In this document: positions 1 to 64,000 of the stretch, in pieces
Layout: the number at the start of each line of letters is the position of its first letter
Position numbering within the stretch: the stretch's first letter is position 1
Assembly (NCBI GenBank): GCA_035582835.1
Contig: JAYKAV010002928.1
Span: forward strand, 420,077-484,076
Length of the DNA: 64,000 nt
Direction of reading: 5' to 3'
Source: Phoebastria nigripes
Taxonomy: Eukaryota; Chordata; Aves; Procellariiformes; Diomedeidae
Position numbers and translations under genes: made by a program
The notes under the pieces: generated by a model
Databases searched by the model: none
What the model saw: the letters and a program-made list of their open reading frames with translations, nothing else
Told to the model about the DNA's origin: nothing

Positions 1-3000
1 CCAAGATGCTTGACCACTGCAAAGTTGTTTGGGAAGGTCTGGCAGAACTGGGAGGTGAATGCAGGCACTGGTCCTCCCTCTCTCTCTGTGATAGTGCTGT
101 GCATTACAGCACTGGGGAAAGGAGGTAATGTTTACTTATGTTTATATCTGCAGAACCTCTAAAATTTTACGTAAGAATAAAATAAATATTGTTTGTTTGA
201 ACAACGCAGAATGTCTGTTATTCCGGGAATTCGAGGGGGGGGAGTAAAAAGTGCTGTGGTCAGTTTAAGTGGCTGGAGCCGTGTCTGGTCTATTTGTCAT
301 TGGACTGAATCACCCTGCGCATATCTGGACACGTTTTGGGATTGTTTGTTTACCTGAGTGAATTCCTGTAATTTGATTGTACTTTCTGATAGGGGCAGAT
401 TTGTAGATCTTCATCCTATCGGATCCCTTCAAGTGTTTTAGTGCTGGACCGTTCATCTTAGCCTTATCTCAGACCCTGCCCAGATGAGAGCCTTGAGAAA
501 GCAGCTGATCAAGAAATCCTTTGAGATCCATTTGTCATTGCTTCACTTTGTGCAGGAGTTTTGTGTGAGGGGGAATTTTCAATACATTTTCCCCATAAAA
601 GCAGATGAGGGAGATACTAAGCTGCAATAATCAAAACCTTCCCCATAAAGCAAAGCAACAAGGAAAGCCAAACTGGCTGGGAGAAAATATGAAGTAGCTG
701 GACTGTGCAAGAGTCAAGTGACAATGAGCAATTTTAACCATACTGCTTCATACATCATTTTCTCTAGTCTAGATTTTCTGGCTTAGACACTGTGGAGATC
801 CACACAGTTCATTGGGAACTAATCTGGATTTGTTTGCATTACTTATTTTGCAAAGGTTTCTAAGGGTAATATGCAATAACAAAGGAACTGAAAAATGACT
901 TTTGTCAATCACCCAAAGTGATTTTTGGGTTGTCTTTCCCCAGCTTCAAGGGGAATCTGATTTCCATAAGTTGGTGGGGCTGGAGCAGATCTCCTTCCAA
1001 AGCAGAGTGGTAGGATGGTGCATCTCTTTGGAAACCCCAGCTCTAACACATAATGTAGTGAAGGATGTCATTTGGACGAACACCTCCGCTTCTCTTCATG
1101 GAACTGGCAGAAGTTCTTGGGATGATGACAAAACATCCCTCACCCGTCTGGTAAATGGTCTCTGCCAATGAATCGTCTGCAATTGATCTCAGCCCATGGA
1201 AAGAACAGCTGCTTAGCAAGGGGTCGAAGGATGAACTGTGCTGGGAAGGACAGATGAGATGATGCCTTCTTACACTCAGTGCAGTGGCACTCTGGGCATG
1301 TCTGCGGAGACAGAGGCAGGGGGTGAAGTGTGGGCAGGGAGGCAGAAAAAGGTGATTTCTCCAGTCTTGTTTGGGGCTCACTGCAGGGGAAGAAAACCAG
1401 TAGTGCTTTGACAGGCAGGTGTGTCTGTTCTCCTTGGAATAACCTGGGGAGCCCAACAGTGCTGGGAGGCCAGAGACAAGTGGTTTACATAGCACGTAGA
1501 TCTGCTGAGGTCCTATTGTGTGGGTAGCTCTGAGGAGCAATGAGAAGACAGTATTCAGCTGTTTAGTCTCTGTGGGTTCCTCCTTTGCTGATCGCAGTTT
1601 AGTGCCCCATGGGGTGGATGTGACGTCTGTGGGCAAGTGCATAATGTCATGCTGCTAAAAGTCTTTACGGAGCCCCAAATGGCTCCCCAGCCCAAACTCT
1701 TCTCCTTGCTCTTCTGCTTGCTGCAGCATCATGGAAATGATAGCTATTTTCAGGCTTACTGAGATGAAGTCGGTGCCCAGGGCTGCACATGGAGTACCTG
1801 AGGCATTCCTTGCCTCCCAAGGCAGTGCTGTCAAGAGCTCATTCCCTGTCACAGCTGCAAACGAGGGCAGAGAAGACCAGCTGCATCCTTGGGGGAGTGA
1901 AGCAAGAACTAGGACTACATCAGCGGAGAGACCAGATCAGGAGGAGAAACTTTTATTGGCAGCCCTACCAAAAAGAAATGTGGACCGGGGCTTTCAAGTT
2001 GGGCATGACTGGATTGGGAATTCTGGTATATGTAAGAGCAAAAGAGCTATAAACCCAAGAGATTAGAGACATTGCAGAGATGCCAACAAAGATCCAGGCC
2101 TTGTCTTGGTGTAAACTTGAGTGAATGCTAATTGGGCTAGGGAGTAAAGTCGATTTAGAGGGTGGGAGAGTGGGATGGAACAGGGCCCACTTGTCTCAGG
2201 AAAGACAATTTTTATGAAGAAAGCAGCAGGGTGGGAGGGTGCTGGCTAGGAGGGCACTTGGGCATAGGAAATGCCCATTTTGCCTTAGGGACAGGGCTGT
2301 TTACAAGCTGCCGGTGTTGGTGGATTGTTCCTTTAGGTCATGGCGTGCCAAGTATTGTTTAGTTTAATAGCCCTGTTAATAGGATTATATTTGCCTGGAC
2401 TATTACGTGAAGGAAAATGATTCCTACTTTGAAAGGAAAAGACACTTCAGTAGCGATGTTGCAAGACACACATCTGTCGTCAAATGCTGCTACTAAGCTC
2501 AGATGTCTTTGGGCCAGCGCCAAGGTTTCTTCTCATGCTTTACCACTTGGACCAGGGAGGAACACACACGCACACACAGACGTGCCTAGTGAGCCTGTTG
2601 GTACCTTTGCATGCAGAGCCGGTGCTAGCACTGTTGAGGGTCTGTGCTCTCCGTGGAGATGTCCTTGAGCAGAGGATATCAAACTGGCATAACGAGGCTA
2701 CAGTCAGCAGGTACCACAGCTGGGGTCCATCCGAATGGCACTGGTTGCCCGGATAAAGCTGAGCCACCCCATACTGGTGAGCTTTGCGGATCAAGGGCTA
2801 GATCATGGTCTCTGTCAGAGCTCCTCCAGGGCATGAATTTACTAGTCCTTCTGGGAAGATCCAAGGAGCACAGCTGGGACCTTGGTAGTGCACAGCTCTT
2901 TAGCTTGAAGGCTGCCAGTCTTGCGTTCTTCACCCATCTCTGCCAAGAACATCTCTGTTCCTTTAAACACTTGGCTCCATGTTTCTTCTGCTTTACTCCT

Positions 3001-6000
3001 GCCACCACCCAAGCAGGGTCAGGCAGCTGCTGGCAAGTGTGAATTGTGACAACTTGACATATGGGGTAGAAAGTGCTGTTAGCAGAATAAGAGCCTGAGA
3101 GAAGTGATTTTCAATTGTGGAGCTCTAAAAAATTTTTCCCAGTAGGACTGTAGTCTCCTGAGCAGCTTAGCTGCTCAGCCATGAAGTCTGGCTTTCTGGG
3201 CTATCTGCAACAGTTCAGAAATAAAACATGGATAATTCCCCAGCAAGCAGCTAGAAGAATAATGCATCCTGGAACTTAGTCACTGATTTATGCCTAACCT
3301 TTGGAGCCAGGGCATGTGCGGAAGTCATTACCAGGTCTTCAGCAGAGGTGAGCCACTGAGAAATGTGGCTTCTCAGCATGAGGTTGACCTGTTACTGTCT
3401 CTGTCCAGGCAGCCAAGAAAGCCAGCTAGGAAGTACACAAAAAAAAAAAAAGAAAAAAAAAAGAAAAAAAAAAAATCCCATTGTAGGTTGCACTATCCAG
3501 CCTTATTCTATAGAAAGGGACTAATATGCAGCACACTAAGTGCTGGCAAGCGGCTGGTGTTTCTAGATGGGTGAGAGCCTGTCAGTTCCCAGAGAAGCAT
3601 AGAGCATGCAAATAAAGAATGAAAAAAGATATCCATGCCCCTTTTTTCTAAGGGCTTTTCCTTCTGGGAGCTGGAGAAGTGTAACAGGCAGAGAGGCTTT
3701 TAAACCCAAGCCCATTCATCCTTCACAATTACCCTGAACAGTCTCAGATGAGATCATCATCGGGGTGACTGTTCAAACAGAGCAGTGGTGGAAGGAGACC
3801 AGGTGCCTGGGTGTGGGTACCCAGAACTGGCTTCCACTTTTGGCTGTGGGTATAATCAGAAATATCTGTGCTATGCATAAATCCGCCATCTAGGCTAATA
3901 TGTATATGGTTTTAATCTCTTCCCCACTGTCCTCCACCCAACACCTGAGTTTTCCTTAGCCCAGAAGTCCCTGCTGCTCCTTCTGTTACTTCCAGTTGCT
4001 CTGCTTGAGCCAGTGAACGAGTGCTAGGTGACTCATGTTCCTCATGCCTGCCAAGGAGTGCTCCTGGCCCTGCTGGCCCTTCACCTGCTGAACTTTGTGT
4101 GGGAAAATGTCACATTTGTGATTTTCTCCTGGTATCACCTCAGTCCCCTGTACTGTGAACTGGACTGCTGTGATAGAGGTGTGGGCAAGCATTGCCTGCA
4201 AAATGTCATGAGTGGCGAACCCTGCCTCTAACCCTAATTCTGTCACAGAGACCGTGGTTAGGCACTTCATTTCACCATGTCATCTAAGAAGGTTGTGTCC
4301 TAGGCCCTTCCTACAGACAAGAGAGACAAGTATGTCCGGAGGATGACATGGATCTGAAGTGCGTTGACTTGCCCTTTGGAGTGGCTGACGTGGACTTTGC
4401 ATCACCTTGGCCAGCTGGGGTGACTCCAAGCTCATGTGACCTGAGGACAACTCATCATCCTTTGACTTCCCCACTGGTTTCCAGCTGCCATGCTGTGTGT
4501 CATATGGCTTTACGGGGCAAAGGCTGTTGTGATTCAAGGTGTAGAGGTGACAGTGCAGAGCACTCCTACACAAGACCTCCTGTGAGAAAAATTCAATTGG
4601 GAAGCACAAGTCCTGGATGTAGCAGACGTTGTGAGGGGACTCTGAGGTCTGGGCTCAGTGGCCCAGCCACCCTGTCCCAGGAGTAGCAGAGGCAGATGCT
4701 GGGACGCTGAATGTGACAGGCAGGAAGGGCTGATGATGTCTCCAAGACCAGGGCTGGTGCGAGACGGATTGCTTGTCAGACATTTCTGAATGCGGGAGTG
4801 CTGGGGGGGGAATGCCAAAGGGCTGGGGGGGCGCAGGGGCTGGTCCGTCTGGCTCCATCTCTCTACCCTGATGCATGCGAGTGAAAGAGCCAAGAGGGAC
4901 AGAGACTGCTCTGAGCTGTCTTCTGTCACCCCGTGCCTCTGAACCATGGGAATCTCACTCATGGTTTAGGACACTGAGGGAACACATGGGACTCTGCTTT
5001 TCTGTGTGCGACATGTGATGTCTCAGAGCAGGATGGGGCCTTGGGTTATTTATGGGCATTACTAACTTAGTCATCTGCACTGAGTTTGCCTTTAAAATTA
5101 CCGACTTACCTTTGGGGAACCCAAAGGACAGGACTGCGTGGTGGGGTCACTCTAAGTTTTATGCCTTAGCTGAGAAAAGAAGCAGAACATCTTGGCCATG
5201 CTCTAAACAGAGGCAGATGGGACAAGCATTTCCATTGCTTATGGATCAAATTATTCAGGGTCGAATGATTGCCAGAGAAGGTCATTATCGTTTCATTATG
5301 GCACAGAAGGCAGAAAAAACACTTCATTATGTTAGACCAAAGAATTGCAGACAGAGTCCTAAAGCAAAGACTCTGATTGGGAATGGTGGAAAGGGAGAGA
5401 ATTTTCTCCCCACAAGTTGGGGAATGTATGGGATCAAAACCTGTTATTTTGCCAGAAATTCTGCCATGTCTGCTTGTGTGCTTTATAGAGGAAGATACTG
5501 ATTTCTGTGTACACTTACCTGATTTAACAGAAGTCTCTGAGACAGAGAAAAGACTCTTTCATCATGATAGGGGGCATTTAACACCATAGAAGGGGATTGT
5601 GCAAACACTGCCCTGTTCCCTCTTAATTGCCAGTGTGCCAATCTAAGGTCCTCACTAGTCCTTATGCAGCATTTTTCTGTTGCTTGAGCACTTGAATCAT
5701 GCCTGTGGTGCATTGTAGGCTTTCGGTTGAGACCCTGACCCTCTCCCTAGGGTTCCCTCCTGCTTGCTTCAATTTCAGCTGTGCTCAAGGGGGTATATTG
5801 CAAAGGGCCTCCATCATGAAACTTCCCTTGGGCCTGAATGAGACCAATGGAGATCAGGCAGACTTGTCAACCAGCTTGTTTTTCTGCAGTGCTATCAAAG
5901 GCTTGGTCTAAGACAGCTTGTCGGCAAAGGCCGAACAAGGTTGGCCGGACTCTTGGGTGCCTCCTCCAATTTCTTGAGCATTGCATTTGCCAGAGTTGTA

Positions 6001-9000
6001 GGTCATCATTAATGTGGCTGTGCTTGGTGGTTAGGAGAACTGCTGGGACTTGCGACCTTGCTTTGCCTAGCACACAGGCATCCTGAGCAGGAGAGATGCC
6101 AAAGTGCTATCTTACATGATGCAAGTTTATATATATAAAAACGATAGCTGCAGGGGAGTCAGTGCGAGTCTCCTGTTTGGAGCGCAAAAGCAGATACTTT
6201 TTGTGTACTTGGGTTTCTGGCTTGGCCTGAGCTCTCTCTTCACAATGCACTTACCTGTGCTAGTCAGATAAAAGCCTACAGGGTTATGTGCGTGATTGCA
6301 ACAACGGTATCTTTGATTGCCATGTGGACATAATGCAGATCATAACACATGACCTGCGTCAGAGACCGACATTTCTTCCTGTAAACTATTCAGCAGATGT
6401 TTATAAATGTATTTGTAATCTTTAGCTGGTAAGATCAGCTAAGAAACATTTTACAAACAGGAAGGAATATCTAGTTCTTCAGTGAATTTATTTGCAATGT
6501 ATAATTCATCCAGGTGTATCGGTGAATGGTCTCCTAGCCTGAGAAGCCCAAGATACGGCAGCCTTCAGACTAGTTCTAAGAAGTTCATCCTGATAATTGA
6601 CACGACATTCCAGAAAAAAACTCTTTTCTTTTTGTGGTTTGCTATGAGAAGGATTTTTCTCAGCTTTAATATCTGCAGGGGGTAGTTACAAAAGCAGTTG
6701 GTTTGTCATTAAAGGAGGATGGAGGAGTCCTGTCTGACTGAGCAGCATGTTTATTCTCCTCCATTAACTCTCTGCTGAGATCTACAACTGAGCTGACCAA
6801 ATGGTGTCAAATTGGGTTTTTTCGGTGTATTCTCCTCTTCTCCTTTTGTGAAGTCTTATCAACTCTTGGCTTACAATGAGGAAGCCAGAACAGTAAATGG
6901 AGAGACTGCTTTATGAAATGTCTAGACTTAATGAAAGCAGAGAGCACCAGGCCTCTCATGGGTGACCCCCTTTCAGAAATATCTAGGAGAAAGACAGTTA
7001 GAATTAGATTTTATAGGGACATTTAAATTCTCTTGTGGAATACTATGCCAGAGATAACCCTGTGTGAGGCTTAGTAACACACTTGGTCTGTTATCATGAT
7101 CAACAGTTGTAACAGTTCTTTTCTTACTGCGCTGTGTCTGTGGCACAAGTCAAATAGGCTAAAAGCTGTACTGGAAATTCAAAATGGAAATTAAGCCTGA
7201 CATAAGTTTCCTCTGAATATCACCGATAGCCAGACTGCCCAGGGCATCCAGCTCTGCACTTAAACTCCAATTTATTCGTGTAGAAAGGTCCCTTAGGTCT
7301 CTTCTGAGCCCCTTCCCTGGGTCGTTGCTGATAAGGGCAGATGATCAACTTGGGACTATTGCCATGAGCTCTCGCCTGCATGGTCTGCTGCATAGCTCTG
7401 GGGGTGCGTGAGAAGTCCAAGTTACCTAGGCACTGTGGCTGGCAGAGAGAAGAGATCAAAGATGTATTATGTGCCAACTGACCACCTGGGCTCATTAGAG
7501 CCTGTCTGTTGCATGACCATCCCTGTTTTGCTGTGCTCTGCTAATCTGTTTGTGAGGTGTGATGCACAAGGTACAACAACTCTGCCTGTAGGGCTGATCC
7601 CAGGGTCCTCCAAGGAAGGGAGGTTATGTGTGGTGCAGAAGGAATGGAGGCAGCTGGGGCATGATGGGTGGGGGACATGAAATGAAGGAGTGGAGCAGCT
7701 GCAGGGCGGATGTTGCAGGTTCACCCTTTGCATGTACGCAAGATTTCATCTCTGTGTGTCTGGGTGTCATTTGGCTTCTTCTGGATGTGGCTTGCCAAGG
7801 AACTGTGGTGGGATCTCAAGGGCCTAGAGATAACTTAGGCATTGCTGAGGCAACTTCTGTACTGTGAGTCCTTCTGGGAGACAAGGTGTACAGTGTGGAT
7901 GTGCTCCTGGCAGGTGTGTGTTGGCCCTACCTTGCCCAGCCCTCCCCAGCTCTTCCAAAAGGGTGCATCAGTTCCTAACTCCACGGATGAGTCAGTCACA
8001 TGAGCTGTTCTGTGCCTTCCACCTTGGTGCATACTCAGGACATGGGTGTCACAGGACCAAGCTGGCTGCTTGGAGCTGGGAAGGAAAATGAGAGGGAGAA
8101 GCACCAGCAAGTTGAAGAGAAGCTGAGAATCTGATGCTGGGAAAGGGCAGAGAGGATAGCCAGGGACAGGGATAGGCCAGGAAGGGAAGCTGAACAAATG
8201 GACCAAAACTAAAGACCAACCCAACCAACTATTACCACTAAGCCTAAGCATCCCCTTGCCCATCCTAAATACTCCCTCAACTCCCAGTTGACCCTGAGGA
8301 TTTGCATGGCTACAGCGAGAGAGAGGTAGATTCTTCTGGCAACATTCATTGTTGGGAAGGTAATTCTGTTGGTGTACCTGCCCAGAGGGATGCCAAGTGC
8401 TGCTGTGTTAGTGTAGTCTCCCGCTGTCCTTCACTCCTGGGCCTTTGGTGATCTCACATGACCTCACTTAAGGTTTCATTTGAGGGATGAGGGATTTGAG
8501 GGATATGCTGACACACAGTACCTCTGCCCAACAGTACTGTATCTAGGTGTCATCCAGAAAATAGCTGCTGGGTCTGAGGCTCCCACTCCCACTCCTGCCT
8601 GCAGTGGTGCTGACACAAGGTAAGGCTCTTAATTTTTTAAGCAGTCACCTGGTGGCTGTCCTGGTGTCCCTCTGATTCCTCTTGTCTGCAAGGAGGTAAA
8701 TTCCCTGAAATACTACTTCTCAGGGCCTGGAGGTCTCCTGACATGTTGAATCTTGGGCAATGGGCCAACCTTTGTGCCCCAGCTCCCTCCAGCCCCATTG
8801 CTGACTTACATGAGCCTGGCCTGGCCTCCTGCAGCCGTCCCCTACCTCCAGCATAACCCTAGAGGAGCCACAGTCCCTGGGGAACTTGGTGTTTGGTCCA
8901 GAGCCTCCCCAGCCTGCCTCCAATGCCCTGTCCCCAAAAAGCAGTGGCTCACATCTGCCCTTGCTGTGCCACCTTGAAGCGTATCAGGATCTCCAGCCAG

Positions 9001-11248
9001 GTTTCTGTCCATTAGCCTTCCTCTAGCTCAGAAGGTCCAGGCTGGGGAGGTCTGGTGCTGACCTTGTCCGGGCACGCTGCTAACCATACCAGGCAGATGA
9101 AAGCAGGGGACAGTGGTCTTTCTGGAGGGGGAGTGCTCCGAGCTCAGACCTAGTGCATGCTTGCGGCAGGAAGCTGAGTCCGAAGAACAGGCCACAGTTG
9201 GTGTTTAATTGCACAGACAGATGAGTCTGGCACTGGGCAGAAATCCTGCATGACTCAAAGAGCCCGCCTGTCTCCTCCTTGCGGGATGGGTTGAGTAGCA
9301 AAGAGTGAGCAGTACGTACCCATAGCAGAGGGTGAGGTGTGTGGACCCTGCAGGCAGTCAGCATGGGACAGCACACCTCCCGTTGCTCCNCACGTTGAGG
9401 TCCTGCACAGCCTAGCCTCATGAGTCTGGCAGATGAGCAAATTGCATGGGAAAGACTCAAGAGCAAAGGCACCTTTGCTGAACTGAGACAGCAGGAGAGT
9501 CTGAGCCAGCCTGGAGACAGCGCTAGATCTGCTCCTGACCAGAAAGGAGGGAGCAGTTGAGAAAATGAATACAATGTTTGCAAGGACTTCAGGAATTGTT
9601 CCCTTGTTAATAGGACTGCAATTTGTGGAAATATGATGGAGGGTGAAGGTCTGCAAATACTTAGAGGAATAATGAGCATTGTAAGCAACAAGCACCACAG
9701 GGGAGTATGAGAAATAGATTATACCAGACAGGCCATTTCTGCATAATTACACAATTAGTGGACTGAGGAAGACAGCGGATAACCCTTCGCAGTGTGCTGT
9801 GGTGCGACGTAGACCTTTTTGGAGACTGGAGTGCCAATTAGCTGGAATAGCTTGCAGTATGTGGAAAGGATTGATGGAGGGAGGAGTGGCCACGCCGAGC
9901 ACTCGTCTGGCAAGGGCGAAAGGGGAGATGCTGCCCAGGTGAATAGTCACTCCCCTCACTACGTAACCTGCTGGTGGTAACACGGGGGACCGGCGTGGAA
10001 AAGCCCCGCGTTGGGTTCTTGAAAGGTGTAATGCAAATGAGAGGAGAGAGCAGAGAATAAAAGGCGAGACAGAGGATTTTGACAGTGAGCAGAAAAGGAT
10101 AATCTTGATTATAATCTGCAAGAAACACAGCTATTACCTTTGGGCAAGAACAATTATAGGCAGAATTATGTAATGAGAAGGAGCTGTTTGGAAAGCAGTA
10201 ATTCTGAGAGCGCCCTGGCTGCGTGAGCAGATAACAAGTTCGACAGTAGGCTGTAATATGAAGCGGTGCTGAGCTCTCTGCTCNCAGGCATCTGCAGGGA
10301 GAGGCGGCAGTAGGTGGTATCTCCTTGGGCCAGCTGTGGCCTCGACTGTGCATTAGTGAACACGGCAGAGGTGAATTGGCAGTGACCCAAAAAGAGGATG
10401 GTCTGGCTGGTGAAGGGCAGGAGGCCTTCCTTTGGCCTGGAGGAGCCAAATATATGGACTGGCTGTGAGAAGAGGGAGTGAATCAAAGTCTGGAGACGGC
10501 TCCTCTTGTGCTTTGTGTCCTCACACCTGCACAGGAGGCAGCCTGTTAGGGAGGACAAAAATAATAACGTGGATTTGCTGCTGCTTCTTCCCAGCTGCGA
10601 AGTCGCAAGCCATTCCCCCAGGCTCTTCTGTCTCTGGATTAGAGAAGTTATGCAAAGAAAATGCTCTCTGCATAGCCCTGATCCTAAGGCAGTCTAGAGC
10701 AAGGCACAGATTAGCTCCCCCATGTCCCTGTGGGACAGAAGGCTGCCTAAAATCCGTGCAGGCTGATCCTACCTGGCTGAGTAGCCGGTGCTGTCAATTC
10801 AGGCCTTTTCATGCTGAGTTATTTCTGGGAATCACCAGGGACCCCCTCTCTGCCTTCTTCCCCACACATCCTGGAGGAATCCCCTCTGCAGCCTGCTTTC
10901 TGTGCTGAGCGTCACCTGGCTTCTCTAGTCCCTATCCAGGGAGAGTATGTAACTATTCTCGCGGCTGCCTGAGCTCCCCCGCTCTTTTCTCCCATGGGCA
11001 GAGACAACAGCAGATGCTTCAACTGCCCATCTCTCTCCCTGGAGCAGGAGGAGCAGAGCTGGCAGCTGTGGCCCTGATCCGTTGCTGTCCCCTGGCCACC
11101 CAAAGCACGTAACAGTGCAGATGGCTGTGGTGTCAGTGCCAGCAGACCCTGCCCAGGGGGAATGCGTTCCCTACCGTAGCACAGGCGTGGGGAGGTGACG
11201 TGAACATCGGTACCCTCCCTGAATGAACTCTTTGATGCTCTCCTGTAC
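1..11248. other. Non-coding upstream or first-intron sequence, no gene seen
   Basis: I found no exon with recognisable protein similarity in this stretch on either strand. Open frames are short, mutually overlapping and lack family resemblance. The sequence is unique-looking with scattered short AC-rich runs (around 2566-2579) and an A-rich tract noted separately. It is either 5' flank of the short NRG2 transcript or part of the long first intron of the longer NRG2 transcripts, whose first exon was not found here. A weak or rapidly evolving non-coding RNA could not be recognised by eye. Confidence 0.6.
3439..3475 (+). repeat. A-rich simple repeat
   Basis: This is a run of 37 bases made only of A with two single G interruptions. 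It encodes a meaningless lysine run in one frame. It could be a simple repeat or the decayed tail of a retroposed copy, but I recognise no retroelement body immediately upstream. Confidence 0.9.
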
Positions 11249-11795
11249 TGGGCCTGGCTAGGATAGAGTTAATTTTCTTCAGAGCTGCTCATACAGCACT
11301 GTGTTTTAGATTTTTGACCAAAACAATACTGATAACACACTAATGTTTCGCTAAACAGTGTTTGCACAACATCAAAACCGCCTCTGTTTCTCACTCTGCC
11401 TCTCCAGTGAATATGACTGAGGTGTGCGTGCACTAGGTTGTGAGGGGATACAACCAGGCAGATGACCTGAACAAAGAGATATTCCATACCATATAACGTC
11501 ATGCTCAGCAATAAAAGGGTTAGCCATCTTTTGCTTGGAAACTGGCTGGGCATCAGTCTACCCATGGAAGGTGGTGAGTGATTGCCTCTGCATCACTTTT
11601 TTGTTTTGTTCTCTTCTCTCTTCTTCTATTTATCCTTCCCTTATAAAGCAATTATTATTTTTTTATTTTTATCTTGACCCCCAAGTTTTCTTGCTTTTAT
11701 TCTTCCTATTCTCTTCCCCCATCCCACTGGGGGTGGGAGGGAGTGAGCGACCGGCTATGTAGTGCTTAGTTGCCCACTGGGGTTAACCCACAGCA
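11249..11795 (+). mobile_element. Solo LTR of an avian ERVL-like endogenous retrovirus
   Basis: The segment begins with TG, followed by a GGCTAGGATAGAGTTAATTT motif, and ends with CA. It also carries ATTCCATACCATATAACGTC (11481-11500), a CTCAGCAATAAAAG motif near 11504-11517 that is probably the TATA-box region, and a 3' part with ACCCCCAAGTTTTCT-like and CCCCCATCCCACTGGGGG stretches. It closes with a GTGCTTAGTTGCC...GGGGTTAACCCA end. These match my memory of the abundant TguLTR5-type LTRs of birds. The flanking pentamers are TGTAC (11244-11248) and TCTAC (11796-11800), a target-site duplication with one mismatch. No internal gag, pol or env sequence is present, so this is a solo LTR left by recombination. 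The family name comes from recall, not a database search. Confidence 0.82.
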
Positions 11796-14700
11796 TCTAC
11801 TCCATGGAATCAAATGCAGCAGATCCAATTACTCTGTTGCTTCGGGCACATTTTAACAAGGCAAATACAACACAGAACAGCACCTGCCCTGCGTAATGTA
11901 CTCGTCCATCTGATCATGCTCTGCACCCACAGCATTGCAGTCAGTGATGCTGTATCTGCTTTTCTTGGTCTTTTAAGGTTCCAGAAGAGGTTTCTGGGGA
12001 AGAACCCTTTCATTTAGGTAGAGATGTAATCTCTAATTGCTTTTTTAAACAGTTCTGTAAAGCAGAGCTCAGGTGTTTCAGTCGATGACCTTGCAGAGCC
12101 TTTCCAAGTAGTGAGATCTGGTGGGTATGTCACTGGTAGGACCTTGCACCTGCACTCTCTGGTGCTCGCACAGAACCAGAGGTAACCTGGACCCATGGTG
12201 AGATGAGTCTGGGAATCCTCTTGCTTCATGGAGCCTTGTGAGCTCTTACACATCTGAGTTGTCCTACATGCAGCCTCTTGCCCAAGATCAGGTCTCTAGA
12301 AACTACAAGAGCAGCTTCTGATTATTCTTGCTCCAGGTGGTCTCAGTCTCTCCTGTCCAACCTTTCTTCTGTCCAAGTTCTCTTTTGAATGGGGAAACTA
12401 ACACATCAAATGTGCCTTTTCTGTCCTTGGCCATGTGACTGTGGCTTTGGATGCATTTTATCTTTGCAGAACATCCCCTGGGTCCGGGCAGCAGCATTTA
12501 GGCTGTAGGTCTGNGGAACTAATGGATATATATGGGTGTTGTGACAGGGAGGCGTGATGATGGATCAGGGGATGCACAAGTTAGAGCGATCGCATGTAAG
12601 CAGTACCTCCTATAGTCTTTTCTAGGTTGTGTGTGGGCCTGGCACAGTGCTTAGCAGAAGATCACTCTTAGATCCACTCAGAGAAGCAACTGAGGTGTTA
12701 GAGTGCCTCTCATTACAGGGTCTACACACACACGGGCTCTGCCTCTGCTTCCACTCCTCCAGCACAAGACTGACCCTGCGAGCAGGCGAAGGGCCGAGGG
12801 GGAGAGGCTTCATGCTATCACTTAAATATAAACACTCCTAAAAGCAACTTTCTGATTTCTTTGTAGGAGGCTATAACCTGCTGGGGCCGTCAGCACTTCA
12901 GCAGAGTTGCATCTAGAGAAAAAGAGACCATAAGAATTCATGGAATTTTCCCCAAAACTTCCTGGCCTTTTCTGGCCAGACATACTTGAAAGGCTCAGGA
13001 TTGAGGCGTGAATGAAGGACACCCTGTTCGTTGGTTTCACGTGAAAATTGCTGTTGATTGCAGGGGCAGGAGGAGGAAATGGAAATAAAGAGGAAGTTTT
13101 GAAGGAGATGGCAGATGGGATGAAAAGCATCCAGGAGGATTTCAGAGACTCTGAGGACTGGCGTGGCTGGCTCAGCAAGGAGCTGACTTCTGCTTTTAAG
13201 GTGTCAGGGCTAGCTCGTGGGCACGGACATGATAACTTAACTGGAGCTGTCCCAGACTGGTTAGTGAGTTTGGGCTGGTTCACAGCAGGGTTGTTCTGAG
13301 CAGCCTCGGAGCCTCAATCTGTGGGAAGGAAAGGGTAAGTCTGTGATTTAAAGCCCACCATTTAAGCCCATCAGCTGAGGCCTGGTCACACACAAGCCCT
13401 CAGTGCTGCCGTTTCCAAAGCAAGAACGAGACCTGTGTCCAAGCTCAGCACTGATTGTCTGTCACGGCTGTGGTAGGCCAGGAGCACCCGCTCACGAGGA
13501 GTGTCCACACGGTAAGGCACAGCGACTGACCTGCCTGCAGCTGTCACCCAAACATGGGCACCCAAACGTCAAAGGGCACCCGTGTGAGGCACCCCCCAGA
13601 GACACCCCATAGCACCCATCTTCTCCAGCCATGGAGCATTGTCTAGCCCTGCTTCAGACCCACATGGAGCAGTTGCAAACAAGGGCTGGGATTTATCTAA
13701 GCTGGCAGTGACTCTGCTGTCATCAGCGTCCAAGAGATGGGCTTGCTGAATGTGTCAGGAGTGGGGAGAGGCCATCTTCAGGAGGCGAGTCAGTGCTGGC
13801 TTCCCTGTCTTGCTGCCTGCTTTCAGAAGCAAATTCAGCTGGGTTTCAATAAGAGTTGATAACATAAGCTCACTTCTGTGAGGAAAAATGTATATGGTTA
13901 TAAGACATAACTGCTACTTGATAAATCATGTCAAGATGAGGATTTCATTCCTTAAGGATGAAAAGGAAAAGAAAGATGCAATGTCAAATATCCCACTCGG
14001 GCTGTCTGGGTCAGGTCTCTATCAATCATCCACAAGACCTGTGCTGTTTCAGAGCTGCATTTGAATGTGCAGTGGTGGGTTAGGCTGGACTTGGGAGTGT
14101 ACAGATGTGAAACATGAGCATGGCAAAATGCCATTTGTGCAACAGAGAGACATCAGGTGATGGTCAGATGGAACTTATCTGGGCCCGTATTGGACAAATA
14201 AATAGCTGTACCTGTTGCATGGTTTTTATTTTTTCCTGCATGGCAACAAAAGATGTGGCAGCAAGAGGTGCAAAAAGAAGGATGGTTTTTTCAGTTTAAA
14301 AATACCTTTCCCAGCTTGTCGGTTCTAGCAGACAAACCTATAGCACAGCTGTTGTTGAGCTGATGATCCAGCAAGTGCCAACATCTTTTCTTCTGGCACA
14401 AGATGCTTTTTGTGAGGAGATAACCCGCAGGATCTGTTTTTTACCCTGGTCCTGGAGGTGCTGTCTGAACAGCAATGACAGGAAGGCTGTGCTGCTTTTC
14501 AATAGTTTTGCTTCAGAGAACCTGCTGGTAGGATTCTGCGTATCTCCAGCTCAAGGTGGGTCAGGAGCCTGAGCTTTGCTGCTTTCACAATGCCATAGTC
14601 TTTCTGTCAAGCCTGCAGTGTTTTGTAGGAACAGGGTCGTGGAGAAATGGCGTCCAGCAGATTGCCTTGATAAGCCAAAGGGATGCTGACAGGTACAGTC

Positions 14701-15650
14701 CTACTGTGTCTTCTTTTATTGTACTTCTCTAGAAATAACATGTAAGTATTTCTGGCTACCACCAATTTTGGGTCGACTCCACTGTTAAACAGGAGCTGAC
14801 AGTTCTAGAACGGACCATGTAATGTGACACAGAGGTTCCCCAGAAGTTGATGGCCACCTCCTGGTGATGCCAGTGAGAGCAGAGTTAAGCCAATACCGAG
14901 AGCTTTTGAAAACGCCACGATTTAAAATGGGTCATTGTGCTCCCAAGATTGCTGCCATAAATACAGCCTCAGAAGTTTGTGGAGCATGCGCGCCTGCCTT
15001 TGCTTCTGAAATTTAGAGACTGGAGGAGCTGGAGTGGGCTTGCCGTCTGGGTTTCAGCAAATATCAAGTAGCACTGATGGGTCAGTGCTTTTTTTTTAAT
15101 CTCCATCAGGCCGGGGGTGTTGTATTAATAATTTTTTTCCAGACGCAGACCTTGCTGTTGCAAGCTACGCTGTTTTCCCCTGGAGAGCACACTGCTGTTC
15201 TGCATGGGAGTGGTGCCTTCTATCCTCCCAGAAAAGAAGCCAGAATGCAATGCAGCAGCATGACTCTTAGCTGCGGACTCTGTTCTCTACCGAGCCGATC
15301 TGGGATTTTTGTTTAAAGAAGTAATTTTACAGCCGCTGACTGCAATGGATACTGTGTGGGGGAAGAGGTAGGGAGGTTCTCTTTCACCTGATCTCGGTTC
15401 TGACCTCCTGGGGATTATTAAGGAGCCCAACTTGTTAGGTTGGCATATAGGCAAATTCTAATGAGGGAAGGACGCTCTGCCTGGTAAACTCACCCTGTTG
15501 CTCGCAGTGTGGAAGTGTGTTGTAAAATCAGTATGCTGGATTTCATGCAAGAATTAGCTGCGCTTAAGGTATGGCTCAGTCTCTTATATAATTACATGCT
15601 TCCTGTTTGTTAAGCTTAAAGCTGTACAGGAATTGTAAAGACTACAAAAA
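11796..15650. other. Non-coding, no gene or recognisable repeat seen
   Basis: This sequence lies between the solo LTR and the 40-bp tandem duplication. I see no exon with protein similarity and no repeat family I can name. A short AC run is present near 12725-12733. Confidence 0.55.
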
Positions 15651-15730
15651 ACACAGGTTGATAGTGTTTTACGTTATAACTCTCCATGAAACACAGGTTG
15701 ATAGTGTTTTAGATTATAACTCTCCATGAG
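15651..15730 (+). repeat. Two-copy tandem duplication, 40-bp unit
   Basis: Positions 15651-15690 and 15691-15730 are direct adjacent copies. Both start ACACAGGTTGATAGTGTTTT and contain TTATAACTCTCCATGA. They differ at three positions: two in the ACG/AGA triplet after the T-run and one at the last base. The low divergence points to a fairly recent slippage or replication duplication. No coding role is evident. Confidence 0.95.
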
Positions 15731-17744
15731 ACTGTTTAAAGCAATAAGCATTAAATGCTATTTTAGAATGAAGTATTAAGTAAGTGACTTGTGAGAGCAC
15801 AGCCCTTAAAATACAAGCCAACCGCCAGATGAGGCACCTGGGACACCAAACTGGAATACCCTTCCCATTGGTAGGTTTTATTATATCAGTATAGCCCCAT
15901 GAGGACTGAAGTCGCTTGCTAGATTTAGCTCCTGTGTTTGCGCGACAGGATTGTTCAGGAGAGAGCATGTTCCATGCATCTGTGATGCTAAAGCTGGATC
16001 TAGACAGGTGGATCCCTGCCCTGGGACAGGGGCCAGCCAGTTGGATAAGATAGCAAGATGTACAAGATGTACACCTGCCAAGGCAAAAATTAATCTGCAT
16101 ATAATATTCCTCATCTGTCACAGGTGCAACTGTGATTGCTGCCAAGGTACAAAAATACCCATATCGGGTGTTGCGGGTGCTGTTTCTTCCCATCGCATGT
16201 CCCAGGCTGTTTAGGACAGTGAGGCCAAGCCAGACCCTGCCACTTTTGCTTCTTAGACTTTGTAATTTTCATTTTGTGATGCTGAAGCTGAGCTGTGCAT
16301 CGTTGTGCACAGCTTCACCCTCTGAGCACTGTTCAGCAGTAGGGAATCTTTGATTATTAATTAATTTGAAAAAAGGGGGAAAAAAGGTAGGGCATCATCT
16401 TAGCTGCACTTGTTAACTTTAACAAACCTCCACTAAACACAAGCACTTTGGAAAGATGTTCCCAAGAAAACACAGACTTTTTGTCTTTAACAGGAGCGAA
16501 GGTACTGATTTGCTGGAGTGGAGGAAGAGCTATAGTTTATCTTCAGAAGTGACAGCGGGGAGCAAAAAACCTCAGCCTTCATGTAAAGGAACCCATAGTA
16601 AAAGATATTTCAAGATGAAAATAAAATTGCAGAAGAAAAGAAAGGAGGGAGGGAAATGTGTTTTTTATGAGATACATCCATTCGGGAGACACGGGCTGGC
16701 AAGGGAGCTATCGCTAGCAGTAAAACATCAAAGTCTCTCAAAACTCTGTAGATCTAACACTAAGTTATCACACTAAAGCAAAGGAACTCTGTTTGGGCCT
16801 CATTATGTCTGGTGAGTGCTGGATTATTGATTTTGATGGCTGAATTAATTACTGGAGGTTGACATGGGGCCAGTGGCCATGATGCGTTTTCATTCATATG
16901 GGCTGGCAGATGAGAGTCCCAATCGTAAATATATGTAAGACACTCCTGAGGATTCAAAGGAACTGATTTCCCAGCGCTGAGGAAAACTGAGTGAAGTTGA
17001 TTGGGTGTTAAAACATTCACAGGAAAATGTGAGTAAGAGCCGGGAGCTCTTTGAGCAGAGGCCAAGAAAGTCGAGATTTCAGAGTCAAGAAAGAGTGCAA
17101 CATTTAGCTAATAGCCATCCTAGCTTGGTAGCAATGAAAGCAACAACTGGAAGCAATAATAAGATTAACAAATTTAGAAAAGAGAAAAATAGGTAGCAAT
17201 CCATGTGCATCTGGAGTTATGGTGTGTGGACAACAAGACAAAGACGTCTGGAGGGAAATTGCCTATCGAGTACAGCTACAGAATTAAGGGACTCTAGAAA
17301 CATATTAGCAAAGAGGAATATGGTTATGAGCCAAACAGTGAAATAACCATATGGAAATCATCATTCATAATGACTTAGAAGACGCTAACTGGTCAGTAAC
17401 CACTATTATCCCGCATTTGGAAAAGAAACAGTATGATGGGCTACTACTGTCCTGTGACGAAGAAACCACAGAGGATATTAAAACAATGTATGTTAGGCTC
17501 AAACTCCAAATCAGGAGGCTTGGTAGCTTTTATCTAATAGTTCAAAGCAAGTTTGTTTAGGTGCTCTCCGGTGTATACCTCTCAGCTTTTCGTAAGGCTG
17601 TATACAAGGTATTCAGTGTGGTGATGTCCTCTGCTCAAACTGGAAAATAAGTGTTGTAAGTTCCCTAATGTACCTCATATACGGGCGAAGAAGTGATCGT
17701 CTAGTGCATACCAAAAAGTCATTGATGGCAGGCAGTCACTGCTC
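15731..17744. other. Non-coding, no gene seen
   Basis: The sequence is AT-rich with short open frames that lack similarity to anything I know. The part after about 17200 may be a decayed 5' portion of the CR1 that follows, but I could not align it convincingly. Confidence 0.5.
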
Positions 17745-18660
17745 CATGAAGTGTTTCTAGTGAGATCGTTGTCACCAGCAACCTGGAGGTAAACATGCTC
17801 ATAAAATTAGCAAGGTGACACAGAAACTGATGAAGTTTCAAGCATCAGTGGGAAGAAAGAAGCTGGAGAGGGTAATCTGAGTGGCTTGGCACACTGGCTC
17901 TTTTAAAACAAAATGAAGCTTCACCACAGAGAGTGGTGCTGTGAAGGAGCAAGAAATTCCTCCTTGTTAGAGAGCAGGGGACTATGTCTGGCAGAGCAGG
18001 GACTTGGTAGGAGCTGCAGTAGAAACACAACGGAACAGATTTTCCTTGTGAAGCCCAGTGCCCAAATGTGACTCTTGGGGGTTAAAGTGGCTGGGAAGGG
18101 AAGGCAGTAGGGATTTTGCCTCTGTACTTGCCTCTGTACACAAGAGACAATGGAATAGTGCCTGGTTTTTGTGTTCTTAGCTTAAGTAGGATATTGCAAA
18201 ATGGGATAGCCACAGATATGATCCCTGAGCTGGAGAAAATGCCATACAGCAAGCAATGGAAAAAAGCTTGATCTGTTTAGCTTATCAAAAAGAAGATTGA
18301 GGGATAACTTGATTACAGTGTGTAAGTACTTCCATGGGAGAAAATACCAGTTGCTGAAGGGCTTTTTAATCTAGAGGAGAAAACAAGAGTAAGAAACAAT
18401 GGCTGGACAGTGAAGCCAGATATTCCACTTTAGAGCAGGCAGACATTTTTAACAATGAGGGTGATTAACCATTGGGAGAAGATCCCAAGGGGGCTGATAG
18501 CTCGTTCATTTCTTGATGTCTGTACACCAGGCGGGAGTGCTTCTCTGGAGGACATGCTTTACTCACGGCCGTGGAATTGGATTTGATTCACGGATAACTG
18601 GATCAAATGTGCTACCCAGTGCCTTACAGCTTATGCCCCCTTTGGGCCTTTGAAGCCCTT
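17745..18660 (+). mobile_element. Ancient CR1 LINE, 3' part, sense on + strand
   Basis: The segment carries the ordered landmarks of the 3' region of old amniote CR1 elements. They are an AACCTGGAGG...ATGCTCATAAAATTAGCAA-like stretch (from about 17780), GATCTGTTTAGCTTATCAAA (about 18271), AGATTGAGGGATAACTTGAT (about 18293), ACAATGGCTGG (about 18397), TTTTTAACAATGAGGGTGAT (about 18447), TAACCATTGGGAGAAGATCC (about 18466), a TTCTCTGGAGGACATGCTTT stretch (about 18541) and GGATAACTGGATCAAATGTG (about 18592). It ends with a degraded GGGCCTTTGAAGCC. Divergence is high and I see no intact coding frame. The 5' boundary is uncertain and the part before about 18225 aligns only weakly. It ends about 0.8 kb upstream of the alternative NRG2 first exon. 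Confidence 0.8.
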
Positions 18661-19457
18661 AGCTGCATCTGGGAATGATTTGGCAGTACTCTGGGGCTTT
18701 CCAGCTGGGGATCCTGATGGACTTTTGACGTGATATCAGCATGGCCTGCCTTACAAGGGGATTGGGCTGAGTCACCCATCACGTTGGACCTGTGGAAAAG
18801 GGCCTGGGGACATGGGCTTAATCAACCACCTAGAGCTCCCAGTGGTGGAGGACAGGTACGAGAAGTGCAGGTAAGGGCTCTCCAACTATTCCTAGCTTTT
18901 GGAAAGACCTCCTGGGACAGCAAAGAGCTGAGTGAAAGGGCAGGTGAAGTCACTCTGATTTATGGTGGGAACAACAATACAAGGAGAAAGGCCAACTTAA
19001 TCCCTCTGCAGGGTCGAAGCAGATCAAGAATGGGTTGCAAACCTCTACCCTTTTCTTTGGACTCCACTGCCTTTCACGTATCACTGAGGTCTGAACCTCA
19101 GCAGTTCCCCAAAACACTTATTTCTGTGATGCTCCAGAAGCTGTTCAGAACTTATTTGCAGCCAGAGACAGAATCAGCAAGCGGAAAACCACCTCTAGAC
19201 TTCATGTGTCCAAGACACTCTCAGGAGAGCTACTTCCATCCTGTAGCACTACTGCCCTTGCCCTCCCACTGTAGCCCAGTGCATCTTTTCAGACAACTGG
19301 GAGCAGTGAGCAAACGGTTAAAGTTTTGCTTCTCCACCCAGTGGTGGGTGTTGTCTGTGTCAGAAACAATATAAGAACAGTCGGAAGTTGCAGCTGGCAA
19401 GTAACATTTGGAGTAGCAGTCGTGGGGCATATAGATCTGGTGTGGACTGTCTTTTCC
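18661..19457 (+). promoter_or_regulatory. NRG2: Presumed promoter and 5' UTR region of the short NRG2 transcript
   Basis: This region lies between the CR1 remnant and the in-frame stop ahead of the alternative first exon, so it must contain the promoter and 5' UTR if the exon at 19482 is truly first. A TATAAG hexamer at 19370-19375 sits about 110 bases before the ATG, a reasonable distance for a TATA box plus a short leader. The region is not CpG-rich. A long open frame (18730-19374) overlaps it, but that frame has no ATG until 19031 and resembles nothing. The promoter assignment is inferred from position only. Confidence 0.35.
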
Positions 19458-19481
19458 TGAGACTGTAAACACTTGTGCAGA

Positions 19482-19569
19482 ATGTCCGAGAACAAGAAAA
19501 AAGGGAAAGGAAAGAGCAAAAAGAACAAAGAAGGGAAAAAAGGGGAAAGAGAACCTGACCCAGGAAAAG
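19482..19569 (+). CDS. NRG2: Neuregulin 2 alternative first coding exon (short, basic N-terminus)
   Basis: The exon encodes 29 residues plus the first base of codon 30. It starts MSENKKKGKGKSKK and ends EREPDPGK. Eleven of the 29 residues are lysine and there is no signal peptide or membrane segment. The start is the ATG at 19482, with A at -3 and an in-frame TGA at 19458-19460 seven codons upstream. The donor is AAAAG then GTACTT (GT at 19570-19571), leaving phase 1. The G joins CT of the exon at 46860 to make an alanine codon, giving PGK-A-VPPKLKK. The peptide parallels the type I start of NRG1 (MSERKEGRGKGK) and, as I recall it, a human NRG2 isoform starting MSESRRRGRGRGKK and sharing EREPDPG. 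Type I neuregulins lacking a classical signal peptide still reach the cell surface through internal hydrophobic sequence. I infer that this exon is used from its own promoter. Confidence 0.9.
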
Positions 19570-19759
19570 GTACTTCCCATTTTTAACAAATTTTACTTAT
19601 AGGAAGAAGAGAGAAGCCAGAAAGCCAGCAGGAAAGTACTTGTGGGTTGCATGAGGGTGCAAACGATAGGGAGCATTTGCCAGGCAAGTGTGCAAATCTC
19701 TGCCTCTCATTCATATTTCATGCTGTTATAGGTCTGCTTTCTTCTTGATCTTCTCTCTC

Positions 19760-19780
19760 TTTTTTTTTTTTTTTTTTTTT
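19760..19780 (+). repeat. Poly-T tract (21 T)
   Basis: An uninterrupted T run follows a TTCTCTCTC pyrimidine stretch, about 190 bases into the intron after the alternative first exon. It may be the A-tail of a minus-strand insertion or a simple repeat. No element body was recognised beside it. Confidence 0.95.
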
Positions 19781-22700
19781 AATACCCAAAGCCCCAAGAA
19801 TTCAGGGCAACGTACTCTTTCAAAAAACAGCAGCACTTGGTTCCTGTCACGGTGATATGGTAATTGAGGGGGTTTGTGCTAATTCTCTGGGGGTTCTGGT
19901 GTGTTGAGTTTTGCTGTTTGGTTGGTTGTTTTCTTGCTTCTTCCTGAGGTAAATATCAAAAGCCACTATTTTGGAGGATCACAGGGACTGTTCCTTGGGA
20001 CAGACCAGCTCTCAGAGATCAGATTTAAGTTATAGCCTCACTTTTTGAGGTAACTGGGTTGAGTTGTAGTTAAAGACATGTGGACTGTAAACCTTCACTC
20101 TTTGCTGATATGCTTATTAGCGAAATCAGGCTGTTCATGAGGAGATCTGACTGTTCCTTGCTGAATGAGCAAGGCAATGCTTAAGATGTTGCTGGGATAA
20201 AATGTTTAGATTGCCTTTAACTGATAAAGTTTGATTCCTGAGTAAATGGGGAGTACGAGCCAGGACAATGCGAGAACTGTCTTGGAGAGATACAGAAGGT
20301 TTGGTGGTAATGCAGCACAGTGGTATTTCTTTCTCTGTCATGGTATCAGGGAGGGATTATCCCTGGCTGTTTCTTATCTGTGGTTTATCTGGCAACGTAT
20401 TTGGACAGAGCGGCAACTCTGCCAGACTTTGTGTTTTATCAGTATTAAGAGAGGCTACAAGCTGGACCAGGTCCTGGAAGAGTCTGTCGGACAGTTTAGC
20501 TCTTCACTTGCCTGGATGCAATTCTGCTCTTGGTCCTGCTACCATGATGCTAGTGAGTGCTCTTGACCTGAACAGAGTTGTTCTGGCTTCCCGCCAGCAT
20601 CATTGGTGACAGGATTTGCCCCTACCCTTTTTCATCCCTTGCTCTGAGCACAGAGACCCAGCTCTGTTCACCACCCCACTGTGCCCAGGGCATGGGCTCC
20701 TCCACCGGCTCTGCCCCAGAGCTGCCGGGGTGGCAGCGGGTGCTGATGCCGTGGCAGGCTGACCTCACGTGTGGTCTCCTGCTTATGACATCAGAACATA
20801 GCTGTTGCTGTGGGATCTGGGAGGAGACTTTTGGTATAGCTTCAGGACAGGGAGCTTGAAACCACCAAGCAGAGGCAGCAGCTGCTTGAAGATGACCGGA
20901 TCTGCCCAAGGGGCTCTGGAGTGTGCAGGGGCTGGGGGCTGTCTCACAGCCATCGGCAGGACAACCCTGCCTCCTAAGCGCACAGACGGGACAGGGCAGT
21001 GCCTACACTGTGGGCATCTTCTCTACTGGGAGCAGGATGGAGGGGTTGGTGGGACTGAGAGGCATTGGCTTGGGCACAGTGGGGGAATGAGGCACACTGG
21101 GGCTGCCGAGGGAGCAACCACCTGCCTTGAGCCATGTGGGCCATGGCGGGGCCATGGGTGCTGCGTGTGGGGGAAAGGACCAGGCGTGAGCTGAGGGGTC
21201 AGACCACACTCTGTTTTCTAGTGCTGCATCAAAGNCCTGCAATAGCTCACTGCTCTAGGGGGAACATGTAAAGACACTTTAGCTGTAGTTACTCATGCTG
21301 ACAACCTAGTCCTCTGCTGAGACGCACTGTAGGGGTGTTTTATCACATATAAATCCCACAACTGGACTCTTTGGCCAGAGTGCAAAACCCCTTTCTCTCT
21401 ACTAATGGATCCAGAGCAGAATTGGGGATGATTGCATTGATCCTGTCTGTACCTCAACCACAGAAANGAAAGGTTATGGGTTTGGCTTGCACAGCACGAA
21501 CACAGTCCTTTTATTGCATTCATTACTAACGAGATTACTTAGATCCAGGTCAATGCTCTGCCTTGTACTGCTGCAGAGGTTTCCCATTGTTTGCTCCGTG
21601 GGTCCATCAGAGGAAGACCCTTGGTTGTCTGTGGTGTCTCTGAACCAAATCCCACTTAGGGTTGGGTTGGTTGGGATCGGTGGAACCTGTGTACACCTTT
21701 TCCCATCATGGGTCACCTTTGCCATGGGGTCTAAGGGGCACCACAGCAACACTTTCCCAAAAGAACTTTTAGAAGAGAAGAGTTTCTCCTCCAATCACTT
21801 CTGAGCAGATGCTCCATTCCTGGACCTCAGACTGCCTGTCCAGCATGCTCGGGTTGGTGCAAAAACCCAGCCCTAGCACAAATCAGGCAACTGGCAGTGC
21901 ACTGCAAGGGCAATTCGTGTTCTCTGTTTTTCCCCAGGTTGTAGTATTTCCATGCAAATGGGGTGTGCTGACCCCTCTGAAACCAGGAGGCAGAAGAGGA
22001 ACCTACAAAAATCTTCAACAGACTCTTAGGAGATCCAGACAGGAACATGTGTTTTAGATGGTCGGTGCAGGGGAGACTCAGGGGATGATAACAGGGTGGA
22101 AAGCCTTCCTTCTTCACACTGCATCCCTGACCAGTCTCTGCCTGCTGAGGGCCAAAATTGGCACTCTGAAAGTCTTGATCTACCCTTGTGCTCATAGCTG
22201 TCTGCATGGGAAATTACACCTAGACACCCCTTCATGGTGTGCTCTGCAGGGAGCCCCAGGACAGCTCTGGCACGGAAAAACACTCCCTCTGACTTTGAGA
22301 GGTGATCTCCCCAGCCCTGCCAGCTGGTCTGGGGGAATTGCTGCATGTAGTAGAGCTATTCACTGCCAGTGAATCAGAGCAGCAGAAAAACCTCTTCCTC
22401 TAAGAGAGAGCTGAAACAGTAGTTTCAGGAAAGAGCATCAATGTGCCATGGGGGGTGCTAGATTTCCCCTGAGGTCTCTCAAACTCAGGGGAGGAGAGGA
22501 TTCTTCCACTGTGGCTTTTAACACATTTTTTTTGGCTTCTGTGAATGTGTAAAAGAGGATTGCTGATCTCATGCGAAGTGCTAGCTTTGTTCTGAGGACA
22601 AGGGCTATCTTTAACCTAAACTCACATTTTTATGCCTCTAGTGATGCAGCTGTCCTAAAGCGAGTGCCTCAGCTACAGATCTAACCAGTGGAACAGCCTG

Positions 22701-25700
22701 TGAAGGCCTCCAGAGGGAGATGGTGTCCACCTATGAAGAAGCACCATCAGGATCCCTCTTTTAGATATTTGTAACATGCATTGAAAGAGACAGACTGTGT
22801 CCCACCCAACACACGTGGAAGGTACACCCAGCAGGGACTACGTGAGCTGCAGAATGTAGCAACAGACCAGCCAATAAACGTATAATGCTCCNGCAATGCT
22901 GGCAAAGTTCAGGTCTGGAAGAAAACTTTCTCACTGCAAGAGAAGATGGTACTTTATGAGACACTGGATGACTTGGGGCAGTCAAAGACTTGACACTGAG
23001 GCAAGACTGTGGGTGTAAAAAAAGCTGCCCTCTCGCACTCTGAAAGATTTGGAGAAGTGGAACAAACGAACTGGTGCCAATGCAAAAGTTCAGAGCAGAA
23101 CAGGGGGAGCAAACGCCAGAGCTGTGGCAGTGGATTAGGAGGCCAGTGCACCAGCCTCACAGGGAGACGGGCAGGAGGAGAAGCAAAAGGGCTGGAGGAA
23201 GCCTTGATAGTGGCGTAGGCGAGGAGCAGAGTGGAAGGGGAAGGTCTATGAGGCTGGAAACAGTCTGTGTTTCATCTGTACTTCCTTGGGGAGAAAAGAC
23301 CAGAGAAATGTAAAGCATTTAGTTGGTTAAATTCCCCAGCAATTCCAGGCATTTGCTCTTATTTTTACTTGGCACTGAGGAAAACATTGCGTGTGCTTAA
23401 GGTTTTTGTTGTTTGTCAGTGCTAATAAGGCAGGCAACACAGGAATTGAGCCTTTCTCTTGAACTGCCCATGGCAAATACTAATGCTGGAAAACTACTCG
23501 GAGAGCAGGTGAAGAGTCTCTGCAGAGAGTGTCTCATGTTTCAGTAGGAACCAGCTTGACCTTCGTTCCCAGATGAGTCAGGATTTGGTAGAAAGGTTGT
23601 GCAGAAGGGTATTGCAATTGAAACTCCAGAGGTCTTAAGGAGGAAGGGTCCCCCTGGGCGCGAGCCAGCGGTGGGATTGCAGCAGAAGCAGGTGTACGTT
23701 AGCCAGGTCTACCAGCCTGGGGTGCTTTAGAATGTTGCCACATTAACACAGAGTTTGGTGAGGGATGTGAAAGTCCCTTGCAGATGCTAGGTGCAGGCTT
23801 TGTGGTGGAAGCTCATGCTATCGGAGATACTCAACAGTAGTGCAACCAAAACAGCTACTTCATGGCTGGCTAAGGTACCTCTGTGTGAGCTCTGTCCACA
23901 TTGCAGGGTGAACATGCTCTTGATTTGTGCTTGATTTGTTCTTAGTCTTCTGTTTGTAGGAAAGACTCCACTTCTAAGGAGCTCGTAGAAACATTAGCCA
24001 AAAGGTTTGTTTACAAGAAGGATAACCCACAGCACATATCCTACAGTAGCAGTTTTGTTTTCTATAAACACCCAGACACACAAGGTACCAGATGTCAGCT
24101 GTACTCCAGGATCTGTCCACATGCATGTTTTCACTAGAGGATTTCCACTGGCTAAACTAATGGACTGCTGTTGCCATTGCCATGTGGCTGAGAGCACGCA
24201 TGTGGCCAGTTACCACGGATCAGCGAACATGCAGTAACTTGCTCAGCTTTTGGAACGGAGGGGGTCTGACTCACAAGCTCCAGTGATTCACGCTGGGGTA
24301 AAGGAAGAGGTTATATGTCCCAGCTGCTTTCTGGTCTTTCTGTTGGAGCTCTCTAGCTCTGCAGAAGGAGGGATTGATAAATGAGCTTGTGGCTCTGTTC
24401 CTGCACTGCCCCTGGCTCATAGTCTCAGGTGTTAAGACAAACAGAAGGGTTATGGGAGAGAGACCCATCAGGGTTGAGGAATAACCCATCTCTCCATTCA
24501 GGCAGACTAGGGGGCTAGGAACTCCTGGCAGAGGGGCAGGATGGAGCAGAATGGTACATTAGTAAGTAATTCCACTATGGATCCAAAAGCTGGTGAGTCA
24601 GAGCCCTGGGCATCCCATTTTCAATCCCTTTTTGGAGGTGGATGTAAGCAACCTGGGAAAGGCAGTCTCTGGTGAGAGGAGGAACATCTGGAGAGGGGCT
24701 GAGCACAGCCTGGCTGCCGACCTTTGAGGTCATGCCCTTGGCTCATTCTCCTGCCTTTGTTAATGTGACGGGCTCCAGCTGCAAAGCGGCTGAAGAAAAG
24801 CTGTGTTGCCATGAACAGCATGGCTCTGTCATCCTTCTTCCTGCATCTGGACTGCCAGCCTCCTGCTCTGAGTGCTACCCTGATCTCTAGTCTTGCCTCA
24901 GCACTGAGCTGTAATGGGACTGCAGCATATGTTTGAACTCAAAACCTACTGGAGAAGATGGGATGAGACTAGGGCAGGGTGAGTGTGTGGACCCACATCC
25001 CACTTCTTCTGTTGCATAACTCCAGAGGCAGCGAGAGCAGGGGAAATGAGCCTCTTGTTCCTCTGACCCCTCCTCATTTTCCCTTGGACTCCAACGAACA
25101 CTTTCAGGTGCATAAGGGGAGTTCAGCATGGGGGTTGTATGACCCTGTGCCTTTTTAAGTGACTGGTAGCTTTGTTATAGTGGGGCCGTGCTCTTGCAGT
25201 AAGCAATGAGCGGAGCTGTGGCTCTTGCTTGGATGTGCTTGTGTTCTTCTGGGAGCAAAGCTCCATAAAAAAACAAAGTGTTTCTTGAAGAGAACTTGAA
25301 GAACGTAAGTCCAAGAGTAGCTGAGCTTGCAGCTCACGACTAGGACTGTAAATCTGGGCCATATCCTTTGGCTGAGAAGTCACAGGACTGTGAAGTCCCA
25401 ACAAAGGCTGGCCGTCCACTCTGTGCTGAAGACTGTGTTCAGGGCAGAGGCCGTCAGGCAGTGAGATAACCTGGAGCTTTCCTTTGGGAAAGCTGCATCT
25501 CCTGTCACTGAGGATGAGGCTGGAAGGGGANTGGAAAGCTGGGTAGGAGCCACCCACCACTCCTGGTTCACCCAGAAGTTTGCTTGGTGCTGTGTCAAGC
25601 TACTCGCCCTGGTTTCTGTCAGTGAATGCTGTCTTGGCGGCTGGTCACCCTCCACTGATCTGCCAGCACCGGTGAGGTGGAGGGACGTGCTGGCAGCAGA

Positions 25701-26567
25701 GGCGGTTTGGGAAGGCGAAGGCCTCTCCACCTGGGCTGGAGCTCGGACATGTGTCACCTGTTGCACTGACCTTCTGTCTGGGACAGGATAACAAATCTCA
25801 TGTGACTGGGAGATGTGACTCTGCCCAAGAGGGAAGCTCTCGCCGGACTCACAAGGGCCTGATGGGAGCAAAACTGCAGGTTCCCTCAACATTCCGTGAG
25901 AGCATTCAGAACGGTGCAAGACGTGCCTGGCCTCCTGGCCAGGACACGGTCCTGGCTCCTGTGCTGTGCTCCAGACAGAAAGCTGTGTTTTGAACTGACA
26001 TGACCTGGGATTGTCTCCCCTCTGACAAGGGTAATGTTATGTTGCTGCATTTTTGAGATGTTCCAAATTGTAACAACAAATACAAGTAATAATGGTAAAA
26101 ATTAAACATTTAGGTAATTAATAACTCTGGTAATTAGGCTTGGCAGACTCAGTCATCAGTCCTTATAAGGGATTTTAGTTCAGGCATGTCTGGACAGTGN
26201 GAGCTCTTCAATATGAGGGAGAATTTCTTTGCAGAAAAGAGCAATAAGGCACATGAGGCTGTCTCCACGCAGTAACGGTGACGATCATACTTCTGAGGAG
26301 TCCAATGGTCCTGAAGCTCTTCTACAGCTTGTCTCATCCTTACCGTCCCCTTACATTTTTGACTACACATGGAAGTCAGAGCCCAGCTTTTCTTGCTGAA
26401 TTTTCATGCCTGGTGAGGATGGGAAGGGGAAGGGAACTGCATTTGTTCTCCAAGTCTGAGACTCGGTGGCTGCCAGCTCAGAAAAAGACAGACAACTACA
26501 AATGTGTGAGGTGGACAGAAAAAGTGTTCTTTGAGGAAGCAATGAAACTTTAATTTACCTTAAAACT

Positions 26568-26624
26568 ACACTAAAGTCAGGTGCTTTAGTGTTTGGTTTA
26601 AAAAAAAAAAAAAAAAAAAAAAAA
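26568..26624 (+). repeat. Short perfect hairpin followed by poly-A (25 A)
   Basis: ACACTAAAG (26568-26576) and its exact reverse complement CTTTAGTGT (26584-26592) form a 9-bp stem with a 7-base loop. After a short GGTTT spacer an uninterrupted A run fills 26600-26624. The tract could be a simple repeat or the tail of an unrecognised retroposed sequence. I found no AATAAA close upstream. Confidence 0.85.
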
Positions 26625-29600
26625 CACAAAATTTGAAGCAGATTTCCTACATCATTGACTGACGTTTGGAAGCCCTTCAGAGAAACCTCTTTTTGGTGTC
26701 AGAATTTGCACATTTGCTTAATTTGAGGGTAAAATCAGGTTAAAATCCATCAGCCAGGTTCTCAGCAGATGTTTCTCTGACCTATCTCCTCTGCTTTGTT
26801 GGTGTGTGTGTGATATGTACCAGCTGAGCATCCAAACCTCTCACTTTCAACAGCTTTTTGATTTGAAGGCTGGGACTTTATTCCAACTCCGAAACTGTGT
26901 ATGTGTGCATGTGTACATATGTTTGCGCTCACATGAATTTTTTATTCCACTTTGAAGTCCATGGCACTTTGCAAGAGTCCCCTGGTTCCTGATGCACTCC
27001 AGCCCTCTGGGGGGTATGCAATTTTGGCTGGCACACTACTCTGGCAAAGCCAGTACTGATCCTGTTGCTCCTTGTATGCCTCTTGTACATCTCTTCCTCC
27101 ATTGACAAAACTCCCATGCTTAGCAGCTATGTCTCTGGTTCAAAGCACACCAAAAGAGCTCTTTGTGTTCAAGCTGTTTCCCACCTCTCGGCTTGACCTA
27201 AGTGCTCCCAGAGAGAAGCCTCCTTGCTCTGAGGACAAACTGGTCTTACTCCAGGAGTGGTGCGTGCATAGGCGTGGGTTTGTGGAGTCTACTCAGAGCA
27301 CCTGGTGTTGGCCAGATTATGGCTAGCGCTCCCACAATCATGATGTGAGAAGTCAGATCAACAGGAGAGCTCAGGTCCCAGCAGGGAACTGGCTATTGAT
27401 GCTCTTGGGTGAAAACTGGCCAGGGAGCTGAGGCAAAGGTGCTGCCTNCTCCCTTGAACCTGGCCATGTCCCCCTTGCCTGCACTGCATGGGTGTTCAGA
27501 TGCCTGTCTCCTGTGCCCATTTCCAGGCTCTGGTGAGTGGGGCAGGGCTAGCAGAGAGGAATGCTGAGTTTGGGCCAGGCAGAGGGAGGGGGGATCTTTN
27601 AGCTGCTAGCGCAGTTGTTCTACTCGGCAAGGTAACCAGCTTCAGCTGTGCCCATGCTAACTTGCTGCTTTCTGCAGGAGAGAAGCCTCAGCTGCACTAC
27701 AAAGCAAAAAAAAAAATCACCTGCCTGACTTCCATTGCAGGGTTTGCAAGCAAGAGGAATACTGATGGGGGAAGAGGCTTGGGAGACACTCCAGTGGCTA
27801 CTGCTGCTGGTACATTGCTCCCTTTCAGGTAGACAGCTGGCAATGCAAGGCAGGGCTTTCTCAGCCAGTAGGTTTTCAGAGCCAGCCTGTACTGCTGCTA
27901 TGCCTGCTCCATGATGCAATCACTGATGGACACAGCAGCTTGTGCAGCAGCATCAGGTTCTACATCACANAATATCCCAGTGCTAGGCTGTGTGACTTCT
28001 GCCATGAGCAGAGCNAATTGCAGATCTTGTGCTATGAATCTTGGTTGTCTGAAAATGACTGAGCTGTTAAAGCGATTCAGATGCAGAAAGTCTTGCTAAC
28101 AGGTCCTGGATCCATAGGTCGAGGTGCTGGAGCTGGGCAAGCTGTCTTTCAAAGGCCAGGAGTCTGCCTGATTGCTGCTACCCAAGAAGCAGTTTGTTTC
28201 CCTTCCAGAGATCATGCGTGTTTCATCTGCTCATTCAGGCTTTTGCCTGAAGGGCAAGGACAAGGAATGTGATGAACTTCTCTTTGGCATGGAAGCGTAT
28301 TTTGCTTCACATTTGTCAATAAATGAGATTAGGTTTCTGTATTTGTGCTGAGAGTCTGCATGAGAGGCACGACTAATGAATGCTAAAATAAACTCTTTGG
28401 CTGGCTGTTGGGTAACAAACACAGCTAAAACTTGCATTGCAGAAGAGGTCCTAACATTGCAGAGATGCCAGTTATATGATCAAGAAAAAGAGATTCAGCC
28501 CAAAACAGAAATTATCCTGGATCTTACATGAAATGATGACTCAGTACCAAAAGCAGTGTGTGTATAATAATGTCCATGCTTCTTCTCTACTTGAAAGAAC
28601 ATTTCCCACTCAGTTCTGGCTTACCTCTCCCAATCCTTCCAGGTATGAATAGTCTTTGTCCAGAATCTGAACCTTTTCCCCTAAAAAGGTCGTCTCAGAA
28701 AGACGGGAGGCAGCGCGAATTACCTATTTCTGGGTGTCCTTCCCACTGCCCACCCTGATGAGCCCTGGGCACCCCCTTTCTGTCCCACACGGCTAGTGAG
28801 ACCATTTAGGAATAAGGAAACCTTTCTGCTGTCTGAAGTGGACACATTTAGATCAAGGGAGAGACCTGGTAAACTCCTGGGTATCTTGGTTTGGGGGACC
28901 CCCTGAAGAAATGTCAGTGAGTGGATTTCAGGAGGGACATCTTGGCAAATAATGCTGGTAGTTGGGGGAGAAAATGGTAAAAATCTGGAGGAATGGTTGT
29001 GGATGATGGTTAAATGAACACTTGAGTTTCCTGCAGGAGGTGAAGGACAGTGCCCATCCCAGGCTGCAGTGGTGGCGTGTGGGCACCCATGCGGCACTTC
29101 AGCAGCCCGTTCCTTAACGACAAGGCTGAGGATCTGACTCAGCTTTTCCGATTCACAGTTGTGCACTTTCAGGCATGAGAATGAAGAGATTTGTTGATAA
29201 CCAAAGGAGAGCTGTCAAGTGAAAAAGGTTGCCATGGGCAAATGGTTCTCGCTCAGCCAGTGTGATATCTGCACTACAGTCAGGAAAGAACATTGCTACA
29301 TGAAGAACTCCTAAGCAAGCTTTTCTGTCGCTTGCTTGGATACCAGTATTGGTAAAGCAGCAGTAAAGGCACGCTACAATTTTGGGCTGTGTAGCCGTAG
29401 CACCTAGCCCTTACGTAGTGGTTACAACGTATGCTTATGCCTCTTCAGTGCTCCCTTCTCTCAGTTAATTTGTCAAGGCAGGCTCATAGATGCTGATCTG
29501 TCCTGCTGATGATGGTGTAGGTGCTGCAGACCCTTCCTAGGGCAAGGACCTTGGCCTCCACAGACCTCCCAAGCTTTAATTTTTCTCAATAATACTTCTA

Positions 29601-32600
29601 GCTCTTCTACTGGCAAACTTCCAGGTATAAGACTGCCCTCCTGAATCTCCAGAGAAGCAGCTGCAATGCTGCTGTTGTTGCTTAGGACTTTCCTAAGCTG
29701 CATTTCAGGGAATTTCTCCTTCTGTGGTCGAGCTTATCACTTCTACCTGCTGCTGATGGGCAGAAGAGAAAGCAGGAGTGGCAAAGAAATGTTGTACAAT
29801 GGAAATATGTTGGTAACAGCTTTCAAAACCACCTCTGTCCACATAGCATGTATTTGGTTGGCTGTTTGAATTATTAGTGCTTCTGGAGAGGTTTCCTTGT
29901 CTATCCTATATTTAGAAAATGTGGGCAGGCCATGCAATTTTAAGAACAAGCCTCGTGTTAGCAGGGCCATTGCTCATTTCATGTGTTGTAACATTTTGTG
30001 TTGGTAATGTTTTGAGTCAGTGTTTGAGAGAGATGGCATGAGTCACAGCTCTGGTTTTCTTACAGGGTTAGGTAGGTGTCTTGTTCATTTTGGGGGGTTA
30101 GAAAGGAAAAAAGATGCAGTAGTAATCTGAAGCACTGCCAACAGTTTTGGTTTTATTGCCAGAACTGTGATAATCTGGTATTTCCCGTAAAGCCCCAGGT
30201 GTTGTACTTGTTTTATTTTCTGGGAATCTCCAATTTCTCTTATCCTTTGTCATTGCAGGGCAAAACCAGACAGTGTGTCCTTTCTGGGCCTATACATTCA
30301 CAATATCAAAGATAATAATAAACCTCAAACACATCTCTACCTGGATAGCTCATTATATTTAATCCGATATCACCATTTTTGAGAAGGAGAAGAGGCCCAA
30401 TTCATGATTTCCGAGTGAGCTGAGCTGAGTGTGTGGCATCTGTCTGTCCTCTCCTCCTTTCCCCCTCTTCTCTTCGTGGTCTTTTTTGCAGGTCAGAAGA
30501 GACACCGAGTGTCTCTTGTACATATTTGCTGTCTTCTCATGCTAATGGAGAACCACACATCTCTGAGCCTGCCCCATCTCTTCTGCCACGTGCAGGCTTA
30601 GCAGCCGCCTCATTGTAATACTCGGGGCCCTGGCCTCGAAATGGCTTGGGTGCTTCCCCCAGCAGAGGCGTTTTTCTGCATTGAAGCCTCGGGGCTTGTC
30701 TGCACAGGGAGGCTCTTGCAAAACATGCTTGGCCTAGGGTGTGAATTTAAAGGGAAAGAACTGTTCTGCACCAGATTCCTGCCTTAAACCCTCTTATTCT
30801 GCAGAAAAAGGGCTGGTATTTTTACTGTGCTGCCGGCTGGACTTGGTTGAACAACTGCACTTGACCTGAGAAGCCAAAGGCTCTTCTGGCAACTCCATTC
30901 TGAGCTGGCCTTAGGTTCTCGATGCTGGCTCCAGTTAGCACTGCGGAGGAGGCAAGGGGGTGGCAGGGAGGAGGCTGGTGCCCTCAGGCTCCCTATGTAC
31001 CCAGAAAAGGGGGACCAATTCAGAGCAGAGCCCCCCTTAGGGGTTCTTGGTACCCTTTGGAAAAGCCACCCTGAACAGAGAGGCTGCACAGACCAACCTG
31101 AGTTGACAGTCCCCCTTCCTCAGGTTTGGGCTTGGATTAGCTGCTCGAGTCCAAACCTGTCAGAGCAGCCTGGGACTCAACTTGATGAATTGCCCTGAGT
31201 CAGCAGCCTTTCTGCGCTGCACTCGCAGTCCACGTGAGCTGGCTGAGTTGCTGGGGCAGTATGCTACGGGAGATGTGTGTAGGTATGTATTTTGCTTTTG
31301 TAGACCGCAAATACAGTCCTCACTGAGAGCTATCAGACTGGCCACCCTAGCTGTCATCTGTGGCCCTCGCNTGCCAGAGCATGAAGCTTCCTGAAGAGTT
31401 CTCCTCAAATGCACCCCTCCAGTGCTGTCTCAGCCCCACCGTGCCAGATCTGAGATGTTGGGGAAATGGTCCTACAGGGAGCTGCGGTCTATGGGTGGAC
31501 TGTGCCTGCTGAGCTGGGGTTGGAAGTGTGGTGGTGGTCCCCAGCCCAGCTCCTGGTGGTGGATGGAGGTCCCATGCCCCCAGTCACACTGGTGCAAGGC
31601 TGCTAGTGCTTTCCGTGTGAAGCATTACTGTGGCTCTTGCAAGGATGGTGTGTGAGTAGGGAAGGTCCTTTGCATTTGGGAGTGGGGGAAGGGACACTGG
31701 AAACAGCTTGCATCCCACAGGATTGAAACCTGAAGTCTCTGAGAGGAGAAGGGACACCGTGACAGTACAGAAGGTCATGTAAATGAAGCACTCTTTCTGT
31801 ATGTCTCCACTGAGGCCAAAGGTGGAAGCCCAGACATCCCTAACTGCTCCCGGCCAGTTTTCAGTCGGTACATCAGTATCCCCTGGAAGCTGCTGTCACT
31901 GCAGTCACTGAGGGCAAGAGCATAGCAGGACTGGCAGAAAGGGAGAGACNTTTGTATGAAGCATAGGCATGCTGTCAGCTGGATTAACCAGGGTAAAAAT
32001 CCACACGGGGGTTATAAGCCTCTGGGCATCAGGGCAGAAAAACAGCTCTGTCCTTGAGAGAATGCAGAAGACTTCCCTACTGAGAAGTTATTCAAAAGGA
32101 GTCAGTGATACTTGCTGCCATGAAGTGGAGGTCCCTGTCTAGCAAGGAGCATGGTCTAACCCAACATGGCAGCCTCTCTGCAGCATGGTGGTCTTTTCTG
32201 GCTGCTTTCTGTGCCTGTCACGAGTCCTCATGCGTCACCGAAGCCTTCCCCTGTTCTTCGCTGCTGGAGTTGCCCTGCTAACAGAGTTGGCTGCTTGAGG
32301 ACTCATCAGGGCTGAAATGATTTATTCCTCAGCCATTTATTGCAAATGAACCATTGGAAGTCTTTCAAAAGCCATCTTCTCTTGACCTAAGTTCAGCTAA
32401 ATGTTTTAGCAGCATCAGCTTTACATAACAAGTTAGAGGTAGAGGGGAATTCTGGGAGAGTAAGGTTTATGTTGTTGAAGAGTCCTCGCTGACCAGGATC
32501 TCCCTCTCAAAGTTACCTGGTTATTCAGAGGATCACTGAGGGAGCTGGGAATTACAAGCCAACTGCCCCAGAAAAATGTGATGGCTTGCTTGTTTACTCC

Positions 32601-34079
32601 AGGTCTCTGATGAAAGGCCAAAATATCTGTATGAAAGCAGGTAATACTTTGCCAGCATTTAGATTGTAGTAAAGTCTCTTGATAGAGCCCTAGCACCCCA
32701 AATTAATTCCAGTTGGTAGGGACAGGAGAGCATCACATGGGCTGAAAACTGGGTGGGGAGGACCATGAACAATGGATTAGGATAAACAGCAGTGTGTCAA
32801 ATTGTCAGGGGAGTGAAGGAGAGCGCAGTGTTGGGAGCTAGTCTTGCCAATTGCTGCCCTTCATGGTGAGCTGCGCATAGTTAACAGCACTTAAGGGGAG
32901 TCTGTGAGTGTACTTGGGAAGTTGAATCTGTTCGTCTTTAGTTACCTGGGAAGGTTTTTCAGAGTATCCTTCATATGGCAGGGCTGATGTGTGATCCTGT
33001 CTGAGGTGTTCGTTTAGCTTTTGTTCATGTTCACAAAGACGCTCCCAGTTAATTATCTGATATTTTGACCAGACATTTATTTACCACCAAATTACAAAGG
33101 GAGGGGTGCAAGTTGAAAAATGGGATGAAAAGCATAATAGGGTAAGCTGCACTTGACTGTGATGTTCAGTCTTCATGATCCCCTGGCTTTGGGTGAGACC
33201 CAGGTAACTACTGGTGTGGGTCCTTGCTCAGAAGCACCATTATAAAAGCGTATCTGGGATGGATCTGTCCTCTGTACATGTACGGGGGTCCTGTAACTAC
33301 AAACAGCAGCATCTAGGTGAGCAGGAAGGCTTTCTTCTCTTGGTGTTTCAGGCTTGACCATTAGGTAGAGGAACTGCCACTGCAGGGACAGACAGGGCAA
33401 TGAGGGTGAAGAGCAGTCACCTTTCACGGAGTGTGAGTGAGTACAAGTGGAAGCTCAGTTTCTACATCCTGCAGCCAGGGGGAGAGTGTGACCAGAGAGC
33501 AACACAGCCTTAAAGCAGCACCGAAGTAGTTCTGAGCCGTGTGTGATAGTGGCGCTCCTGACGCACCATCCCAAACTGGCAGAAAACCAGAAAAGCAGCA
33601 CCAATATTCAGGTCCCTGTCTGAGAAAATGATTCAGGCCCTCTCGATTTCATGAAGACGAGGCTGTCTGGAGCTCTTCAGTGAGATGTGGGAGGTAGTCA
33701 TCATCTCCAGAAATGAAAGGAGGATGAGGCTGGGGCTTAAGAGTGATGTTCAAGGTTTTCAAGAGCACTGATTTTGCAAAGGAAAGAAAAAAACCATGCA
33801 TCTCACAGCCAAGGTGAATTGAGACAGGAAGGACAAAGATGAGTGATTTTGGTTACTTGTGATTGGTGGCAGCTGGCATGGGCAAGAAGAACAAAACAGG
33901 AAGAAGGGGCAGCATAAAGGACTGGAAGACAAAAGGAGAGGCGGGCTACATCTTTGGGAATAGGTGGAACATTTCTTTTGCACCTGGGGACCAAAAGAGC
34001 CTCACAGGTCTCAATAGTTGATAATGTGCCTGGGTTCCCTGTCACCTGCTAACTAGTGTGTCCTTGTACTGACAGCCTT

Positions 34080-34350
34080 TCTTGCAGGGACCCTGGGCCT
34101 TTTCCCAGAGGGGATCTAGTGTTGCCTGTTGGAGAGGTTGTGAGGTTGCGATCAGCTATATCCTTGAAGTCAGCCAGGTCCTGGGGCACTCTGTGGGATG
34201 CAGTGTAGATGTGTAGTAGTAGGTTGTTTGTGTGTCTGGATCCTGGTGAGTTGGATGGATGTTGCAGGGCTGATCCCACCTCAGGGCAGGGATGTGGTCT
34301 GCTCAACTTCTGAAGGGTTCTTCCAAGCTTATTCTTGTAATCCTGTGATT
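34080..34350 (+). mobile_element. CR1 LINE 3'-end fragment, sense on + strand
   Basis: The TTGGAGAGGTTGTGAGG stretch (about 34130), a CAGGTCCTGGGGCA stretch (about 34176), CCTCAGGGCAGGGATGTGG (about 34278) and TTCTGAAGGGTTCTTCCAAG (about 34308) match the order of the CR1 3' untranslated region. The terminal TAATCCTGTGATT (ending 34350) resembles the degenerate ATTCTATG-type tail repeat that ends CR1 elements. It is well diverged and non-coding. The 5' boundary is approximate. Confidence 0.6.
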
Positions 34351-36124
34351 TGTTGACCCCCTGAACACTGTCTTTGGGCCTTTCCAGGTTGGTTCTGTAG
34401 ATGATGAAGATGGTGAAGGTCTATCCAGGCCTTTCCAGGGTAGCTCCTCAGCACCACTGCACCTTCTACATGTTTATCAGAAAGTCATATGCACAGGGTA
34501 TTTAGACTGAGTGTTTCCTACAAAAATGTTCCCCAGCAGAGGAGACCCCAGTCTCTCCATCAGGTTTTTCATACTGTGTCTCAGACCCCTGAACATCCCT
34601 TTTTTGGGTTTCTAGGCGGTTGCATTCCTCTGCATGGAGCTATTCAAGGATGGTTTGGGGAGATGGTGAAGGGGAGGAGCAGTGAGAGTGCAGAAGTGAA
34701 GGCGCAGCTCTGGAGGAATTTTGCTTAAGCTGGAGTGTCTGGGCAGAGAGCCGCCTTCTTTCTTGTCTAGCTCAACTGCTTCCTTGCTTTTCCCTGTCAC
34801 TCTTGCATGGAGATGAGAACCATCCATGCTTATAATACCAGATGAATCCCACATTGTGCCCTGTCTTTTCTCAGGTCTTCCTTGGATCTCAAACTCTTTC
34901 TGCTTGTTGTCACTGCTGCTTAAAATTGGCATTTGTGGTGGCATCCAGAGGTCCCGACTGCAGCATTGTTCCCCTTGTGCTATTCACAGCACAGAGTCAT
35001 AACAAGAGACAGTCCCTGCCCCAAATATATTAAGTGGGATCTTTGAGAGAGGAAATGGAAGCACAGAAAAGGGATGTGAATTGTCCCACTTTACGCAACA
35101 TTTCTGGGATAAAACCCAGCACTATTAATAGCCTTTTGCTCAACAACCATCTTTTGTTCAGAACTCTGGTTTTCACCTTAAGTTGTTTGTGTTGTGCAGG
35201 ATCTGTTGGCCAGTTTGGAAAATGTTCCCACCTTGTGATCTGCAGCTAGACGTAAAGCAGGTCCAATAAACCCCTATCCATTTTGAACTCAGAATAGTCT
35301 TTCTGCTTGGGCCACCACTATGTTGCCTATTGTCTTTTCTTCACCCACATTTCGCTGCTGCATCATTGGTCTTTGTTTTGGGTTGCTTGCATTCTGCACT
35401 ATCTCCTAGAAAATGACTTGTGTCACACCTTCCTTTGCTGCTCTTCCCTAAATCCTTCAGTGGAGTAGCTGGACAACCAGCAAGGGTTGCTCACATCAAA
35501 AACTCAAATTTGCTTTACCTTCCTTCTTACTTGTTGCCCATGAATATTCTATAAAGTGAACTTTCTGCCGGAAATGTTTGTGGAAGCAGAAACTGTTGAT
35601 TAAATTTTAACGAAGAGTCACAGGAAGCAAATTTTAAAATTGCAACTGTATGTTTGTGATAATAAGAGCTCTGTCATTGCTGTCAGGGACTAGAATTGAT
35701 GGAGGCCACAAAATCTCTTTATTCAACCAAAATGAGCCAGAGTTGCTTGATTTTTTTTTTTTTAAACACAAGCCACAAACTGCTCATGAGCAATTTACAA
35801 GCCAAAAATTAGCCAGTATGGCTTTCCAGAGAATAGTTCTGAAGAATATTGCAATAAGCAATATTCAAATATAAAACGAGGGAAAATAAGGATAAAAAAA
35901 TTAATCAGGAAGAGCTGACATCCTTGAGACTCCTGGCAGCCGTAAATCAGCCTGGTTGGGGGACATTTCAGTGTAAGCCACCCATTGCTGTGCTTCAGTG
36001 GGGGTCCGGAGCTATTCAGAACAATGCTGGGAAGCCGCACTCTGGACAAGGCAGGAGACACGCTGTGTTAGTGTCTCCACTGGGCAGTGCCCAGAGTCCC
36101 AAACGGAATTTACAGCTAGCTGCT

Positions 36125-36370
36125 TCCCTGCAGCCCACGGAGGAGGGTGGCCCCTTCTCCGCGGGGCTCGGGCGCTCCCTCAGCTCAGCCAGCGCATGGG
36201 CGCTGCTGGCACGGAGCGCAGCCAGCCCCTCTCTGCGGATCGTGTTCTCTTGTGCAAAGGGTCCTGCTGATTTCAATGGAGAGGTCAGCGCGTGGGAGGA
36301 GAGCAGAACTCGGCCTGACGCAGGCCATCGCTCCGGCAGCGGCAGAGACCCAGGGCATCCTGGGCGTTGG
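36125..36370. promoter_or_regulatory. Small CpG-dense, GC-rich patch (possible CpG island or regulatory element)
   Basis: By hand count there are roughly 19 CpG dinucleotides in about 240 bases, with GC near two thirds. The surrounding kilobases are AT-rich and CpG-poor, so the patch stands out. It includes CTCCGCGGGGCTCGGGCGCT (about 36157-36176) and several GCGC or CGG motifs. Open frames cross it on both strands (for example 35924-36388 on +), but none resembles a known protein. It could be a small unmethylated promoter or enhancer inside the NRG2 intron. The function is not shown by the sequence. Confidence 0.45.
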
Positions 36371-38820
36371 GAGAATATTATAGTATAGGGTGGTAATTCC
36401 ATCCACACTTGGTGGGGTTTGGGCATGTATGTATCTGGCTGCCTTGAAAAAGCTGTCTCAGGGATGATCTTTATTTTCTTTCCTTTTCCTGTGTTTGGAT
36501 GAAAAACAGACCTGCGGTCACTGTCTGAGGTTCTTTTGGTACCAGTGCTTTAAAGCATTTCTTGAACTAACAGAAAAACTTTTAATCTTTCTAATATAAC
36601 ATTACAGAGAACAAACAAGTCTTTAATGCAAGCCCCAGGGTCTCTTGTGGGGAGATCCCGATAAAAACACAGCTTTCTGTTTTGGAAATACCCTCTGGTG
36701 GATTTGTCAAAACCCTACCAGAGACAATGGTGAACTTTCAAAGTAAGCAGAGACATGGAAAAAAAATATTGTAATTAAGACTGCAAGTGGTTGGCTTTTG
36801 TCATGGAATGCTAGCGAATATGATTTTATAGGTTAAAAGCTAAAAATCCCCCGCCTCAATGTTAGAGACTGCTAATTGAATTTATTTGTCCAGACATTGA
36901 AGTGCTCTGTTCTTTGAATGCCTGCTTTGTGCAGTGTTTCCACCTGGTCGTGTATGACACACTGGGACGTCCTCTAGCCCAGGACTTCCCGGAAGGTCAA
37001 AATATGCAAAATATGTTGCAAGCTGGGCTGCCGCATCTGACCTTCACTTCACCTCTGCCTGACCTGAATTAACATCTTTGTAACTGATCCCAAGCTTTGC
37101 TGTTTTTTCCCTACTTGCCGATGTTAAGCGTGTTTAAAAACACTTGTTAAAACTGACTCTCACCTGTAAGTCTGCTGAGGCAGGGAAGGAGGCAGATTCT
37201 GCGCTGGCATTTTGCCCATCTGGGTTTGAACAGTCCCTCCGCAGTGAGGTGCTGCAGACGGTGCTGTGTGTTTATGGTCTTCCTGACCTCAGACCTCACA
37301 TCTCGGTAATTTAACACCTCTGGGGTCCTCGTTCTATTTAAATACAATATATTGAGAGAGGAGGAAAGAGATGTCCAGAAGTGCTGTGCTATCTAAAGCT
37401 AAGAGTGCATCCCTGGTCCTTCGCTTTTACACCTAACTTTGATGGGCACGAGACAGGGCTAGCCAGAGAGAGGCCTCACTCAGAGACTCGGTCGCATTTA
37501 TCTGTTTGTAGTGGCCCTTCTTGCCGATTTATCTGAAGGACTTGGTGGGTGGTGTTTAGGGTCGTTCTGTACCCATGGCATTGCAGTGGCTCTTGTTTTT
37601 GCAAGCTTACCTGCAATGCTCCCACCAGTCCATGATGGTGTGTCTTCTGTCCTCTTGTCATTGGGAGAGCCCAGGCGGTGCAGGCAGTCTCTGTTAAAAG
37701 AATTTCAGCTCCCCTTTAACTGAGCTTTTTTCCCCCATGTTTTAAAGAAACACGCCTGTGGTTGATGGAGCTGTAAAGCACCAAATAGGTTTTTTTCATC
37801 CCTTTCTAGAACCAATGATGATTCCACTAATGACCATTTTACATCAACAAATCCTTCCCTGTAATCTGAAACATAGCCTTTAGTTTTGCCATGACCGTAA
37901 GGGGTCTATATATGGTTTCATGTACAGATTTCATAATAAACATTTAATGAAACAAGTTTTTTTGCTAACTTAGATTGTTTTGTCTCCTGGGGTGAGGGTT
38001 ACACTTTCCTTTGGTGATTGAAAGATGATGGATGCCACCCAGGTCTTTACCAGGGTACTAAGGCAAGTAATTTGTGCTTAGTGTTCAGTGGCTGAAACAA
38101 AGAATTAATGTATTTTAAAGTTTTGGATGCTCTGGGTAATTCATTTGTTGGCTGGGTCTTGACTGGCAGTCCACAGAGTATGGGTGGGCCATTTTTCTAG
38201 CTGATTGTGAAGATAGAGATAAAGCTATATTTTATGAATTGCTGTTTCCAAGGTCATCTGGAAATTGAGCAGTTCATAAAATATATCTTTGTTCAAAGAT
38301 ATATTTGATTATATAAAATATGATCCCAGAATCAATTGGGTACAAACAAGATGTTGCCTTTAGGGTTGAAAACACATTGTTAGAGGCATGAAGAGCAGAA
38401 ATTGTCGCTGCTGTCTTTGTGTGGCTATTGTTTTTGGTTTTAATAGGAACAGAATGAATGACATTTTTCCACCAGACCACTTATGCTCAACTATACCTCC
38501 AGGACAACTTCCTGGCCAAAAATATTCAAAACAAACAAACACAATAGCAATTCTACTCCAATTACATTGTTTGCAAACCAGCTAGTGTTCATAGAGTACT
38601 AGGTTTGGCAAATCCAAGCACTTCAGCCCTGGATGTTAATATTGGATATTTGTATGTGAATTACTTGTAGCTGTTGTGCTATTCAGGTAAGCGTTTGAGC
38701 GGCCATGTGCATGGGCACCTCCAGCATTTCTGCCCAATCTGTGATGAAAGCATACCCTAGCTGTCTTAACAATTTGGGTGAAAAGCCTGGGTATTGGGAA
38801 GACATCCTTGCCCAGTGACC

Positions 38821-38880
38821 AAATACTCATTGATGTCAATGGAGCTGAGATTTCAGCCTAGGGCTCTGGACCAAATCATA
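38821..38880. repeat. Possible ancient amniote interspersed repeat fragment
   Basis: The segment contains CTCATTGATGTCAATGGAGC followed by a CTCTGGACCAAATCA stretch. This resembles old, degraded interspersed repeats of amniotes that carry a TCAATGGGAG-type core near GGATCTGGCCC-like sequence. I cannot name the family with confidence and the match is short. Confidence 0.3.
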
Positions 38881-41800
38881 CACCAATTTCAAAACTTTCA
38901 CTTGAAAGAAGAATAACTAAATATTAAGTGTGGGAAAGAGAGACAGAGGAGGAGGAATTTATCAGTTGCTCTTTTATGTAAGTGGAGCCAGTATTTGTAG
39001 GAGGAGAGTGAGCTTGCTGGCTTTGTGGCACCTTTTCCTGTGGTTTGAGCTGCCAGAGGGATCCTATAGAGAGCAAACCTAAATCAGCAAACATGCTTGT
39101 GACTTTCCAGTAAATTTTCTTTGGCCAATGGGAATGGTCATGGAAATACTGACTGTTGTAACTCACAGTTTTAAATATATATAGTGCTGTGGATTGGTAT
39201 TGTAGTCATTTCTCCTCCCTGAGATAGAGGGCTACAGGAACCTAGTCAAGGGAAAAGAACTTGTATGGTAAGGATGCTATGGGACACAGAGGGAGGAATA
39301 ATGCAGTGGTTCTGGCTCCAACAAGGTTTCCAAGCTTCATTCCAACCCCAGGTCTGCTGATCTCACTCTTTTCAGCATCTTCACACTTCCAGTCATCTGG
39401 GTCCTCTCCCCATCACTGTCTGTTCTCTGTGAGTCAGCTGGGTGGATGTCCTCAGCAGACCCTCTAGGACCTGGAGGAATTGCTCCTGCATTGTCATACC
39501 TAGTGCCTCCAGCTGTCAAAGTGGGACCTCTCCCAGGAACACAAAGATATGCCTCTGACTCCTGCTGGCGTACCTCTGCGGGAAGGCCACAGCAGCATGG
39601 TCCATGCTAGGCACAGAGTACATCTCCCGTGTCCTTGGAGAGCTTTGGGTTATTAATAACCCCTTGCTGAAGCCTATGTCTTTGCAGTTACTGCACAGAT
39701 AGACCCATGGACAGTGGAGGCGAGGTGTAAATGCCCAAAGTGAGCCACGTCGTCTAGTGCTGGCTCCCACAGTGGAGTCCCTACCATCACAGATCTAGTA
39801 AGAGAAACATGGCTATGTGTTAGTTAAAAGGCGTAATAGTGGCTACAGCAGAATGCTGCCCCTTGGAAATTTAAATTTTACATTGTGGTTTACCTGCCAT
39901 GTACCCCTGCCCAGGATGCAGAGATCTGAGTGAGGTGCTGCAGTGTGCAAAGACAGTCATGTTAACAGCTGTGAGAAAGTCTGATCATCCTTTTCCCATA
40001 AACTGGAAATATAAGTTGCCTAAAGCATAAAGCATATCACAAATACTATATGATATTTTATATTCTCAATTTGGAGCCTGTAGTTACCCACCGGTGGGTT
40101 GCGGCAGAGGTTGGGATAGGGCGATACGTCAGTGTGACATCAAGGTTCTCTCCTGCAGGCTCTGGACTGTGTGTGGTTTGTGGAGGTTGTGTCCATCCGT
40201 TGAATAAAGCCAGGGTCTTTCACTCCCTCCCATGTTTCAGATATGGCTTTAGTTAAATACAGCCCTGTTACCTCCAGGGGCATTGGAGGGTCACAGACTC
40301 AGAGGAGTTCTTGTGAAGTTGAAGCCCGTTCAGAGTCCCAGCTGCAGATGCCACAGCCTGCCTAGGTGCACAGCAGTGACTGTGTTTTTACCCTCTCTAT
40401 AAAAACCCAGAAAAAAGGAGGACAAACACTTAGAGTGTGTAAAGTGTTAAGCAAGGCTTTTTTTCAAGTGGACCCCGTGTTTCCATTCCTTCTGGCTGGA
40501 GGGAGCTTTCTTCAGAGCAGGTCCCTCTGACAAGTTGGCATTTGCAGCCAGTATTGAAACGGTCAAAGAGTCAAGGTGGGCAGGAGCTGCTGCTGCTGAG
40601 ATTCAGTTTTGTCTCCCTGTCAAATAAAGGCCAAAGCAAACACAGGCCAAAGGAGCATCACCTCTGATAAAAACAGTAGAGGCAGCAAACATACCAGAAG
40701 CAGTAGGGCTGCATTAGCCAAGAAGTAAGATGTATTAGCCCAGTGCGGAGCATGCTGACCCACCAAAGACACGTCTGGTCTCCAGACCTGCCTGGTGATG
40801 CCCTGTGCCAGGGAGGTGTGTCCTCACCTTGTAGTAGAGATGACAGAAATGGGCAAAATTCTGTTTGGTAAGGAGTTGCCATCTCTGCAAAAGTTTGTGT
40901 TTGAATTTGGAGCAAGTCAAGGCTGCAAAACCTTTCCCATGGCAAGATGAATTCTGAAATTTTCTGTCTGGGAGAACATTGAAACTTTCCCATCTGAGGT
41001 GCCCTACGTAAAAGGGAAGGCCTGTACTCCTGCGGGTGAGACTTTGAACAGCAAAGTGGTGGGGACTCTCTGGAAGGAGCTTAGGGAATAGCAGCCTTTA
41101 AGATGTGGCTTGGGTGGATGTCATGCCTCCAGATCTCATACTTCAATGGCAAGGAGGCTGGAAGCCTCAAGGACTGTGCCTGTAGCATCCTTTGGGTGTC
41201 CAGATTTCCCTGTTGAGAACTGGGAGCGCAGACCCTTGGAGACACTGCCAGACCTGCAGCTTCTCCACCCCAGCACAGTAGCCCAGAGGCTGGAAGCCCT
41301 GGCACCTGTGTGGAAGGGCTGTCCTGGGGCCAATGGCTTGGGCAGTCTGAGAAACACAGCCCATTTCCAAGACATCACCTGTGCAGCTTCCCTCCCCTTC
41401 TGGCAGAGGAGGGGTGTCATGACCTGAGGATTAGTCAGGTGGCAGGGTGTGCTGAAAGCCATTGCTCTGATGTAGGCATGTCAAGGCATCACCTGTGAGT
41501 TTGTAGGTCCTAACTCTCCTTGCATCTCCCCCCATTCCCGTGAGAAAGCATTTTTCAGCCTCCCTTTTCCGTGGCCATGGGAATTCAAGCTAAGTTGCCT
41601 TCTTCCTCAGCTGCTCAGAGAGACACAGAAGGATCCTGTCCTCCCAGTTCTCCAGATCCACCTACCTAAACATTTTGCCACCCCCCGTGTGCCAGGCAGT
41701 GTGGGGGAGCCTCCAGTGTTTGGCACTGCATCCTCTGGAGGAGGCCAGGGAGATAAGTCATGTCTACTCATGACGTCTGTTGCCCGGAGATCCCAGATGT

Positions 41801-43439
41801 GTCTGTAGATTGTCCGCTCTGGAGGATCTCCCACAGCGAGCAAGACACAGCTCTTGAAGCAGTGTTTGTGGCTAGTGTTGCTGGCTGTTAAAGAGTTCAC
41901 TGAGCACCTTTCCCAGGATGACTTGCTTTTGCTTTATGCTGCTGAGGGGTTGTTTATGTATGATGCTTTGTGGGTGGGATGTGGTTTTGTTACTGCTCCA
42001 TTGTTGGACTCTGTTTGGGCACTCTGCCCGTTTGTGATTAGTGATGTTTTGAGTTGAGGCTCTAAGGTGCTTTCAGGCATACTCCAGGTACCAGAAGTAA
42101 AAGAGGTGTTGTTATCATCAAGATACTTCAATGTAATATCAAATGTAATCAGAAGTGAATTAATTAAAGCAGTGTGTACATATAAGTCCTTTTATGGTGG
42201 ATGTTCAAGAAACTCATATGGCGTAATTTAGAGCTCAATTTTTTAGACTTTTGTAACCCTCTCCTCTCCATGAGAAGGTGGTAACTTGGCAGTAGACGGC
42301 AGGACTGCTGTCAGAGGGCAAACCTCTCCTGCAAAGGCCTCTTAGCGAAACATGACTCTTGAAACAGGTTAGGAAATTGTGTGCATTTGTTGATCCAGGC
42401 CCCAGCACATTTTAAGGTTAATTCTTACGGCTTACATAACTAGTGTAGGCTGGGATCTAATGGTTGCTTGGGTTTCATCTGACCTTGGAGTGAGCAAAAA
42501 CCTGTAGAAAATATGTATTTATTGTTGGTCTCAGCTCTACCAGGATTAAACCTTCCTTTCTGCAGCACGGCATACCCTTGACGTGGTTGTCTGCTAGAAA
42601 AATTGTCTGGAGTGCAGCTGCCTCTTCTGTCCAACACCTCAGGCTTTGTGAGGCTGGTGGTTCTTTATCCCCATGGAGAGGAGACTGGAATTCGGATAGA
42701 GGAGGGGTTGACAGGATTGCAAGGTGACCAGAGATACGGATCCTAAATGATTGCCTGAAGCTACCTGTAGCCTCAGCCTGACAAGCACAGCCAGAAACCT
42801 CCTCCCCATTTTCGTGAACCCAGCGGCAATGGTGGCTGAGCGGTATGTGTTGCTAAACTAGCTGTGGAGGAGACCACAAGCTGGCAGACCAGAGCCATGA
42901 GATTCAGATGATGAGGAGCTGAAATGGCAGCTTCAGCTCAGCCTGCGTCAGGGTGATGGGGTGACTTGGGTGGCCCTGGTTCAGTGTTTTGACTCTCACA
43001 AAAGCTGTACTGGCCACATCTGAGCAGCAGTAACCTGTGCGGAGGAGGCTGGGAAGCCAGGAGCTGGTGGAAACATGGGGAAATTGGACTGGACCCCCTA
43101 CATCTGAGACTGTTTGCCGGGGATAGTATGTTATCTTGATGTGTATGAATCTAGTGACTTTGTTTTCCCAACGTGTTTGAAAAAGTACCAAACAGGGAGG
43201 AGATTAAAATGACCCAAAACGTTCAGAGCACTAAAGAAAGGGGGCACTTTTAAAATCCTCACATCTGTTTGAACCAAGCTCGTGACTTTCTGAGCTGCAA
43301 CTCTGTGATTTGGACAGGGCAGAGATAGGAAATGGGTTGATGTTGAAGCTGAAAATGAACCAAAATGTAAAATTTTGTCTTTGACATACTCCAGTATTAG
43401 CACTTTGTGTGCTGCTTTGGTCTCTCAAGCTACTTTAGT

Positions 43440-43630
43440 TTACTGCTGGAGAAGGTTGAAAGGTGATTCATTCACAGTTTACAAGTACCTAAAAAGGGAA
43501 TAGGTTTCTGGTTGCTAGATGGGATTCAAATTTACCAGAGAAAGGCAGAGAGATCTCTTGGCTGGAAGCCAAAGTTAGAGAAATTCAGGCTAGGAATAAG
43601 GGCTGCAGTTTAAACAATATGAATAAAAAA
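43440..43630 (+). mobile_element. CR1 LINE fragment, sense on + strand
   Basis: The order of landmarks follows the same CR1 region seen at 18290-18460. They are GAGAAGGTTGAAAGGTGATT (about 43449), TTTACAAGTACCTAAAAAGG (about 43478), GAGAAAGGCAGAGAGATCTC (about 43538), TTGGCTGGAAGCC (about 43558) and GAGAAATTCAGGCTAGGAAT AAGG (about 43577). Sense orientation is the same as the NRG2 gene. It is heavily diverged and truncated at both ends, with approximate boundaries. Confidence 0.65.
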
Positions 43631-46600
43631 CAGTGGAAGGTCTTTGGCTGGCATTAAGCAGACTCATCAGCAGTTAATGGCTCTAAATGAGGATTTCTGT
43701 GTTTTCCTAAAAGATGCAGGAATTATGAAGAGAGACTTTCCAGCCCAGAGCAGCCCTTCCAAGAGACCAAGGCTGGGCTTCCCTTTCAACTGGAGCAGCC
43801 TNTGCATGGCTCTGGATGCTGCATCCCCAGGCTTGGGGCTCTGCCTGCTCTTCCCATGCTGCTGTCCAAACACAAGCCACACTTGTAGTGTAGCAGTAAG
43901 GCGCACAGATGTGCTGGGCGTCAGGGAGCACAGCTCTGTTTCTTTGTGCCCAGCGCATTTCCCGGACACAGTCCAAAATATTTCTGGATTGGATACCCCT
44001 TTCACTGGCCTGCCTGATTCAACCGGGGAATTACAGTCCGTGAAGTGTGGCTTGTGAGCTGAATGCACAGTCCCTTTCCCTCCTGTAGTAAGACAGTCGA
44101 AGACATGCAATCTGGGGAAGAAACATGTTCTCCTCCCTGTTTCTGGCCAGGACTCTCTGCTGGAGGGGTGCGGTGAAAGCAGAGCCCCAGCTCTGTGTGA
44201 GTGTCAGCTCCACCTCTGCCGCGCTTGGCATATGTCTCTTTGGACTTGCCTATTTAGGAATGTCATGTAACATATCACTGGTGGCCAAGAGCACAAGGTG
44301 CAAGAGGTGCATAGGTTTGCATGAGATGTGATTCATGTTGGTGGGGAGGAACCGGGGAATAGAGATCTTGGAAGGTTTCTTGCTTGTCCTTGGCCCTCTT
44401 GTTCAACAGTCTCCAGGTTTCTGGGTTTTGCTCTGCTCTTGCCAGCATTTTCTGGGGAGAGGGGCAGGGCTGACACATCTTTCTCCCAGGCCACGCTGCC
44501 TGCTTCATAATTCTGCAGACCGCAAGCCTGGAAATAATATGAAGCAGATGCACCAATGCCAAGGTCAGGACCTTCCCAGTATTTAAGGCATATGTATACT
44601 GTTGGCATGGTACAGGGTGACCTCAGTGTACAATAGGAGCCAACCGACACACACATTCAGACAGAATAAATATTTGACAGAGTCTATTTCTCTATTCCCC
44701 AAAATGACCCCTATAAAAGCAAGGTCCTGTTTACCTTCCTGGCTCTCCGTGCACAGTGTTCTGAGAAGAGACAAGCTCTCTTCTCCATTCATTGCCTTCC
44801 TGCTCTTCTGCGTGACCCATTTCCAGGCAAGGATCAGGGATATTGGCTTCACAAAACCCAGGACACCTTGGATTTTCACAGAACTCCTGAAATTTGGGGA
44901 AAGCTGAGATCGTTTTTGTTCAGAAGTCTCTCTGCCTGTGCCAAAGCCCAGTGACCTGGGAAGCAGTGCAAGACATCAGTGTGCAGCCTGAAGCAATTGC
45001 CTGCAGCTGTCCAAGCCGTTTTTTGTGCTGTCCCTACCCCATTAGCACATGTGCAGCCCTTCCCATCCTGTTGCCTCTGGCACAGGTTTCTAGGGAGCCT
45101 GCAGCAGACTTGGGTGTGCAAAGATAACAGTCAGGAAGAATATTTGGTGGGTTTATTCTTTTTTCCTTGGTGTGCTAAACATGTTTCCTTTGCTTCTGTG
45201 CCTTGGCGCCAGTGTAGCTGTGCAGCTCTGAGTCAGCAGAAGGTCTGGCGTGCTTGGGACCAGACCTGCTGCATTACCCACCCACGTGCTGCCAGGCACC
45301 TCTCCTCTCACGGTCGCAGACGTCTCTGGGTTTGCCTTTCAGTCACTGTGAGCTTTGCCCAGCCAGTTTGTGTTACTCTGAACTGTTCCATTTCTGTCCA
45401 TGTTTGTATCTTTTCGATTAAGGACAATTTAGCTTCTCATGCTCTCACACATAAAACAGAGGAATATGAGAGTCCTCAGAGCTTCCTACCAGGGGACCAT
45501 ATGCCTGATGATTGCTGTGCTTTTTATTTTGTATAAGATCACTTCCAGTGAAAACAGTCTTTAAATAAAACCAACCTATGATAACTTAGCTTGGCACGAA
45601 GAATGAGTAGAGACATACAAAGGTCTATAAATTGCTCTAATGAAACCCATCCAGTTCCTTCTCCTTTGATTGCTCTTCCGTATCGCAAGATCAGAATGCA
45701 CTAGGCAATTAAAAGATGGCTTGTGCGTATTAGACAGAGGAAATAATACTTTATCTGTAACACATCTTAGACAAGTGGAAACCATTGTTACCAATATTCT
45801 TAAGGCAAAACTAGCAACTTGCTATTTTCTTTTTTAAGGTTAACACTGAGAATGAAAAAGGGATCTAGAAGAGTGCAGAGCTGTCAGTTGAAAGAAAAAT
45901 TGCAAGCATGCTAATCCTTTCTTGTCAGGTTTAATATAAAGCCTGGCAGAGATTGATAAGAAGCCTCCCTCTCTGCCTGATGTTCCAGGTGCATGGTAAA
46001 ATCACCTCTCTCAAACACCCAGGAAAGCTCACGTGCAGACCCAGGCTTCAGATTGGAAATGCTGCTGGCCAGCCTGACATTGCAGGTCCTAAGACCATTT
46101 TAAATAGCTTTATTCTTTCACTTTTCTAACTGCAACCTGAAGAATAGCTGTCCCTCTCCTTCTGATCCTTTATATGTCCAGGTTTGCATTGCAGCCCGTC
46201 TCAGTAGCTGTTGCTCTGCTGCTGATGCTGTTGTGCCAAATGAGCGTCCGTCTTGGCAGCAGGCACAGAGCATCTGTGGCACACACTGCTGGGGGACAGG
46301 GGACCACTCCCTGTGACCTGCTTCTGCTCCTTCTGAAGCAAAACGCTCCGGCTGTGGTTGGTGGTGCTGTGGGATTGGCAGCATGCCCATCGGCAGCGGC
46401 AGAGGTCATGTAGGTGTTGGTAATCATCGGCAGCAATGACAGGATGCAGGGAAAAATAGTCTCTGAAGAGCCTGAGCTCCTGCATCCCTAGCTCTGGCCT
46501 GGTGGGAGAGCCTGGAGAGCAGAGCAAACCCCTGTGCTAGCAGGAGACACACAGGTCCTGCCTGCGTGGGTAAGGGCAGCTGTGGAGCAGTCGAGCCTGG

Positions 46601-46859
46601 CCACGTGGAGTGGAGAAAAGAGCGAGCCAGAGCCGGGGGCTCCCTCTGTTCCCCACCTGGATGTTTCTGACTCCATGCTCCTTCCCTGCCTGTGTGCTGG
46701 TAAAACCCAGGGAGCCGAGCTGGCGCGCAGCCCCTCTCCAGCCATCATGTGGCAGCGGGGGCAGCAAGCGCTTTTCCCAGGGGAGGGGGCTTGGTGGGCT
46801 TCACATGGCTTGTGCACAGCCTCTGAAAGGCTCACATTGTCTGGTTTCTCTTTTTGTAG

Positions 46860-47031
46860 CTGTCCCTCCCAAACTGAAGAAACTGAAAAGCCCAAATGTT
46901 CATGTCGGTGAAAAGATTTCACTGAAATGTGAGGCGACTGCTGGAAACCCTCAGCCGTCCTACAAATGGTTTAAAGATGGCAAAGAGCTGAAGAAGAGCA
47001 AAGACATCCGGATCAAGTATGGGAATGGGAA
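46860..47031 (+). CDS. NRG2: Neuregulin 2 exon, first half of the Ig domain
   Basis: This internal exon has 172 bases: two bases completing an alanine codon, 56 full codons and two bases of a split lysine codon. It encodes VPPKLKKLKSPN, then GEKISLKCEA, GNPQPSYKWFKDGKELKK and DIRIKYGNGK. Joined to the exon at 19482, these are residues 30 to 87. Cys53 is the first Ig disulfide cysteine and Trp66 the conserved core tryptophan. GNPQPSY-WFKDGKEL and DIRIKYGNG are signatures of NRG2; NRG1 differs strongly here. The clustered lysines fit the heparan-sulfate binding known for neuregulin Ig domains. The acceptor AG is at 46858-46859 (phase 1) and the donor at 47032 is GTAAGT (phase 2). The open frame running upstream from 46610 is intron read-through, not coding. 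Confidence 0.97.
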
Positions 47032-50000
47032 GTAAGTATGCTACGGGGCTGCTCTGCCTCTGCTCACTAACGCTGAGTGTCTGGGTCTGGGGGACCGTCT
47101 GGCTAGAAGTGGTTGCTGTGCTCTGCAAGTCACTGCTGAGCGATACTGAGATGCTTCCTTGGAGTCACAGGACCATGCACAGCCCATTTACCATGCCCCG
47201 GAGAGTGAGCAAGATTCCCAGTTTCCTCAAAGAGTAGTGGAGAGAGAGGAGCAAGGTGCACACAGGATAGGTGCTGGGTTTGTAGATGGGGCTCTCCTTG
47301 GGTAACTGTGTCACTGGGTATCTGAGATGGGTGTCAAGTGACCTGGGGAGATAACTCTTTCCCTGCTAGCTGTAGACTGGTTGTAGGCAGCTCAGGTTAT
47401 CTGGGGTGAATCCTGCTTTGTGATTAGGGGTTTGAATGCAGAAGCTGTCCAAACTCAGCAGTAGTCACCCCACCAGCCAACAGTGGGCCTGCATAAATGT
47501 GGGACGAGTCCCTCTGTTCTCTCCTGAATTTAGGTGGCCTTGAAAGCATCTAAGGCAACTGCAAGGATGCAAGAGCGCATCACGATACTGTCCGATTAGG
47601 GACCATAGTCACCCACCGAGGCCCTGTCTCACGCAAGACCTTGCGTGGCTGCACCCAGGACAAGCTCCATCGTGGCTGCCCCAAACTCCCCACACAGCGA
47701 AGCTCTCGGGCAGCTGCTCTCAGTGTCATCCTAGGGACCACCTTATTCAGGCAGTGCAAAAACACCATGAGAAATAGGCCCCAGTGACTAAGCTAAGGGG
47801 TTCTCACTGGGAATTGATTTAAATGGATCCATGTTGATATTTTTCAAGGCCAAATATTTACATATGATGTATCTTAAAATTATTCCGTAATTGTGACTAT
47901 GCTTACATTCATATATCCTGACCTAGCCAGCAACAAAGTCCGCTTGCAACTGCCCGACCCCTTGGGAAACTTGAAACTAATTCTTTGCTAACATACGTTA
48001 TGTCTGAGTGTGTGAAAAATAGCTCACCTCTTCTCATTATGGACCTGATAGAGTATTAATTTTTAAAATTAGAAGCACTAAAAAATCAGTTAGAAAAATC
48101 AGTTAGTGCTCGAATGGGTCATTGCCAATTGCCTAATTTAATTTCAGTCCTGTTGGTTTTGATTTCAAAGTCTCACACCCAAAATGGTTGACCTCCTTCG
48201 TAATAACTGTAGGATCCATGGCTGTTTTGGGATGAGGTAGAGAGGTGGAAGGCTTAGGCTAGAAACACCAGTGCATCCAGGATAACTGGCTCGTGTCTAG
48301 TGGTGCTGTCTGCTCAGGAAGGGCTGTCAGGGCTTGCAGGCAGCAGAGGTAGGGCAGAACTGTGCCTGCCTCTGTGCTCTGTTGCCCTCTATTTCTGTGG
48401 CCCATGCCAGCCTCATGGCCTCAGTTGTTTACCGATGGGTACTGGAGCTGGGATGCCCTGGAGGAATGTCTGCACCACCCGCTGCAGCCAGGCGTGGGAA
48501 GCCTGCCGGTACACCCCATGTGGACACNGCATCCCTGTGGGCAGGCAGCTTGTGGGACCCCAAGCTTGCTGGCACTGGGGTCTCGTAGGGATGTTGGGGA
48601 GCTATTTCCCCCAGAGCTAGAGAGCAATCAGCCCCAGACCAAACACCCAGCAAAACTTTCTGGGGAGGGATTCTGGCCATGGCAAGAAGCGCCTCTTGCA
48701 GCATTTCCCTGCTGTGCTCCCAGAGATCATAGTCCTTCCTTGCCTCCTGGCATCCCGTGTCCAGCACGAAGCTGTGACAGGATGGCATCCCACCCACAGC
48801 GGTGCAGGGTGGGCACGCACTCCCTGGGTCAGGGACATAAACATATGGAAGAAGGTTGATCCTCTTTCCTCAGGACACTGCTGTCAAGTCATAATTTTGC
48901 ATTTACCAGTTTCCATGGCAACACGTTGGCTCACAGCCTGCCAGTGACAGGCCAAAGACATGTGCGTGCTAGAAGTGCTTCCTGCTGGCAAAATAAGCCC
49001 AAGGATAAACATTTTAAAGAAAGTTGAGCACCTGCCTCCTCCAGTGTCTGAGGCTCCCTCAGCAGCAAAGGTGTGAGCCCAAAGCATCCCCCGCTGATCT
49101 GCCCCCAGAATCACTTCCCATCCCTGCTTCTGCCCCCTGCTGCCATTAAAACATGCCATTAAGTGGAGAGGTTGCCTGCCTGGGGCTGGGGCCTGGCTAC
49201 GGAGACTAGACTCAAGCAGCTGTCGAGCTGGGACAGCTCTGAGACAATAACCCCTTGACCATTTGCCCCTTGTTGAGCAGTCAGCAGTGCAGGAACACTT
49301 CTCCAGGCAGATCTGTCCCGCCCGGTCTGGCATCCTCAGCTTTCAGGCTCTCTTCTCCACTGGGTTTGCTAGGTCTCAGTGCTTGAAAACACCTCGAGGG
49401 CAGAGTGCTCACTGGCATTGGACCTTCCTCCTTCTGGTCTTGTCTGCATGCAATAAACATTAAAAATTGCTCTGTGCATGCAGGCTGAGGATTGAGGGAG
49501 CCCTCATGACTTTGCATATCTCCATTAAGTAGCTAGTGGGGCTGAGTTTAGTAGAGGGACCCAAAACTGGACATGGGATATGGGTGTACATCATTACTTC
49601 GAGCATGTTAGGAGGGTACTCCAAGGAAGGATAAGCATCCTAAACTGTAAAGCTCAGAAAGGAAGTCTTACTCTATGGTGATTAATTCAAGAATAATGGG
49701 GTTTATACATCTGGCTCCACTTAGAGATAACACTGGTCTCCAGATAATCCTGTGCTCTTCCTTTCAGTTCAGCATAGAGTGCTGTTTCCAGAGAGCTAGA
49801 AATAGAGCAGCCGGGAGGGACTTTCATAGAGAAAGTACACAAGGCAAAAACCTTCACGGACTATGCAGCACCTGGCCAGGTGCACAGGATCATTTCTTTA
49901 AAAGTTTGATCCAAAGACCTAATAGAGTTGTCTGCTGGAGCCAGGCAAAATGAGCCCTGCCAGGATGTAGAAGTGTTGTCCATAGTGTTTCCCTTGGCCC

Positions 50001-53000
50001 TGTGAGTCCCCGGCAGAGCTGGGCACAGCTCTGCGTCAGACTCTTTGTCTGCAACTCTGCGGTTCTTAGACAACATGCAGAGGATTAGGATGGGAGACAA
50101 GAAGAACATGGTTGCGCTCTGTGACTCATTCCTCTACCGCTCTGTGCCTGGCTTTCCTCCCTGTGTGTTTAAAGAGCCTTGAGATCTCTAACTAGAAAGC
50201 GTTACTGAAGCCCTTTTTTTTGTGATCAAGTTTTCATCTGATCCCACTGGCCTTCCTAGAGTAGGAGATCTCTTTGAAAATAAGGGAAGTATATGTTGTA
50301 AGGAGGAGAGGAGCAGTTAACTGCATGTCAGCTCTTCAGCTTTTCCATCACTCATCTTCCCTCTTGTTTTTTAAACTTACCGGCAAAACTTCTGGTGCCA
50401 TCAGGCAAAGGAGTTGTTTTTTTTCAATGGGTATTTGCTGGAGGGAGGGGAACAATTCTGATTACTCCTTTCTGAACTGCGCGTTCCATCTGTAATTAGT
50501 AACAGGCTGGGGCAAGCCTGGCTTGCACGAAGAGGAAACTTCTCTTTAAGGTGGAAGAAATTATTGGCTGGAATTTTATCTCCGGCTCAATTTAAATAAA
50601 ACACAGTTGATGGGGAACCTAGAGAAATTACCCAGAAAGAATTGCATGCAGTAGTGGAAGTACAGCATAGTGAGTGGCTCTCCCTCTGAGCTGCCAAAGT
50701 GATACCATTTTCTGCTGAGTGCGTCTGAGATCTGATTGAGGCCGCTGGCTCCCAGGAAGTTAAGGTTGGGTTTTGACTCTCTGGCTGTCCTGGTAAATGG
50801 TCAAATGCCAATTGTGGAGAAAGCCAAGGGAGTTTCTGTTTGTGGAGGTGTAGAGAACCTACTCCACTTCAGGCTGTGCTCAGGGCTCAGCCCTGAGGCA
50901 CGCAGATCTTCAGCTGGAGTCAGAGGGGGTCCAGGAGCCTGGTAGTCTCCTAGCTGTGGCTGTCCTTACAGCCTCTTCTCTTTGTGTGCTCTTTTACCAA
51001 GGGAGATTGCTGGGGTGATGAAGTAGGCGTATCATTAGATTGGAGAGGGTTGGCAGTTCAGTTTGGGACAGGCTGACCATATGACATCCCTTGGGAGTAG
51101 TGTCCTACTTTCAGTATCACCAGGAATCCCTATTGTTAGCCTGTAAGTGGAGCCAAGGGATACCCTCCTCTCCTGTTTCTGTACAGTAGTCCCTCAGGCA
51201 ATGCTAGTTGGGGCAGATTCATTGCTGGGGTCTTCCTTGTAGAGCTCCCTGCTGTAGATTATTCCCCACCCACAATGAATGGGGCTGTGGTCTTCCCTGT
51301 ACAGCTCACTCCTCTGGAATGAAGGCAAAAAAAAATAATAATGCCAAAGCAGCAGGGGAAAGAGAGTGCCAATACAGAGAAATGATTTCCTAATTAAGCC
51401 TGGAGACAAGGAGGGGCAAAGAGAACTGTTGAAGCCTTGTGGGAGCCAGAGTGAACCCAAGCAGGCTATACCACCACTCTGGCAGGGGTCTTCAGGCTGA
51501 CATTTTTAAACAAAGGAAAAAGCTCATTTGACAATGGATCTTGCAAGAGCAATTCCAGATGCCTTGAAGCTAAGACTCTTCTCAAGCACCGGTGTTGTTA
51601 TAATCACCAGGGGAGCTTCTGCCTTGCTAACTCTCATTATAAGTCTCCGATATTTGGGATTTGGTTTTAGCTGCTGAAGGCACTTTATTGGAGCGGGGTG
51701 TGAAGGAGAGCATCTCCTTTGTTTGTCTGTTTGTTGTTTTAAAGGACATGATGGACATCATCTTGGCCAACGCACCTGGGACTGAACCAGGGAATTTGAG
51801 AACTGAAAGGAGAAGCAGTTGGGTCTTGAGCTAGAACAATCCACAAACTTTGCAAGTTGGGGCTCCTAAGAGATTCAGGGAATGGGCATTTAATCAAACT
51901 TGACAGAGTTATAGTGGCTAACAAGTTACGGTCAGATGCTGGGCTGCTTCAACTGATGGTGTGTGCAAACTTAGAGGTGGAAGGAGCTTTATGTGCCTGA
52001 AATTTTGTGTGGTTTTTCCAGTGATGTTGGCTGCTTAAAAAAAAAAAATCTCTCCCTACAGACCTTAGCCCACTGCGGTTGCAAAATGTCACAGATTAGG
52101 TTGAAGCACTCATTGAGACATCAGCTGAAATCCCATTCATCCAGTTTAAGTTAAAATGCTTTGCCTTGGGGGAGGAGGGCTGGGGTGAGGGCTGAGGCTG
52201 CAGGCAGTTCATCTGGGACAGCACACTATATACCTAGAGGCATGAATTTGCCAGGTCCCCCTTATACTTCATGGATCAGGCACTGGTGAGGATCTGTGAC
52301 ACATACCAGTTGCAGAAAAATGACTTAGGAAGAAAAGAATGACATGCATCCCAAAGGCTTCAGGTTCAGAAAGGAGCCCCAAAACTGTAACTGAATCTCT
52401 TGCACAACCCTGTGTACCACCATGGTGATAGGTTTTGTAGAGGTTTTGGAGGGGTAGTTCTCTGTCCATCTGAAGGTGCCATCCCTTTCCCATGACCTCT
52501 GTTCCCACAAATGCTTTTTCCTGATCTGAGTATTTGCAGCCTGGCTCTGCTCATCTCCATTCCTGCGGTCTGCACAGGGCTCTCCCCTAGACAGCTGCTT
52601 TTAGTATGGCACCTCCCTCTCCTCCTCCCCTGACTCTTTAAAACTAACTGGGTTTGCTTTAAAGGCCCTCTCAGACCTTCCTCCCCAACTTCTGGCAATC
52701 CCTGAAGTTTTGGCGCTGCCTCTGATTTGCCCAGCATATCAGCCTCCATCTAATATGTGATACGCTTCCAAACTAGGACCTCTGTGCCTTCTCCTCAGCA
52801 GCACTGACCCTCTCTTCCCCTCCCTGCTACAGAATGAGCTTGTGGTTTGGTTGCTGAGATAGTGAGACCTGCACACTGTCATGGCTGCACACCTACCAGG
52901 GGTGTCTCGTCTCTGTATTGAGGTCATACGCTCTTTGGGACAGGGAGGTATCTGTTCCGCATTTGGTGCTGGGAGGTCCCTGGCTCTTGGGAGCCTGCTA

Positions 53001-56000
53001 GCGTGCTCCTGTGAGATATCACAGTAAGCAGGGAAAGAACCTGCTCTGAGCTGGCCTCAGAGTACTGCTCCAGGATCTACATTTTCTCAAAGAAATTCAA
53101 ATCCTGGGGGTTGGAGGAAGCATTCGTGGGATGGATCAATTGCCTCGAATTCCAGGACAAGTAATACCAATGACCCTCCACTGACATTGGGTCTGTGCAT
53201 CAGCCTTAACCCAAAACTCAGCTTTTACATATTTATTGATTTCACCCCCTGGCAGCTGCCACACAGCTTTTTTTGTGCCTGGCACAAAGAGCAGCAGCAC
53301 GCAGGGGTTTGCCTCTCAACAGAGCGGCCACAAAGTCCACTCCAGGGACCGGTGTGTGGTTGCATTTCGCTGTCTCTGTTGCCCTGCACCTTTCCCATTG
53401 CGGGAACATCTGTGGCAACTCAGCGATGCGGTCCCAGGCTGAATTTGAGGATGGAGGGAGGTTGCACAAGTGACCCTGCTCTTTGGAGCGTACTTATCGA
53501 TCTTTGCCCCTTTTGTTGACGCTGCGTGACCCAGAAGGGACTCCAGCTCTCACTCTGAGACCAGTGTCAGTGTCAGCTCTGCAGAGTGAGGACTGGTCAA
53601 GTCTTCCTTTTAAAATCAGCCTGTCCCAAGCCTGGGCACAGAGAGACAACAGCACTGCTGAGCAGAGAAGGGGCAAATCTGCTTTTCAGGTTAGAAGAGC
53701 ACTTTAACGTTGGGGGACAGGGGTAGGAGAGAGCAAGCAGAGGGGGTCAGGGGATGGTTGGTCCTGTCCTGGGCACCTGCAAGGACATTAGCTGTCTCCC
53801 ACACCTGCTTCTCCCACAGTCCCAGCAGGTCAAACACTGAGTGGGGCAGATGATGGTGTGAGGGGAGGAGGAAGGAGGACTTCGCCCACTGCAGAAGGGA
53901 TGATGGCTGAGCTGAAAAGTCTGAACCTTCCTGTCCTTACCCCTCTTATTTGATTGCTTTGCTTGAGGGCATTTTTCTTCCCCTTTCCCATTTGCTGTTT
54001 CAGTAGCTAATCCTGAGCTAGCCAAATCATGCCCTAGAGTGCATAGCAGCCAGCATAGGGCCACTTGTTTTTCTCAAGCACTGCAAGGCACAGCCGGCTT
54101 GCCCAGCCCTGTTGAGCTGCTCTGTAACTGAAGGCCAGGGAAGAGATTGGGGTGGTTTCCATCTGGCTGTGCAGGGGAGAGGATGCTCCTGGCTGCCACT
54201 TCTGCCCTGCCGGACAGAGGTGCTTTGCCACCATCCCCACTCTGCTTTGCATTGCAGTGATCTCTTCTACCCGATTTTATCCCACTGTGTGCTGGGGAAG
54301 ATGGATGTGTTCCCCGAGGCCAAGGCACTGAGAGCCCCTGCTCCAGCCAGTGGGGCTGCCTGGTGTTCGACAGTTGCTGGACAACAGTTCTTGACTGTAA
54401 GCTGAAGAATTGGATATTCTGAATCTTGCCAATCATTAACCTGCTCTCTCAGGGCAAATGCACCCCCGTGCAGAGAGCCAGGACAGCATATAGGCACCAA
54501 TTAAATCTTTGGAAGGAGTGTAAGCAGTACACATTACAGCAATTTCTGGCCTTTCTGCTCTCTGCAGTATTGGTATGCTTCCTGCCACCAGCTGTCTGTG
54601 CAAACAGAGAGGAATGGAGTTAATAGGTAACCACAGCAGTGTATTCAGTGTGTCCTTTGCAAGGGTCATATTTGGGAATTTCCTTTTTCTAGGATCTCAG
54701 GTGTGTTTACTATGTGCAGTGTTCTTCATTGACAATTTAGGGGCCACATATGGTGTAGTCTTCAAATTCTCTTCATCAGCTAATTCCTTGACTTCTTTAT
54801 TACTTATGTGTTAGCTACCCTATTTTTAGAAGACTANCAAAATACTACAACAGTAGTAATCCTAGAGCTATTTTTGTCCTGAACGATGCAGAAGCNGCTG
54901 AACTCACATAGGGAATACTGAGTCCTCAGTGAAACGTAGGTGTCTCGGAGGCAGCTCGTGGCAGCTGCTCTCCTGCTCGCACGCTCTGAGATGAATGGCT
55001 TTGCGAGGAGATGACCTGGGAAGACGGTCTCATTTCCACTTGGCAGTAGGGAAGAGGAGAAAAATGATTCAAGCTTGACCAAAGTGCTGGTGGGAACATG
55101 ACTCCTGTCATGAAAAGTTCCTCCTTGGCTGAGATGAAGTGCCTGTTTCTTTTCCTCTGACTATACTGGAGGCCTCAGGGCCCAAGCTCACATTTAGATG
55201 TCTAACTCTGAGATGTCTAAATTACAGCAGATGAGGCCACCCTTCCCTGCCAGAATTTGCCAGGATCTTTGTGTAGGTCCCGGCCAAGGGCTGATCTCCC
55301 TGTTTCCCATTGTAGTCTGGAGATTGGCACTGCAGAGGGTGATTTACTCATCGCTCCAAACTGCCCTCTGGGGGACTCCTTTCTCTTGGCCAGAAAGGTA
55401 TTTTGGGGGATCTTCTTCTGGCCAAGCTGAAGGTCTCCTTGTGAATCCTATCCCCCAGAGCTTGCAGACAACATATTCCCCATGGCTTATTCCTCCACTG
55501 GCACTACAGGAGATAATTAGTGCGTGGCTAAGTCATATGTGCTGAGGGTCAGAAAAGACAATGAGGCAGATTTTCCCCTGGAGTAAAGAAATGTCAACAG
55601 AGTTGTACTGCAGTGAAAAGATGGGATCTGTCAGTGACCCTGGCCCTTTCACTGAACAAACAGCCCGGGGCAGCGCCTTCCTCCAGAAGAATGGCATCGT
55701 CTGGCAGCCAGGCACCCTTGTGAACACACACAGTAGGGCTTTCCCAGGGGCTGGCGTCCCCAAGAGACACGCTGCCCAGAAGGGCAGCAGGGGACTTGAT
55801 ACAAAACTCCTGTGCACAACATAATTCCTTGTATGCTACTACTTGGTATTTCTGTAAAAACACGCCTCAGCCCTCAAGTGAACAAAGTACCTGCCCTTGG
55901 GGGCAGCAGGAGGAAGAACACAAACTTGAAAAACCAATTTGCTAGGCAGTTTTGAGGTATTTCAGTAGCACTTGGAGATAGTAAAATAGAACAGGGACAG

Positions 56001-59000
56001 ACAGGTCATCTTTGTCTTTGCCACACACAGATCAAGCAAGGTCTAGTCTCTTTTACATCCTTCAGTTCAGTTCCTCCAGTGCACAGGCATTATCCATGTG
56101 AATTAAAAGGCGCATGACTAATGCTGTGAAACAAGGTGTCTCTCTGGCTGTTTCAGTGCTTCCTGGAATAGGGAAATTCTCTTTACTGTGGCTATGCTCC
56201 ACATTAAAACTGATCCTCGTCTGTACCCTTCATCTCTCTCCCCCAAGTCTGTTACCTGACATTATACTGCACAGCATGGAGACTAAGAGTAGCCACACCA
56301 TTGGTCTGGGGTATGAAAAGCAAGAAAAAGCTCTTGATTTTTCAAGGGGATCTTACAATCCAGGAGAATTTCAACAAACTGTGATGGAAAATAAAAATAA
56401 GCTCTTTTAACAGTACAACAGTCTTGTGCATTAAAGCAAAATAATCCTCTTTGGTTTCACCTTGATACTGATATGCTATAAATGCCATCATTGCTTTTTA
56501 TTCTGCTCACATTCCTCTCCAGTTCCAGGTAAAAGACCAAATGTCTCTCATCCTGTTCTTGGAGATGAATCTGTCAAGTGTGCCCCCTTTCATTAGCCTT
56601 TTGTGGCACTAATAGCTTACTAATTTGTATCTTTGGGACTTAAAACTCTTTATCTGTAAAGATCACGTACACAGGTGATACTCTAATGCTGTAGTGGATT
56701 TTTCCAGTTACTGCACACGGTGAAACATGCTGTGCATATGAGATTGCAATGCAGCCAGTTATCATTAGAATATCTGTCCTCCGGCAGCTGAAGGCAGCAT
56801 GTTCATTAATGCTTTCAGCTCTGCACTGGCAGATAGCCTCAGCATGCTGGTGTGCGAGGGTGGTGTTTTCTACAGGACTTTGAGTTAGAGCCTCGCTCTT
56901 CCAAGCTGCTTTCAACACGTGCTGCCTGCCTTCTCACTCTGCATTGCAGCAATAGCTACAAGCCTGTCATAGGGGTGGTTTATAAACCAANTGGTGTATT
57001 CTGTCAGTGAGGATTGAGACAGCTGAGAGAAAGTAATGGCTGTGCTGTGCTGGGGGCAGTCTTGTTGGAGTTGCATGCGGTAGTACCAGGAGCCCACCTC
57101 GCCCCGTTGCCGAGTGTTCCTACACCTGCCTCTGTGGAGGGAGTGGGGAACGTGGTCCTGGACTGGGCACTACAGCCCAACAGAGCCAACCCCTTCATCA
57201 GGCGCCCATCGTACCTCCCCAGCAAGATGCAGAACCCAGCCGCCACTGGGCAGCAACAGGCCCTGAAGGCCCTTAAATGCTTTGCTGTCTCTTGAGTGCT
57301 GCTTGACTCCTAAGGCATCACAGCAGTGAGGACCACGATGCCCAGGACTGTCACAGGTTGCTCTAAGAGACTAGAGAAAATTCAAAGAAGTGTACAGCAC
57401 TGGGAGTCAAGGCAGCTTTGCACCACTCTGAATCAGCCTGCTTGTTTAGGCACCCACGTTGGAACATCTTGGCCCAAATAACTGGCTTTGCACAGTGGAT
57501 TAGGGGAGACCTAGGATTAGAGGGATTCAAGAGATCTTTGCATACTGTCAACATTCATTTAAAAATTGCTCCACATGGGGCCTAAACTCGTGCAACAGAA
57601 CACTTGACCGCATCCTGTAAAACAGGGCAGTGCCTGTATCCTGGGAGCTGTACCAAGTTGTCTCCAAGTGCTTTTAATTTACTAATATAACTAGTGAGAT
57701 GTTCATGCTGTGTCCTTGCGCCGTGCCTCCCAGTAGAACAGCATGTCAGGGTGTTAAAAAGATGCCAGTCTGCTTCTGTGAAGGACTTCCTATGGACGAT
57801 GATTTGCACAGCCCAGAGAAAAGTCCTTCTCAGATGACACATGTAACACTGCAAATATGTCCAAAGCTAATGATTATTTTCCACATAAAAGGAATTTTAT
57901 TTGCCTTCAGCGACACAGGCCACTGGGACCTCTTTCTAAAGCTGGCAGTGTTTCCAAGTCTCTAAATAAAGCGACTGTATGACACAGACCTGAGATAAAA
58001 GCTTGGGGTAGAAAGCAGAGAGATGTTCTCACGGGAAGAGTACACAGTGTGGTTTTTGATAAGATAGCTAAAATGGAAGGAAATGTAGTAAAACAAAGGG
58101 CCTAATGTGGGAGTCCCACTGTGGTCTCATGAGTGGCATTCAGTGTGTGTTGAAGGCTCCTATAGATCTCTGTTAATACGCAACAAAAGGTTTTGCCTAT
58201 TAGTCAGAGAGACATCCCAGGGAATGAGACATCAGTCATAGCCGGTGGGAAAGGCGATGCTCGTCTTCCCCGTAGCACTGCAGAGCTCTGCCACAGAGCT
58301 GCTCCCTCTCCCATGAAGCACACAGCACAGGTTGTTAGGTGACATGGGCAATCATCACGTACATCGTCTTCTGCTCTTTCTAGGCACTGGCTGATAAGAT
58401 GATTGTGTGCAGTTCAGCCCCGTGTGTTTGTAGTACATTGGAGTGTGTGTATTTGGGGGAGACAAAGCGCTTGCCCTGTTTGTTGGCTACAAGCTAGCTG
58501 TCTAGGTCAAACCACAGGGTTTTGGTTTGCAGGCTGGAAAGGGATGAGTTCCCCCTGGCCCCGTGGGTGTTTGCGTTTGAGCGTGTGGCACTGCTGAACG
58601 CAGCTGGTGAAGCACCAGGCTGCCCAGCCTCCTTGCTGAGAAAGGTGCAGAACATGCATCTCATCTCCACATCTCTGTCTCGCAGGCAGATCCCACTGTC
58701 CATCAGTAAGGTGGCTTTTCTCCAGTGCAGAAAGTCTGTGTGCTGGGATGCTGGGCTCAACCCCTCGCAAGACTTTCTGTGCAAATGAGAGCAGGTGTCA
58801 GACCAAACCATGGCAACATGCTAAGAACGATGGGTTCAGAGGGAGATGTTCATTTAGGAAATCATGGTGGTTGTGATTCCTGGGAAGGGTCTCATCCGAA
58901 ACCTGACCAGGCTTGAGTGCCTATTCAGCTTGTGAGGTCAGGCAGCCCATCCTCTCAAGAAGGGGTGATGTATCAGGCAGCGTACCAGGGCCAGGAATGG

Positions 59001-59061
59001 TTATCAATTCATGAGGATGGTTAGCAATCGAGTAAGAAATGTCTGCTGTACTTTTCAACAG
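47032..59061 (+). other. NRG2: NRG2 intron splitting the Ig domain (phase 2)
   Basis: This is a 12,030-base intron from GTAAGT (47032) to CTTTTCAACAG (AG at 59060-59061). The position and phase 2 agree with the neuregulin family, in which the Ig domain is encoded by two exons. I see no other exon, and only short A runs (about 51328 and 52038) and isolated single Ns. No named interspersed repeat was recognised. Confidence 0.85.
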
Positions 59062-59180
59062 AAAGATTTCCAGACTGCAGTTCAACAAGGTGAAGCTGGA
59101 AGATGCTGGGGAGTACAGCTGCGAAGCGGAGAACATTTTAGGGAAAGACACCGCAAAAGGCAGCCTGAATGTGAAAAGTG
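59062..59180 (+). CDS. NRG2: Neuregulin 2 exon, second half of the Ig domain
   Basis: This internal exon has 119 bases: one base completing lysine 87, 39 codons (residues 88-126) and one base of codon 127. It encodes KISRLQFNKVKLEDAGEY followed by SCEAENILGKDTAKG and SLNVKS. DAGEYSC with Cys107 is the classical Ig C-terminal motif and pairs with Cys53, 54 residues earlier. SRLQFNKVK-EDAGEY-CEAENILGKD is close to human NRG2 as I remember it and unlike NRG1. The acceptor is CAACAG and the donor GTGGTAAGT (GT at 59181-59182, phase 1). It continues either into the 66-nt exon at 63218 or directly into the downstream EGF-domain exon. Confidence 0.97.
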
Positions 59181-62100
59181 GTAAGTGAAGAAGCCAGCAA
59201 ATGTCTTGAGCTGTCTGCCATTCAAGCAGAAAGCGGGAGGTTCTGCACATGATCTGTCTTGTATTTTGTTTCATGCTTTCAGGATATCGAGTAAAACAAT
59301 CTTGGGAGATAAGAAAAATGCAGCTTAGCATAAATGTTTATCTTTTTGTTATCTGTCACTGGCAATGTGGTTAATTTACATTTTAAATAAACTTACAGTC
59401 TATGTATTTTTTTAAAAGGGGTAAGGAGGAAAGAAAGCTGGTGGGCTTGATGTTTTCTTTTTTTAAAGAATTTCTGAGAAGCAAAGCTCACCAGAAGACA
59501 AGTAATTAAACCATAGCTTTGTGATGAGTGAAGTTGCTTCTGGTTTTCATCCTAGAATGTGTGCTCCATCTCTTAGAGCTCAGCGGATGGAGTCTGAGGT
59601 TAGGTGGTTTTATTATTATCTTGGTCATAATAATTATATTGCTTAACATGATGGTTTGGATGCACCCTCCAGCTCAGAAAGTCCCTACAGTGGTTGCCAG
59701 AAGCCGGGAGGGTGCGACTAGGGGAGGGATGACTCTGTACAAGCTCTGTTTCCTAAGCTCTTCCTCCTGCCATTCACAATGGGCCACTGCGGGAGCCTGG
59801 GCTCTGTGCTCTGCAGCCCTTTGGTGTGATCCAGTTTCTCTGTTGTGCTCTTGCTAGCATTAGTCAAATGTGAAGGAAGGTAGCTTTCTCCTGTTGCTTT
59901 CTGGCATTATTTTCTCTATTAACCTCTGCCTCAGCAGTGTTTGCAGTCCTGAATCTTTTATTCTGTGAAGCTGCAATATCACATAGCCTCCCCCTCAGTT
60001 ACTCTGCCTGTAAAAACCCAGTGCTTGCAAAGTCTGGAGAAAGGCCGTCCATGCTCAGACTTCATGCCTTCATGCTTCACNTCTATGAAGTTAGCCCTGC
60101 TGCTCTGCTGTGTTTCTTTCCGATCACAATAGGAAAGGTGTCCAGAGTAAGCTAACTGAGGCAGTGCCACTCCTTTTTTTCTGACTCACGCTCTGGCCGT
60201 CCCATTGCAATGTAAACTGTTCCTGTTTTGACTGGGAGCTGCATGTGCAACCCCCCCTCCCCATGTGCAACATGCACGGGCAGCATGTGCCTGCCATCAG
60301 AGCCCTGTCTGCCGCCTCCACTCGCCCTTCCCAGTCACTAGCAATCCCCTTTCACAAGAGGAAGAGTGTGATTGAGCAGCACCCGCTGCAAGGCTCTGAT
60401 CCTGTGCGCTGCTTATGGCACCAGAAAAATGCACATCAGGCCACTACAACTTCAAACTGCCCCTTCCCGCATGCACAGGTAAGGGCAGCATTTGTCAGGG
60501 TTTAACTCCTCCTCCGCAGGAAGGCATGCTGTCTGGCAAGGACAGGTGGTTGCTCTCACCCAGGTCACAGGGGGTATGAGGACACACCTGAGTTGCCCAG
60601 AAATGTGTTGAGACCTGAAAAGCCACCAAAGAGACCCAAAGATCTGGCCTGTACCTTTTCCTCGTGGGAGCTGCAGGCTGCAAGGTGCTGCAGATCCAGC
60701 AGATTGCCTTCTGTGCCCTGCTGTGGCAGTGCCTTGATGAATCCGTTTTCTAAGCTGCCTTGCAAATCTGCCTTTGGCTTGCCACTCTCAGCTGCATGCA
60801 CACCTTGCTGCTGCTATTTGCAGGTCACCTGGCAGGACCTGGCAGTTGAATGCTAGTTGTGGTCCCTTGCAAAGGTAAACAAGATGATGGTGATCGCTGT
60901 AGGATTTTGCAGCTCTGTCACCCCCTTTGCTCTCTTTTTTCACTTCATCCTGGAGCTACCCAGAGCCGAGCAGCCTTCATCTGTGCCCAGGCACTTGCTG
61001 TCCTGGAGTCTCCCTCTTTCCTTACTGCTGGGCCTTCTTGGGACCTTGACAGCTTTCCTCACTTCTGCAAGCTCCCTTCTGTGATATCTTTCAGTAGAAA
61101 ACTCCTCAGGGCATCTGCTTGTCTCTGAATCCACATGTGTGCTGTCTTCTGTCCCTGCCTGCATTCTTCTCCAGGCTCCTTAGCACTGATCCTATTGTGG
61201 CTAAGTCTCAGCACAGTGCTCTGTGAAGTTCTAGCAGTTCATAACAATTAATCAGAGCAGACGCCTGAGCTGGCCTGCCCTCGGAGCCTTCCCCTCTTTC
61301 CCAGAAGCTCACTCCAGCTATTGCTGTTTCTGTATATTCTGCAGCTTTATATTCTGCTTCTTTACTGCTGCCCTGTCCCTGGGAACCTGGTGCATCTGCC
61401 TGTCCCGGGCAGGCTGGCTGGGACTGATGCTCTGGGACGGTCTGCTGGAACTACACTTTCTTACCTGACACTTAGCAGTATTGTTGGAGGTCCTGTAATG
61501 TTTCTGTGATACAGGCGGGAGAATCCAGGACTGGGAAAAAGTCCTGAGCTAACACCGCATCTTGTGATACAGAGAGACGAGGTCTGGGGACATCTCTGGG
61601 TGCCCCTGTAGAGAGGTGGCATTGCAAGAGGTGGCCTGAGCTGTTGAGGCTTGAGATGAGCATCGTGGAGGAGCGAGGTGTCCTCAGCCCAACACACCAT
61701 TCCCCTCCAGGGGTGTGGAGGCCAGAGATGGAGGCTCCTGAGCCCACTTGAGTCCTGGCTGGCAGAGAAGGACCTCACACATGAGACCCTCGGGCCCATG
61801 GATGTGAAGGTCTGAGATTCAGTCTCTGCTGGTAAAAATTTCTCAGCCTGATGAGGCAGTATTGCCGTTGCAAAGTACTCTTTGCTCTATTCCACTACCA
61901 TTTTTCAGTTTATACCAGTTTCAGAAGAGCACCTTTTCAGCCACNCAGATCTGTTGCAAATCACTGAAACCACCACGTTGAAGAGAGATTTTCTTTAGAA
62001 AGAGCGTGTCTGCAGTGCGGTGACCCCTTGTCACTTAGAAAATGTCCATCAGCCAAACCCATCACCTCATCTCTCCTCTGCAATTCTGGTATTTCCACCA

Positions 62101-63217
62101 AATCCCTAGCTCAGAAATAAATGCTTTTGCATTGAAAAGCTTTGGGAGGGCGTCAATTTCTGAGGAAATGCTTCTGGGCTTAGCCAAAACATATTGTGCT
62201 TTGGTGCTGTTTTCAGATTTTTATTACTTTGAGGTAAATTAGATGCTTTCTTAGAAAAATATCCCATTTCCCAGTTCTCTTTATTGAGAAGTCTAATATT
62301 GGTATCACATGGGCATGAGGGTACAGCTGAGATGTGACTGTTTCAGACTCTTTTTTTCCTCAGAAAATTTCTAGACACCTCCGTAACTGACCCCTCCCCC
62401 CGCCACCTTTGCTAAACACTGCAGGAAAAATCAAACTTTTCTAAAAAATTCTTTCTGCTTTTACCTTTTCATGGTGGTCTCACCCCCTATCTCTGACAGG
62501 GTGCTGCACGCACAGCGAAGGCTCCTGGTGCTTTCTCCTTTGTGCATCTAGAGGGTGGTGAGGGGCTTTGATCCAGAAGGGGCTGTTGCTGCCAGCGGGC
62601 TTGAGTAGAGCGGGTGACTGTGGACCTTGGACTTTCCCAGTATCCTGGTTTATAAAGAGGAAATTGCTACATGTGCTTGGCTCCCTTATTGCCTTGGGCC
62701 ATGGCCTTCATCTGTTTCATGTTCCTCCATCTCTTGTACAAGCATTACTTTGTGCTGCAGAACTGCACATACTTGTGGGATGGAGGCTCTTCAGATGATC
62801 TCACCTTTTCTTAAACTCCATATTTTTCTCCCTGTCGTGTTCTGTGATCCCATCTTTGCACTCTCGTGGCCGTCAGGGCTAAGAAAACCTCCCACAGTTT
62901 TGCTCATCACCTGTCGGGTGAATCCTGAGCCATTTCTNCCTTTTTATCATGACAGAGATCCTAATGGCATGAGATCCTTTACAGCGAGGGGACTGGTGTG
63001 CCCTGTGCCGTCCCCTGCAGGGGCACTCGTTTATCTGCCTCTGTTACCCNATTACCCATCTGAGAGTACTCTAACCAGTACTAACACGTTGACAGCCCCC
63101 CAGCCTGCGCCACCCAGCAGCACCTGCTCTTGTTCTCCTCCCTNCAGTAGCTAAGCCCACTCTTCTCTGCTCAAAACAGATATTTTGTTCACTACTTTCT
63201 TACCTTAATTTCCCCAG
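59181..63217 (+). other. NRG2: NRG2 intron downstream of the Ig domain (phase 1)
   Basis: This 4,037-base intron runs from GTAAGT (59181) to a pyrimidine-rich acceptor ending TTTCCCCAG (63217). A well-formed but unsupported exon-like segment at 60335-60478 is discussed as a finding. A TTATTATTATC-type AT-rich patch lies near 59610-59640. No repeat family was recognised. Confidence 0.8.
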
Positions 63218-63283
63218 GAACAACGAAAGCACCACAAGTCTTACCAGCCTCAGAAACTAAAATAGTTGTTATGGAAGAAGAGT
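63218..63283 (+). CDS. NRG2: Neuregulin 2 spacer exon, 66 nt, probable cassette
   Basis: This is a 66-base segment with a strong acceptor (pyrimidine tract, then CCCCAG) and a consensus donor GTAAGT at 63284. With the preceding G it reads G-TTKAPQVLPASETKIVV-MEEE, residues 127-148, with no stop, and ends one base into the next codon. It is phase 1 on both sides, so inclusion or skipping keeps the frame. It falls in the spacer between the Ig and EGF domains, where NRG1 has an alternatively included segment containing MPASTEG. The shared PAS-(T)E pattern is suggestive only. I do not remember an equivalent in human NRG2, where the Ig domain leads directly to a STTLSSW stretch. There is no N-glycosylation sequon and no cysteine. 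It may be constitutive in this species, alternative, or a cryptic exon. Confidence 0.72.
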
Positions 63284-64000
63284 GTAAGTACCTCTCCCCC
63301 CGCTCCCCCCATATAGCTTCTTTCCTCTTATTTGTTTTGTTTTTATGAGACATTTTGCATAAATGCTTTATTGCCTCCTGGAATCTTCTTTAATCGCTAC
63401 TTCTCTTTGATTTCTCCCAAAGCCACTGATCTTTCCCTAGATCTTTCAAAAAATATGATTTATATTGCTGGTGTCTATCTTAGAGAGGGAGAGGTTGATA
63501 ACTATTGCAATGGTAACTTGAAGAACATGCTACTTAAAATTGCAGCTGGATTTTAAGCATTCCCAGCTCTTCCGATTCGAAACACAGGTTTATTCATACT
63601 TGTAAGATGTGCTTGTTATGCCTTTGATTTAGCAGGTTTTTTTGTTGGTTTGTTTTTGGGTTTGGGTTTTTTTTTTAAGGATAGGTGAGAAAACAAAAAG
63701 AGGCTGTAGGAAATACAAGAAAAAGGACGTGAGTCTTCTAAGCATAAGTCATAAGAAAATTGCAGAACATACATCTGCACCCTGCCATCACATTTTTCCT
63801 TGAGTCTCCAGAAAGCAAGAACAGATTTCCCAAAATGTTTAATTTGATTTAATGTGGTGGAAGTGCTTTTTAGCATTCCCTCCTATTCAGTTGTCACAAA
63901 TGCAGTAGAAAATGGCCACACAAAAATACAAATCAAAGCACGTATACAAGTGTAGATCTAGAAGCCAGGTGCGTGGCCGTTGGTTCAGCTCTTTCTGGTG
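63284..64000 (+). other. NRG2: NRG2 intron start, continues beyond the window
   Basis: The sequence begins with GTAAGT and holds no further exon I can recognise. A T/G-rich simple stretch with ten T in a row lies around 63640-63680. The EGF-domain exon expected next in NRG2 is not present before 64000. Confidence 0.75.

Follow-up and report, generated by a model that had tools for sequence, protein, structure and literature searches.

In NRG1, a 51-bp exon (ENSE00003743434) encodes part of the spacer between the Ig-like and EGF-like domains, as stated in a passage of PMC11360300, and mammalian NRG2 is annotated as running from the Ig domain straight to the EGF domain, without any insert in 86 of the 87 mammal-type proteins listed by our searches. 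The closest counterparts of the exon analyzed here are found in automatically annotated NRG2 models of birds, an alligator, turtles, and lizards, such as those of Empidonax traillii (isoform X1; P0002), Alligator mississippiensis (isoform D; P0026), Pelodiscus sinensis (isoform X2; P0028), and Salvator merianae (P0031). At the same place, these bear an exon that likewise encodes 22 residues and is joined through Gly and Leu, and in the 4 models named, the peptide agrees with that of the analyzed exon in 16 to 22 of the 22 residues. No description of this exon was found in the open-licence neuregulin-2 literature, as represented by titles and the beginnings of abstracts among the matches listed, or in the retrieved passages of PMC11360300, PMC8064692, PMC7118043, and PMC10741733. 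The exon is annotated in automatic NCBI/UniRef models, yet seemingly undiscussed in the literature, as far as these titles, abstract openings, and passages extend. The first-pass annotation had called it possibly undescribed, which was too strong, because automatic sauropsid models include it (35 of the 210 proteins listed).

The analyzed stretch of Phoebastria nigripes DNA (64,000 nucleotides of contig JAYKAV010002928.1; hereafter, the window) contains part of a vertebrate NRG2 gene with 2 exons encoding the Ig-like domain, both on the plus strand. Ig exon A (46860..47031; 172 nt), which encodes the first part of the domain and was delimited by tblastn and by its splice sites (TGTAG/CTGTCC and GGGAA/GTAAGT), is identical to the human NRG2 segment at 42 of 55 residues and to the retrieved bird protein P0002 at 98% over 58 residues. 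Ig exon B (59062..59180; 119 nt), which encodes the second part and ends in phase 1, is identical to the human segment at 32 of 40 residues. The EGF exon was located in the 40 kb of the same genome downstream of the window, at L003:3723-3843 (contig 497723-497843; 121 nt). Upstream of the Ig exons, a tandem repeat at 15649-15729 consists of 2 copies of a 40-nt unit with 95% matches. The N-terminus of a hypothetical protein from Mycteria (P0022) is encoded at 46658-46717, just upstream of Ig exon A (18 of 20 residues), and probably reflects a gene model that was extended into intronic sequence.

Between Ig exon B and the EGF exon lies a 66-nt segment at 63218..63283 of the plus strand (G/GA ACA ACG ... 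GAG T/), flanked by canonical AG and GT dinucleotides and in phase 1 at both ends. Its 3' splice region (63160..63217) is rich in pyrimidines, contains a branch-point-like CTTAC at 63199, and terminates in the acceptor TTTCCCCAG/GA, with the AG at 63216-63217; its 5' splice site, GTAAGT, occupies 63284..63289. The segment translates as (G)TTKAPQVLPASETKIVVMEEE(L), 22 residues. On all these points, namely the coordinates, the AG acceptor, the GTAAGT donor, the 66-nt length, the 1-1 phase, and the open 22-residue peptide, sequence and translation reproduce the first-pass annotation exactly. The frame remains open with or without the segment (...KSGTTKAP...MEEELTTTLSSW... versus ...KSVTTTLSSW...), and joining Ig exon B to the EGF exon with or without it yields ...NVKSGTTKAPQVLPASETKIVVMEEELTTTLSSW... 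or ...NVKSVTTTLSSW..., which bears out the earlier description of a phase-symmetric coding exon that adds 22 codons to the NRG2 Ig-EGF linker without a frame change. The junction residue is Val (GTA) upon skipping and Leu (TTA) upon inclusion, as had been anticipated from an EGF exon starting with TG; the residues were right, but the exon begins with TA.

To evaluate the splice sites, we used simple position weights based on textbook frequencies. The acceptor of the 66-nt segment scores 6.55, within the top 0.5% of AG sites in the window and higher than those of the 2 Ig exons (6.42 and 3.61), so that the strong acceptor claimed initially is indeed the strongest of the 3. The donor scores 2.61, which is within the top 3.3% of GT sites in the window, but below both Ig exons (4.33 and 5.67), because the exon ends in a nonconsensus T rather than G at position -1; the donor earlier described as a perfect GTAAGT is thus perfect in its 6 intronic bases but not on the exonic side. 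Among segments of 30-250 nt on both strands of the window, 63218-63283 was the only one that was phase-compatible, open, and scored at least as high at both sites. Of 200 introns simulated with a first-order Markov model, however, 11 (5.5%) also contain an equally good segment. The splice signals by themselves are therefore suggestive and constitute modest evidence for an exon, and it is conservation that is decisive. A motif scan, which reports presence only, found CU-rich PTB-like motifs on both sides of the segment and GAAGAA close to its end. No Rfam family reached its gathering score in the window.

To assess conservation, we pooled 210 distinct NRG2-type proteins from 3 protein searches (the best 120 of 513 matches, 32 among 167 candidates, and the best 120 of 408 matches from 412 candidates). 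Among the proteins listed, the 22-residue peptide occurs in 35 of the 210; 34 of these were recognized by pattern, and alligator P0026 has a variant that escaped it. The exon is skipped at a sauropsid-type junction in 88 and at a mammal-type junction in 86. The mammal-type proteins are the top 87 of a longer set (P0125-P0211, 2 of them without a species name), and the single one without the skipped junction, P0125 from the galago Otolemur garnettii, has an insertion of unrelated sequence between Ig and EGF that is probably due to faulty annotation. Measured from DAGEY to CNET, with no pattern imposed on the insert, the linker comprises 35 residues in 174 of the listed proteins, 57 in 32, and 72 in galago P0125, and one of the anchors is missing in the remaining 3. 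The insert thus comprises exactly 22 residues in all 32 exon-bearing models, all sauropsid, in which both flanks are intact. Three exon-bearing models are odd elsewhere: Callipepla P0030 and Oxyura P0123 continue with unrelated sequence after the exon, and Columba P0124 has unrelated sequence ahead of it.

The 33 exon-bearing entries with a species label come from 27 birds, 1 alligator, 2 turtles, and 3 squamates, and together contain 13 distinct 22-residue peptides, from birds to geckos. The peptide is identical to that of the window in 19 of the 27 bird entries. Six positions (G1, T2, T3, P10, E13, and K15) are invariant in all 13 peptides, and many of the substitutions elsewhere are mild (I/L, E/D, and T/S), with less mild exchanges at position 4 (K/N/T) and position 5 (A/E/V/T). 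Six bird species have both including and skipping models, all of them predictions: Rissa (P0008 and P0111), Athene (P0010 and P0012 including, P0121 skipping), Struthio (P0017 and P0109), Zonotrichia albicollis (P0016 including, P0038 and P0050 skipping), Serinus (P0122 and P0112), and Aptenodytes forsteri (P0015 and P0104). In some of these species, the 2 forms stem from different annotation sources. Many of the 88 sauropsid-type skipping models are labeled "NRG2 protein, partial" and may have been copied from an exon-less template, so the fractions of including and skipping models are no measure of usage. The same set of proteins also displays variation at the N-terminus: many sauropsid models, including P0004, P0010, P0026, and P0032, start with a basic N-terminal peptide such as MSESKKKGKGKSKKNKEGKKGEREPDPGK, which replaces the long N-terminus of P0002 and has no match within the window at an E-value of 0.01. 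This start resembles the NRG1 type I start and the start of a human NRG2 variant, and there seem to be 2 alternative NRG2 first exons upstream of the window.

Based on the gene models and the sequence of the locus, we consider it very probable (about 0.85) that the 66-nt segment is a genuine cassette exon, alternatively spliced into the coding sequence of NRG2 in sauropsids. The exon would be ordinary in kind, and the gene-model evidence indicates that it is both conserved and optional. That splice-like signals merely happen to surround an open stretch, which prediction software then incorporated into its models, is suggested by the simulated introns that do equally well and by the nonconsensus T at the exon end. 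However, an insert of constant length whose changes are mostly mild, and which occupies one and the same site in birds, an alligator, turtles, and squamates, would hardly result from independent false predictions. This cross-lineage conservation of the protein speaks strongly against a chance pseudo-exon, the least credible of the readings considered. Splicing noise of no consequence for the protein would fit the weak donor, but the length divisible by 3, the open frame, the conserved amino acids, and the constant size of the insert all argue against it, making it very improbable as well. A mobile origin of the exon was considered separately. Region 63100-63400 has a single match in its own 1.2-Gb genome, in a search that skips very common words, and the 66-nt exon is therefore not an evident repeat; no tandem repeat and no reported direct or inverted repeat was found to overlap it. 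Derivation from a transposon is unsupported by this one genomic match, although an old repeat might escape a search of this kind.

If the 66-nt segment is a regulated exon, the strength of its acceptor, the weak exonic end of its donor, and the CU-rich sequence on either side would together make inclusion amenable to control. When the exon is included, 36 rather than 14 residues separate the Ig exon from the first cysteine of the EGF domain. On the simplest reading, the balance of splice sites would determine inclusion, and the included form would have a longer, flexible spacer ahead of the ErbB-binding EGF domain, altering how far this domain reaches from an Ig domain bound to the matrix or to the cell. 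The insert might also supply Ser and Thr residues for O-glycosylation and create room for protease access. The residues of the EGF domain itself are unchanged, so the choice of receptor (ErbB3 or ErbB4) should stay the same. In an AlphaFold2 model of the exon-containing bird protein P0022, built with 24 sequences, the Ig blocks have pLDDT values of 79-92, and residues 121-140, which fall within the insert and directly behind it, have values of 27-28. The low values at the insert carry little weight, because the whole model is poor, with a mean pLDDT of 45.7, an EGF part mostly below 50, and low values in later parts too. By analogy, a role of the insert in spacing or cleavage appears plausible.

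The origin of the exon is a separate matter, compatible in each case with its being real. It may be a novelty that was derived from intron sequence on the sauropsid stem and was at no time present in the mammalian lineage, a possibility to which we assign somewhat less than even odds. All exon-bearing models among the matches listed are sauropsid, and 86 of the 87 listed mammal-type proteins skip the exon, the galago insert being unrelated, which is what such a novelty would produce. However, proteins of amphibians, fishes, marsupials, or monotremes were not noticed among the best 120 of 513 and the best 120 of 408 matches, and with such lineages absent from the proteins listed, loss in mammals would account for the distribution equally well. 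Another scenario, rather doubtful in our judgment, is that the exon is the ohnologue of the NRG1 51-bp spacer exon: an optional spacer exon, present before NRG1 and NRG2 split, would have persisted in NRG1 as well as in the NRG2 of sauropsids, and would have been either lost or left unannotated in mammalian NRG2. The analogous slot and the length divisible by 3 of the NRG1 exon, taken from the passage of PMC11360300, speak for this scenario, as does a short LPAS/MPAS match in the peptide alignment. In 15 alignments, each evaluated against 1,000 shuffles, 5 variants of the insert nevertheless matched NRG1 spacer peptides no better than shuffled inserts did (p = 0.115-0.558 for the first NRG1 peptide, 0.308-0.971 for the second, and 0.232-0.468 for both joined). 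The likeness to the variable spacer of NRG1 that had been pointed out at the outset therefore holds for position, but not for the peptide (p = 0.115-0.971 overall); kinship between the 2 exons fits by position, sequence similarity is not significant, and we do not class the NRG2 exon as an orthologue of the NRG1 spacer exon.

A bolder proposal, which we regard as improbable, is that the exon represents a vertebrate switch of ancient origin, which mammalian NRG2 has lost and which adds a cleavable segment before the EGF domain. The insert contains a conserved block, K-[IL]-[VI]-[VI]-[MI]-[ED]-[ED], which we take to resemble the preferences of beta-secretase. Under this proposal, the included isoform would be cut on both sides of the EGF domain, giving rise to a small diffusible ErbB ligand, and the skipped isoform would keep the Ig and EGF domains tethered. 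Release by cuts on both sides of the EGF domain is cited for NRG1 type III in a passage of PMC10741733. If the proposal were true, sauropsid brains would have a mode of NRG2 signaling invisible in mouse models.

Our preferred reading, an alternatively included exon of sauropsid NRG2, points to the Ig-EGF linker, short as it is in the listed mammalian NRG2 models, as a variable part under splicing control across birds and reptiles. Should reads confirm this, isoform accounts of NRG2 based on mammals lack a form that geckos and songbirds have both conserved, and comparing the 2 isoforms would be a clean way to test whether shedding and the activation of ErbB4 are tuned by the length of the linker. 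The NRG2 exon and the NRG1 spacer exon, as far as the latter is described in PMC11360300, share the slot between the Ig and EGF domains and a length that is a multiple of 3, but differ in size (66 versus 51 nt) and show no significant peptide similarity. NRG2 of human, mouse, and other mammals has the same Ig-EGF order as the sauropsid protein and the same Val junction as the skipped bird form, whereas NRG2 with the exon included resembles NRG1, which has a spacer exon of its own.
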